A stretch of 64,000 bases of DNA, taken from contig NC_044006.1 of NCBI RefSeq assembly GCF_900496995.4, positions 78,919,754 through 78,983,753 of the forward strand, written 5' to 3'. Positions within the stretch are counted from its first letter, which is position 1. Each line of letters starts with the position of its first letter. The notes beneath the pieces were generated by a model. It ran no database searches, was not told the origin of the DNA, and was given only the letters and a program-made list of their open reading frames with translations. Position numbers and translations under genes: made by a program. Source of the DNA: Aquila chrysaetos chrysaetos. Lineage: Eukaryota > Chordata > Aves > Accipitriformes > Accipitridae. Of this stretch, positions 1 through 64,000 are shown one piece after another.

Positions 1-24
1 CCACCGCCACTCCCTCCCTGGCAG

Positions 25-2956
25 GCAGGACGTAGCGTTCTTTGACGCCAACCGGACGGGGCAGCTGGTGAACCGGCTGACGGCCGACATCCAGGAGTTC
101 AAGTCCTCCTTCAAGTTGGCCATCTCCCAGGTAAGGCTGCCAGCCGGCGGTACTGGCCCCCCACCCCGGCCCTGCCCCAGCCCCCAGAACCCACCCCTGC
201 CCGCCCCCACCCAGGGCCTGCGCAGCGGCACCCAGACGGCAGGCTGCTTCGTCTCGCTCTACCTGCTCTCACCCAAGCTGACCGGCCTCCTGCTCGTGGC
301 ACTGCCCACGCTGGTGGGTGCCGGGGCCCTCATCGGCGCTGCTCTCCGCAGCCTCTCCCGCCAGGCACAGGAGCAGGTAACCCTGCGCTTGAACCCCCCC
401 CCCAGCCCTACCAGCCCCCCAAGGGACCCCGCCATCCCCGCGGGGCCGGAGCAGGGGGTGTCCCGCACCAGCCCCCCTCTCCATCCCTCTCCCTGCAGGT
501 GGCCAAGGCCACCGGCGTGGCAGACGAGGTGCTGGGAAACGTCCGGACGGTGCGCGCCTTCGCCATGGAGGACCAGCAGGCAGGGTAAGGGGGCGGCGGG
601 GGCTCTCCCCTGGTGGGGGTGGTGGGGGGCTGGGGAGGCATCAGCCCCGTCCCTGCCCGCAGGCTGTACTGCGCCGAGGTGGACCGCGCTGGCTGGCTGA
701 ACGAGCGGCTGGGGATGGGCATCGCCGCCTTCCAGGGGCTCTCCAACCTGGCGCTCAACGGTGAGTGGGTCCCGTGGGGCAGGACCCGGTGGTGCCGTGG
801 GGCAGGACCCCCTCCGGGTCCTACCTCCACCCTGCGCCCCACAGGTATCGTCCTGGGAACCATCTTCGTGGGAGGCTCCCTGATGGCCGGGGATGAGCTT
901 TCGCCAGGCGACCTCATGTCCTTCCTGGTGGCCTCGCAGACCATGCAAAGGTAAGGGCAGGGCCCGGCACAGTGCCTCCCCCGGCGTGCCGCAGCCCGCC
1001 CGGGGCGCAGCCCTGAGTTCGGCCTTTCCCCTTGTGCACCGCAGGTCCATGGCCAACATCTCCATCCTGTTTGGGCAGGTAGGTGGGGCGGGGGCTCCCG
1101 CTGGTCCCCCAGGGCTGGGGGGCAGGGGCCGGGGTTGCTCCCGCCGCCGTCCCCGCAGGTGGTGCGAGGTCTGAGCGCCGGCGCCCGCGTCTTCGAGTTG
1201 CTGACGCTGGAGCCCAGCGTGGCGCTGCGGGGGGGGGGCCTCCATCCCCAGCCATTCCCTGCTCGGGCGCATCTGCTTCCACCACGTCTCCTTCAGGTGA
1301 GCCGCCCTGGCCCCTTGAGCCACCCCACGGGCTGGGGGGCTGGCACCGTGCTCCCGCAGCCTCCCGCTCCTCTCCCCACAGCTACCCCACCCGCCCCAGC
1401 TACCCGGTCCTGCGGGACTTCAGCCTCACCCTGCCCCCCTGCAAGACGGTGGCCATCGTGGGACCGTCCGGAGGAGGTACCGGCCTGGCCGTGGCCCCCC
1501 GGCCCTCCCCACACCCCCAGGGCAGGGGACCCCCTGGCCAGCACGTCCCAACCGCAGGCACAGGAGCCAGCCTGGCCTCCCCGGGGACGCCAGCTCAGCC
1601 CTTCGCCAGTCCCCAGGCGCATCCTCCTGCACCCCAGTCCTCTGCCCAGTGAGCCCAGCGGGCGCCAGGGACTGGGAACCGGCTTCTGTGCTTCCTACCT
1701 GCCCAGCAGCTCTCCGTGAGGCCAGGGCTCATGGCTGGAGCCGGGGCGCACGGGGGTGGGCAGCCGGGCAGTGCCGTGGGGCTGAGGGCTCCGCTCTGCA
1801 GGCAAGTCGACAGTGGCGGCGCTGCTGGAGCGGTTCTACGAGCCCACGCAGGGCACCATCACCCTGGACGGCCACGACATCTCCTCCCTGGACCCCTCCT
1901 GGCTGCGAGGGCAGGTCATCGGCTTCATCAGCCAGGTTCGGGGCTGCCGTGGGGTGCGGGGCTGCCAGGGGGTGCTTCCCCCAGGTGCCATACAGGGAAC
2001 CCGTCTGGGGCTCGGTGCTGACGGGCCGGACGCTGCCCCAGGAGCCGGTGCTCTTCGGAACAACCATCATGGAGAACATCCGCTTCGGGAAGCCGGGAGC
2101 CTCTGATGCGGAGGTGTATGCCGCGGCCCAGCTCGCCAACGCCGATGGCTTCATCCGCAGCTTCCCTGAGGGCTACAACACCATTGTGGGTACGTGCCGG
2201 GCTCTGTGCCACGGAGTGGGGTATGGCAGGGGTGGGAGGCAGGCAGGCACCCCCGAGCCGGCCCAGCCACCCCTCGGGACAGATGGACGAGCGTGAGACC
2301 CTGGCCAATGCAGCCCAAGTCCCCTCGGGGACACCGGCTGCCAGTCACTGCCCGCACAAGGCTGTGCCAGGCTCCCCGCAGGAAGGAGGGTCCTGGCGTT
2401 CCTGGGGGGTTCCCTGGCTCTGGCACAGGAGGCGGTGTGGGAACACGCCTGCGCCCCTCCACTCTCATCCTCGGGGCAGGGGTCTCTCCCTGGGCTGGGG
2501 TGACACCGGCATCCCCGCGGTTGTCGCCGTCAGGTGAGCGTGGCACGGCGCTCTCGGGGGGTCAGAAGCAGCGCATCGCCATCGCCCGGGCCCTGCTGAA
2601 GGACCCCGCCGTCCTGATCCTGGACGAGGCCACGAGCGCGCTGGACGCCCAGTCAGAGAAGGTGGTGCAGGAGGCTCTGGACCGCGCCGTCTCGGGCCGC
2701 ACGGTGCTGCTCATCGCCCACCGCCTCAGCACCATCCAGGGTGCCGACCTCATCGTGGTGCTGGCGCAGGGCCGGGTGGCCGAGGTGAGCAGTGCCCAGT
2801 GCCGGGGGTGGGTGGGCAGGGGCGGGCAGGGGGTGGGCAGCCCCATGGGTGACACCGTCTCCGCCATCCCCACAGGCAGGGACCCACGAGGAGCTGGTGC
2901 GACGGGGGGGTCTTTACGCCGAGCTCATCCGCCAGCAGACCAAGGACCGGTCCTGA
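25..2956 (+). CDS. ABCB8: ABCB8, mitochondrial inner-membrane ABC half-transporter (5' part outside window)
   Basis: ABCB8 is a half-transporter of the mitochondrial inner membrane (the mitochondrial ATP-sensitive K+ channel regulator MITOSUR, also tied to iron export). Twelve exons are visible: 25-130, 215-376, 499-584, 663-760, 845-950, 1045-1078, 1159-1296, 1382-1476, 1802-1935, 2042-2189, 2534-2784 and 2876-2956. They give roughly the last 480 of about 730 residues. The part of the transmembrane domain from QDVAFFDAN onward is followed by a complete nucleotide-binding domain: Walker A GPSGGGKST split across the 1476/1802 junction, Q-loop GFISQEPV, signature LSGGQKQR, Walker [10 protein letters not shown] and H-loop AHRLS. 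The protein ends TKDRS. All phases agree except inside exon 1159-1296: a 10-G run at 1209-1218 leaves the exon one base too long to join its neighbours, probably a homopolymer error. Identity is near certain from the sequence and from its position before ASIC3. Confidence 0.95.
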
Positions 2957-3021
2957 GCGTGGGGCAGACCGGGGGGGGGGCGGTGCCTGCCTGCTCCGGG
3001 GGTGGCCCCCTGCTGCTCCCC

Positions 3022-3027
3022 AATAAA
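3022..3027 (+). terminator. ABCB8 poly(A) signal AATAAA
   Basis: A canonical AATAAA lies 66 bases after the ABCB8 stop codon, giving a very short 3' UTR, as is usual in this compact gene cluster. It is the only canonical signal seen before the next gene. Confidence 0.8.
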
Positions 3028-3057
3028 CCGGAGCTGGAAGGCGGCTGTGGAGGCTCT

Positions 3058-4121
3058 GCTGTGTGGTGTAGTGCTGGGGGGGGGGGCGGGCCAAGCGGGG
3101 ACCGGACCGGGCAGCGGGGGGGGGGGCACCGGCCCCACTCGCCCCCCGCTGCACCCCCAAGGGGTGACGTTTGATTTGGGGGCGGGGCTGGCGGGGCTGA
3201 CCTCGCCTCTCCCTGCCTGCACATTCCCGGGGACGGGCAGCTGCCTGCAGGCCGGCTGTGGCGGCTCCGGCTCTGCTGCCCACGGGGATGGCAGTGTCCT
3301 GCGTGGGAAGGGGGGGGGTGTCCCCTGTGTCACCCCCCGGGGTAGGGGTCCCCTGGGTCGCCCCGGGAAAGGGGAGCGGGTGGCTGTGCCCCCGCCGTGC
3401 CGGGTCAGTCGCGGTGTCACTCGCTGCGTGTCCCCTGTCCCGGGGGCCACCGTGGCGGGGCTGGGGCTGGCACGGCCCATGGGGCGACCCCCCCCGGCAC
3501 TGCTGCCTGCCGAGCCGACCCCCGCCCCCGGGCTCTGTGCCCCCCGTACCCCAACCGCCCCGGGAGGGGCTCCGGGCCGGACGCGGGTCTGCAGCCGCCG
3601 GTGCGGGGGCCCAGCGGGGCCCGGGGCGGGGGGGGGGGGGGTCCTGCAGCCGCCGCCCGGGCAGTGCCCCCAGCCGGGACCCCCCCCCCCAGCCGCGCCG
3701 GGCTGAGCGGGGGCTCCGAGCCCAGGGCCGGGCGGGAGGCGGGGGGAGGCAGGGAGAGGAGCGGGGCTGCAGTGGGGCAGCCCCCCAGCCCTGCCCGGCC
3801 CCCCGGCTCCTCGCCGATCCCCCCCCCCCCTCCGTGTTCGCCGGGGGGTGGCGGCGGGTGGAGCCGCCGCGGGAGGGGCGGGGGCGGGGGGCGGCCGCAG
3901 ACCGGCAGCGGCAGCGGCTGCGCCGCGGCAGCGGCAGCGGAGCCGGGACCGGGAGCGGGACTGGGACCGGGACCGGGAGCGGGAGCGGGGCCGTGCTGGC
4001 CGGCGGCACCGGCCGGGCGGCACCGGCAGCGCGGGGGGGGCGGAGCGGCCGGTCCTGCCCTGCCCTCCCTTGCCCTGCCCTTGCCCTGCCTCTCCCTGCC
4101 CGCAGCACCCTGAGCGCGGCG
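3058..4121 (+). promoter_or_regulatory. ABCB8-ASIC3 intergenic CpG island, likely ASIC3 promoter
   Basis: About 1.1 kb of extremely GC-rich, CpG-dense sequence separates the ABCB8 poly(A) signal from the first ASIC3 coding exon. No TATA box is obvious. The stretch 3940-3990 is a simple repeat of GGGACC/GGGAGC units. Several long reading frames exist on both strands, but they look like low-complexity Pro/Gly/Ala/Arg translations of GC-rich DNA and are not called as genes. The role as promoter is inferred from position. Confidence 0.5.
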
Positions 4122-4190
4122 ATGGCCCGGGGGGGGGCTGCTGGGGGGCTGAGGGCGGCGGGGAGCGCGGGGGCCCGGCGGCAAGGATGA
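4122..4190 (+). CDS. Short upstream ORF overlapping the ASIC3 start codon (ATGA)
   Basis: An ATG in a very good context (gcggcgATGG) at 4122 opens a 22-codon frame whose TGA (4188-4190) overlaps the ASIC3 ATG (4187-4189) as ATGA. If the leader is unspliced here, ribosomes would meet this frame first, and a termination-reinitiation arrangement could limit ASIC3 translation. It may equally be chance, or the result of a miscounted G-run in 4131-4160. Whether this lies in the mRNA leader is inferred. Confidence 0.35.
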
Positions 4191-7100
4191 GGGCGGGCTC
4201 GGAGGGCAGCGGGGAGGGCGAGGGTCTCTCCAGCCTGCGGGCCTTCGCCCACAGCTCCTCGCTGCACGGCATCAGCCACGTCTTCGCCTACGGGGCCGTG
4301 TCGCTGCGCCGCGTGCTGTGGGGCGCCTTCTTCCTGGGCTCGCTGGGCCTGCTGCTGCTGGTCTGCGCCGAGCGCGTCGCCTACTTCCTCACCTACCCCC
4401 ACGTCACCAAGCTGGACGAGGTGGCCGCCCACAACCTCACCTTCCCGGCCATCACCATCTGCAACCTCAACGAGTTCCGCTTCTCCAAGATCACCCGCAA
4501 CGACATGTACCACGTGGGCGAGCTGCTGGCGCTGCTCAACGACCGCTACGAGATCAGCAACCCGCAGCTGGCCGAGCCCCACGTCCTGGCCGCCCTGCGC
4601 GACAAGGCCAACTTCAAGAACTTCAAGGCGAAGCCCTTCAGCATGGCCGAGTTCTACAACCGCACCGGCCACGACCTGGCCGACATGCTGCTGCAGTGCT
4701 CCTTCCGCGGCGCCAACTGCACCGCCCGCAACTTCACCGTGGTGAGTGCTGGCCCCGGGGCGCGGTGCCCGGCTGGAGGAGGGGGCTGCACCGGGGCGGG
4801 GTGGCCACGCGCCCGCCGGGAACCGCGAATGGACGCGGGTGTCCTGCCAGGGTGAGCCCCTTCTCCCGACCCGCGGCCGTCCCGCCGGCGCGTCCCATCG
4901 CCCGCAGCACGTCAGCCCCTGCCCACCTCCCCGGGCACTGCGGTGGGCTGGTTGCCAGCCAGGGGTGCCCCCACCCCGCACTCGCTGCAGGGGTGCCAGG
5001 CGGCTGGGAACGGGCGCCCAGGCTGGAGCCATGCTGAGCCGGGGGCCCTGTGCCAGGCCGGGTGGCTCTGCCTGCATGCAGCCGCTCGGGCAGGGGATGC
5101 TGGTGGGTACGGGATGCTCACGGGTACAGCCCATAGCTCCGCTCCCTGCGCCAGCCCTGGATGCCACCCGGGCACCGGCAGCAGCAGCTGTTTCTCCCAG
5201 GCTCTGTTTGCACACAGGCTCCCACGCCCGCAGCTCCTCCGCGCAGCCTGCCCTGGTGCAGATGGGGGTCCCCTGTGCCAGAGCTGTCCCCCCACAGACC
5301 GTGGGTGCCTGGCCCCGGTGCTGCCCCCAGCACCCCCTGCTGCTCCTGGGGCTGCACCCGCTCTGCTCTCAACCTGGGGGATTGCCGGTGCCCGCGCGCT
5401 CCCACCACACCTGCCATGCCCCGGTGGCATGCCAGCGGGGCCGAGCTGCGTCCCCTGGGCTGCATGTTCACCCCCGGGTGACATGCAGGGTGCTGGCAGC
5501 TGCCAGAGCATGGCGGGGGGAGCAGGGCTGCCACGTCCCTCTGCAGGCATGGGCTGCTGTGGGCAGCGGGGCAGCCGTGGGAGGAGGTGCCCTCCCTGCC
5601 CCGTCCGTGCAGCCCCAGGTGGGCACAGGGACCCCTAACCCAGGGCTCGGCTCCCCCAGGCAAACCTTGGCCACGGGCAGCCTGTGCTGGGTTCTGCAAG
5701 ACCCACCTGGGGCAGTGCCTGCCCGGGAGGGACGGGCAGGGGCGGTGGCACGGGCAGGACAGGCGCATCCTTCGTGCTGCGACAGCGCCAGGGAAGCAGC
5801 GTGCTCGGTGGAGCTGGGCAGCCTGCGCCCGCTGTGCACAGCTCTGCTCGGTCCCCATCGCCATCACCGTGGGCTTGGCTGCGCTATCACAACAGCAATT
5901 ACCGTCAGCTTAAGACTCTTTAGTGCGCGAAATTAATTTTCCTTGGGAGCTCAGTTGAAAAGCATCCCTTTTGGCAGCTCCGCGCTCCCCGTGCCCTTTG
6001 CTGGACCAGCTCTGCCGGTGCCCCTGTGGCAGGGCCAGGCGGCAGCAGTCCCCGGGGTTGAGGGCTGGGATGTGCCGTGGGAGGGTCGAGGGTCCCCAGA
6101 GCAGGACCCAGGGTGGCACATGCTGCATGGCGGCAGCTTGCTGCAGCTTGAAAGCCGGCACCTCTCCAAGGAGTGTGGCTGAGCCACCGGGGCCTTGGCG
6201 TGCCGCCGGTGTGGGGTGCCGGTGCCTGCCCCAGGGGTGCGCGGGAACCCGTCTTTGCTCCTGTGCCGATGATCTTGGCATGTGCGCGCTGTGCTGTGCT
6301 GCTCCCGCTGCCCCCAGGGTCATGGTCACTGCCGGGAGGGTCTCACTCTGCCCACGTGTGCCGCACGACCGGTCCTGCTGCCGCCTCGTCTCCGACGGGT
6401 GGTGAGAAACTTCTGCCTGAGCAGCTGTGGTGGTCCCCGGCACACAGAGCCCCCCCCCCACGGGACGGCCCTGGCCCGGCTCAGCCCGGCTCAGTCCTGC
6501 CTCCGACTGCACCCGCTGCAACTTTGCCGGCTAAAAATACAGAGCTAATGCTGGGGCTTAGCCACAGATCATGATCCTCTGCCCTGGGCCTCAGCGCTGA
6601 GCCGGCAGCTCCCGGCACCGTGTCCCGTCCAGCGGCCGTGGGCTCTGGGGTTGCCGGGGCTCCCATCCTGTGCCGGGGCTGGAGAGGTCGGCTGTGCGCG
6701 GCGTCTTGTCCCAGCCCCATCCCTGGGGTCCCCGAGATCCCCAGGCACGTCGCAAGTGTCCAAAGCAAGGGCCATCCGGGCTGTGCCCCCCTGTTGCTTC
6801 ATCTGGGCTGGGGCTGTGCCCCCCTGTTGCTTCCCCCCCCCGGGGCCGGCAGGGCTGGGGGTCCTCGAGCTGTAGGGCTGGGGGGGGGCTTGATGGTGGT
6901 TCACCCCGAGCGTGGGGACCAGGAGGGCTGGCAGTGCCGGGGCCGTGTCCCTGTCCCCGTCCCCATCCCTGTGTCCCCCCCCCCAGCTGCTGCCGGGCCC
7001 AGCACATCCCTGTGCCGGGCAGCCGTTGCCATGGCAGCCGCCCCCCCTTCCTCCTTGGGCAGCACGTTGCCATGGTGACGGCTCCCCTCTTTGGGAGCAG

Positions 7101-10100
7101 CCCGTTGCCACAGCAGCGTCCCGTCCGTCCCCCCCCCCGCCACCAGTGGGGCAGGATGGGGGGGGACACCTTATAGTGGGGGGGGGGCCCTGACCCCATG
7201 GGGCAGTTACGGCCCCCCTGGGCCACCCCCCGCCCCCAGGCCATGGGTCAGTGACGGGACTTGGGGGGGGCCATGGCTGCAGCCCCCTGCGCCCGGGGCA
7301 GCCCCTCTGTGGGGTGGGGGCCATGGGCCCCTGCATGGGATGGGGCTCTGCCCCGGGGGCACGAAGCAGGGGCTAGGTCAGGGGGAATGGGGGTCGGGGG
7401 TCTGGGGGGGGGGCGGCTCAGGGTTGTTAAGTTCAGGGTCACGCTGGGGGCTCTGGGCAGGGTCTCTGCCCCCGGGCGCTGGTCCCTGGGGGCATTGGGG
7501 GCCCTGGCTGTGGGTTCTGGTCCCTGGGGTCCCTGGCATGGGGCAGGCTCCCAGGTCCTGGTGGGGATGATGGCCTCTGCCACCGTGGCTAAGCCCAGCC
7601 CTGGTCCCTGTCACCGTCCTGGCTCGTGTCCTCCCACTCACGTGTCCCCGTGCAGCCCCACGTCCCCCCAGAGCCGTGCTGAAACCCAATCCCCCTGCAG
7701 AGCCCCGGCAGAGCTGCACGGGCTGGGGCGCGTCTTTGTGCCCACGGTGCCGGCACCCTGCCGCCTGCTCTGGGCTGGCGCTTTCCTGGCCTCACCGGGC
7801 ACCTTCCTGCTGAAGGTCAGGGAGCGGGTCCGGCACCACGCCGCGTATCCCCGCGTCACGATGCTGGACGAGGCGGAGGGCCGCGTCCTCGTCTTCCCTG
7901 CCGTCACCCTCTGCAACTAGAACTGCGTCCGGCGCTCCCAGCTCACCCCCAACGACCTGTTCTGGCTGGGCAGGGAGCTGCCGGCGGTGGGGAGAGAGGA
8001 TTTCCCCCGCTACCTGCGGGCGCTGGGGCGGCCCCCCGACCTCGCCGGCTTCTTCCCCAGCAAGAGCTACGACCTGGGCGCCTTCTACCAGCGCGCCGGG
8101 CACCCCATCCATGAGATGCTGCTGCACTGCCGCTCCCGCGGCCGGGACTGCGGCCCCGAGAACTTCACCGCCGTGAGTGCCAGCACCACCGCCATGGCCA
8201 TGGCCACCGCCACGGCTGGCTCTGCCCAGGGCAGGACCCACAGCAGCCCCAGCCCCGGCTGGCTCTGCCCTGGGCAGGGCTTGGGCAGGACCCCCAGGGC
8301 TGAGCAGGTTTTGGGGCCACGGGGTGTGCAGGCTGTGGGGTGGTCGTCTGCGGGGTTGCGCAGGCTGTGGGGTGATGGTGGGGTGGGGGCACGGCACCTG
8401 CCCGCCCCGCTGTCCCCCAGCCCCAGGCGCTTGGCAAAGCTCCCACCACGCTGCCCTGGGGCGGCTCCTTTTGCCCACCCTGCACCCATGGGGCCGTGGG
8501 GAGATGCAGGGCCGTGGGGAAGCGTGGTGGAGATGGGGAGTCACGGGGGGGGATGTGGAGCTGTGGCTGCAGTGCAGGCATGGGCGGACCGGGGTCGGGG
8601 GGCAATGGCCGGAGTGTGCAGCTCTCGGCCCCGCTCCCCACAGGAGAGCTGGCCGTGGGGAGGGGACGTGGGGCTGTGGGGGCAAGGGTGCCATGGCAGG
8701 GCAAGGGCAGGCAGTCTCTGCTCGCTGAGAAGTGGCAGTGGAGGGCTGTGGGGGCTTTTTCTGTGCTGGGGGGCTGTGGGAAGAGGAGGGTCAGCCCCAG
8801 GTAGGGGGTCTGTGGGGGCCTTCCAAGGGGTCGGGGTCCTGTATCCCGCCTGGCTGGGACTGGGGAGGGACCATCCCTCTGCCGCAGTGAGCGCTGGGGT
8901 CTGTGGGGCAGGCCATGGGGCGGGGGTCCCCCAGGGCCATGGGGACCCAGCAGAGCTGAGGACACCACGCTGGGGCAGGGACAGCAGCAGTCGCCCCATG
9001 GCCCCATCTGCAGCCCCACGCTGGCCCCAAAGGGGAAGGGATGGACGCACCAGCCCCCTCCCTGTGCACTGACTGGTGGGGTGATGGGATCCTGCACGGG
9101 GAGCACTGGGATCCTGCCCCGGGGCTGTGCTGGGTCCCCGGGCACTGCATTCCCCCCCCCCCCAGCCCTGCTCAGTGGGCGCAGGGCAGGCGGGCGCCCA
9201 GCTCCCATCCCCCAGCACCCCGAATGCCACCGTCCCACGGGCAGCCCCCGCGGCGGGCGCTGAGGGTCCTGCCCTGTCCCTGCAGATCTTCACCCGCCTT
9301 GGCAAGTGCTACACCTTCAACTCGGGGGGACCGGGCCGGGAGGTGCTGACCACGCTGCAGGGCGGCGCGGGGAACGGCCTGGAGCTGATGCTCAATGTCC
9401 AACAAGAGGAATACCTGCCCGTCTGGGGGGACACGGGTGAGCCCCCCCCCCCTGCAGCCCTGCCCACGGCCCGGCTGCTGCCCCGCACCCCTGACGCCCA
9501 CCCTGCCTTGCAGACGAGACCTCCTACGAGGCGGGGGTGAAGGTGCAGATCCACAGCCAGGAGGAGCCCCCCTTCATCGACCAGCTGGGCTTCGGCGTGG
9601 CGCCCGGCTTCCAGACCTTCGTGTCCTGCCAGCAGCAGCGGGTATCCGGCCGCTCTGCCCGGGCGGTGCAGGGAGAGGGCTGTGGGCATGCAGACCCCCC
9701 CGGGGCTCGGGCAGTCCCGGCACGGCCAACAGCCGTCCCCACGGGGACATCCCGTGCCGAGCTGTGCTGCACGGCAGGTACTGAACCACCGGTGTGGCAG
9801 CTTTGCCACCGCAGCGGCCAGGATCACCGTGGCACGGCGTGGGGCAGCCCCACGCTGGGACCACTCGGTCCTGCCGCAGGCACTGGCTCTCAGCAGCGAC
9901 CCCCCCCCCCCCCCCCCCCCCGCAGCCTCCTGCCGAACAGACCGTCGGCAGGGGCGGCAGCCAGCTCGCGCAGCCAGACACCTAAATTTAGGTGTCTCGA
10001 GTGGGTGTCTCCATGTGTGCCGGCACTCGTGGCGTGGGCGGCAGGGAGTGCAGCGACGGCGGGAGCGTGACCTTCGGCACCCATGGGCGCCCTGCCGAGC

Positions 10101-13100
10101 CCCGCCGCTCCCCCACCAAGCACGCTCCCGGCGCTGGCCATGGCACGGTCTCCCACAGCCCCTCTGGGTGCTGCCCATCTCGGGGAGCGCAGGGGTCTGT
10201 GCCGACCCCCCGGCACATCTGGCTCCCACATGCTCCCAGCTGGCGCCACATGCTGTCCCTCGCCTGGCCCCTTCCATCCCGCTGCTGCGCTGGCTGCGGG
10301 CGATGCCGGCCCTGATGCCCATCCTTGTATCCAGCAAGAAGGGAGCAGGAGTGAGAGTGGGGGGGTCTCCAGGGTGGTGTGACCCCCCCCCCCCGCACTG
10401 GCTACACAGGACTAGCTCTGCCCAAGGGACAGGGCACCACGGTGGGTTGGGAGGTGGGGGCTGTGGGCCGGGGACATGGGGGACGCCGTGTTTTCCTTAG
10501 CCACGGCCGGCAGCTGGTGTACCTGCCCCCACCCTGGGGGGACTGCAAGGCCACCCCCATCGAGTCTGAATTCTTCACCAACTACAGCATCACCGCCTGC
10601 CGCTTGGACTGCGAGACCCGCTACCTGGCTGAGAACTGCAAAACTGCCGCATGGTGCACATGCCGGGTGAGCCGGGGATGGGGGCGGCCACCGCGGGGCC
10701 GGGGCGATGGGGAGACCCTCCTGCCCCTGCAACTCCTGCCTCCCCCGCAGGCAACGCCAACGTCTGCACCCCAGAGCAGTACAAGGAGTGCGCCGACCCT
10801 GCGCTGGGTACGTACCGGCGGCACCCTGCCCGCCCCGGCCCCCACCCCGGCCCTGCTGTCTCTGGTGTCCCCGACCCAGCCCCGGGTCTCGCCCTGGGAG
10901 CCGCGCTCCATCGACACCCTCAGCCTCGTCCCTGGGACCCCCCTCGCCTCCCCTGCCAGGCTCCATCGCTGCGAATGTGGCACCGGCATCCCCGTGCCCT
11001 CGCTGGGGAGGGGGGGTCACTGCTGTCCCTGCCTGCTCAGACCCCCAGACACGCAGGTCTGGGCTCCCCTCTGTGCGCTGCCTGCAGCGCTCACAGCGTG
11101 CTTTTCCTGTGCCACCGGCACCCGCCACCACCCGGGCTTTGGCCAGGGCCCGGGCTCCATTCTCAGAGCAGCCTGACCCCCCCCACCCGGGCAGGGGTCA
11201 CGGCCACGCGGTCCCGGTGGTCCCCGTCCCACGCGTGCCCTCCCCAGACTTCCTGGTGAAGAAGGACAGCGAGTACTGCGCCTGCCGCACGCCCTGCGCC
11301 ATGGTGCGCTACGGCAAAGAGCTCTCCATGGTGAAGATCCCCAGCAAGGCATCCGCCAGGTACCTGGCCAAGAAGTTCAACAAGACGGAGCAGTACATCG
11401 CGTGAGTGCCACCACCGCGCTGACCCACGGCCCTGCCAGCACACGGCACAGCACAGCGTGACGGTGTGATACGGCACAGCCACACGGCATCCCGCAGTAT
11501 ACCTGAACTGGCACGGCACGGCATGATGGTGTGATACGGCACGGCCCAGCATGACGGTGTGATACAGCATGGCATGACCACACGGCACCCCCAGCATACA
11601 TGAACCGGCACGGCACGGCGTGATGATGTGATATGGCATGGCACGGCACGGCCACACAGCATGCCCCAGCATACGTGAACTGGCACGACACGGCACTGCC
11701 TCCCCTGTGCAAATCTGCCCCAGCACAGGGAAAACCACACGGCATGGCACAGCACAGCACAACATGGCACGGCATGGCACAGCACAGCATGGCACAGTAC
11801 GTCCTTGTGCCACCCCAGCACAGGGCAGACCCCTCCACCCCGTCCCACCAGCACACCGTGGCACGGCACGGCCCCCCCACAGCTGGGGATGCCACCTGAT
11901 GGCTCATCCGTCCGTCCCGCACCCATCTGTCCCCCCCCCAGGGACAACGTGCTGGTCCTGGACATCTTCTTTGAGGCCCTGAACTACGAGATGATAGAGC
12001 AGAAGAAGGCGTACGAGGTGGCGGGGCTGCTGGGTGAGCTCCCGGGGGGACTGGGGGGGGGGGGGGGGGGGGGGCAGCCCCCCTCTAACACTGCCTTCCT
12101 GCCCAGGCGACATCGGGGGGCAGATGGGGCTCTTCATCGGTGCCAGCCTCCTCACCATCCTGGAGATCTTCGACTACCTGTACGAGGTGAGCGCCCGCCC
12201 GGCCCCCCCCGGCCCCCCACGCTGCCCCCCGGCCGGGGGGTGCTCAGGCCCGCGGCCGGGGGCTCTAACCCGTCTCCCCCAGGTGTTCCGGGACAAACTC
12301 CTCAGCTTCTACAAGGAGAAGAGGAGGACGCCCAGGAGCGACAGCAGCACCCTGGTAACCCCCCCAGCCCGCCCGGCCCTGCCCCGCTGGGGGCTGCACC
12401 CCCCCCCCCCCCCAGCACCCCTCCAACCCCCCCGGGCTGCGACCCGGCCGCCCCGTCCCCCCTCCCCTGGCACAGCCGGCAAGGGGGGGCCTCGCACCTC
12501 ATCCCACCCATCTGCTGCTCGGCCTCATCCCGCCCCGGGACCGGCACCATCTCCCGCTCGGACCCCGCGCGCTCATTCGCTCCTCTCTGTCCGTCCGTCC
12601 GTCCGTCCGTCCTGCGGCCTCGCCGCCCGCCAGGAGCATCCAGCGGTCCCGGGCAGCCCCGCTGTCCCGCTCCCGCCGGGGCCCAGGTAGAGATCCCCGC
12701 TCTACACCCGGGGGGGGGGGTCAGCGCCCAGAGCCCCCACCGCCGCAATGCCGGCACGGGGGGGGGGGCCGTGGGGCTGCGTCCCCCCCAGGGGGAGGAC
12801 GGGGGTCCCCGGCCGGGGCGCAGCAAGGGGCGAGGAGGACGTGGCCACGGCCCCGCAGGGGGGCTGCGACCCGCCCCCCCCCCCCCCCCCCGTTCCCCGC
12901 AAGCAGGCCCTGGGGGTCCGCACCCCTCTCCCTCCATCCCAGGCTTTTCTTGGCATCATCCCTGGAGCCGGTGTGTGGGGGCCACCCCCCGCCGGCTCCG
13001 CTCCCATCCTCATGCATCGCTCCCTGGCACTGTGTCCCCCGGGTCCCCCCTGCCCAGGGCCCCCCCCCATACCCCCACTGGCCAGGGGCCACCCCAGCCT

Positions 13101-13470
13101 CCCCCCCAGGACGCTGCGGGGCAGGAGGGAGCCCCAGTCCTGGGGGAAGCTGGCCGCTCGGGGACAGGGGGGACGGGGACAGCCTTGCTCTGCAGGGTCT
13201 GCGCGCTGGGCCCCCCCGGACATGGGGGGGCTCCCGGGGCAGCCCGAGGGGCGTGTGGGGTGGGAACAGGGGGCAGAGCCCCCCGGCATGGGCTGGCACA
13301 GGGGAGGAAGGACAGCGGCTGCAGCACGGCCGGGGCACGGCCGCCTGGAGCCCCCAGCCGCCCCCGACCGACACCCCCCCCGCCCCCCCAGAGCACCCGT
13401 CCCCCCCTGCGCTGCCACACGGACAGTCTCAGCTTCGCCACGAACGTGCTACCTCGTCACCCGGCTCTAG
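4187..13470 (+). CDS. ASIC3: ASIC3-type acid-sensing ion channel subunit (DEG/ENaC family)
   Basis: A proton-gated, amiloride-sensitive Na+ channel subunit of the plasma membrane. Coding exons: 4187-4741, 9286-9436, 9514-9641, 10514-10666, 10751-10807, 11248-11401, 11942-12033, 12107-12186, 12283-12354, 12634-12686 and 13392-13470, about 523 aa (human ASIC3 531). Exon 1 has the HG motif (SLHGISHVF) and TM1. Then come the ASIC core motifs [25 protein letters not shown] and CETRY, and TM2 with the GAS selectivity filter (GLFIGAS). The tail CYLVTRL is the ASIC3-type PDZ ligand. The start is chosen because residues before [10 protein letters not shown] match ASIC3 spacing. Synteny between ABCB8 and CDK5 supports ASIC3. 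Exon 10514-10666 carries two extra A's (aactgc-aaaactgcc, where [12 protein letters not shown] is expected), which breaks the frame. Everything downstream is conserved, so an assembly error is likeliest; a recent pseudogene is possible. Confidence 0.88.
4742..7707 (+). other. ASIC3 first intron, no further gene seen
   Basis: About 3 kb follows the donor GTGAGT at 4742. I found no conserved protein segment on either strand. The sequence is GC-rich, with simple GGGGG tracts and the repeated phrase GCCCCCCTGTTGCTTC (6784-6834). A short TATA-like CTAAAAATACAG occurs at 6531-6542 but no gene follows that I can support. Regulatory content cannot be judged by eye. Confidence 0.4.
7708..8172 (+). pseudogene. 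ASIC3: Second, ASIC3-like alternative first exon (exon 1b) with an in-frame stop
   Basis: The + strand encodes a second version of the ASIC N-terminal third. HGLGRVF, a TM1-like stretch, [30 protein letters not shown] and CGPENFTA follow in order. These match mammalian ASIC3 exon 1 better than exon 4187-4741 does (human has RALGRPPAPPGF, RAGHS and CGPENFTT). It ends at 8172 on a good GTGAGT donor in the phase needed to join exon 9286. A TAG at 7918-7920 interrupts the frame right after LCN. No convincing start codon is visible: an ATG at about 7567 is in frame but gives a longer N-terminus than human. It may be a decaying first exon; read error or recoding are less likely. Upstream limit approximate. 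Confidence 0.75.
8173..9285 (+). other. ASIC3 intron between exon 1b and exon 2
   Basis: GC-rich intron of about 1.1 kb. It ends at the acceptor CCCTGCAG before exon 2 at 9286, which both candidate first exons would use. A short tandem GCCATG(G/A)CCACCG segment lies at 8192-8212. Nothing else recognised. Confidence 0.45.
11410..11830 (+). repeat. Intronic GGCAC-rich degenerate tandem repeat in ASIC3
   Basis: About 400 bp of the intron between exons 11248-11401 and 11942-12033 is built from GGCAC/GGCAT pentamers with longer repeated phrases such as CACGGCACGGCATGATGGTG and GTGATACGGCACGG. It is a minisatellite-like array of uneven units. A complementary-looking GTGCC/ATGCC array occurs in an SLC4A2 intron (36180-36415). 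Confidence 0.7.
12687..13391 (+). other. ASIC3 last intron
   Basis: A 705-bp very GC-rich intron between the 53-nt penultimate exon and the dual-frame last exon. It begins GTAGAG, ends CCCCCCAG, and contains several poly-G/poly-C runs of 9 to 16 bases. No conserved coding segment is seen. Confidence 0.5.
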
Positions 13471-13496
13471 GCGCTTTCGAGGAGTTTGCCTGCTGA
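13392..13496 (+). CDS. ASIC3: ASIC3 last exon, second reading frame: ASIC1/2/4-like tail
   Basis: The last exon is open in two frames from its first base. Reached through the 53-nt exon 12634-12686 it is read as ...[15 protein letters not shown], stop 13468-13470, like mammalian ASIC3. If exon 12283-12354 (phase 0, ends SSTL) joins directly, the same DNA reads [15 protein letters not shown]..., then [15 protein letters not shown], stop 13494-13496. That ending resembles ASIC1 (GTFEDFTC), ASIC2 (GTLEEIAC) and ASIC4 (LFEDFAC). The predicted alternative protein is about 514 aa. Conservation of both readings is seen in the sequence; use of the second by splicing is inferred. Confidence 0.7.
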
Positions 13497-13802
13497 GGGG
13501 CCAGCCCCACGCCCCCCGGCCGGGCCGGGGGGGGGGGGAACGACTGGGGGGGCCACTGGCAGCAGACCCGGGCACCCCTGCCACCCTGGGACCTGGGGAC
13601 CCCACGCGGCTGCGGGGCTGGCACCGGGCCCTGAGGTGCCCCGCTCTGCGCCCCCCCCCCACAACTGAGGGGGTGGCAGGGGGCTGGGGGCGGCAGGGCC
13701 CCCCCCGGTCCTGCTCCCATGTACCTGCATGTGCTGCTTGCGCCCGCGCCCCTCCCTGCTGCGCTGTACATGCGATGCCCGCTCGCTGCGGCCCCCCACC
13801 CC

Positions 13803-13808
13803 ATTAAA
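13803..13808 (+). terminator. ASIC3 poly(A) signal ATTAAA
   Basis: ATTAAA, the commonest variant signal, lies 333 bases past the ASIC3 stop. It is followed by GT-rich sequence (CTCCTGTGCTGCTG). It fits an ASIC3 3' UTR ending near 13825, a short way before the likely CDK5 3' end. Confidence 0.65.
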
Positions 13809-13989
13809 GACCTGCCCCAAGCCCTGGCTCCTGTGCTGCTGGGGGGGGCGACACACAGGCAGGGGCCGTGCAGCGCAGGGCAGGCCCGTGCCGGGGGGCT
13901 GGGGGTGGCGGGGGGGGGCTGGTGCATGGCAGCGGGGGGTCCCCAGTGGCCCAGGAAGGAGGCGGCAGGCGCTGGGGAGAGGGAAGCTC

Positions 13990-13995
13990 TTTATG
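13990..13995 (-). terminator. Possible CDK5 poly(A) signal CATAAA
   Basis: On the minus strand CATAAA (plus TTTATG) lies about 560 bases after the CDK5 stop. I saw no AATAAA on this strand between the stop and the ASIC3 3' end, so this variant is the best candidate. Weak call. Confidence 0.3.
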
Positions 13996-14556
13996 GAGGT
14001 AACAAACACGCACATTCACCCACGTACAGCAGCACGGTAGAAAAGAAATTAGGGCGCACCCCCCCCCCCCCCCAGGGAGCTGGCACCCAGGACCCCCTCC
14101 CCTGCCAGGGAAGGGGCCGGGGGGGGGGGAGCAGGAAGAGGAGGGGTGGGGGGATCCCCCCCACCAGGGTCCCCACGCCTGGTCCCGGAGTGTCCTGCCC
14201 CTCCACCAGCACCATGGCCCCGTGTCCCCGGGGAGGGCTCTGTGCCCTCTCAGCCAGTCCCAGGAGCTGCCCTGGCCCCCCAGCGGGGTTGGGGGGGGTA
14301 GGGGCAGGGGGGGGGGCTGCACCAGCACCCCGCAGCCGGGGCAGAACCCGGGTGGCATTGGGTTAAAAACCTAATAAATACGGGGGGGGGGGGGGGGTGT
14401 GTGCAGTTCCGGGGTGCTGGCACCGCAATCCTCACCTCGTGTCCCTCCCCACCGCCCTGGGGGCCTGTCCCCTCCCTGCCGCTGCCAGGAGTGTGCCAGG
14501 AACCGGGGTGCTGCCCCCCGGCTCAGCGCGGGGCCTGGCCAGCGCTGGGGGGGTCC
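13996..14556 (-). other. CDK5: Probable CDK5 3' UTR
   Basis: The stretch between the CDK5 stop codon and the candidate CATAAA signal has no conserved reading frame. It contains G/C homopolymers and an AATAAATAC on the plus strand (14372). It is inferred to be 3' UTR from position only. Confidence 0.4.
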
Positions 14557-16948
<2,392 letters not shown>

Positions 16949-17020
16949 CGCGACGCGCTCCGCTCCGGGCCCACCGCCCCGGCCCCGCCGCCCCGGCCCC
17001 GGCCCCGCCGCCGCCGCCGC

Positions 17021-17430
17021 CGCCACACCTCCCGGCAGCCCCGCGATCGCCACGCCCCCTCCGCCACACCTCCCGGCAGCCCCCGCGACCGCCACGCCCC
17101 ACTCCGCCACACCTCCCGGCAGCCCCCGCGACCGCCACGCCCCCCTCCGCCACACCTCCCGGCAGCCCCCGCGACGGCCACGCCCCACTCCGCCACACCT
17201 CCCGGCAGCCCCCGCGACCGCCACGCCCCACTCCGCCACACCTCCCGGCAGCACACCGCGCGACCGCCACACCTCCCGGCAGCCCCCGCGATCGCCACGC
17301 CCCCTTCACCACACCTCCCGGCAGCCCCCGCGACCGCCACGCCCCACTCCGCCACACCTCCCGGCAGCCACCGCGCCGGCCACGCCCCGGCACCCTCCAC
17401 CACACCTCCCGGCGCCGGCCACGCCCCCAG
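17021..17430 (-). repeat. About 10-copy, 43-bp minisatellite upstream of CDK5
   Basis: Ten tandem, slightly diverged copies of a unit close to CGCCACACCTCCCGGCAGCC + CCCGCGACCGCCACGCCCCA. The array starts about 70 bases upstream of the CDK5 start codon. The sixth and last copies are shortened. Each unit contains CCACACC and CCACGCCCC boxes, the shape of KLF/Sp-family sites, so it may multiply such sites at the shared CDK5-SLC4A2 promoter. That role is inference. Confidence 0.85.
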
Positions 17431-17719
17431 CCGCACCTTCCCCCCTCGCCCCGCCCGACCGCCGTGGTTCCGGGTTCGATCCCCGCGTCCGCCCGCCCCG
17501 CCCCGGGACACCGTGGCACCGGGCCCGGCCGCTGCGGGGTCCTCTGTGGGGTACGCGGGGGAACGGTAACCGCGCCCGCCGGCGACGGTGCCGGGACCCG
17601 TGCTAGGACCCGTGCGGACCCGCCCGGTGCCGCCCGGTGCCGCCCCGCCCCGGCGCGCTCCCGCTGCCGCTCCGCCCCGCGGGACCGCGCAGACCCGCCC
17701 GGCGCGGCGGGACTCTCCG
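17431..17719 (+). promoter_or_regulatory. CDK5/SLC4A2 bidirectional CpG-island promoter and candidate non-coding SLC4A2 exon 1
   Basis: CpG-dense sequence between divergent genes. On the plus strand a strong donor CTCCG|GTAAGC at 17719/17720 would end a non-coding first exon of SLC4A2 that could splice to the acceptor at 26614. The transcription start cannot be placed by eye. Downstream the island continues to about 18100 and includes a poly-C run at 17900-17930. Confidence 0.5.
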
Positions 17720-17897
17720 GTAAGCGGCGGGGCCGGGGCCGGCAGCGGGAGCTGGAGCCGCAGCCGCGCTGGCGCCCGCTGAAGGCGGCGGGGCGGGCGG
17801 GTCACGGCACAGGGCCCGTCCCGTCCCGGTGCCGGTCCTCGCTCCCCTCCCCGCTGTCCCCCGCTCCCTCCCCGCTGTGCCCCGCACGCTGCTCCCC

Positions 17898-17930
<33 letters not shown>

Positions 17931-18644
17931 ACCCAACCCCCCCCACGAGCCCCCGCCGCTCCGTTCTCTTCCCGTCCCGTCCCGTCCCGTCCTGTCCCAT
18001 CCCGTGCGGGCACGGCCCGACCGGGCACGGGAGTCCCGGTCACAGCCCCCCGCTGCTTCCCCCCCCCCCCGCCCGGCCGCCACCGCCCCCGCAGGCAACG
18101 GTGACCCCCGGGGTACTCCACCGCCCCGGCGGCTCCTCCCGGGGTGCTGAGTCCCGGCCCGGCCGCGGCCCAGCTGCCCCCCGGCTGCCACTTCGGGGAC
18201 CCCCCAGTGGGGCCCAGCCACGGGATGGGGGGAGCCGGGGGTTGGGGACCCCGCACCGCGTCCCGGGCAGGGGGCTGCGGGGCTCCGTGCTGCCCGGTGC
18301 ACCCTCCTGGGTCCCCCAGCTCCTTTGGCCAGGGTAGAAGCAGCACCCCCACCTGCTGGCATTCCCCCCCGGACCCCCCCCAGACCCTGCTCCTGCCAAC
18401 TCGCACCCAGGTCCCGCAGCTCTGCCGGCCAGGGCGTCGCGCCTCGGCCCCTTCCCGCCGCCCCGCTGTCCCTGCCGGCTGCACCACCGGGGCCAGACCA
18501 GCGTGCGAGGGCATTCCCATGTGGCCCTGGCAGCGTGCCTGCGCCGGCCACAGCTGTCGGGGTGGCGATTGCCCCAGGATGCCGCGGGAGGTGGGATCAT
18601 GCTGCTGCCATGCTTCAGCCCTTGGTGTCTTTTTGTTTTCCAGC

Positions 18645-18718
18645 GGGTGCCAGAACGACACGAGGCAGCTCCATGCCCTTCCCTCCCAGCACCTGAACCC
18701 ACCGGCGACCCTCAGCAG
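18645..18718 (+). other. Candidate non-coding 5' exon within the SLC4A2 upstream region
   Basis: A 74-base segment is framed by a strong acceptor (TCTTTTTGTTTTCCAG) and a strong donor (CAG|GTGAGA), the best isolated splice pair in this 9-kb region. It has no conserved peptide. It could be an alternative 5' UTR exon of SLC4A2. Transcript data would be needed to call it an exon. Confidence 0.3.
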
Positions 18719-20760
18719 GTGAGAAACGCGGGCCTGGGGAGCAGACCCTGTGTCTGCGGCCCCATCGGCTGGCTGGCCGCAGCCATCCTGCACCCACCAG
18801 CTCCCTCCGAGCGGAGGGAGCATCCTGGGGCTCTGCCCCGTCCCGGCACGTCCCCGCGGGCGGCCCTGCCTCGCGGTGCAGAGCTGCCGCCGAGGGGTTC
18901 GCGCCCGCGCGGCGCTTGCCAGGAGCCGCCATGCGCTGGGCTGGGTGGTGAGCGGTGCTGCCCGCTTGCGAAACGCTGCCAGGGGTTGAGCAACGCCAGG
19001 CACGGGTCCAGCCCCGCTGCTCTCCCACTCACACGCTGGTGTAGGCTCCCACGGCCCCGGAGCAGGGACCGCGCTGCCCTGAGTCAGGTCCCTGGGGCGG
19101 GGGGAGCAGCAGGTCCGGGGGGTCACGGCGCCTATGGTTGCCCCTGAGCCACTTGGGGCAGGCAGGGAGGCGGGCAGAGCCTGTCCCCAGGGGCAAACGG
19201 GGCTGCCCCACACCCCTCCTGCCGGAGAGACCCCCTGGCGTCTGATCTGGCATCAGGAGACAGGATTGCTCTGGCGGGGAATTGCGTCGGCGGCTCGGTG
19301 GTGGTTCCCAGGGCTGCGGGGAGGGGTCTGTCTCCCCCCCCCCATGCAGCAGCTTTGGGCATGGGCTGCAGGGTCCCGCCGGGGGATCAGCCCCGAGGCT
19401 GGTGGGGGCCACCCGGCCCCGCTGTCGTGCCCTTCGGGGTCGCTGCACCGCTTCAAGCGGCTGCCAGGAGCGCGGGATTTGATCGCCCTAACAACCCTCC
19501 TGGCACCGGCGCCTGCGCCTCCCCGCAGGCAGCCCTTCCGCCCCGGCCCCCGCGGGGCCTGGCCTCCTTCGGGACCGGGGGCCAGGAGCAGGGCTGGCCC
19601 CGAGCCCAGGCAGGGGCTGCACCGGGTGGGCTCTGCCCCGTGCCCCCTCACTGCCCCCCAGCCCGCTGGGTCCTGCCCTGCGCTGCTGAGGGAGGATTCC
19701 GGGTGCCCCCTCCCTCGCTGCCCGCTGCCCTCCTGCCTGTACCTGGCAGGTGCTGGGTCCTGCCCGGCTACGTGCCCTCCCCAGGGACGCTGCTGTCGGT
19801 GTCTGTAGGTGAAGACGTACGGCGAGGCCAGCTCTGGGGGGGTCCTTGCACCGGTGAGGGACACCCCGTGGCTTGCTGCCTCCCCCTGCCCTGCTTTGCT
19901 CCACACCGCTGCAGCGAGAGCAGTGAGAGCGCTGCAGGGTGGGCTCGGGGGTCCCCAGGGCAGGCAGGGACATTGCAGGGGGACAGGGGTGACAGGAGCG
20001 TCCCCCATCCTATCCCTAGGACGTCCCCTGCAACATCCCAGTGACGGGATGGGGGGTGGCCCAGCTCAGCCCTGCAGCAGTGACCCCCTGCCCAGGGATG
20101 CTGGCCCGGCCAGCGGAAGGGAGGGGGCCGTGGGAGCCGCTGCCTGGCCGGGTCCCCGTGCTGAGCTGCGGGGTGAGGGGGGGGGGGTCTGGCTGCCGTC
20201 CTCTGTACAGCCCTCTCAAGTGCAGCCCTGTCATTAGAGGGGACCGGGTGGCCGCAGGGACCAGGCTGGCTGCCCGAGGACGCCGCAGTGGGGCTTGCTA
20301 GGGGCGCCGAGGCTGGCGGGGGCACATGAGCTGCCCCCAGGTCCTCCTCGCTCTCTGCCCCACGTCTGCCTGCCCCACAGCCCTCGCCCAGCGTGTCCCG
20401 CTGCCTGTCCCCTTGCAGGACCCTGAGCCCCGTGCGCGCGCAGGTGAAGCCCCCGGCGCCCGCTCCTGCCTGCGCTCATGGGGCTGTGGGGTTGTGTCCC
20501 CCACCCTCCCCTGTGACCCCCCTGACACCCTGAGCCGGCCGCTCCATGGGGCAGGAGCGCGGCCTCTCCGTTGGCGCTTGCCTGTCCCCGGCCGCCGGCA
20601 CTCGCCGCTGGCTGCCCCCGTGCCCAGCGGGAGCCGCGGCGCAGAGGTGGGGCTGCCCGAGGAGCCGTTCCGGGACTTGGCACCGCTGCTCTGTTTGGAT
20701 AAAGTGGCCTGGTGCAGGCTTGCCGAAACAAAGACTCTCGCTGCTGCCACCGCCGCTGCT
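18719..20760. other. SLC4A2 5' intronic sequence, nothing recognised
   Basis: GC-rich sequence with many short open frames on both strands but no conserved domain, tRNA or repeat family that I recognise. Confidence 0.4.
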
Positions 20761-20782
20761 GATTTTTTTTCTTCTGTGCCGG

Positions 20783-21083
20783 TATAAAAGCTCCCGGCAG
20801 CGGCCGGTGCTCGGCTGCTCACGGCACAGTGGGGCAGAGCACGGCTGCCCGCTGCCCCCGGCCCTGCTCCAGCCCCACAGCAGAAGGCAGGAGCTCGGCC
20901 CACGGGAGAGGGAGCCGGAGCGGCCACGCTGGCCGAGGGCCCCTCTTCGTCTCCCGCTGGTGCAGGTCCCCAACCCGGGGGGACACGCTCCGGCCGGACA
21001 GACGCCCGGCAGCCTCCGCGGGAAGCCGGCAGCAGCGGGAGCGCAGCTGGAGCCGCAGCCTCGCCGCGTTGGCGGGCGATGGG
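20783..21083 (+). promoter_or_regulatory. TATA-box promoter with a possible first exon (unassigned)
   Basis: A clean TATAAAAG at 20783-20790 sits in GC-rich DNA. About 270 bases after the expected start site comes a donor ATGGG|GTGAGT at 21083/21084. An exon of roughly 20813-21083 is therefore plausible, either another alternative promoter of SLC4A2 or a separate non-coding transcript. Its only terminal ATG is cut after five bases by the donor and is not in phase with the SLC4A2 exon at 30084, so it would be a leader exon. Confidence 0.35.
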
Positions 21084-23504
21084 GTGAGTGGGGCAGAGCC
21101 GCCTGCCCGTGCCGAGGCCGGTGGGGGACGGGGAGCGGTGCTGCCGGGCTCACACCTCCCCGGTCCCCGGGCAGCCGTGGGTGGGTGGGTGTATGGCTCC
21201 CAGCCCTGCCGTGGGTGACAGCGTGGAGGGCTGCGCCCGGACCTCCCCGGGGCCCCAGGACCCCCACGGCAGCCGCCAGGGACCAAGGGGTCGGTGCCGG
21301 CGCGTGTCCCCGGGGTGGCACACGGAGCCCCGCACCGCGGCACGGGGGCAGCGGGTCGGTGGGGGGGAGGCAGCTGTGCCTGCCCCTTCCCAGGGCTGGC
21401 ATGGGGACGGCAGTGGGGACCGCCGGCTGGGGCAGCAGGAGCCTCTCACGGGGGTCTGGTGCCGCACGGGGGGTCCTGGCCTCTCCGGGGCTGTGCCGAG
21501 CGTGCCGCGGCGGTGGGGTGATGGGGGGCTGGCAGCCGTGGTGGGAGGGAGCACGCTGCCAGGCCACATCCTGCGGGGTCCGTGGGGCAGCCCCTGCCTG
21601 GGGCTGTTGTGCCTGCCCTGCCTGCCATCCCCCCCTCCCGGGCCGGTCCCCGGGTGCGGCGGTGGCACCGGCGTGGGCGTGGAGCCGCGCAGTGCCGTGA
21701 TTCATCTCCCGGATCCGGCGGTTTCGAGGTCATGGGGGGGGGGGGGTTGGGGGAAGGATATTTTTGGTGGCGGCTTCTAAAGTTGCAGTGTCTAGAAAAC
21801 CTCTGCCGGGTCGGGAGCCGTGCCACGGGCGGCGTTGTCCTGGTCCAGCTGTGTCCCACGGTGGCTGCCGTGGCAATTAGGGGGGTGCAGGACCCCGGCC
21901 CCCCTCTGCCAGGTGGGCATCTGGGAGGCGCTCGGGGCGGTGGGATCTCCCGGGGGTGTCCCGGAGCAGCCAAGTGAGCGGGGCAGGAGGGAGCGGGAGC
22001 AGCTGGCCCGTGCCGTGCAGACCCCGCGGAGCCGGGTGGGGGGACTGGCGCTGGGCTCCCCGGCTGTGTGGGGTTGGCTGCACCACCTGCCCGCAGCCAC
22101 CCCGCCTTCGGCAGCCTCCGGTCCCTGGGCACGGGTGCTGCCCGGGAAGCAAGGGGCTGCTGGGGGCTCTGGGTGGTCTCCGGTCCTTGGTGGACAGGCA
22201 GGGGAGCTCGAGCACGCCACTGGGCCCCCCCTTGGCACTGCTCCCTATTTTGGGGTGCAGGGAGCTGGAGCTGGGGCTTGTGCTATGCCCGTGCAGGCGG
22301 GAGGCCGGTGCACGGCTGGTGTACGGCCACCATGGGTGCCGGCAGCGCGTGCTGGAGCTGCCCGGTGGTGCAGCGGCACCTGGGCACCATCGGGGTGCGG
22401 ATGCAGCTCTGCCTCGGGGCGCTGCCCATGGGGGAGCGGGTGCTGGTGCAGCCGCAGGGGCAGTGACGGTGCCGGGGCGGCTCTGCTGGGGCCGGCTCTG
22501 GGCTCCCACACCCGGGACATGGGACCCCCGAGGAGCAGCGGGGTGAGCGTGGCTGTGCCAGATCATCCTCTCCCTTCTGCTGGCGAAGACTGGGCTGTGC
22601 CTGAGGAAGCCATCCCGGTGGGAGCCCGGGTTCCAGGCAGTCCCTGCCGCGGTGAGGGTCTGTGCAGGCAGCGGGTCTGAACGGCACATGGGGACAGGGC
22701 TCTGCTCCCCTCTGCCACTGCGGTACGGGCCTGGGGGAGCCGGCTGTGGATGAGGAGCCGTCGTGGGTGCTGGCTTTAGCCTGGGCAAAGCCTGCGGGCC
22801 GTGCTCCCGACAGCGGCTGGTGGCAACGGGGGGAGCCCATCCTGCCAGCCTGTGGGCAGGGAGTGTCACCCCATGGTGGCTGAGCACAGTGACCGTGCAC
22901 CTCCCCTGCTCGGGTGCTCCAGGACCCCGCGCTGCAGCAGGACAGGCTGCGGCAAGTGCCCGCAGCAGGGCAGGGTGGCCCGTGCCGGTGTCCCCAGCCC
23001 TGGCTGAGGAGCCCAGGGATGCTCCTGTGCCTGCCGGGGAGCTGGGAGCTGCTGCAGCATCACCGCTGGCAGTGGGTAAAGACGGCAGTGGTAGAACGGG
23101 GGGGGGGACGACAGGCCTGGGGGGGCACAGAGACCCCTGGGGCAGCCGTCCTCATCCCTGGGCTGGGCTGTGGGGCAGGGGGGCTGCGTGGCCAGGGCCC
23201 CTCGCTCCAGCTTTCTGTGGGGCCGGCGCGCAGCCTCGCCGTGCCGGGCACCCTGGGGAGCGCGGGGCACATCTGCCCGGCATGATGGGCCCAGCCTGAC
23301 CTGCGCCAGGCTCACCCTGCTGCAGTTTCGCCTGGAAATTGGGCACAAGCGGTTCCCGGGGGGCAGCTGCCAGTGGGAGGGCGGCAAGGGACGCAGTGCC
23401 TTCTCCGGCACCGGGCACCGGGGCTGCAGATATGGCTCCGGCTCCTGACCAGACGTGGCACCGCCAGCCTCACCTCTGGCTGCGGGCACAAACGCACATG
23501 ACAC

Positions 23505-23524
23505 ACGCGTGTGTGTGTGTGTGT
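23505..23524 (+). repeat. (TG)n dinucleotide microsatellite
   Basis: About ten TG units after CACACG; a simple, possibly polymorphic repeat. Confidence 0.75.
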
Positions 23525-24602
23525 GCTGATCCCGCATCGGGGACCTGCTCCCGGCACTGCCGCTGCTGACCTGTCCCCAGCCCGGGTGACGTGGTGTGAG
23601 GAGGCACAGCGCTGCCGGCGGCACCGGCACAGGGGAGCGGGCAGCCGGGCTCTGGCCGGCCCCCGCTGCCCCGGGGCTCCCCCACTCCCTGTCCCGTCCC
23701 CGTCGCAGGCTTTTGGGTCCGTGCTGCGGACAGGGACGTCCCGCTGCGGACAGGCTGCCCGGGACGGGGACGCCCCGGTTGCGGAAGGGCTGGTGGCGGC
23801 ATTGCCTCACTTCCCACCTTGCTCAACCCGCCGCCAGCCCGGCCTCGCCTCCCGGCCCGCGCGGTGCTGGCGGTGGGTCCTGGGGCGCGCGGGCCCCGTG
23901 GGGCAGCCCCCACGGTGCGGGGCGTGGGGCTGGGCCCTCTAATCGCCTCAGCGGATCAGGCGGGCAGGCCGGGGCCGGTCCCAGGAATGCGACTCCGGCA
24001 CCGGTGGGAGCCGCCGAGCCGGCTCGCGCACAGGCGCTGATGGGAGCCAGCCGGTAATTAGCGGCGCGGCGCGGTGTTGGCAACCCGTGGCCGTATCTGT
24101 GGACCTGCCCCGCTTATCGGAGCGGCCTGTTCCTTTGCACAAGGGGCCATTGTGCTGCGCCGCCGGACCGGGGAGGCCGCGCGCGGGGCGCGGTGCGGTA
24201 CGGCACGGCCGGCGCTGCCACCGCCGCCACCGGCGCTGCCACCGCCCCGGCCCACCTGCTGGCCTGGCCCCGCGTGGCGCAGCCGGAGCACGCGGCCAGA
24301 CCCTCCTGGCCCGCGGCTGGGACCGGAGCGGGGCGAGGCGGTGGCACCGCAGCCGTGCCGGTGCCTGGAGCCACGTGGCGTCGGCGGCGCGGTGCTGAGC
24401 ACCGACACCGGCAGAGCTGCAGCGGGGCAGGAGCTCCCTGGGGAGCGGGGCTGGCCACGGGCAGGGCAGGCAGGCGCCGACCCAGCGCGGTGCCCGGGGC
24501 AGCCGTGGGAGCTCCTGGTGCGGGCTGGCTCCGGGCTCCTCTCTGCAGGGATGGCACGAGCCGCTGAGCAGTTCCCGGCCAGCTGCCCAGCCATGCCTGC
24601 TG

Positions 24603-24613
24603 GCTGACTCAGC
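24603..24613. promoter_or_regulatory. AP-1/NF-E2-like site GCTGACTCAGC
   Basis: A symmetrical match to the extended AP-1/Maf recognition element within the SLC4A2 5' region. Single short motif; function not shown. Confidence 0.3.
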
Positions 24614-25819
24614 CGCCACCATGGAAAGCAGAAGTCCCCCCCCCGCCGGGTGCCCGTCACCCTTTCCAGCAGGGTCAGGCCACAGGCTCCCGGGCGCCAC
24701 ATGTCCCCTGCGCAGCCAGGCCTGGCACTGCAGGCTCGCCTGCCCTGGCACGGTCCTGCCGGGTCCCCGCGGTGGCACCGCCAAAGCCTGGGGGTGAGGA
24801 GCTGGCGGGGCCTTTGGGGGTCGGGGGGCCGGGAGCCCTCCTTTTTGGGTGATGGGCAGGCACCCGGCTCCCCTGCACCGAGAGCCGGTGAGAGCGCGGC
24901 TTGGGGCTGCTTCCCAGCTTGGCGTTCCCCAAGAACAATCCCAAGTGTGTTCCCGGGGCTCTAATCCCTGCAAGCTGCCAACGAGATTAAACCCAAAAAG
25001 CTGCTTAGGGTCGGGAGTGGTGAGCACCTTCCCGCGCCGGAGCCCCGGCACCTGCCGGCCGTGGTGGCCCAGCGCCGCATCCCCGCGATGGGTGGGATGG
25101 TGGCACCGTCCTGCGGGGAGCTCGGCCCAGGCGTGACGCCAGCGGGGCCCATATGGTGCGGCCAGGATGGCACGGAAGTGCTGGCTGTGCCCGGCTGGTC
25201 ACTCAATGCCGTCGACACTCCCCGTGGGCTCTGCCCCCCACCCTGCTGCCCCGGAGCCCCCCGCTCCTGGCAGCTGCTCTCACTGGCACCAGGGAGCCCC
25301 CGGACCCCACTTGCTGGTCCCAGTCCTCGGGGCTGGGGGGGGGGATGCAGCTGCATGGGACCCCGAGAACACAGGGTGCTGGGTGCCCCGTGCAGGGAGG
25401 GGACCCCTTGGCACTTCCCCCCTCGAGTCACCCAGCAAGGGCGGTTTGTGGGTCCGGGCTCCATTTGGGGAGGGGGAGTGGAGGCGCCGGCTTGTTCCCC
25501 CCCCCAATTCCAAGTCAGGCAGGTGCACTGGTGAGACTGGAGCTGTGCCGGATTGGCTCCCTGCTACCTGTGCCACTTGTGGGGGGCCTGCAGCCAGCCC
25601 CCCTCGGGCATGGCAGGGTCCCCATCCAGAGTAGGGGGGGAGTTTTGGCTCCTGGCTTCAGCTTGGCGGGAGCCCCGGGAGAGCGGCGTGGCAGGTTGGC
25701 TAATCTGCGCTCGCTCGGCTGGAATGTGGATGTGCTGGCTCTGGCCCCGGATGGGGAGCGGGGATTAGGGAGCAGCCGGAGCCGGGTAGCACCGAACCTA
25801 GGAGAAGGTATGATCCGGT

Positions 25820-25891
25820 GCCGCGGCCAGGCTCGAGGAGCCGCGGCCTCGGCAGATGCCGAGGCCGCGGCTCCTCGAGCCTGGCCGCGGC
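25820..25891. repeat. Perfect 72-bp palindrome (35-bp arms, 2-base spacer)
   Basis: The left arm 25820-25854 begins GCCGCGGCCAGGCTCGAGGA. The right arm 25857-25891 is its exact reverse complement, with GA between them. Flanking bases do not pair. As DNA it could extrude a cruciform; as RNA it would be a 35-bp hairpin with almost no loop. It could be a recent template-switch inversion, a biological element or an assembly artefact. Confidence 0.9.
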
Positions 25892-26614
25892 CACCGTGCT
25901 TGTACCACAGCGTGCCCGTGGGGGAACGGTGTGGCGGGAGGGGTGCCAGTGATGGTGACGAGGACGGTGATGGTGAGCCACCCATGTGAGACGCAGTCAT
26001 CCATCACCACCCTCCTCAGTCCCTGCCGTCACGTGGGGCCACCTCCCGCGCCAATAAACCCGGCACGCCGGTGCCGGAGGGGTCAGCCTGGTGCCCGGGG
26101 AGCTGCCGAGGGGCAAGTGTGGGGCGAAGATGGCCGGTGGGCAGGTGTGGGGGGCTGGGATGGGGGTGCTGGGGGGCTCGCAGGGCTGGGGGGGGGGGTC
26201 GTTCACCCGGTGTCTGTCTGGGGGGGCACTCTCTGCCACTGCCCCCTGGGGTCTGGCTCGCTGTCCGCCCTGCCTGCACCCCACGGAGCTGGGCGGGTGC
26301 CCGGGGTCCCGCCGGGGGGGCTGGGCCCCATCCCGCTGCCCCGGCTCCGCTCCCCTCCCGGCGTTTGTCTTGGCCCCTGCTCTCCCGCTCCCACCAGCAG
26401 CCAAGACAAACCAGCCCGGAGCCGGCCCCGGGGCCAGCCCTGCCCGTGCCTCCCCCCGGGCGGCCGAGGAGGGGCAGACCCCGACCCCCTGCCCGCAGAT
26501 CTGCCGCGGGGATGGCGGTGGCACCCGGTGCCTGGGGGGAGAGGACAGCTGGCAGCCGTGCAGCCCCTCGGGGCATCGCCGCTGCCGCCCCTGAGCACCC
26601 CTCTTTGCCCCCAG

Positions 26615-26759
26615 GTTATGCTGCCCCGACAGCGTCCCCTGAGCCCCCGCGAGAAGGAGAAGGGCTAAGCCGGCCGTCCCGGGGTGCCACGCCGGCGCCA
26701 TGACCCACTCCCAGGTGTCTTCCGAGATCCACCACATCGTCTCCTCCGCCTTCCAGAGC
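26615..26759 (+). CDS. SLC4A2: SLC4A2 alternative first coding exon, AE2a position (20-residue N-terminus)
   Basis: The exon follows acceptor TTTGCCCCCAG and ends at donor AGC|GTAAGT. Coding starts at ATG 26700-26702 (context GGCGCCATGA) and gives 20 residues beginning [14 protein letters not shown], ending in phase 0 as required to join the shared exon at 30084. The resulting protein would be about 1235 aa, close to human AE2a (1241). The N-terminal residues are not like human AE2a, so the assignment rests on position, phase and length. A 16-residue upstream ORF (26619-26669) lies in the same exon. Confidence 0.65.
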
Positions 26760-29700
26760 GTAAGTGCCACGGCGGGCACGGCCCCACGGCTGCTGGGGGG
26801 GATGGTGGGGCTGTACCCCCCGCCGCTGCCTGGCCGGGTGAGGGGTCCCGCGGCACGGCCCTCCCGCCGTGCTGCACCGCGGCGTGGTGCCCCGTTGCAC
26901 GGCCGTGGGGCAGGGCTGCGGGGTGCCGGCAGGGCTTCGTGGCACCCACCCCGTTGCACGGCCGTGGGGCAGGGCTGTGCCCCACAGCAGCCACCCTGGG
27001 GCAGGCTGAGCCAACTGTGCCGGGGCGGTGGGTGCCCTTGAGGCAGGTGCTGCCGGGGCGTGTTGGGCCGGGGCCGCCGGCTCTGCCGGTGCCGCTCGCC
27101 TGCCCCAGCTGCGCGTGGTGCCAGCACTGAGCTCGGTGTGGGTTCGTGGGGCTGCCCCGGAGCGGAGTTAATGATTAAAACCTTTGCGTCGCGGTGCGCG
27201 GCTGCCCGGTGCCGTTGGGCAAGTCCCCATCGCCGCGCACGTGACCGGGGATGGGACCTGTGGCCACTTCCCCGCGGCTCCGCCACCCATGGATTTCCTT
27301 CTGGGCTACCGGGTAAGCCATGGCCTTGCCAGGGCTGGCAGGTCCCTCATCCCACCAGCACCCGGCCGGAGGCACCCGTCCCCACCTGTCCTGAGGCCAA
27401 AGCTGGGCCCGGCGGAGCCACGGGTGTCCCACGGGCGAGGGAGCGTGCCGGGGCATGCAGGGACGCGGGGCATCGCCCTGGGACAGGGAGCTGGCCACGG
27501 CGCACGTGGGGACGCAGGCACTCGGTCACGCCGGGCTGCGGACGAGGCGGGTTCGGTGAGGGGATCCTGGGTGTCACCATGGGCAGGGTCAGCGGCCGGG
27601 GGCCGGAGGAGACCAGCAGGGACATGTGGTGCGGTCACGGTGTGGGCAGCTGATGAGGAGTCCAAGGTCATTTTGGGGCTGGCAGGATCCTGGGGTCGGG
27701 GCCATGCGGGTGCGGGGGGGTCAGGGCAGGGAGGTTTGGGGGCTGGCCGGGGGCTGCCTCGCCGGGTGCCGCAGGAGCATCCGGGGTGCTGCCGGGGCTG
27801 GAGGACGGAGACCAGCGGGTTCATGGGGTGCAGCGCTGCGGGCACTGGGCTGTGGCCAGAGGGCCCAGGGGGGCCGTGGGGTGTCAGAAGGTGGTCACCG
27901 GCTGGCGGAGGGGACGTGGCAGGAGCGGGTGGATGCGGGCAGAAGATGCGGACTGGCGCTGCCGTCGTCACGTGGCAGCCTCGATGCCGTGGGTGGTGGG
28001 TGCGATGGGATGGCAAGGGTCTGCCTGTTCCCTGTCACCCCCATCCTGGGCAGGGCCCGGGGGGGGTTGGGGTCACCCCGCGGTGGGGACAGGGGCTGGG
28101 GCACCACGGCTCGGTCCGAGGACACGACCTCTGGGCCGGGATGTGCCGGCCTGGAGCTGGGGCAGTTTTGGGGCTGTGGCACAGCCCCGGCCGGGCACGC
28201 GCTGTGGGGCAGTGACTCGGGGTGCCGGGCTGTCCCCAGGGAGGGTGGCAGCCCCCACCGCCGCTGCCCGGGGGATGTCCCGGCAGGCAGGGCCTGGCAC
28301 CCGCCGCCCCGGCAGGGGACGGTGCCCGGGGTGCCCCTGTCCCCACCCCGGCCCCCTGCCACATCTGGGCGGCACCGTCCTCCCTGTCCGTGCCTGTCCC
28401 CCTCCTCCCGGTGCCCCCACCCTGGGGGTCTGGGAGCTGCCTCGTCCCGGGGGGGGTTATCGGGTGTGGCTGGGGCAGGGCAGGGACCGTCCCCCCCCCC
28501 CCCCCCCAAGCTGAGCACTGCGGGCTGGTCTGGGGGGGCCGTGGTGGTGGTGGGGTCTTGGCAGCACAGCTCCAGCAGGGCCTGGGGGGGGGGGGGCAAA
28601 GCTCCCGCCCTACCGCGGGGGGGGGGGCGGCACATTACCGGGGGAAAGCCTTGCATTACCGGGGGGGTTGCGACCCGACGCGACCCGTGCAGCACCGGGG
28701 GGGGGCGGTGGGGTGGTCGTGCGGCCGCGAGCAGCGTTCCGGGGGGGGCCGTGCAGCACCGGGGTGGGGGGGGCTGTGTGTGCCGGGGGCTTTGCAGCAC
28801 GGCGGGGGTCGGTGCGTTGCCGGCGGGGGTCCGTGCATTACCGGAGAAGATCAGCGTATCGCCGGGGGGGGGTGGGTGCGTTGCCACGGGGTGTCCGTGC
28901 ATTCCCGGGGGGGGGGTCGGTGCATCGCCCCAGGACGGGGCGGAGGGGGAGCGGGTCGGTGCATTACCGGCGGGTCGGTGCGTTCCCGGGTGGCTCGGAG
29001 CTCGGCCGGGGGGGGTCGTTGCCTTGCCGGGGGGGGGCCGGCGCAGGGCGATGCTGCGGGCGCAGCCGGTGCCCTCTGCGGGCCGCTGTCACCTTGAGGC
29101 GGGCGCGGGGCGGCTCCGTCAATATTTGGCGAGGCCGGGGAAGGAGCCGCCGCCCCCCGGCCCCCCCCCCCCCCCCCCGCCCCCGCCGCCCCCATCCCCG
29201 GCCGGGCCGGGCCGCGCCGCCCCGATAAAGCGCTGCGGGAGCTGCGGCGGGAGCGCGGCTCCGCCATGACTCAGGTAGGACCGGCCGGGCGGGGACGCGC
29301 CCCCCCCGTACCCCCCCAGCCCCGCACCCCCCCCCATGCCCCTCCTGCACCCCCTGCCTGCCCCGGCCCTCCCCAGCCCCGCACCCCTGTACCCCCCTGC
29401 ACCCCCGCAGCCCCCTCGCCCCCCCCTCAGCCACCTTCCCCCCCCCTTGCACCCCAGCACCCGCAGCTGGGACACACCAGCAGCTCCCAGCAGCGCTGGG
29501 ATGGGGGCACAGCACCAGGGGCACCGCGGCTGCAGGCTCTGGGGTACATGGTGGGGGCATGGCACCAGGGCATGGCAGTGGGGGTGCTGGGGGTACACAG
29601 GGGTGCACAGCACCTGGGCACGGCAGTGGGGGTACTGGGGGCACACAGGGGTGCATGGCGCTGGGGCACGGCAATGGGGGTGCTGGGGGTACACAGGGGT

Positions 29701-32700
29701 GCACGGCACCTGGGCACGGCAGTGGGGGTGCTGGGGGTACACAGGGGTGCACAGCACCAGGGTGCAGCACTGGGGCTGCCAGGTCGGGGCTGCGCTGGGG
29801 AGCAGGGCACCGGGGTGCTGGGGTACACAGGGGGGGAGCGCAGCACTGGAGCGTAGCGGGGCGCGGGGTGCACTGGGTGCAAATGGCGTGGCGGGTGCAC
29901 GGCCCACGGTGCACCGGCGGGCATGCCCCTTACGTGCAGGGCCTTTGGGGACCCCGGAGAGCCACCATCTGGGGCGCCCATCGTGCGGGGCACCGTGACC
30001 GGGGCGCGCTGGGGGCCGGTGACCTGGCGGGTGGTGGTGCCGGCGGTGCCGGGTGCCTGCTCAGCCCCGCTGCCGGCCCACAGCCTGAGCAGGAGGCGCT
30101 GGGCGCCGGCTCGCCCGTGTTCGAGGAGGAGGAGGAGGAGAAGGACCTGAACAAGGCGCTGGGCGTGGAGCGCTTCGAGGAGATCCTGTGCGACGCGCAC
30201 CCTCGCAACGCGGAGGAGGCCGGGCGCAGCTATGGCGAGGAGGACTTCGAGTGTGAGTGGGGTCTGGGGGGCAGCGGGCAGGCAGCGGGCAGGCAGCAGG
30301 CAGGGCACCAACCCCACCCCGTCCCCTGCAGACCACCGCCAGTCGTCCCACCACATCCACCACCCGCTCTCCACGCACCTGCCCCCCGACACCCGCCGCA
30401 AGAAGGGGGTGCCGAAAAAGGGCAAGAAGAAGCACCGCCGTGCCTCTGTCCCTGGCGAGACCCCCACCATCGAGGAGGCCGAAGAGGATGAGGACGAGGC
30501 GTGCGACACGGAGACGGAGCGGTCGGCGGAGGAGCTCCTGCAGCCCGGCCAGCCTGAGGCAGTGCAGGTGAGGGGAGGGCTGGGTGCGGGGGGCAGCGCT
30601 GTGCCCCCCAGCTCTGGGGGCTCTTGGGGCGAGCGGCTGGGGCGCCGGAGCTGGAGACGAGCCGGAGCCGGTGGGTGGCACCTGCGGCCGGGGGACACAG
30701 CTCCACAGCAGCCGGTTCCTCCCATGCCCCGTCTCAGTTCTTCCTGCAGGAAGATGAGGTGACCGACCGCCGGGCAGAGGAGCCGGCGGCACCCGCGGCA
30801 CTGCCCGGCTCCCCACCGGAGCCCCGTGGGTCCACGTCCCCCAGGGAAGCCCGGGCAGCCAGGTGAGCGGGGGGCCGGGGCCCGGCAGTGCCGGGGCTCA
30901 CCCGGAACTTGGGCAGGGCTGGGGGTCCTGGGGGGCAGGCAGCCCCCTTGGGCTGCCCCATGGCAGGGCTGGGGCTCAGCTCTGAGGCAGGCACCTGCCT
31001 CACAGCCCCGATGTGGAGGAGGGAGATTCGGTGGAGGAGGGAGCGGCCGCTGCCGAGGCTGGCTCCCCCGGTCGCCCCGTTCCCAAGTCGCAGCCGGGGC
31101 ACCGCAGCTACAACCTGCACGAGCGGCGGCGGATCGGCAGCATGACGGGTGCGGAGCAGGCCCGGTACCAGAAGATGCCGACAGACGAGTCGGAGGCCCA
31201 GACGCTGGCTTCGGCTGACCTGGACTACATGAAGAGTGAGTGGGGGGCACCCTGCGCCCCGGGGGCCGCGCTGGCAGCGGCTGTCGGCGCAGCAGAAGCC
31301 GAGCTGTGCGTGGGGTGAGCGGGGCTGAGGCCGGCGGGTCTGGCAGTGCCGGGTCGCCCTGCGGCTGCAGCAGAGCTGGGCTGGGTGCGGTATCCGAACC
31401 TGCTCCAGGCGCTGGGTACGGCCACAGGGGACCGCTTCCCAGGCTGCCGGGGTTGGGCTGGGTCAGCATCCACGTGGAGCGCGGCCAGGAGCTGGAGTGG
31501 AGTGCCCAGGGTGGCTGGAGCCAGCGGCGGCGGCGGTGCCTCCCCTGGGTGCTCGCTAGCCCCTGGCGATTTGCAGCTTCGGGACTCCCAGGGCGGCGGG
31601 TGATGCTTTTGCCTCAGAGCTCCCTGGGGAGCGCTGCCCGCAGCAGAGCCCGTGTGCCAATGGGCACGCGCAGCCTTTGGCGCGGGGGGGCTCGGGTGAC
31701 CCCGGTGCGAGGAGCCACCTCGGCTCCTGCTCGGCAGCAGAGAAGCAGCGACCGGGGGACCCCTCCTGGTGCTGCAGCGCTCGCCAGCACGCAGACCCCG
31801 TTCCCCCCTCCCACGCCGAGTGCTGCCTCGTCGTGCTCGTGGACCCCGGGGCTGTGATGGTCCTTGCTCAGCCCCGGCTCGGGCACCTCTGCTCTGAGCT
31901 GCCCCAGGCAGGTTGCTAGCCCACAGCTCCCTGGCCCCCCGTGGGGGGGGGCTTGGTGGTCTCCCCGGGCCGGGGCTCGGGGCGCAGGGCTGCAAGCTCT
32001 GCACATCACCCACCCGCCGCCGTCGCTGTCCTCCCTGTCTCCGGCAGGTCACCGCTTCGAGGATGTGCCGGGGGTGCGCCGGCACCTCGTCCGGAAGAGT
32101 GCCAAGGCGCAGGTGGTCCACGTCAGCAAGGACCACAAGGAGCCCAGCACGCGGCACCGCAAGCAGGACCGGCAGCCCCACGAGGTGCGGGGTCCCGGCA
32201 CCCAGGGGGGTGGGCAGGGTTGGGAGTCCTGGCGCAGCAGAGGAGCCGGAGCGTGGCGCAGGACCGGGGGTGCGGCTGGGTGGGCGCGTCTTGCCCGGGG
32301 CGCTGTGGAGGGGGGCTGCCTGTGCGCAGCCCCATCACTCGGGGGGGGGTCCCCGCTGTCCCGGCACTGACCTGGCCATGGTGGCAGGTGTTCGTGGAGC
32401 TGAACGAGCTGGTGGTGGACAAGAACCAGGAGCTGCAATGGAAGGAGACGGCGCGCTGGATCAAGTTTGAGGAGGACGTGGAGGAGGAGACGGACCGCTG
32501 GGGCAAGCCCCATGTGGCGTCCCTGTCCTTCCGCAGCCTCCTGGAGCTGCGCAAGACCCTGTCCCACGGTAGGGAGGCAGGGCTGGCCCCATGGGACCCG
32601 AGTTGCGGGGGGGCATCCCCGGCCCTGCTCGCCTCAGCCCCCCCTCCCTCGCCCAGGGGCTGTGCTCCTTGACCTGGACCAGAAGACGCTGCCGGGGGTG

Positions 32701-35700
32701 GCTCACCAGGTGGTGGAGCAGATGGTCATCACCGACCAGATCCGGGCCGAGGACCGTGCCAACGTGCTGCGGGCGCTGCTGCTCAAGCACAGGTGAGCGT
32801 GGGGGGCAGCAACCCGCAGCCCCCCCTCCGCCGGGCTCTGCTCCCCACAGCCGTGGGGACAGCGCTGTCCCCGGGATCGCTGGTGTGCGGTGTGCCAGCA
32901 GGCATGGCTGTGCGAGGCTGCTGGCCGCTCTCCCATCGGGCCACCAGACAGCCACGGCTTTGTCCCGCAGCCACCCGAGTGACGAGAAGGACTTCTCCTT
33001 CCCCCGAAACATCTCAGCTGGCAGCCTGGGCTCCCTGCTCGTGCACCACCACAGCACCAACCACGTGGCCGAGGGCAGCGAGCCGGCCGTCACCGAGCCC
33101 CTCATCGCTGGCCACGCCGTGGAGCACGACACGCGGGTTGACGTGGAGCGGGAGGTGAGCCCGGCTCCAGTGGCCGCACCACACGGTCCCCAGCCCTCTG
33201 CCCGTGCCTTCCTCCCAGCCTGCCACCGCTCCTCATCCTCGGGAGGGCCCTGACCCCAGCCCTGCTGCGCGCTCTGTCCCCGCAGAGGGAGGTCCTCACC
33301 CCCACGCCCCCGGCCGGCATCACTCGCTCCAAGTCCAAGCATGAGCTGAAGCTGCTGGAGAAGATCCCGGACAATGCCGAGGCCACAGTGGTGCTTGTGG
33401 GTACGGAGGGGTGGAAGGGGGTGGGGGGGCTGGGGACCGCATGCCGGGCTCCCGTGGTGACCCCCTGTGCCCCCCAGGCTGCGTGGAGTTCCTGGACCAG
33501 CCCACCATGGCCTTCGTGCGGCTGCAGGAGGCGGTGGAGCTGGACTCGGTGCTGGAGGTGCCCGTCCCCGTGCGGTTCCTCTTCGTGCTGCTGGGGCCCA
33601 GCAGCACCCACATGGACTACCACGAGATCGGGCGCTCCATCTCCACCCTCATGTCCGACAAGGTGAGTGCCGCATCCCTGCCGGCACCGTGCCCCCTCAG
33701 CCGGGCTCAGCGCCCCGTGGTGCCCCTGGATGGGCACTCTGACCCTGCTGTCACCACGCCAGCAATTCCACGAGGCCGCGTACCTGGCCGACGACCGCCA
33801 CGACCTCCTTAACGCCATCAACGAGTTCCTGGACTGCAGCGTGGTGCTGCCGCCCTCCGAGGTGCAGGGCGAGGAGCTGCTGCGCAGCGTCGCCCACTTC
33901 CAGCGCGAGATGCTGAAGAAGAGAGAGGAGCAGGAGCGGCGGCTGCTGCTGGAGCCCAAGTCCCCCGAGGAGAAAGGTGCCGGCGGGGCAGGACCAGGGC
34001 AGGGTCTGGGTGGGGGCACCCGGCTGGTGGGGTCTCACTGTCCATCCGTCTGTCTGTCTGCGGGGTGCAGCGCTGCTAAAGCTGAAGGTGGTGGAGGGCG
34101 AGGGCGAGGAGGAGGATGACCCTCTGCGGCGCACGGGCCGGCCCTTCGGGGGGCTGATCCGGGATGTGCGGCGGCGGTACCCCAAGTACCTGAGCGACTT
34201 CAAGGATGCGCTGAACCCCCAGTGTATCGCGGCCGTCATCTTCATCTACTTCGCCGCGCTGTCACCGGCCATCACCTTTGGAGGGTTGCTGGGTGAGTGC
34301 TGGGGGGGCACGGCACTGCACCGGGGGGCTGGAGCGGTGCACTGCAACGGGGTCACTGCAGGTGTGGGTGCTGTGTGCTGCCCCGTGCGTGCACTGTGGG
34401 AGGGAGCGGGTAGGAGCTGCTGCCTGGGGCCATCGGCTGTGACGCAGGGGAGGAAGGGCCCCGTCCTGTCGGGTGTGCCTGAGCCTGTCCTGCCCGCAGG
34501 GGAGAAGACGCAGGAGCTGATCGGGGTGTCTGAGCTGATCATCTCCACGTCGCTGCAGGGCGTGCTTTTCTGCCTGCTGGGTGCCCAGCCCCTGCTCATC
34601 ATCGGCTTCTCGGGGCCCCTACTCGTCTTTGAGGAGGCTTTCTTCACGGTGAGAGCGGGGCGAGCCCCTGTGGGTGGGCGTGGGGTGGGTGGACATTCCC
34701 AGGTGCTGTGGGGCAGACATCCCCCCTCGGCCCCACTGCTCCTGCCGGAGCCCTCCCTGCCCCACTGCCCGGGGCTCTGCCCCAGCCCCGCAGCCTCCCT
34801 TCGTGCTGACGCATGTCTATCTCTGCACCTGTCGGTCTGTCTGCACGGCACCGGCAGTTCTGCACGTCCAACGAGCTGGAGTACCTGGTGGGGCGCGTCT
34901 GGATTGGCTTCTGGCTCATTCTCATCGTGCTGGTCATGGTGGCCTTCGAGGGCAGCTTCCTGGTGCGCTTCGTGTCCCGCTTCACCCAGGAGATCTTCGC
35001 TTTCCTCATCTCCCTCATCTTCATCTATGAGACCTTCTCCAAGTTGGCCAAGGTGAGCTGGCGGGGCCGGAGCTGGGGCGTCTGCGGGGCAGAGGCAGGC
35101 AGGACCGGCCTGAGTGTCGCGCTGCTGCAGATCTTCCAGGAGCACCCCCTGCACGGCTGCCTGCGGGTGAACGGCACGGGCGCGGAGGCAGAGGCGTGGA
35201 GGAACACCAGCGCAGCCCCCGCCAACGGCACGGCCGGCCGAGCCGCAACCAAGGTGACGGGGCAGCCCAACACGGCGCTGCTCTCGCTGGTGCTCATGGC
35301 CGGCACCTTCTTCATCGCCTTCTTCCTGCGCAAATTCAAGAACAGCCGATTCTTCCCCGGACGGGTGCGTGGGGCAGGCGGGACGGCGGCTCGGGCGCTG
35401 CGTGGGGCCCTGGGGTGAGCCCAGCTTTGGGGGCAGGGCTGAGCTGGGGGGGGGGGGGCCAGGCGGGGGGGCTGGGGCCGGGCTGACGCTGCTCTTCCCC
35501 CAGATCCGGCGGCTCATCGGGGACTTTGGGGTGCCCATTGCCATCCTGGTGATGGTGCTGGTGGACTACAGCATCCAGGACACCTACACGCAGGTTAGCA
35601 CCCAACCACTCGTCCCGGGCAGGACCCCCCACCCCGCACCCTCCTGCGGGGCCGCAGCCCACCCAGCCCCAGTCCCACTCGCCTGCCGCCATCCTGGCTG

Positions 35701-37876
35701 CAGGTCAGCGGCTCCCAGCACGTGCGGCACCGTCCGTCCCCGCCATGGCTGCCGCGGCGCTCGGCCGCCGCCGGCTCCTGGCATCTCACCTTTCCTCCCC
35801 CCGCTTTGCCAGGAGCCCTTTGAGTCTGTTTGCGGCAGGTCCCGGTGCCTCCGCGGCTCACCCTACGCCACTCCTCGCTCTGGGGGAGCTGTGCACGGGG
35901 GGGCAAAGCCAGTGCCCCCACCCCACCGTTTCTTGCCCCCCTCCTGCAGAAGCTGAGCGTGCCCAGCGGGTTCTCGGTGACGGCCACAGACAAGCGGGGC
36001 TGGGTGATCAACCCCCTGGGCGAGAAGAGCGACTTCCCCGTCTGGATGATGGTAGCCAGCGGCCTCCCCGCCATCCTCGTCTTCATCCTCATCTTCATGG
36101 AGACGCAGATCACCACGTGAGCGCAGCGGGGCAGGGCTGGGGGCCCAGCAGGGCAGCGCGGGGCACGAGTGGGGCAGGGTGTGCCGTGCTGTGCCGTGCC
36201 GTGTCAAGCTGTGCCGTGCCATGCCATGCCATGCCATGCTGAGCTGTGCCGTGCCGAGCCATGCTGAGCTGTGCCAAGCTGTGCAGTGCCATGCTGTGCC
36301 AGGCTGAGCCATGCCAAGCTGTGCTGTGCCACCCTGAACTGTGCTGTGCCATGCTGAGCCATGCCAAGCTTTGCAGTGCCGTGCCGTGCCAAGCCCTGTC
36401 AAGCCATGCCGACGGTCTGCCCTTGTGCCCAGGCTGATCATCAGCAAGAAGGAGCGGATGCTGCAGAAGGGCTCTGGGTTCCACCTTGACCTCCTGCTCA
36501 TCGTGGCCATGGGTGGCTTCTTCGCGCTCTTCGGGCTGCCGTGGCTCGCTGCGGCCACGGTGCGCTCTGTCACGCATGCCAATGCCCTCACCGTCATGAG
36601 CAAGGCTGTGGCGCCCGGGGACAAGCCCAAAATCCAGGAGGTGAAGGAGCAGCGGGTCACGGGGCTGCTGGTGGCCGTGCTCGTCGGTAGGTCCAGCCCT
36701 GCTCCTTCCTGTGTGGCCACGGGGGGGGCCGGGCAGCCGTGGGGAGCTGTGGCGGTGCAGGGAGCAGCATGGGGAGGGGGGGCTGTGCCCACAAGAGCTG
36801 GGGTGCCCTGAGCCCTGGCCAAATTGGCGTGGCCATCCTGTCCCACGTGGGCATCAGTGACACAGGTCCCTCCCCAAGCGTGGGGGGGTGACCGGGCAGG
36901 GAGGAGTGGGGCCGGGGGGCTGCTGTGATCCCCGGCCGCAGCCGGGACTCCGGGTGCCCCTTCCCCGGGCACCGTAGCTGACTGCACTCTGGCCCAGGCT
37001 TGTCCATTGTCATCGGGGACCTGCTGCGGCAGATCCCGCTGGCCGTGCTCTTCGGGATCTTCCTCTACATGGGTGTCACCTCCCTCAACGGCATCCAGTT
37101 CTATGAGCGCCTGCAGCTGCTGCTGATGCCCCCCAAGCACCATCCTGACGTCACCTACGTCAAAAAGGTCAGGGGGGGACTTGGGGGGGGCCCTAAGGGG
37201 TGGGACCCTCGTCTGGGCCAGCAGCCAGCCTGGGGCACCCTTGGGTTGGGGGCACCGGGGAGTCTGCGGGACAGACTCTGGCAAAGCCTCGTTTAGGGGG
37301 TCGGCGGGGGGGGGGGGGGGCCCGGGCAGTTCCTCTGGGGCAGCCAGACTCCGGCAGGGCTGTGGGGAGCTGTGTCCCGGTGAGGGGGCACTGCTGGGGC
37401 CAGGCTGTGCCAGAGCGGGAGGGGGACGCAGGGGTCCGGCGCGGTTGTGCCCCTGGCACTGACACCTGTCCCCACGCAGGTGCGCACGCTGCGCATGCAC
37501 CTCTTCACCGGGCTGCAGCTGGCGTGTCTGGCCGTGCTCTGGGCCGTCATGTCCACGGTGGCCTCCCTGGCCTTCCCCTTCATCCTCATCCTCACGGTGC
37601 CACTCCGCATGTGCCTGCTCAGCCGCATCTTCACCGACCGTGAGATGAAGTGTGTAAGTACCTGCTCCGCGGTTGGTGGCCAGCTGCGTCCCTCGTCCCC
37701 GTGGGTGCTCGGGTCCGTGATGGCTGGACCCACGTGGGTGGGCGATGAGGGAGGGGGAGCCCCTCGCTGCCCACCCAGCCGCCGTCTCCCCGCAGCTGGA
37801 CGCAGACGAGGCCGAGCCCATCTTTGATGAGCGGGAAGGTGTGGACGAGTACAACGAAATGCCGATGCCGGTGTGA
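26700..37876 (+). CDS. SLC4A2: SLC4A2 (AE2), Na+-independent Cl-/HCO3- exchanger
   Basis: Plasma-membrane anion exchanger that exports HCO3- for Cl- and sets cell pH and volume. After a choice of first coding exon (26700-26759, 27289-27312 or 29266-29274), the shared exons run 30084-30252, 30332-30567, 30738-30862, 31006-31235, 32048-32184, 32388-32568, 32657-32792, 32971-33154, 33286-33400, 33478-33662, 33763-33976, 34071-34292, 34500-34648, 34858-35052, 35131-35364, 35504-35593, 35950-36116, 36433-36686, 36998-37167, 37480-37653 and 37796-37876. With the MTQ start the CDS sums to 3657 bases, 1218 aa, with no breaks. The cytoplasmic domain (to about 690) includes [25 protein letters not shown] and the pH-sensor stretch [14 protein letters not shown]. 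The membrane domain starts near [20 protein letters not shown] glycosylation loop carries three N-X-S/T sites. The tail LDADEAEP resembles the carbonic-anhydrase-II-binding motif. Confidence 0.97.
26760..27166 (+). other. SLC4A2 intron between alternative first exons
   Basis: About 400 bp of GC-rich sequence containing a near-repeat of CCCGTTGCACGGCCGTGGGGC (26890 and 26950). No gene is seen. Confidence 0.45.
27167..27179 (+). promoter_or_regulatory. HNF1 site GTTAATGATTAAA
   Basis: A near-perfect HNF1 half-site dyad (consensus GTTAATNATTAAC) sits about 110 bases before the MDFLL start. In this GC-rich setting such an AT-rich dyad stands out. It suggests liver/kidney-type control of the AE2b2-like promoter. 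Function is inferred. Confidence 0.65.
27289..27312 (+). CDS. SLC4A2: SLC4A2 alternative first exon AE2b2-like (MDFLLGYR)
   Basis: ATG in good context (CGCCACCCATGG) encodes MDFLLGYR and ends at CGG|GTAAGC in phase 0. From memory, human AE2b2 begins with a similar eight-residue peptide starting MDFLLR. Same start and length, and the correct place in the intron, make this a confident orthologous alternative exon. Confidence 0.8.
27313..28569 (+). other. SLC4A2 intron between b2 and b1 starts
   Basis: GC-rich intron of about 1.26 kb with no recognised element. Confidence 0.4.
28570..29045 (+). repeat. Degenerate minisatellite before the AE2b1 exon
   Basis: Repeated phrases GGTCGGTGCATTACCGG, GTGCGTTGCCGG and GTGCAGCACCGGGG recur roughly every 25-35 bases with G-runs of 7 to 9. 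It is a diverged tandem array ending about 220 bases before the MTQ start codon. The G-runs could form quadruplexes. Its placement next to a promoter suggests possible influence on AE2b1 expression, which is inference. Confidence 0.6.
29266..29274 (+). CDS. SLC4A2: SLC4A2 alternative first exon AE2b1-like (MTQ)
   Basis: CCGCCATGACTCAG|GTAGGA encodes MTQ and ends in phase 0. From memory, human AE2b1 also starts with exactly MTQ. The exon follows a CpG-rich promoter region with CGATAAAGCG at 29222-29231. Confidence 0.85.
29578..29769 (+). repeat. 4 x 48-bp tandem repeat in SLC4A2 intron
   Basis: Four copies of a 48-bp unit beginning GTGGGGGTGCTGGGGGTACA lie in the intron after the MTQ exon. 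Because 48 is a multiple of three, the array keeps reading frames open on both strands, which explains long spurious ORFs here. Confidence 0.85.
31236..32047 (+). other. SLC4A2 intron, longest within the coding body
   Basis: An 812-bp intron (GTGAGT...CGGCAG) with no conserved coding segment. Human AE2c transcripts start in an intron of the N-terminal coding part, but I see no convincing promoter or ATG exon here. Confidence 0.4.
36180..36415 (+). repeat. Pentamer-rich GTGCC/ATGCC tandem repeat in SLC4A2 intron
   Basis: The intron between exons 35950-36116 and 36433-36686 is largely made of GCTGTGCCGTGCCATGC-type units. It ends just before the acceptor at 36432. Its complement resembles the GGCAC array in ASIC3 (11410-11830). 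Confidence 0.75.
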
Positions 37877-38290
37877 CCGCACGCCAGCCAGCAAACCACC
37901 CACGGCTGCGGGGCCGGGCACGGCCGGGCCCCCCCCCACGCTGCCACCCTGCGCTGGGGTCGGGGGCAGCGGCTGCGCAGCCGTGCCCAGCCAGGGACAG
38001 GCACCCCACGGTCCCCGTGCCTTTGGGGGGACACCTGCCAAAGAGACGCTGGCCCGCAGCCTCACCCTGCTGGGGACCCCCCCACACCTCTCCCACACGG
38101 TACAGGGCCGGGCCATGCCTTTGGTCCCCCTCGGGCACATCCTGACCACGCCACGGGGCAGAGCCCCCCTGTCACCCCCCAGCAGAGCTGCAGGTCCTGG
38201 CCCTGCCCCAGCCCCAACCCTGGGCTCCTGCCAGACAATCAGGTGTTGCCTAAATTCCACCGTGTTTTATTTAACAGTAATTTAAATGGC

Positions 38291-38296
38291 AATAAA
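38291..38296 (+). terminator. SLC4A2 proximal poly(A) signal AATAAA
   Basis: AATAAA in GGCAATAAATGGC, about 415 bases after the SLC4A2 stop. Probably the main signal. Confidence 0.7.
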
Positions 38297-38591
38297 TGGC
38301 TTTATAACGAGCACGCCAGGCTGAGGGGCACGGAGGCGGTTGAGGCTGAAGGTGCTGGGGTGGGGGGGGTGAGCCCCATGCACCCCTGCCCGCGCCATGG
38401 CAGGGCTGCAGGCAGCAGCATCCCATGCACTGTGCGCTGCCAGGGCCGGGTGCTGGCCCTGCTGCCGCCGAGGGGGGGGGCCGTACCTGCCTGTCACCCC
38501 CAGGGCAGACAGCTGGGGGGCTGTGCCCTGGGCTGCCGGGGTGGGGGCACGGGGGGTGGCCTTGTGCTGGGGCCAGCCCCTGCCTTGTACT

Positions 38592-38597
38592 AATAAA
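38592..38597 (+). terminator. SLC4A2 distal poly(A) signal AATAAA
   Basis: A second AATAAA 300 bases downstream (TACTAATAAACAG). It lies only about 30 bases from the oppositely oriented FASTK signal, so the two transcript ends would nearly touch or overlap. Confidence 0.55.
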
Positions 38598-38627
38598 CAG
38601 AATGGACTTTGCACACTTTTCACCAGT

Positions 38628-38633
38628 TTTATT
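38628..38633 (-). terminator. FASTK poly(A) signal AATAAA (minus strand)
   Basis: Plus TTTATT within CAGTTTTATTGTAAAG reads AATAAA on the minus strand, about 570 bases beyond the FASTK stop. Another minus AATAAA (plus TTTATT, 38266-38271) lies further on, inside the SLC4A2 3' UTR, and would create a true antisense overlap if used. Confidence 0.65.
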
Positions 38634-39202
38634 GTAAAGTTAACCCCCACTTCCCAAGCACCCCCCCTCCTCCCGGCCCGGGGAGCAGCCCCTGTGCAAA
38701 CAGCTGGCCCTTCCCAACCCGCTCCCTGCCCTGTGCGGGGTCTGCCACAGCCCCCCCCAGACCCTGCAGGACCCCGTAGGTGGGGACCAGGCCCAGCCCT
38801 CCTTCCCAGCAGCGGTGTTGGGGACACAGGGACAACCCCCCAGTACCGCCAGGAGGCCAGGCCAGGCATCCCTGCAGCGACTCCTGCAGACAGAGCTGGG
38901 GTGGCAGGGCCAGGGCAGGGGGGGGGCAGCGAGTGACCCCCCCCCCCCAGCACCCAAACACTCCCCTACGCACCAGTCAAGTCACACCCCTTCCCCCCCC
39001 CACTAACGGCAATAAATAATCTCACACTACCCCAGCCCCATATCAAGGAGCAGGCGCCCACAGTCTGGCCCTGTATCCCCCTGGGATGGGGGGCAGCTCC
39101 GTCTCCCCCCTCCCCAGGGGCAAGGCGCTGGCAGCACCCGCCTGCGCCCACCCCACTCTGCCCCCTCCCCGCCCAGGGCCCGGGACTCGGGGCGTCTGTC
39201 CC
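38634..39202 (-). other. FASTK: FASTK 3' UTR
   Basis: Sequence between the FASTK stop codon (39203-39205) and its poly(A) signal. It is G/C rich, with poly-G and poly-C stretches and no conserved frame. A plus-strand AATAAA at 39011-39016 is on the wrong strand for FASTK. Confidence 0.55.
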
Positions 39203-42200
39203 TCAGAAGCGCAGCTCCCTCAGCTTCTGCCGCAGGTAGTGCTTGGCCTCCTCGATGCCACTCACCTTCTCCAGCTCCGTGTAGGGCAGCTGAAAGGGGA
39301 CGGGGAGAAACCGTCAGAGCAGCTCCACCACCAGCAACCCAGCCCGAGGCTGCCCGGGACAGCCGTCCGTGGCGGCAGCGGGGGGAAGAACCAGGACTCG
39401 GGACCCTTCCCAGGGGGAAGGAAGACAGTGCTGTTCCTTCCAAGGGGAGGGCCGGCACAGGAGGAGCGGACAAGCCCCAGCTCCGTGTCCCACCGACCCC
39501 TTGCTGCCTCCTGGGGAGGGGGGGCACAAGTCCCCGAGCGCCCGTCCGCACCGCCTCTGCCCTCCCAGCGCTTCAGCCCTGAGCCTGGCTGCCCGCTGCC
39601 AACAGCGGAGAGCACCCGCAAGCAGCCCCGTCCCCCATCCCCACCGTGGATGGGACGAGTCCAGCACGCACACGGGGAGGACACGCGGCGGCTGCAGGGC
39701 CAGGGGAGCTTCTCAAGCCTCATCCCAACCTTGAACCCCAGTCGCCAAACACCGGGGAGGGATGAAGAGCAAAACCCAGCCGCCCTGCCAGCGCACGGCG
39801 TCGGGGAGCCCAGGGCTCGTTAGTCACCCCTCAGCAGCCTCCCAACAGAAGGGCTGCGGGAGTGGGCCGAGCTCAGCTAACAGTTTCTTCCCCAACACAT
39901 CATTTTAACCACAGTCTGCTAAGGAAAGAAGGCACCAGCACTGACAAAACCAGAAAACCGGCCTCCCTTTGCCCAGCGGAGCTGGTACGGGGTGCCGGGG
40001 AGAGTGGAGACCCCACCGGGAAAGCTGAACAGTCTGCAGAGCCAGGAGTGCTCTCTGCCCCGAACGGCAAATACCACCTGAGACTAAACACGCCGCTGAA
40101 GGGCCACGGGCCCTGGGCCACCCCAACCGTGAGACAGATGCACCCAGCCATGTCAGAGCCGAGGGGGGTCTGGGCCCTTGCCCTGTCCCTCCTCTTGGTA
40201 CCAGTCACTGTCTGGGGACAACCCGGCAGGCACTTTTCTAAAAACACCTGATCTCTAAAAACAGCCGTTCACAGCTCAAGGCCCTCCTGCTCAGGGCTTG
40301 TCACCTTGCAGTGACAGCCCCCGCTGCAGCCTGCGCACAGGGCTGTGCAGACGCACACCCATCCCTGCACTAGGCTGGAAGCACCAAAGGAATCGAGCAA
40401 ACCTGCACTGCAGCAGCTGTGCGGGAAGGGATCCGCAGGGACAAGAACAGGAGACTCCAGCTACCACCAGTGTTCCCTCCACATGGGTATCAGCAACTGG
40501 GGGCCAAAACTTGTTGGGCTGGCTGAAAGCTCTGCTGGTCCAACATCCCTGAAGGCACCACCAGTGCCTGTGGAGCAGGACAAAGGGTAACTGTGACCCA
40601 CACTCCAGCCCTGTCTGGCAGCACAGGAGACGGCTAAAGGCATTACACTGTGGCAACAGGACCTGTGCGCTCACCCCAGCTGCAGTCCAGCCCTTGGTGC
40701 ATTTTGCTACTCAGGCACAAGAGGAGTCCTGTCCCATCACTCCTGGGAATATGGAAGTACAATAAAAACTCTCCCTCAGGCTTGGAGATCCTGCTAAGAG
40801 AGGCAGTGACACAGGGCTGGAGCTACGCAGGGGAGTTTTTCAGCGAGAACTTCAGCTGCCCTTTCCAGCCCTCGGAGCTGAGCAGACGAGCTCTGCACCT
40901 GAAGAGCAGCAGCTCTAGCTGCACTGCAACCTGCTCCGAGAGACAGTGCCTAGGACACGGCAAGGGGGAAAACGTCCCTCTGTGGGGAAGTGACACACCG
41001 CTCAGCTCCGTGCTGCTAATCTGGCCCTCCACCCTTCACGGATACCAGGAGACCCGAGGGGCTGCATTTGTGAAGACACGTCCTCAGAGCAGGGCTGGAG
41101 CCTGGCCTCTGGAGGAGCCGGCACGGAGCCAGGTCTGCAGGAGAGCTGTCGGTCAGGAAGCGCTCCATGCATGGCAAGGGGGTGGTCTACTATACCAGAA
41201 GCATCCAAGGCTGCTTGGAGAGGCCACTGCCATCCCTCAGGAGTTGCAGATCATGAGAACATAGGATTTTGCCTGCAAAGGAGGAAGCTTTTTCTCACCA
41301 GCTCATTGAGAAAGAGGGCTAACAGTAGGCATCGTAAAGGAGCAAGGTGGGAAAACTTGGCACAGATGACACAGGGACTCCCTGGTAAGCTAGATCCTGA
41401 CATGGGGTGCTACACAGGGTCCAGGACCTGTTTGCGACCATCACAGATGAGCAAGTGGGACGGGAAAGACAGACAAACCGCACGCTGCCCCCAGGACAGT
41501 GAACAGGCTGCAGACAGGCACTGTTCTCCAATAGTCTCACACAGGCCAGGGGTGAAGAAGGTTACTAAATCTCTGGGGAGAAGGAACCAGGCCCTCTGGC
41601 TGCAGTGGGTTTGAATCAAAGATTTCTGGCAGCTCTGGTATGGAGCCACCTCCTTCCACTGCTTCATGCTCCTTTCCTCACTGCCTGGCTCTGCAGGGTC
41701 TGCCTCCCCGGTGGGCTTGCCCTTCCGACACTACGGAAGGATCAACAGCACAGAAAGCTCCTTCAACCAAACAGGCTGGAAGTGAGTAGTGCCAGAGCCA
41801 GGACAGGGTTTGTGGGAACATCAAATCTGGCCATTATTCAGGGCAGGATCCTGGGAAGGAAGGAGTGCATCTTTACTCAGAAACTTCTGAGGGAAAAGAG
41901 CTGGCTGTCAATAAAAGGTCAGGACCACCAGGGAAAAGAGCATCTACTTTGGAAACAGCCGAGACCCAGAGCATCTGTGGGCAGAGCAGAGGGTCTGAGG
42001 TGGGTGACCCTGCAACAGCAGTCTCACCACCTGCCAGAAGGGTGGAAGCAACACACGGGTCCAACTGGAGGACAGAGGCAAGGAAGGGCGCGAGTGCCAG
42101 ACCTGGCGATGTCCTCTGCAGTCACCGTGGGCAGCCCCTGCTCGCTGTGCCACGGAAGGAACAGGCTCTCTCGGAAGGAAGCCCCGTTCAGAGGCACTGA

Positions 42201-45200
42201 CAAATCCACACCTGCTGCTGCTACAGATCAACGGCATCCAAGGAGGAGCACGGCCCTGGCACAGTCACACAGACTAACCCAGACAGCTTAGCAGCGTGCC
42301 AGGCACAACGGGCAGTCCAGCGCCGATTGAGCAGACATACGGCAATGCAACAGCCAACAAGAGAAGGCCTTAAATTAACTATAAAGAGGGCTGAACTGCC
42401 AGGCTCAAAGAGCTGCGAACAGAGGCATGATATCCAGCTGGACCAAGTCACAAGCCACATACTCCAGGAGTCAGTACAGGGGCCAACGCCGTTTAGTATC
42501 CTCATTAGTGACCTGGACAGTGGGACAGAGCACACCCCCAGCGAGGCTGCAGACAGTATGAAACGCGGAGCAGTGGCTGACACACCAGACTGTTGTGCTG
42601 CCATTCAGAAGGACCTAAACAGGCTGGAGAAACGGCCCCCGGGCAGGGAAGGCGCAAGTCCTGAGCCTAGGGAGGAATAACCCCATGCACCAGGACAGGC
42701 TGGGGCCAACAAGCTGGAAAGTGGCTTTGCAGAAGAGGGACTAAGGGTCCTGACGGACAAGCTGAACACTGGTCAGCAGTGCTCCCTTGCAGCAAAGGAG
42801 GCCAACAGCATCCCGGGCTGCCTTAGGAAGAGCACAGCGAGCAGGTCGGGGGAGCCGATCCTTCTCTGCTACTCAGCACTGGTGAGACACACCTGGAGCA
42901 TCCAGTGCTGGGCTCCCCAGAACAAGATATGGACATACTGGAGCATGTCCAGTGCAGGGCCACAAGGATGATTACAGAACTAAAGCATGTGATACGTGAG
43001 AAGAGGTTGACGGAGCTGGAGAGGAAAAGGATTGGGACATCTTATCTACATGTACAAATACCTGACAGGAGGCTGTAAATAAGACAGAGCCAGACTCTTA
43101 GCAGTGCCCAGTAACAGAGAGCGAGGCAGTGGGCACAAACCTAAAATACTGGAAATACCATTTAAATTTAAGAAAAAGCTACACACACACAAACACCGCC
43201 CGCCCAAACACAAGAAAAACCTCTTTCACTGTGAGGGTACCCAGAAAGCAACCTAGCTATGAGACATTCAAAACTTGACTGGACGTGGAACTGAGCAACC
43301 AGCTCTAGCTGAGCTGGGGTTGGACTGGATGATCTCCAGAAGCGCCTGCCAACCTCAACTACTCTGTGATTCTGTAAATGTGTCAGAAGAAGAGGAAATG
43401 AATCTCAAAAGAGAAGAGCAAGAACAACAACCAAGCTCTGAAGCAGCTTCAACTGAGGAAGAAGCTGAATTGCCTGGGGCTCTTCGTCTCAAAGGGGTGG
43501 CCAAAGGGATGCGACCTCTGGAACCACAAGCGTAGAAGAAGGTAACCGCAGAGCTACTCTTCACTCCCTCACGGTACCAGACCCAGCAGCACTACATCGG
43601 CTGACCAGACAGCAGGTTTAAAACAAACAGAGCTTGTTGCAGGTAGTACTGCCTGGAGCTTGTTGGCACCAGTTGTTGTGGGTGTGGAAGAACGAACAGG
43701 CTCAAAGAGGAATAAAACGCTCATGGAGAAGAGGTCCAACGGGGCGATTAAACACAGCTGTCCAGACACATGCTCCGGTGCAGGAGTCCTTGGACTATCC
43801 GTGATCCACTTCCAACTCATTTTCTAACGATCTGCCACTGTCTGCTGCTAGAGAGGGAATAGAGGGGATGGGACCAGAGCACCTGGCACCCAAAGGGAGC
43901 TAACTGCACTAGCAGCTGCACGACTATCAGGCACACTGAGCAGCGGTGAAGAGCTCCTCCGACCTCGGTCGTGCGGGTCCTGACACCTAACTGCGTGCTG
44001 CTGGACAGAGCACCTTATCCTGTGCACACTGGGAACAAGAGCACACTCTTGCTTGCCCGCACCCCTGCCCATTCCGCCTTGCTCCTCAAAGACCCCATCA
44101 GGCTGCTGGTCAGCAGCCTCAGCCTCCCACAGCAGCCCTGACTCACACCAGGGGTGCAGACCTGAGCAGTAACGGTTACCAGAGCCGGTTTGAGATGGGG
44201 CACAGACCCCCCAGCTGAGCCAAGTGCAGGGTGAGCACAGTTCCTGGCCGCTGTGGGTGCGCTGGGCACAGGGCAGGCAGGCAAGGACAGCCCTCGACTC
44301 TCGGACGTGGTGGCACGAAGCTGGGAGTGGAGGCAGCTTGTGCCAAGTGCCCTCCTCAGCTGAGGGCATCCCGGAGCCCAGACACACAGCGAGAGCCTGT
44401 GGCACTGGCCTCAAGCCCAGCAGCAGGCACTGGGGAGCCCTCCTCCTCCGCACAACAAAGCTGCTTGGCCCCACTGCTGTCTGGGGACACGGCCGGCCCT
44501 GGGCAGCCTGTCCTGAACGCCAGCACAAGGGATACCCAGGGCGCACTGCACAGGAGAGCTGGTCCTGCTCCACAGCTCTGCAATTTGGGATCTCCAAGGA
44601 AATACCGCAATTCGAGTCACAGGACCGCCAAAGCTATGCATAAACAAAGGGCTTCTGAACTATGTACGTTGCAAATTATGAAATTAGGAGGAGCTTTGTG
44701 TTGGCATGCCGCGCTATCAGTAGCAGGGGAGGTAAGAAGCTTTAAAAAATGGTTATGGGACTGCTTGGTAGATCTATGACTGTAATTCAGGTGACCTCTG
44801 AAGTGGAGAAGTAAACAGAATAAAAGGCCTGCATTTCTAAGTTGTTTTCCTCACAAAGATCTATCCTCAAGCTAAAAATCACGCCACAAATAGTCTTGTA
44901 GAAGCTGCACACCTTAAAACAACAGCTGAAGTTTCCAAAGAACTCAGAAGACAATTGCAAAGGCAGCGGTGAAGCCTCAAGGGCTTCTCCATTTGCAGCT
45001 CTCACCGCAGACCAGCCAGAGGCTGCAACCAAAGAGGCCAGGGCTCCGAAACAGGCACCGAAGGGAGGCTTGCCTCGCCTCGCCTCCACCCACAGCGGGA
45101 AGAGGCACGCTGCAGAACCGACAGCCAGGATGGCAGCGCCGGGTATCAGGCCGAGCTACGTCCCCACTTGATTTCCACCCCGAGGCCCTGCAGCCAACAC

Positions 45201-48200
45201 CATGACTCCCGATGTGTCTGCCGGGCCCAGGCTGAGCCAGCTTCCCCTTCTCCCCTCCCTGCCCAGCGCACCCGTCGGGTCTTGGCTCCAGGCAGCAGAC
45301 CCACAGGATGGGATTCCTGCCGGACCAGCAGACGCAAACAGGAGGGGCCATCCCCTCGCCCGTGCCCGTGCTTTCCACTGTGGCACTGGGGCTGGCATTG
45401 CCTGCCAGCCACCTGGAAAAAGTCTCAGGGTGGGGTGGAGGAGGGCAAAAAGGAGCCGTGAGGATGAGTCACCGCTTCCTCTCACAAGCAGCAAGCGTGG
45501 AAGGACGGCTCCCATCAGGAGCGTTTACAGTGGGGACGCCGGCTCTCCAGCCCACAGCCTGTCGTCCGTCTCACCACACAGCCAGTGCGAGTGGTTTCTG
45601 CCCGGGGGTAGGAGGGGAAGGGGGCAGCCCTCAGCTTACCTGAACCAGACAGTAGCCCAGCAGTCGCAAGTGCCTGTCCCTCATGGCTCGAGAGCCCACC
45701 AGTATGTCGGAGTTCTGGCAGTAATGCCATTTGTCGTTGACCGACAGCACCACCCTGCAGAGGACAGAGCAGGGGGAGGAGGGCAGCGTTACCCCACACT
45801 GCAGATCCTGCGGGCAGGTCGGGCAGCAGCGTCGCCCACGCCTGGTCCCCCGAACAGCAGCGGATGAAGGGCAGCACCCCCACCCGCCCCGTGCCCAGCT
45901 GGTGGCAGGGGCAGCCGTACCCGGGCCGGGACGTGCTGCACCCCGGGGCCTGGGGGGGGTCTCCGCAGCACAGCCTGGGCTGCTGCCGGGCACCTGGCAG
46001 CGCAGGGCAGGAGGGGGCCGGGGCTGACTGCCGGGGAGGGCAGGAGCTGAAGGCAGTGCCCGGGGCGGCTGTCCTGCCGGGAGGGAGCGGGGACGCGGAC
46101 CGGCTCTGCTCGGTACCTCTGAATCTCTTCGGCTCCCTGCAGTCCATTGCCTGGCCCTCGCTTGGGACTGGGCCGGCACGGAGAGGGCGGAGGGCAGGCA
46201 TCCTCGCTGGGGGGTGGGCTCCTTTCCTCCGGTTCCTCCTGGGCCTGCTCCCCTTGGAAGCAGTTGTGATCGTGCCCAGGGCAGCCAGCGGTAGTCTCCT
46301 CCTCCTCCTCCAGAATCTTGCCGATGGGGAACTGGAAGAGGGTGGCTGTGGAGGTGCCCCTGGGGGAGCAGTCGGGGGTGCCAGCCGGCTGCGCAGAGAG
46401 GCACTCGGAAGGGCTGCTTAACGTGGAGCTGCCCTGGCTCTCCAGGGAAGACTCTTTACTCAGGCCGCAGTAATAGTCCGAGGAGGGCTGGTAGCAGGGG
46501 CCCCCCGGGGCAGGGCAAAGCGTGGGCAGGAACCGCCCAGCCAGGTTGCTCTCCCGGGAGCCCGGGGGGCTGCTTGGTGTCTCTGGAGCAAATGGGGCAA
46601 AGTCCTGCAAGTCCGAGGTGAGGGCCAGGACGCTCGAGCGCAAGGAAATGGCGGCAGGGGACGTTGTAGTGTGGGCAGGGGGAGCCTTGGAAGCCGCAGG
46701 AACACGGGAGAGAGGCAGCACAGTGCCCGAGCGGTTAATCCACAGCAAGAAGTCTGTGGAGAGAGAACACAGATCAGCACCGGGCCTCGAGACCCCCTTA
46801 TTGATAGGACATGGGCTTGGGGACCCCATGTGCCCCAGGCTGGGAGACTGTGCCAGCCAGCCCAGCAGACAGGAGCACAGAGAGAACCCCTGGCTGCACT
46901 GGCCCAGCTGAGCCCTCCTGTGGCAGGGGCGGCTCAGGGAGCTTCATCCCAAAGCGCTGGGGGAAGGCACCATCATGGGGAAGGTGGTGACAAAGCAGCC
47001 AAACCTAGTTCTGCCCTGAATAACCTCCCACCCTTGGGCCTCCCGCAAGCACCCAGGCAGCCGCAGGGCTTCTGCTCCACCCACAGCCCCCCAAATCCCA
47101 CCTGCCAGCCCCCTCTCTGGAGCCACAGCCCTACCCCAAAGTGGGGCGCCCAGCCAGACTACCTGTGCAGTATCCCGGGGGCAGCACCTCGTCCTGCCGA
47201 TAGCACTCTTCTCCCACCAGCTGCCGCAGGGCCTCAGCCACCAGCCCCTTGTAACTGAGGGGAAAAAGAAGAGTCAGAGGACGCACTAGGGAGGGCCCAC
47301 AGCCTGCCCACTCAAGCACTGCTGACCCGGGTTCTCTGAGCACATCTGCGCAGAGATCTGAAGGCCCCTGGGAGCAAGGAGAGCCTTTAGCTTTGGTCTC
47401 TGCTGTTCAGCAGCAAGGAGGGGACATGCTTCAGCTCATTCAGCAGAAAAGCTCCTCCCAATATCACTACACCAACAGCATGCTCTTCTTCACGGAAAGG
47501 GTTGTCAAGCACTGGACCAGGGTGCCCAGGGAAGGGGTTGAGTCACCATCCATGAAGGTATTTAGAAGCTGTGTAGATGTGGCACTCAGGGACATGGTTT
47601 AGTGGTGGACTTGGCAGTGTTAGGTTTGCGGTTGGACTCGATGATCTTAAGGGTCTTTTCCAACCTCAATGGTTCTATGATTCTATATTGCTCCTCTACA
47701 GGCTTCAGAGCTCATATACTGGCCTTTACCCCGGCACCATCCTCCGGCTGGGATCTTGCCAGAACAAGGCCACAGACCCCATATCGCAAGTGATGCCGCA
47801 CTGCCCACCTGCAAGGGATAAGCAGTGGGGTGCCCAGCACACCGTGCTCCCAGCCGTGCTCTTCCCCCGCTGGGGCAGCCCTCCCCTCCCCGGCACACCG
47901 CCTGCCCCCGCCACTGACCTGTACTTTCTGTTAGCCTCGTCAGCCGTCAGGGCATGCTCGAACATGAGGACACGGTAGCGTGGGTCAAGGCGCGGGCCAC
48001 TGTAATCGCGGAACTCCAGCTCCACCGCCGCGTCCAGCAGCGAGAGGTAGCGGCGCACAATCAGCGCGTAGGGGCTGCCTGCGGGGAGAGGACGGCTGGC
48101 TAGACACCGCCTGGCAGCCCGTCCTCACCCAGCCACACTCCTGGGGGGGGGCTGACTGCCAGCGAGGTGGTCCTGCACTCCCAGGGGGAGTCTGTTCTGC

Positions 48201-51200
48201 CCAATGCTTTCAAAATCCACCTCCACCCCAGCCCTGAGCTTTAACAGTTGGGTTTACCCCGGAAAAGGCCCGACATACTCATAACATTGGTGATAAAGGC
48301 TGGGGAGAAGACTTGGTGCAGGACGGACTGGGGGAAATGGCTAAGCTGAAACATGGACATGAGGATGTTGACAGTTGCCAGGGGTGAGCTGCTGGCTTTC
48401 TGCTCCAGGATGGCTTCCAGCTTGGGGAAGAGCTCGCTGTGGTTGGATGGGCGGTAATTCATGCGGCTGAAGGGAAACACCAGCTTCTGGATCACCTGCA
48501 GGCAGGAGGAAAGGGAGTCGGGATGAAGGACAGGTCAGGCCCAGGCCTGCCCAGAGCCGGCAACCCATAAGGATCAGGGCACATCCCAGTCAGTCCCCAG
48601 TGAGATGCCCCAGCCCGATGGCAGAGAAGGGACATGGTTCCCCCCAGCACCGGGGTAGCCCCAGAGCCAGCCCCAGGCATCCCCCACAGACTGGGGAGAA
48701 CACTCACCTTGCTGTCAAGCTGCTCCCCACGCTTCAGGAGAAAGTTTGCGATGGTATCAAGCAGCCGTGGCTCACGCAGCCGGTGCCGGGCCACGTACTT
48801 GGCAATGAGGGCCATGGTGTAGGGGGTAAGGTTCTCTGCCTTCCTGGGGAGCCACTCTGCACAGAGCAAACCACAGCAGGGTATCCGTCAGAGAGGCCTG
48901 GCTCTGTCCGAACTGCAGCTCTCCAGAAGCCACTACAGCCTGGGCAGGAAAGGCAGTGCAGGCAGGTAGGAGATAACAAGACCTGGGCAGCAAAGCCGTA
49001 TCTCCTGAAACCCAGAAGGCTTCCAGAAACCATCAAGTTACATGGTTTGTGAGAGGCTGGGGCAGATGCCCGTCCCATGCACCCAGAAGGCACAGCTGGA
49101 GCGCAGCCGGAACGTGCACAGAATGGGCACCCTTCTGTCAAAACCCCACCAAAACCAACCTGCTCCCAGTTTTGAGGTAAGGTAGGCTCACAGCCCCTGG
49201 AAGGGCTAGGCTGGGAAGGCAGTGACAGGGTGGCCACAATGCAGAGCATCTCCTGCTCCAGCCTCACTGCTGCAGGCCCTGCTGCTCAACAAGGCCCCAG
49301 CTGGTGCTGTCACAAACCCAGATGTCCTCTGGGACCAGGAAAGGAGGCTCCAAGGCTGCCAAGCGCACGGACAGAGCCCAGCGCACCCCGCACCGGGGAG
49401 GAGGCTCACACAGTGGGCAAGGCTGGGACCCTGCCTGGGCAGACCCTGCCCTCACCTGCCATACTGCGGATGAATCGCTCTTGGCGGTTCTCGTAGAAGA
49501 GCTGAGAGCTGAAGATGGCCTCCAGGGCCTTGTTGTTCGCCTCCTGGGCGCACAGAGCCAGCATCTCGTCCAAGAGGGCCAGCTCGTGCTCCCGCATGGC
49601 ACTCACTTGCCCCAGCGTGTGCCTGACGAGGCGCAGGATCTTGCGGTTGTTGATCAGCTGCTGGTCGGAGGCCGGGTGTCCCTGCAGCGCCTGCGCCCGC
49701 AGCCGGTAGTAGGAGAGGAGCAGGAAGAGAGTCTGGGGGTGACGCTCCTTCTCCAGGTGCCGCTCCAAACTGCTGAGGCAAGACTCGACCAGGGGGTGTG
49801 GGCTGGACGGATGGAGCCTCATCACGCTGCTGAAGACCATGGAGACATCCTTCTGGTTGAAGCGGCCCAGGCGGCTCCGGGATTCATCCTCCAGCACTCG
49901 CACCAGCGGCGATTCCCCCGGTAGGCCTGCGACAGAGAAGGGATTAGGGATGCCCGGATCCCACCTCTCATCTTCACTAGGCACAACTGTCCTCATAAGC
50001 TCAGGCATGAGGCTACAGCCAGAGAACGACAGCTCTGCCGTATCGGTGATCAAACCGAAGAGGACCGGTTTGGCAAAGCCTGACCAGAACATCAGTGCAT
50101 CTGCACCCCAGAGAAAGTCATGTGGAGCTGTTGGATTATTCCCACTCACTCCACCAAAATGGAAGTCCTTTAGCTCATCTGCAAAAGCAAGGTTTATTTC
50201 TTAAGTCTCAAACTTCTTATGGACAAATGATACACCTCAAAAAGTACTTTAAAAAAAGTTTTGGTTAGAAAATAAATAAGACATCAACACATTACCAAAA
50301 TAAAAACTGTCCGTGTATGACAGGAACTAATCCTTTCACATTTCCAATCTTCTCCCATTTTCTAGTTTAGCTTTAATCTTTCAAACTCGGCTCCTGGGGA
50401 AAATACTTTCCTCCAACTCTGGACGTATTATTCAACCATGGAAAGACAAGAGGCCAGGCGCACAGTGTGGTTACGAAAAAAGGCAAAGGCCATCCCTTGT
50501 GTGTCAGGAGAGATATTTTCAGGAGATGCATGAAGCATTAGGCACTGTATGAGGCCCTGGTAGCCCACTGGTCTCCTAAGCCAGCTGACAAGATTTCAAT
50601 TTTCAAAAGGGCTTTAAAGCAACTAAGGCAGCATGGGGTAAGCTGCTGCGTTTTATCATTAATCAAAAATGAGTCAGAGGTGGAAAGTGAAGAATTGGTC
50701 TGAGCAGTTGCTTTGTTCCTTAAAAAAGGCCTCAAAAAGGCGGGTTAGCATTTTTATTAATGAGCGGCTGAGCGTGGTGAGCAGGGAAGGGCGACTGACG
50801 GAGAACAAAGTGTGGGTCAAAACCAGAGCAGGCCGGGGGGAGCCCAGCTGAGGGGAGAGGCGCCTGGCAGCCCAGAGTTCAGTGTCAACAAACACAAGGC
50901 GCCATGAGACAGAGGGGGGAAGAGCAGAAACTTCTCCCCTCCCCCCTTCAGCGGGATCTAGAGTTACTGCATCAACCCACGGCCGGCACCGGGCGTCTCC
51001 ATACGCGGCTGAGCCGAGGCCTCAGCCCAGCGTGCAGCTGCGGTGGAATAAAAAAAGCAAACAGAATGGCAGGAGACGTGCGCGCGGGACAGAGGAGCGC
51101 AGGGCTGGCAGGAACCACTGGGGTGGGGAGGGCAGGCACCTGCTGCCGCAGGCAACAGCCAGACCTGATCCCTTTCCTCGAAGGCAGGAGAATCCGCAGG

Positions 51201-52392
51201 GCCCTTGAGGGCCCTCAGCCCAGCGAAGGGGGAGCCCCCCAGGGCATGGCCTGCTGGCCGGCCCAGAGACCACTGCTGCTGCGCAGGAATCCAAACCAGC
51301 TTGACCCTCTTTTGAGTATTAAACCTGCAATGACACAGGGCTCATGGCTTGCGAAGGGTTTAGCCAAGGTCTCGCGTCTCACACTTCCACACTCAGATGT
51401 TTGACGATTTTCAGGAACTGGAACAAAACTCAAGGAGCTGTTTATCCCGCATCCTGCCAGGCAGTGCTGGCCACCGCTTCAGCTGCCCTTCGGGCCAGTG
51501 TGCCGAGTGCTCCAGCCAGCTGAGTCCCCTTGGAGCAGTCAGTCCACCTGACTCCCTTCCTGCTGCGTACCCCAAGCAGAGCCTCCTCCTTCGAAGGGCA
51601 CAGCTCCATCTGCCACAAAGCCACCATCACACATAAATCCACACACAAACCCAGACACCGGCACCTGTTCTGGTACGTCCTTCCTCCTTCCATGGCAGCT
51701 GGACCAGCAAGCTCTCCTTTCACCTCACAAACCCAAGCACCAGCCTGTGTCCCACTGCCCTGTCCACCTCCCCCATCCTCCACCGGTGACCCCGCGCAGG
51801 CAGACGCCGGCAGCCCGGGACACTCACCCAGCGCGGCAGCAGCGTACAGGCAGTTGACAATGCTGAAGTTATCAAACTTGGAGCAGCCGCTGATGATGGC
51901 CTGACAGAGAGTCTGAAACTCTGGCTGCTCCAGCATCTGGCCAGGCCCGCGGCTCTCCCCGTTCACCGTGGCCTGGCCCTGCTGCTGCAAGAGCTGGCCC
52001 AGCTTGTGCAGGGCGATAGGGTAGTGGCTGGCAGACACCTTGCTGGGGTTCTGCGTGACCCACCGCAGCACTTCCCCCACGCTGCGCGAGCGCTCTATCA
52101 GACGCTTCATTGTGAAGAAGGTATCATAACTCATCTTCTCGTGGATGAAGTTCCAGCTCTTCCTCTTGCCATGGCCTCGAGTCCTGTAGGCATCCGGGGG
52201 AAAGGTGTGCAGCAGCCCATGGCCGTAGGGGTCCAGGGGGAGCAGCACAGCCCGCTGCTTCGCTTTGCCTGCACAGTAGCAGGCGGGATACATCCCGGCC
52301 CTGCTCCTGTCACCAGCAGCCAGGCCCTGCAGGACTCCCGGCCGCACACTCTCCCGGGTCAGAGCACGGAGCCATGGCAGCAGGCGCAGCAT
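39203..52392 (-). CDS. FASTK: FASTK, Fas-activated serine/threonine kinase (FASTK-family RNA-binding protein)
   Basis: FASTK-family proteins act in mitochondrial RNA processing (FASTK itself in ND6 mRNA maturation) and carry FAST_1, FAST_2 and RAP domains. Nine coding exons on the minus strand: 51828-52392, 49456-49926, 48708-48856, 48258-48495, 47919-48078, 47163-47254, 46117-46753, 45640-45754 and 39203-39289. They sum to 2514 bases, 837 aa, with consistent phases. The N-terminus [19 protein letters not shown] looks like a mitochondrial presequence. LATVNILMS lies in FAST_1, [18 protein letters not shown] in FAST_2, and [20 protein letters not shown] in RAP. The protein is much longer than human (549 aa). 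Much of the excess is exon 46117-46753, whose Ser/Pro/Glu-rich linker before RAP is far longer than in human. The frame stays open from the ATG to the upstream acceptor (52437), so a start in an upstream exon is possible. Confidence 0.93.
39290..45639 (-). other. FASTK: FASTK last intron (6.3 kb)
   Basis: A large intron for this locus, less GC-rich than its surroundings. It contains a CR1 (42430-43374) and unassigned sequence. Around 44620-44960 the base composition turns AT-rich, which may mark an old repeat that I cannot name. I found no nested gene: open frames are short and not conserved-looking. Confidence 0.5.
42430..43374 (+). mobile_element. CR1 LINE, 5'-truncated, with remnant reverse-transcriptase coding
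   Basis: In forward orientation this has the late part of CR1 ORF2. Translated pieces such as ISDLDSGTE and [17 protein letters not shown] match the CR1 pattern INDLD-GIE...DTPEGCAAIQQDLDRLE. The 3' UTR follows (GGTTGGACTGGATGATCTCC) with the terminal octamer-like TCTGTGATTCTG. It is diverged and interrupted, so an old copy. The 5' limit is approximate and may extend about 60 bases upstream. Confidence 0.85.
47482..47692 (+). mobile_element. CR1 LINE 3' fragment in a FASTK intron
   Basis: CR1 3' sequence including TTCTTCACGGAAAGGGTTGT, GCCCAGGGAAGGGGTTGAGT, TTGGACTCGATGATCTTAAG and the tail GGTTCTATGATTCTAT. It lies in the intron between exons 47163-47254 and 47919-48078, antisense to FASTK. 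Confidence 0.9.
49927..51827 (-). other. FASTK: FASTK intron 1.9 kb
   Basis: Moderately AT-rich in its centre (50200-50800), with no conserved coding segment and no clear repeat family. The flanking splice sites are good (donor GTGAGT, acceptor TGTCGCAG on the minus strand). Confidence 0.45.
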
Positions 52393-52437
52393 GGCGAGGG
52401 CAGGGCGGCTCGAGAGGCTTCGGAGAACCGGGAGACC

Positions 52438-53240
52438 CTGGGGACGAGAGGGGGGTGAGGGGGGCAGTGAGCTCCTGCCTTTGGGACAGCAAGAGCCTGC
52501 GAGGGATGCGCAGAGCCCATGTCGGGAACCCCCCCCCCAGCACGGACCTGCCCCAGTGCAGGGGTACCTGCCCCACACAGCCCCCTGTTTGGAGGTCCCC
52601 CTGCCCACAGGGACCCACTCGGTATCGTGACCCCCGCCCTGGACGGGCTGCCCGGCCCGAGGTCCCCCGGCCCACACGAGCCTCGTTGTCCCGGGACCCC
52701 CGGCCTGCACAGGCGTCCCCAGCCTGATGTCCCCTGGCCCACAAGGCCCCCTCCCCTCTCCCGCCCCCCCCCAGCTCGCAGATCCCCCTTCTCCTAGGAC
52801 GGCCGGCACAGACAGATCCTCCGTCCGGTACCGGGACGCCCAGGGCCGCCCCGATCTTCCCCTCCTCCGCCACCGAGACCCCCGCGCCGGGCTGGGCCGC
52901 ACCGGGACCGCGACACCCGTCCCACCCAGGCCCCCATCCCCACCCCTCCGGCCTAGACGGGCCCCGCGTTGCCCGGCCCGCACCCCACCCCTCGTCCCAC
53001 CGGTCCCGGTCCCGGTCCCGGTCCCGGTCCCGGCCCTACATGGCGCTCGCGGCCGCGCTGGGACCCGCCGCCGCCCCGGCCGCTCAGCACCGCCCGGACA
53101 CCGAGTCCGCCATCTTCCCGACAGCCCCCGCAGGGCCGAAGGAGGCCGCGGCCCCGCCCCCCCTCCCCGTGCGGCCCACACTTCCGGGGGCGGGGCCCGG
53201 CACGCGAGCCCCGGCCGCGCGCGCCTGGCGGCATATGTAA
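52438..53240 (-). promoter_or_regulatory. FASTK CpG-island promoter and untranslated first exon region
   Basis: CpG-rich sequence upstream of the FASTK coding exon whose acceptor is at 52437/52438. On the minus strand AAGATGGCGGAC at 53107-53118 is a YY1-type initiator element, common at housekeeping and mitochondrial-protein genes. It is a plausible transcription start. A (GGTCCC)n-type simple repeat occupies 53001-53033. The exact exon 1 donor is not clear. Confidence 0.5.
53001..53033 (+). repeat. (CGGTCC)n hexamer repeat
   Basis: About five and a half perfect hexamer units CGGTCC inside the FASTK promoter region. Confidence 0.85.
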
Positions 53241-53518
53241 ATAGCCTCTAGCCGTCCTCCAATAAGCGAGCGCCTCGCGAAGGGGGCGGGGGGCGGCTCC
53301 GCCGGCGCAGGCGCGCTGCCGCCATGCGGAACGCGTGGCCGGAGGCGCAGGCCCCGCCCCGCCCGCTGGGAGCGCGCCGCGGGGAAGCCCCGCCCCTCGC
53401 CCCGCAGCCCCCCCCCCCCCGCCCCGGAGCCCCGCCCTTCCCCCCGCTCCGGTCCCGTTCCCCCCCCCTCCGCGGCGCAGCAGAACCGAGACGCCGCGAC
53501 CGTTCACAGTCCTTCCTC
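53241..53518. other. FASTK-TMUB1 spacer
   Basis: Short CpG-rich spacer with CCAATAAGCG (53258) and GCGCAGGCGCGC motifs, then GC-rich runs up to the TMUB1 3' end. An ATG at 53324 in good context opens a 150-codon plus frame of low complexity, which I do not call as a gene. Confidence 0.4.
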
Positions 53519-53524
53519 TTTAAT
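53519..53524 (-). terminator. TMUB1 poly(A) signal ATTAAA (minus strand)
   Basis: Plus TTTAAT in CTCTTTAATTGTAAC gives ATTAAA on the minus strand, about 460 bases past the TMUB1 stop. It stands in an otherwise GC-rich 3' UTR. Confidence 0.7.
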
Positions 53525-53985
53525 TGTAACAGAGCGGCGGGGACCGCCTCTCCCCCGCCGGCACCAGCACCCCCAGGGAGGGGCCGGGCGGCCGGACCCG
53601 TCCTCCCGTGGGGAGGCAGCCCCCTCCCCGGGGCAGCGGACCCCATCCACGGCCCGGGCAGAGGCGGCTGGCGGGCCGGAGGGGGGGCCAGGAGGACGCT
53701 CCGTGCAGGGCCTGGGGGTGGCACTGGGACACCCCTTTCCCCCCCAGAGGTAGCACAGCACTCCCTCCTGCAGTGAGCCCGGCTCCGGCTCCGGTTGCGG
53801 TGCCGGCTGGCCCCAGGCACTCAGCGTGCGGGCCACCTGCCCGGCCACCGGCAGGTCCTGCAGCCCCCGGGGGACACAGTCCACAGCTCAGCCCCCCCCC
53901 CCCAGGTCCAGCGGCAGCAGGCGGTCTCCACCCGGGACCTCGCGTGTTCCGGGTGCAGCGGCTCCTCTCAGGGCGCGGGGCCGTG

Positions 53986-55055
53986 CTATCTGCGGTACAT
54001 GGTGAAGGCCATGAAGCTGAAGAGGAGGGTGAGGCCGGCTAGGAAGGTGGTGGCGGTGGCGGTGAAGACGTGGCGGTACTGCAGCTGGAAGTACCAGAGC
54101 ACGGCCAGCATCAGGACGAAGAGCGGCAGCATGAGGCTGCCCACGTTGAGGGCGGCGTGCACGGGGTCGGCGGAGGCGTGGGGGCCGGTGGGTGCGGGGG
54201 CCGGGCTGTGCTGGGAGATGTGGCAGTGCAGGACGCTGTTGTGGGCGAGGTGCAGGGCGGCCAGGCTCTGGGCGTCATCGCGCAGCAGCTGGCCCTGGTA
54301 GATCAGCCGCACTTGCTGCTCCTGCCCGGGGAAATAGGCCCTGGGGCGGGGGACGAGGAGGGAGAGGTCACGCTCCCGCCAGGACAGCATCCCCTCCGTC
54401 CACCCCCCCAGGAGCAGGCTGCGAAGGCACCAGCCCTGACCGCCCGCTGCCCTGCGCCCGCGCCTCGCCGTCAGCTGCCCCAGGCGTTACCACAAGCGGA
54501 GGTGTCCAAGGGGCACGGGCGCACGCCACCCGCGCCAGGGCAAGAGCGGCAGCTCCCGGCTGCTCCAGGGGGAGGGACAGAGCCGCCGGCGGGGCTCGGG
54601 GTCGCCCCCAGGGGTGCCGCGGGAGAACCAGCCTGCCCTGCCCCTCACCTCTTCAGGGCCCCGACGGTGTCGCCGGGGCGCACCCGGGCCAGGCGCTCCG
54701 TGTCGTTGAGGAACTTCAACCGCAGCACCATGGTGGGCTCGGCGGGGCCGCCGTCCCCCTCACCGAGGGGACCCTGAGCGGCTGTGGGGGCGGCCCGGGG
54801 CCGCAGGCCCGCCGCCAGCCCTCCCGCCCCATCGGGGACCGCTCCGGCCGCCGCCGCTGCCGCCGCCGGGGCCTTGTGCTCGACGGGGTTCGGGGCAGCG
54901 CTCGGCCCCTCCTCGGGCAGCGGCTCGGCGGCGCGGGGCGGCGCGGCGGGCTCGGGGGCGCGGGTGGAGGCCCAGGCCAACCCCAGCACCAGGGCGACCA
55001 GCAGCAACGCGAAGAGCACAGTCACCTCATCGCCGACGCCCTCGATCAGCGCCAT
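53986..55055 (-). CDS. TMUB1: TMUB1 (HOPS), transmembrane and ubiquitin-like domain protein 1
   Basis: Membrane protein with a ubiquitin-like domain, linked in mammals to ER-associated degradation and hepatocyte growth control. Two coding exons on the minus strand: 54649-55055 and 53986-54340, 762 bases, 253 aa (human 246). Order: MALIEGVGDEVTVLF start with a first hydrophobic segment (about 12-29), a Pro/Ala-rich linker, the ubiquitin-like domain (MVLRLKFLNDTE ... QQVRLIYQGQLLRDDAQSL), then two hydrophobic segments near the C-terminus ending FTMYRR. A 5' UTR exon (55154 to about 55200) splices from GCGGCAG|GTGAGG to the acceptor at 55079. The joined leader contains a five-codon uORF (MAAGR) across the splice. 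No breaks. Confidence 0.96.
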
Positions 55056-55154
55056 GGCGGCGGCACGCGGCTACCGACCTGCGGGCATAGAGCGGGACCG
55101 TCAACCCGCCGGGTCGCGGGCGACCGGAGCCGCCGTCGGCCCGAGCCCCTCACC

Positions 55155-55400
55155 TGCCGCCATCGCGCCGCTTCCGCCTCGCCGCAAGGCACGGCGGGAG
55201 CTGTAGTTCGGTGCTGCGCATGCGTGGAGGCGCACCAGCGAGGCGTCGGGAGCTGTAGTCCTAGTCTGCGCATGCGTGGAGGCCGGCCCCCGCGGGGCAC
55301 GCCGGGAGCTGTAGTCCCGCCCACGGCGCTGGGTGTGCCTCCGGCACGTCCAGCGCCGTGGGCGGGACTACAGCTCCCGGCGTACCCCGCGCCAGGCTGA
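55155..55400. promoter_or_regulatory. TMUB1 promoter: four ZNF143-like and two NRF1 motifs
   Basis: Four copies of the ZNF143/STAF-type core ACTACA(G)CTCCCGGC occur: reverse at 55193-55208, 55246-55260 and 55301-55316, forward at 55366-55381. Two NRF1 sites TGCGCATGCG lie at 55215-55224 and 55267-55276. The arrangement is typical of a strong housekeeping, often bidirectional promoter. No partner gene is identified on the plus side within the window. Confidence 0.75.
55299..55383. repeat. 34-bp-arm inverted repeat in the TMUB1 promoter
   Basis: Arms 55299-55332 and 55350-55383 are perfect reverse complements. The 17-base spacer contains its own small dyad (GTGCC-TCC-GGCAC). Each arm carries one ZNF143-like motif, so two sites are placed symmetrically. 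Confidence 0.9.
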
Positions 55401-55615
55401 GCCTGCGCAGTCGGGCTTCCTGGGCCAGGGCCCTTCCCTCATCCGCCATTATGGGTTTGAGAAAGTGCCGGCCCCTGCAGCCTGAGGAGACGTGGTGCTC
55501 CGGGGTGGCCGGAGGAAGGGGCGGCAGCTGGGCCTAGGTTCAAAGGGTGTGGGCGTTAATGCGGTGGTGTTTGGCGAGGCCTAGGAGGAAAGGATTGCTG
55601 TCGGGGGCAAGAATA

Positions 55616-56328
55616 GACTAGACTAATTTCAGTTGGGAGGGACCTACAACCATCATTTAGTCCAACTGCCTGACCGCTTCAGGGCTGACCAAAAGCGAAA
55701 GCGTGTTGTTAAGGGCATTGTCCAAACGCCTCTTAAACAGTGACAGGCTTGGGGCATCGACCACCTCTCTAGGAAGCCTGCTCCAGTGCATGACCACCTT
55801 CTCCGTAAAGAAATGCCTCCTAATGTCCAGGCTAAACCTCCCCATGCATGGCTTTGAACCATTCCCAGGCGTCCTGTCCCCGGATCCCAGGGGGAAGAGC
55901 TCAGCACCTCTCTATCCACATCCCCTCTTCAGGAAGCTGCAGAGAGCAATGAGGTCGCCCATCAGCCTCCTTTTCTCCAAACGAGACAAACCTAGAGTCC
56001 TCAGCCACTTCTCACAGAACATGCCTTCCAGCCCTGTCACCAGTGTTGTCACCTTCCTCTGGGTGCATTCGAGGATGTTCACGTCCTCCTCAAATAGTGG
56101 GGCCCAGAACTGCACGCAGTGCTCCAGGTGAGGTCACACCAACACTGAATACAGCAGGACAATCCCCTCTCTCGGACTGGCTGGTCACGCTGTCTTTGAT
56201 GGCCCCCAGGATGCGGTTTGCCCTCTTGGCTGCCAGGGCACGCTGCCGGCTCCTGCTGAGCTGCTGCGGACCAGCACCCCCAGGTCCCTTTCTGCAGGGC
56301 TGCTCTCCAGCCACTCCTCTCCCAGTTT
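55616..56328 (-). mobile_element. CR1 LINE, 5'-truncated, reverse orientation
   Basis: Reads as the complement of a CR1 3' region: TTGGGAGGGACCTACAACCA, AGTCCAACTGCCTGACC, CACCTCTCTAGGAAGCCTG, then on toward the end of ORF2. The 3' end is at the low coordinate. It lies head-to-head with the next CR1 element. Confidence 0.9.
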
Positions 56329-56333
56329 ATGGG

Positions 56334-56822
56334 ACGTCCTTGGAAACCTGTTGGAGCAGGTCCAGAGGAGGCCACAAAATTGATCCGAGGGCTGGAACAC
56401 CTCTCCTGTGAGGACAGGCTGAGAGAGTTGGGGTTGTTCAGCCTGGAGAAAAGAAGGCTCTGGGGACACCTTACTGCGGCCTTTCAGTACTTAAAGGGGG
56501 CTTATAAGAAAGACAGAGGGAAGCTTTTTTACCAGGGCCTGTAGTGACAGGACAAGGGACAACAGTTTTAAACTGAAAGAGGGCAGATTCATACTAGATA
56601 CAAGGAAGACATTTTTGATTATGAGGGTGGTGAAACACTGGCACAGGTTGCCCAGAGAGGTGGTAGATGCCCCATCCCTGGAAACATTCCAGGTCAGGTT
56701 GGATGGGGCTCTGAGCAACCTGATCTCGTTGAAGATGTCCCTGCTCATGGCAGGAGGGTTGGACTAGATGACCTTTAAAGGTCCCTTCCAACCCAAACCA
56801 TTCTAGGATGATTCTATGAAAC
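56334..56822 (+). mobile_element. CR1 LINE, 5'-truncated, forward orientation
   Basis: Typical CR1 3' sequence: AGAGGAGGCCACAAAATTGA, TTCAGCCTGGAGAAAAGAAG, GCCCAGAGAGGTGGTAGATG, TTGGACTAGATGACCTTTAA, ending with the CR1 tail CCATTCTAGGATGATTCTAT. The subfamily differs from the neighbouring reverse copy. Confidence 0.93.
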
Positions 56823-56939
56823 CCTCCAGATGAAATTTCTCATGCAACTGAAGGAGCATGAAGTCGTCAGTTCTGCTTAAGAGCAAAAATATTTTTATCA
56901 TTTAATCGATATCCTGTTCTTCGCTTTATATATAGAAAC

Positions 56940-57361
56940 GTGGTCAAGACTAAAGAACAAGTCTTATGAGGAGCCTCTGAGGGACCTGGGGCTGTTTAGT
57001 CTGCAGAAAAGGAGGCTGAGGGGAGACCTTATCGCTCTATACAACTACCTGAAAGGAAGTTGTAGTGGAGTGGGGCTCGGTCCCTTTTCCCGAGTAACAA
57101 GCAATAGTATGAGAGGAAATGACCTCAAGTTACAGCCAGGGGAGGTTTAGATTGGGTATTAGGAAAATTTCTTCACCGAAAGGGTTCTCAAGCACTGAAA
57201 CCGGCTGCCCAGGGAAGGGGTTGAGTCACCATCCCTGGGCACTTAGGAGCATGGTTTAGTGGTGGATTTGGCAGTGTTAGGTTGATGGTTGGACTCGATG
57301 GTCCTGAAGGTCTTTTCCAACCTCAGTGGTTCTGTGATTCTGAATGATTCTGTGATTCTAA
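56940..57361 (+). mobile_element. CR1 LINE 3' fragment, forward orientation
   Basis: CR1 3' end of another subfamily: GAGCCTCTGAGGGACCTGGG, CAGAAAAGGAGGCTGAGGGG, GCCCAGGGAAGGGGTTGAGT, TTGGACTCGATGGTCCTGAA, with a duplicated tail TCTGTGATTCTGAATGATTC. It resembles the FASTK intron copy at 47482-47692. Confidence 0.92.
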
Positions 57362-60030
57362 AACAAGGTGGGCAATTGGTGAAAGGCAGCAAATTCCACG
57401 GGCAGAGCCTGTCACTGGAAGGGCCGTGCTCTGGTGAAGACGTGGTCTCTGGCAGGGAGTAAGTGGATTATGCAGCACAGAGATAACACGGGGAATGGGA
57501 GAAGCTGCAGACTAAAACTGACTGAGCTCCAGTGGTCCTTTGGGTGACTGTGATTCCCCAGATGCATTTAAACCTACCTGGAGGCTTTATAAAGAAGGAA
57601 AGTTTGAAAGATAGATGAAAAAAATTAGTGTGGAGTAGTTTTTGTCTGCAACTTGGTTTTGATATTCAAAGACATTTCAAATAACTTATCCTAAAATCTC
57701 TCCTGGCTGATTAGTATCTGGTATTAAACCTTAATGCTGGACACTCAGCTTTTCTGTGTTCCTGAAAAACATTCAGATAATTGTGAACGTGGTCAAAAAT
57801 GGTTTGATCAAAATTTCCATATTTTTAGGTGAAAAGGCTTGTACCATCACAATGAGATAGTGGGCTGGGAGACTTGTGGAAGGAAAAAAACTACAGTGCC
57901 TGTAAAGGAACGAAGCTGAAAGGGAGATCTTTGGATGACAATATCCCCTTTCCCCAGGGCATCACCTCCAGGTGTCCCTCACCTTGACAGCACAAGACAT
58001 TTCCTATAGAAAATCGGGAGGAATCTGCTAAGGGCAGCATTGCACAAGCTGCAGCATCCTTTCTGCTGAGGTGGCTCTGAGAGCAGCAGTGATTCCAGGA
58101 CCACCAAGGGTGGTTCTGAGGAATTCATTATTTTCCCTTTTGGGCTTCTGTGTCTGAACTGTCTCGAAGTCGGAAGGACTGGCTGGTTCGTGGGGCTGGG
58201 GGTGGGCTGGGCCTCCTGGCTCCAGCCCCAGTTGAAATCCCAGTTCAGGCTGGTGACCAGGAGTCCCAGAGTCGGGGCGTGGACCCTGAGGTGGTGATTC
58301 TCTCAGCTGCCTCCTTCAATCCTGATCTGCATTCTTCATCACTGTTTTCAGCTTATCATTAGACTGCAGCAATGCAGATTGATGAGATGTGTGGTAGGAG
58401 AGCTTAAGGCTCCAGGCAGTGTAATTGTAATATTAGCATTAGCAGGAGGCATTGCAAACATAAAATTTATTTTCTGCGTACAGCTGTCTTGCAGAACTCA
58501 AGAGCAGAACTCGTCCTGCGATCACAGGGAGCAAAGTCTTTAATGACCTGCAAATAGCACCGAGAGAGCTGAAAAGTGGGGCTGCCAAAGCAGAGCTCTC
58601 GCATGCACAGCAGAATTTAAAAATAGGCTGCTGCTGGCGTTCTCGCTTACCCGTCGTTCCTGGAAGCCCACGGGGAGGATGGCTCTCCAGCAGAGGAGAG
58701 ACGCAGTCCCCTGACGTAACTTGCCTCGGCATCTACGCTGCAGAGCGGAAAGTTGCGGATTCAGTCATTTTACACCTGAGCATCCCTGATCATTGCCTGC
58801 ATCATTTCCAGCTCCAGGTCTGCGCTGGGCGCTGACTCCTCTCCCCAGAGCAGCGAGGTGGCGGGGGGCACCGGGCAGACACCCCCTTTCCCAATGGCGC
58901 TGCCATCCCAGTGGGAACGAGGAGTCCCTTTAGCTTAGCATCGTCAGCGCCTTCAGCGAAGCTCAGCACATGTGGGAGTAGAGACACGGGAGAGATGAAC
59001 GCCTCTGCAGCTGAAACTGCTCTTCAGAAGCTCCCACCAACAGCGAGAGGTGTCAGCCCCAGTCAAAGACTTGGAGACATGTTGTGGGGAAAGCAGTTGG
59101 GCCAGAAAAAAGAGCTTGAGGGTGGGAGCGTGGGGAGCTGGGGATGCTGAGCTGCAGCATCTCTAGGCGAGGATGAGCTCTGCATTTACAAAGGACTGCA
59201 GAGAACCAGGCCGTGAAACACCCTGTCCCTGTCACGAGCAAGGGGTCTGCGACAAGACTCCAAGAAGTCACCCCTCCACACCACAGCCCTGTAGCACAGC
59301 ATTGTCCCTGTGGGGAAGGGCCAAGGAGGGTCCCCCGTGCCGCAAGCTGAGGGGCTGGAGGAGGTGGGCAGCTGCTGGGCAAGCTGGGGCTCCCAGCCAT
59401 GGAAGTGGGCAACACCCGTGGTTGCAGAGGCTGCTGGGGAGCAGGTCGTGCTGCTCGATCTGCCCAGGACACTCGGGCAGGGAGGTGCGGGCAGGCAGGA
59501 CCCCCTGCCCCAAGGTTCCATGGGGGTGGTGGGTGTGCTGCTCTCCCCCACAGCACTAAGCCATGAGCGTGGTGCAGGGGGCAGAGGCGAGAAGCTGGTG
59601 GGGAAGAGCTGCCCCTTCCCTGGGTCACTAAGGCTGATGCAGAAAGTGCTGGGCAAAGCCCGGGTCTGTGCCTGGGGGGTGTCCCATGGAGGCTCGGGAG
59701 AAACAAGGAGTGAGGCTGGGGCCGGGTGGCTGCAGGGGGGACCCCAGTGCTGGCCAGAGACTGGCCCAGAGGGAGGGAGGAAGCCGGGCACAGAGATGGC
59801 CGGAGAGGGAGGATGGTTCCCTGATTTTCTCTTCCCGAATTTTTTTCATGCCAGCCCCCACGCAGTAACTGGCACTCGGATGAAGCAGCACTGCAGACCT
59901 GCCCAGTCACGGTCACTGCTGTCATCGAGTGGCCCTGGACCTCCAGTGGCCATAGAGCCAATCTGTCCACAGTCACTGGTGACCACAGCCGACAGCTGGG
60001 GTCACTGCTCCTGCCACAGAAAAGGGGCAG
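57362..60030. other. Intergenic sequence, no gene supported
   Basis: AT-richer than the rest of the window. Open frames are short and show no domain, and no splice-site pairs with conserved peptide were found. An AGAP3-like gene, which follows TMUB1 in human as I recall, is not visible here. Confidence 0.45.
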
Positions 60031-60150
60031 AGAGCAGTTAGTACAGACATAAGGGAGGACAAGGATGGGGAGAGCAGTTAGTACAGACATAAGGGAGGAC
60101 AAGGATGGGGAGAGCAGTTAGTACAGACATAAGGGAGGACAAGGATGGGG
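60031..60150 (+). repeat. Three perfect copies of a 40-bp tandem repeat
   Basis: The unit, beginning AGAGCAGTTAGTACAGACAT, is repeated three times without mismatch (60031-60070, 60071-60110, 60111-60150). Perfect identity points to a recent expansion and possible length polymorphism. Confidence 0.95.
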
Positions 60151-61589
60151 ACGTGCACTTGCACCAGGGAGAGGTAGGACCCATGTTATTCTGAGCTGAA
60201 GAAATCACTAAAGAAAAGGCAAGGCTTTGAGGGCAGCAGAGCACCCGCTGAGGAAGACAAGAAAAAACGCACGGAAGAATCAAAGTTTATTATTAGCTGC
60301 TAGTAAATTATTTAAATAAGCTGTAGTTAGCAGAGGGTGATGACCACAGGTTTGCCTCTGGGGCACAAAAGCCCTGGATGCCAGAGCTTGCAGAGGCATT
60401 TCTGACAAACTGTCTTGGGGAGGTGCAGATTCACAGAACCAGAGCACGGCCGTTTTGACAAGCTCCTAGCGAGAGCAGCAGGCTCCTGAAGTTTTGTTGA
60501 CCAGGCTCTGGATGACTGGCATGCTGGTGATGCTGTTGGGGCTTTACTAACCCGACAAGGTCTTACAGGACACCTATAGGTCCTGTAGGACAAGGAACTG
60601 AGATTTTCTCACTCCTTGGCTATGAGACACCAGCAGCAGAAAACCAAGTGGGGATCTTTTCCTCTTGTGTAATAACCTTAAAATACCACCTGTGGTTCCT
60701 GTCCTGCAACCAGCTGGGTGAGGGTGGACCCCTACCCAAGCGATTTCTAGAATCGGGGCCTGGATCCAGACATGCAACACAACACAAAGCTTAAACGTGG
60801 TCTGAAGAGAAAAAGAGAATAACAAATACTGATTAAAAAATCTCATAATCTTGGTAGTTCAAATTAAAACTTTCAAAAGCTAAGCCCTTGACTTAGAGAT
60901 TCTATGGCACAGTTTTTAGAACAAAGGTTTTAGACAGAATGCTGGCAAGACTTTATAGAGCAGGCTGTGTGTAAGGGTGACCCAGGAAGAGGCAATGAGT
61001 GTCAAGCAGGAGCTGTTGGAAAAGTGGACGTATGGAGAGGGAGAGTGATGCGGAGTGAGTTGAGCCCCAGCACACGATGTTTGGAAGAGTCTCTGGGACC
61101 TGGAAGGTGGGAAGAAATCACTTAAACTTGATGCACACCTCAAGGAGGGTAAAAGGAGTGATTTCAGCAATGATGATTCAGCTAAAGGCACAGGTAAAGG
61201 ATGCAGCTTTGGAGACCTGCTGGAGGTAAGGCAAAGCAAGTCTCCAAGACTGGAGAAGAGGCTGCTGCAAAAATGGAAAAGAAGATCCCAAGGATGTAAG
61301 AGTGCTGGATGCAAGGATGCAAAAGAAGCAGCAGATTTAAAAAATATGTATACTGTGTAGGAAGCAGAAACAGGATTTATAACTTTCAGGATGTAGAAAA
61401 TAAGCCATGTCTGAACAAAATCATTTGAGTGGTTACGACTGTTCAAATTTAATGCATTTTATCCAGTGGTTAATCACCCTCACCGATCAAATTTTGTGTC
61501 TAATTTTCAGTGTGGATTTGTCTGGCTTCAGCTTCCAGAGATTGAGTCTTTTTATATCTTTCCTGGCTCGATTAAAGAGCCATTTAATA
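60151..61589. other. Intergenic sequence, nothing recognised
   Basis: AT-rich sequence with no supported gene or repeat family. Confidence 0.4.
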
Positions 61590-61800
61590 TTTCCCTATGA
61601 AAGTACTTCTACAGTGTAATCAAGTCACCCCTCAATCTTCTTTTGGATAAGCTGAACAGATTGTGCTCTTTAAATCTTCTGCTGTAAGGCACTTGCTCTA
61701 GCCCTCAAATCATTCTGCGTGGGTCTTTTCAGAATCTCTTTGATTTTTCAATATTCTTCTAAAATATTGTTAATATACAGCGATGCCCAGTTCTAGAGCA
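61590..61800 (-). mobile_element. Ancient CR1/L3-like LINE fragment, reverse orientation
   Basis: The phrases TCAAGTCACCCCTCAATCTT, AAGCTGAACAGATTGTGCTC and AGCCCTCAAATCATTCTGCG match the complement of an old CR1-type 3' region (compare CAGGCTGAACAACCCCAACT and AGCCCTCTGATCATTTTTGT in younger CR1). It is heavily diverged, so probably old. Confidence 0.6.
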
Positions 61801-63179
61801 CTGCTGCTCTAGCGAGATAGAGGTGAGATCACCCCCTCCCCTTCCTGGGGCTCCCTGTGCCCCTCAGAGCATCGGCCCATTCCACCCTGCGCTGGGCTGG
61901 GAGCTCGCCTCCGCCGGCCGGCCCCTGCCGCATGTTTGTGCCATTCGTCTGAATACATGCGATGGAAATGGAAAACATGCCAAAAGTGCTCGCTGTTGCG
62001 TTGCTTGTGTTGCCAGCCAGGCTTGGGGTAGGGCAGGGCGACGGTGCAGAGCCCGGTGGTGCCTCCGGCACAGTGCCGGGACGAGACATCACGGCTTCAC
62101 AGGCCAGGCACTCGCGGATGCTGGCCCCTCGCCCCGCAGTGCAGTGTTGTGTGCCAGCGCCGGTGTGAGCAGGGGCTTCCCTCTCCACTTTCTGCTTCTC
62201 TCTCTGAGCCCATCCTGCCCACCGCGCTGCCTCTGCTCCCATTACAGAGAGCGATGGGATGGATGAGGGGAGAGCTGCTCGCAGGCTGCAGGGCATCACC
62301 TGGGCGGGCAGGTGGCAGGTTGCGGTACCCGATGCGGCTCTGGGTGCCACACATTTTGGGGGAGGTCAGCCCAGAGACAGAAAAACTGCCCCTTTTCCTT
62401 CTGGAAGAGACCTGCCCACAGGAGCAAGGTGGTCTCTGGGGTCAGCAGGGGTGGACGGCACCGCAGAGGGTGCAGCGAGCCGCCGCACCTTGGGCAGCCG
62501 GCACCCCAAAGGGTGCTGTGACCCCTTCCTGCAGCTCTGCCCTCTCCTGGGGCTGGGGAACGTGCTGAAGAGCCCACAGCCGTGTGGGGCTGCACCAGTG
62601 ACCTCCTCCATGGCAAGAGCTGACGTCTGCGCTTACACATGCAGTCTTCTAGGAAACTGGCTGCCTACCCCGTGGCCGTCCTGCTTGTCCCACGGCTGCC
62701 TGCTTTCCTTAAAGCCCTTTGGGAATCAAAGCAGACTTCACCCTTCGACCATCTTACTCGCGTGTAATCTGCCTGTTCTCTCTTCAGGGCTCTCTGCAAG
62801 GGCAGGACTTCTCTGCACAACAGCCATCCCCATCATCCCCACGTGGATCATACCTGTGCAGCCTGCATTAGTTTTACTCGCCACAGCTCCTACTCGTTTG
62901 CTCCTTGCAGCTGCCGAACCTACAGGATTTCCCGAGCTGGATTTCCCAAGAGCTCCCTTGAGCCCTTCATGGATGGCATCACTCTTGGGACCCTCCACCA
63001 CCCAGGTACCTACCAGGTATGGAGACAGCTGCAAGTAAAAGATCTTAATAACTCAGGTCATACATCCTGGGGTCTCTGCGGCATGGGTCAGCACCATCCC
63101 ATCAGCTCTGCTCCTCTGGTGTCCTCTGCAGCCACTGCCTTTCCGAACAGATCCTCTGCTGTGACCCTGTGAAGAGGGG
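61801..63179. other. Intergenic sequence, nothing recognised
   Basis: Mixed-composition sequence with several short open frames on both strands and no conserved domain. Confidence 0.35.
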
Positions 63180-63660
63180 TCCCTGCGGAGTAACCCCCTC
63201 CAATTTCTTCCCAGTGAATACCGATGCAAAAAATGGATTTAGCTCCTCTGCAGCAGCCCTGTCCTCTCAGTTTACCTTTCGTGCCCGGGCATCTGTTGGC
63301 CCTGCAGGCATCTGGAAGGCATCCTGCTCCCAAGGCATCTGAAGAAAGATTTATTGTTGGGTCTAATCTCTTTGTTAGTTGTTCCTCAGAGCGCTCTCAC
63401 TGCCTTGTTATGTTTATGCATTTAATCTGCCAGGGTTTACGGTCCCCTCCATTTCCTCCTTTACTCACAATGTCACCTTTCCAGAGGATGCCTCAATGTT
63501 TCTACTTGTGTCTGCCACCCTGCTGCTGGGCTGTGCCAGCTCCCTCCCTGCTCATCAGCAGTCCTTGCGTCCTTGCTGGGGCTCACTGGCCCTGTGCCCC
63601 TGGGGCGGTACCTCCACGATGCCGGAAAGGGTTTAATTCACCTTGCTGACATTTTTAGCG
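63180..63660 (-). repeat. Possible remnant of an old LINE-like interspersed repeat
   Basis: The stretch GTGAATACCGATGCAAAAAA, then CTCCTCTGCAGCAGCCCTGT and TCTGCCAGGGTTTACGGTCC, has the look of the complement of a decayed LINE 3' coding region. I cannot name the family with confidence. It may belong with the fragment at 61590-61800. Confidence 0.3.
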
Positions 63661-64000
63661 TCTTTTTAACAACCACATGCATGCTTGCACGGTTCACCTC
63701 CTGTGGACCAGCAGTCTCTAACCAAAGAGAGGGATCCTGACCCCACAGGAGAGGGTCCAGCTGTGGGGCACTGGCGGGACTGGGGTGCTCTGCCCCGTGA
63801 CTGGCCGTGCACCGTGGGGTATCCCTGCTCCTGGTGAAGGCAGGACCTGTCCAACCACCCGCACCTCAGCCAAGGAGAAGATACTGGGGTGTTGCTCACC
63901 TCGATTTGTGACCAGACTCCTGCAAGAGCAGGATGTGTGCCAGCTGGTCACTGGATACCCATGGGGTGTCTTGAAATGGCCGATCACTTAGAGGTGGGTC

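Follow-up and report, generated by a model that had tools for sequence, protein, structure and literature searches.

Two C-terminal tails in overlapping reading frames of the last ASIC3 exon of Aquila chrysaetos

Frame-shifting (non-triplet) alternative splicing that gives dual-coding isoforms is a described class (Athavudeen et al. 2026, PMC13247117), and the accessible passages of that study report that wobble positions are more conserved in dual-coded stretches. The ASIC3 gene of Aquila chrysaetos chrysaetos lies in the window, by which we mean the whole stretch of DNA that was analysed (64,000 nucleotides of contig NC_044006.1). Its last exon resembles the class as those passages set it out, in which a cassette whose length is not divisible by three leads to a downstream stretch of at least 60 nt being coded in two frames. 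Unlike the class as described there, each frame in ASIC3 ends in a ligand motif of a different class, and the tails recur from teleosts to birds; no term beginning with ASIC occurs in the main text of PMC13247117. Among the matches listed from the openly licensed literature, as judged by titles and abstract openings, no earlier description of dual coding in the ASIC3 last exon was found. The class is known, and what is set apart here is the age of the arrangement, selection on both frames, and tails that act as ligands of two classes.

The INK4a/ARF gene is a dual-coding gene whose second product is a distinct protein. In GNAS/ALEX, too, one DNA stretch encodes two proteins, the second again being a distinct protein in the part of the source that describes it (PMC2329644). 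ASIC3 differs from both in that its two products are tails of the same channel. ASIC3 is already known to be alternatively spliced, as the human ASIC3a, ASIC3b and ASIC3c variants attest (PMC7801124, PMC8484650, PMC11011685), and this splicing alters the C-terminal domain (PMC7801124), but the passages concerned mention neither a shared two-frame exon nor a link to an ASIC1-type tail. According to the same passages, rodents have a single ASIC3 variant, and ASIC3b and ASIC3c are little known (PMC7801124, PMC8484650, PMC11011685).

The C-terminal ends themselves fall into two kinds in the relevant passages of the literature. The ASIC3 end is printed as VTRL, a type I PDZ motif, and the ASIC1 and ASIC2 ends, DFTC and EIAC, are closer to type II PDZ motifs (PMC3562204). 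Human ASIC3 ends in TCYLVTQL (PMC8555555; peptide table in PMC9576141). PSD-95, Lin-7B, CIPP, NHERF and stomatin act on ASIC3 via its C-terminal end, and PICK1 binds ASIC1 and ASIC2, not ASIC3 (PMC8555555). The split between partners is not absolute, since PSD-95 acts on ASIC2a too and Lin-7B acts modestly on ASIC1a (PMC8555555).

Two readings of the last exon

The coding part of the last ASIC3 exon occupies 13392-13496 of the plus strand, is preceded by AG, and can be read directly in two frames. Upstream on the same strand lie exon 9 (12283-12354, 72 nt, AG and GT borders), which closes on a complete codon, and a cassette exon of 53 nt (12634-12686), a length of the form 3n+2 and so not divisible by three, which is bordered by AG and GT, codes 17 residues plus 2 nt, and is presumably used as an alternative exon that selects the frame. 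With the cassette included, the last exon is read from 13393, ends in RTCYLVTRL, and stops at the TAG at 13468-13470; we call this ending tail A. With the cassette skipped, exon 9 joins the last exon, which is then read from 13392, ends in EFAC, and stops at the TGA at 13494-13496, giving tail B. Counting the A stop, 78 nt (13393-13470) are coded in both frames, a longer stretch than the 60-nt minimum of the described class.

The ends of both eagle tails fit PDZ ligand patterns, VTRL that of type I, with T at position -2 and L at position 0, and EFAC that of type II, with F at -2 and C at 0. Against the PDB, tail B gives an ungapped alignment that runs to the final residue of ASIC1, with E values of 2.7e-4 to 3.6e-4 for four of the five distinct sequences listed. 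The fifth match, mS136, has an E value of 0.51 and is ascribed to chance. Tail A has no ASIC match in the PDB, where ASIC1, ASIC2 and ASIC5 are listed and no ASIC3 is. The original prediction for this DNA, made from the letters alone, was that the last exon encodes two C-termini in overlapping frames with the 53-nt cassette setting the frame, that inclusion gives the mammalian ASIC3 PDZ-binding end, and that skipping gives an end like those of ASIC1, ASIC2 and ASIC4. All three parts agree with what we find: the exons, borders and both readings are present at the positions given above, tail A fits the printed VTRL and the human TCYLVTQL in the passages cited, and the skip tail resembles the ASIC1 end with an E value of about 3e-4.

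The cysteine of human TCYLVTQL appears in the peptide table of PMC9576141 as potentially palmitoylated, and the same cysteine is found in eagle tail A; tail B also has a terminal cysteine.

Tails across vertebrates and constraint on two frames

Homologous proteins came from one vertebrate search (120 of 1,205 matches listed, 90% clustering) and two tail-region searches, and 164 were fetched; outside the eagle the isoforms are known from database records, often models. Classed by their last residues, 28 have tail A, 63 tail B (a lamprey ASIC1-like protein among them), 52 an ASIC1/2-type tail and 21 some other ending, counts that are circular with respect to the end motif and are no test of it. 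Within the matches listed, the animals with tail A are teleosts, lizards, a python and birds, and those with tail B range over sharks, rays, gar, sturgeon, lungfish, many teleosts, a caecilian, turtles, lizards, snakes and birds. The matches listed from sharks, lungfish, gar, sturgeon, caecilian and turtles include no tail A, an absence that is uninformative given the 90% clustering and an A-tail search of 23 candidates, and no fetched protein other than those of the ASIC3/ASIC1C gene was seen to carry it. Tail B is nearly invariant in fish, and GNFEEFAC is the end of 47 of the 62 tail-B proteins, lamprey excluded. A similarity search with a shark tail returned 53 proteins, 52 of them ending in EFAC, and one with the A-tail region (23 candidates scored) returned five, all from lizards and all ending in YLVTRL.

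The cassette comprises 18 residues in 13 of the 26 tail-A proteins that could be parsed and 13 to 30 in the rest except P0007, whose count of 111 includes intron read through (P0027 and P0115 are unparsed, and python P0046 is offset by an extra codon). These residue counts are the sole data on cassette length elsewhere, nucleotide lengths being computed from them as 3(n-1)+2 on the assumption of eagle exon phases, and they therefore provide no test of phase. The only species in which both tails were noticed is Brachyhypopomus gauderio (P0073, P0158), and its B model P0158 consists of the cassette plus other residues and is not a clean skip. In the electric-fish models P0158 and P0161 the cassette and tail B are both present with extra residues between them, a structure that suggests a further splice route to tail B.

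Could the family likeness of one tail be a by-product of selection on the other? Each A codon has its second base at the wobble position of a B codon. In our codon test one eagle peptide was held and its synonymous codons were redealt 100,000 times, with either the gene's own or uniform codon usage. Eagle tail A is identical to eel tail A at 18 of 26 residues; with the B peptide held, redealt codons give 8.1 +/- 1.5 under gene usage, and 18 is reached in none of the 100,000 deals under gene usage and in one under uniform usage. Eagle tail B is identical to gar tail B at 17 of 27 residues; with the A peptide held, the redealt value is 8.6 +/- 1.6, and 17 is reached in none of 100,000 under gene usage and in 12 under uniform usage. 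Both results argue that the two frames are under selection, a conclusion based on protein comparisons and on the DNA of one species. Past the A stop, the eagle retains GAFEEFAC and a stop over 26 nt that serve B only.

One reading nonetheless holds that birds use tail A alone and that B looks ASIC1-like only because the A frame preserves the DNA beneath it. The Aquila database record, P0002, is indeed the A isoform, and four passerine models (P0003, P0004, P0005 and P0086) continue the B frame well beyond the point where it formerly ended and lack EFAC; tail A is retained in the passerine P0012. From these four models, loss of one frame looks lineage-specific. In emu, duck, swan and budgerigar the records end in tail B, redealt codons with the A peptide held average 8.6 of 27 matches to gar B against the observed 17, and the B-only residues past the A stop are kept where A exerts no constraint; we regard a passive echo of A as unlikely.

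The preferred reading, dual coding with selection on both frames, can also be examined across species, by pairing A tails with B tails and counting, out of 51 residues, those that no single DNA read in frames one base apart could satisfy. The rows were 26 of the 28 A tails, after removal of two repeats from the same species, against 26 of the 62 tail-B proteins and five ASIC1, ASIC2 or lamprey proteins. Seven of the nine teleost A tails have 0 of 51 conflicts with gar, sturgeon, emu, Chelonia and all six teleost B rows, and the other two, both cypriniform, have none with carp B. Close relatives also reach zero, as with parrot A and parrot B and with quail A and swan B. Python A, which carries its own one-codon insertion, has two conflicts with boa B and at least nine with every other row; that it fits boa B alone suggests that a codon gained in one frame has its counterpart in the other. 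Relatedness does not always predict the fit: Podarcis A has no conflict with Pogona B and one with Zootoca B, and ostrich A has one conflict with emu B and also one with gar B. The A tails of sparrow and cuckoo conflict with non-snake tail-B rows at 4 to 10 residues, a poor fit that is expected where B has decayed. In the controls, shuffled B tails averaged 17.64 conflicts with a minimum of 10 (806 pairs), and register shifts averaged 19.69 with a minimum of 9 (4,836 pairs).

ASIC1, ASIC2 and lamprey rows had 6 to 17 conflicts. Tail B resembles the ASIC1 and ASIC2 C-termini and has the same end pattern, but none of the four ASIC1 and ASIC2 rows compared could encode tail A in a second frame, each having at least six conflicts. 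The residues lying over the A stop point the same way. They are LG, IG, VG or LT in all 62 tail-B proteins (lamprey excluded), each of which permits TAG or TAA, and in 51 of the 52 ASIC1/2-type tails they are RG, QG or similar, pairs that do not permit the A stop. That two family-like tails in the same bases are unlikely to be a chance outcome, as had been proposed, is borne out by codon redealing and by this compatibility between species. Dual coding outside the eagle is what the protein pairs, mostly from different species, point to, the DNA itself having been read in one species. Separate last exons for the two tails are ruled out in the window by direct reading, and the two-frame test makes them very unlikely elsewhere.

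The tree built on the shared core (36 rows, with 11 of the 28 A proteins and 15 of the 63 B proteins; midpoint root, disturbed by a long duck row) is used here for one feature only: close relatives with tail A and with tail B are intermingled in it, as is expected of splice forms of one gene. Python A groups with boa B (100/99) and both Brachyhypopomus forms group together (100/100); the pairing of ostrich A with emu B (84/0) and the ASIC1/ASIC2 branch (93/93) are below the starred threshold of the tree.

Layout and integrity of the gene

The remainder of the gene lies on the plus strand of the window. The first exon, of ASIC1a type, is intact at 4187-4741, with its ATG at 4187, and exons 2-8 (9286-9436, 9514-9641, 10514-10666, 10751-10807, 11248-11401, 11942-12033 and 12107-12186) are all bordered by AG and GT. 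The exon translations amount to 508 residues in 11 pieces, each of which is found whole in the 523-residue Aquila chrysaetos record P0002, exons 2-8 being compared as whole codons and exon 4 matching up to the insertion described below; the cassette residues are likewise present in P0002. The ASC channel domain PF00858 scores 400 bits on P0002, which includes the exon translations of the window outside the insertion.

The last exon of CDK5 adjoins ASIC3 at 14557-14643 on the minus strand (E 1.7e-14). An ABC transporter stretch lies on the other side at 2536-2763; P-glycoprotein-type chains, with two matching domains each, score best there, and ABCB8 matches with an E value of 3.6e-32. We take this gene to be ABCB8, a name that leans partly on position, the order presumably being CDK5 on one side of ASIC3 and ABCB8 on the other.

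As assembled, ASIC3 lacks an unbroken frame. Exon 4 reads AACTGCAAAACTGCCGC, and a 2-nt insertion at about 10637-10646 on the plus strand, AAAAC where the homologues need AAC, breaks the reading frame. ENCNCRM is present in all 60 homologues listed for this place and in 148 of the 164 proteins fetched, the remaining 16 being counted in bulk. The insertion is probably an assembly error, given that all 60 of these homologues have ENCNCRM and that the database name of P0002 carries the flag LOW QUALITY PROTEIN.

The insertion could instead be taken to mean that ASIC3 is a pseudogene in this bird and the two frames fading relics here, and a second, mammal-like first exon with an in-frame TAG at 7918 could be taken the same way. 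The other exons, though, are open, with all 508 residues in 11 pieces lying within P0002, the related Morphnus record P0016 has ENCNCRM at the break, and a sequencing error may account for two added A in a short run of A, so that a pseudogene seems to us decidedly unlikely.

The second first exon lies at about 7700-8172. By eye it resembles the beginning of the lizard proteins P0121 and P0157, as well as what we take to be the start of mammalian ASIC3; its own start is seemingly lost in the window. Two N-terminal forms occur in Podarcis (P0045 and P0121) and in a shark (P0042 and P0124), suggesting that the two-start design of ASIC1 may be ancestral in ASIC3 too.

Origin of tail A and a proposed splice switch

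How would one exon come to serve two tails? Tail B is common to ASIC1, ASIC2 and the lamprey ASIC1-like protein, and in the fetched set tail A is seen only in ASIC3/ASIC1C, a distribution that makes B ancestral and A an overprint upon it. It had been suggested from the eagle DNA that the ASIC3-specific tail arose by overprinting of an ancestral ASIC tail and that the old frame may still be in use; the distribution of the tails favours the first idea, and the codon test, the B-only residues past the A stop, and the 52 of 53 shark-tail matches ending in EFAC indicate that the old frame has been kept. A sauropsid- or mammal-only origin of tail A is ruled out, teleost ASIC1C proteins sharing the ending. 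The teleost-tetrapod split took place about 430 million years ago. With tail A in both teleosts and sauropsids, its origin would precede their split, and, judging from the protein tails, the dual-tail pattern is older than first supposed. The compatibility of shark, lungfish and caecilian B with A was rejected as proof that A predates bony fish, because those B tails are so near teleost B that B alone gives the low conflict counts.

That only B is ancient and functional, the A cassette having arisen independently in teleosts, sauropsids and mammals and A owing its likeness to B-preserved DNA, is very improbable: B is indeed found more widely than A among the fetched proteins, from sharks to birds, and is nearly invariant in fish, but A second codon positions fall on B wobble positions, redealt codons with B held average 8.1 of 26 matches to eel A against the observed 18, and the eagle cassette and one teleost cassette are alike (equal residue count, 8 of 18 residues identical, as high in 34 of 100,000 shuffles).

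We conclude that the last exon of ASIC3 (fish ASIC1C) is, very probably, a case of splice-selected dual coding in which A overprinted B before the teleost-tetrapod split, both frames having been kept by selection and either decaying in some lineages. In the mechanism that we propose, the choice of cassette in splicing would set the frame. Skipping of the cassette would give the ancestral tail B, with EFAC as a type II PDZ ligand resembling the ASIC1 and ASIC2 ends; inclusion of the cassette (3n+2 nt) would shift the same bases by one and give tail A, with VTRL as a type I ligand. Both transcripts are presumably made today, and as both stops are inside the last exon, neither isoform should trigger nonsense-mediated decay and both messages should be stable. 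Going by the end motifs and by what the available literature says of ASIC1 and ASIC2 versus ASIC3, tails A and B may bind different PDZ partners, in which case the switch would direct the channel either to type I partners (PSD-95, Lin-7B, CIPP and NHERF, and also stomatin) or to the type II partner PICK1. One DNA stretch seems to have been a switch between two anchoring tails over several hundred million years.

On balance we lean towards a wider reading, in which the ASIC3/ASIC1C exon is among the oldest functioning dual-coding exons in animals, the switch between PDZ-scaffold classes continues to operate in present-day fish, reptiles and non-passerine birds, and mammals kept mainly the overprinted tail, so that the mammalian ASIC3 C-terminus would be a frame-shifted ASIC1-type tail. 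The second frame of the last exon of human ASIC3 is, in the sequence that we take to be correct, open but lacks an EFAC end, a point that carries no weight in the argument here. If true, this reading would account for a mammalian ASIC3 PDZ tail that is unlike the ASIC1 and ASIC2 tails, and would provide a clear example from nature of overlapping frames that selection has maintained, both of them, since teleosts and tetrapods diverged. It predicts that one splicing choice can route the same acid and pain sensor to different scaffolds, and lineages missing one frame would serve as comparisons for the role of each tail.

Two minor features of the last exon may be added. Its acceptor is AGAG (13390-13393), and the second AG, if used, would shift the frame again. 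A third frame of the last exon turns up in a few database models (P0017, P0018 and P0025), seemingly via other routes.
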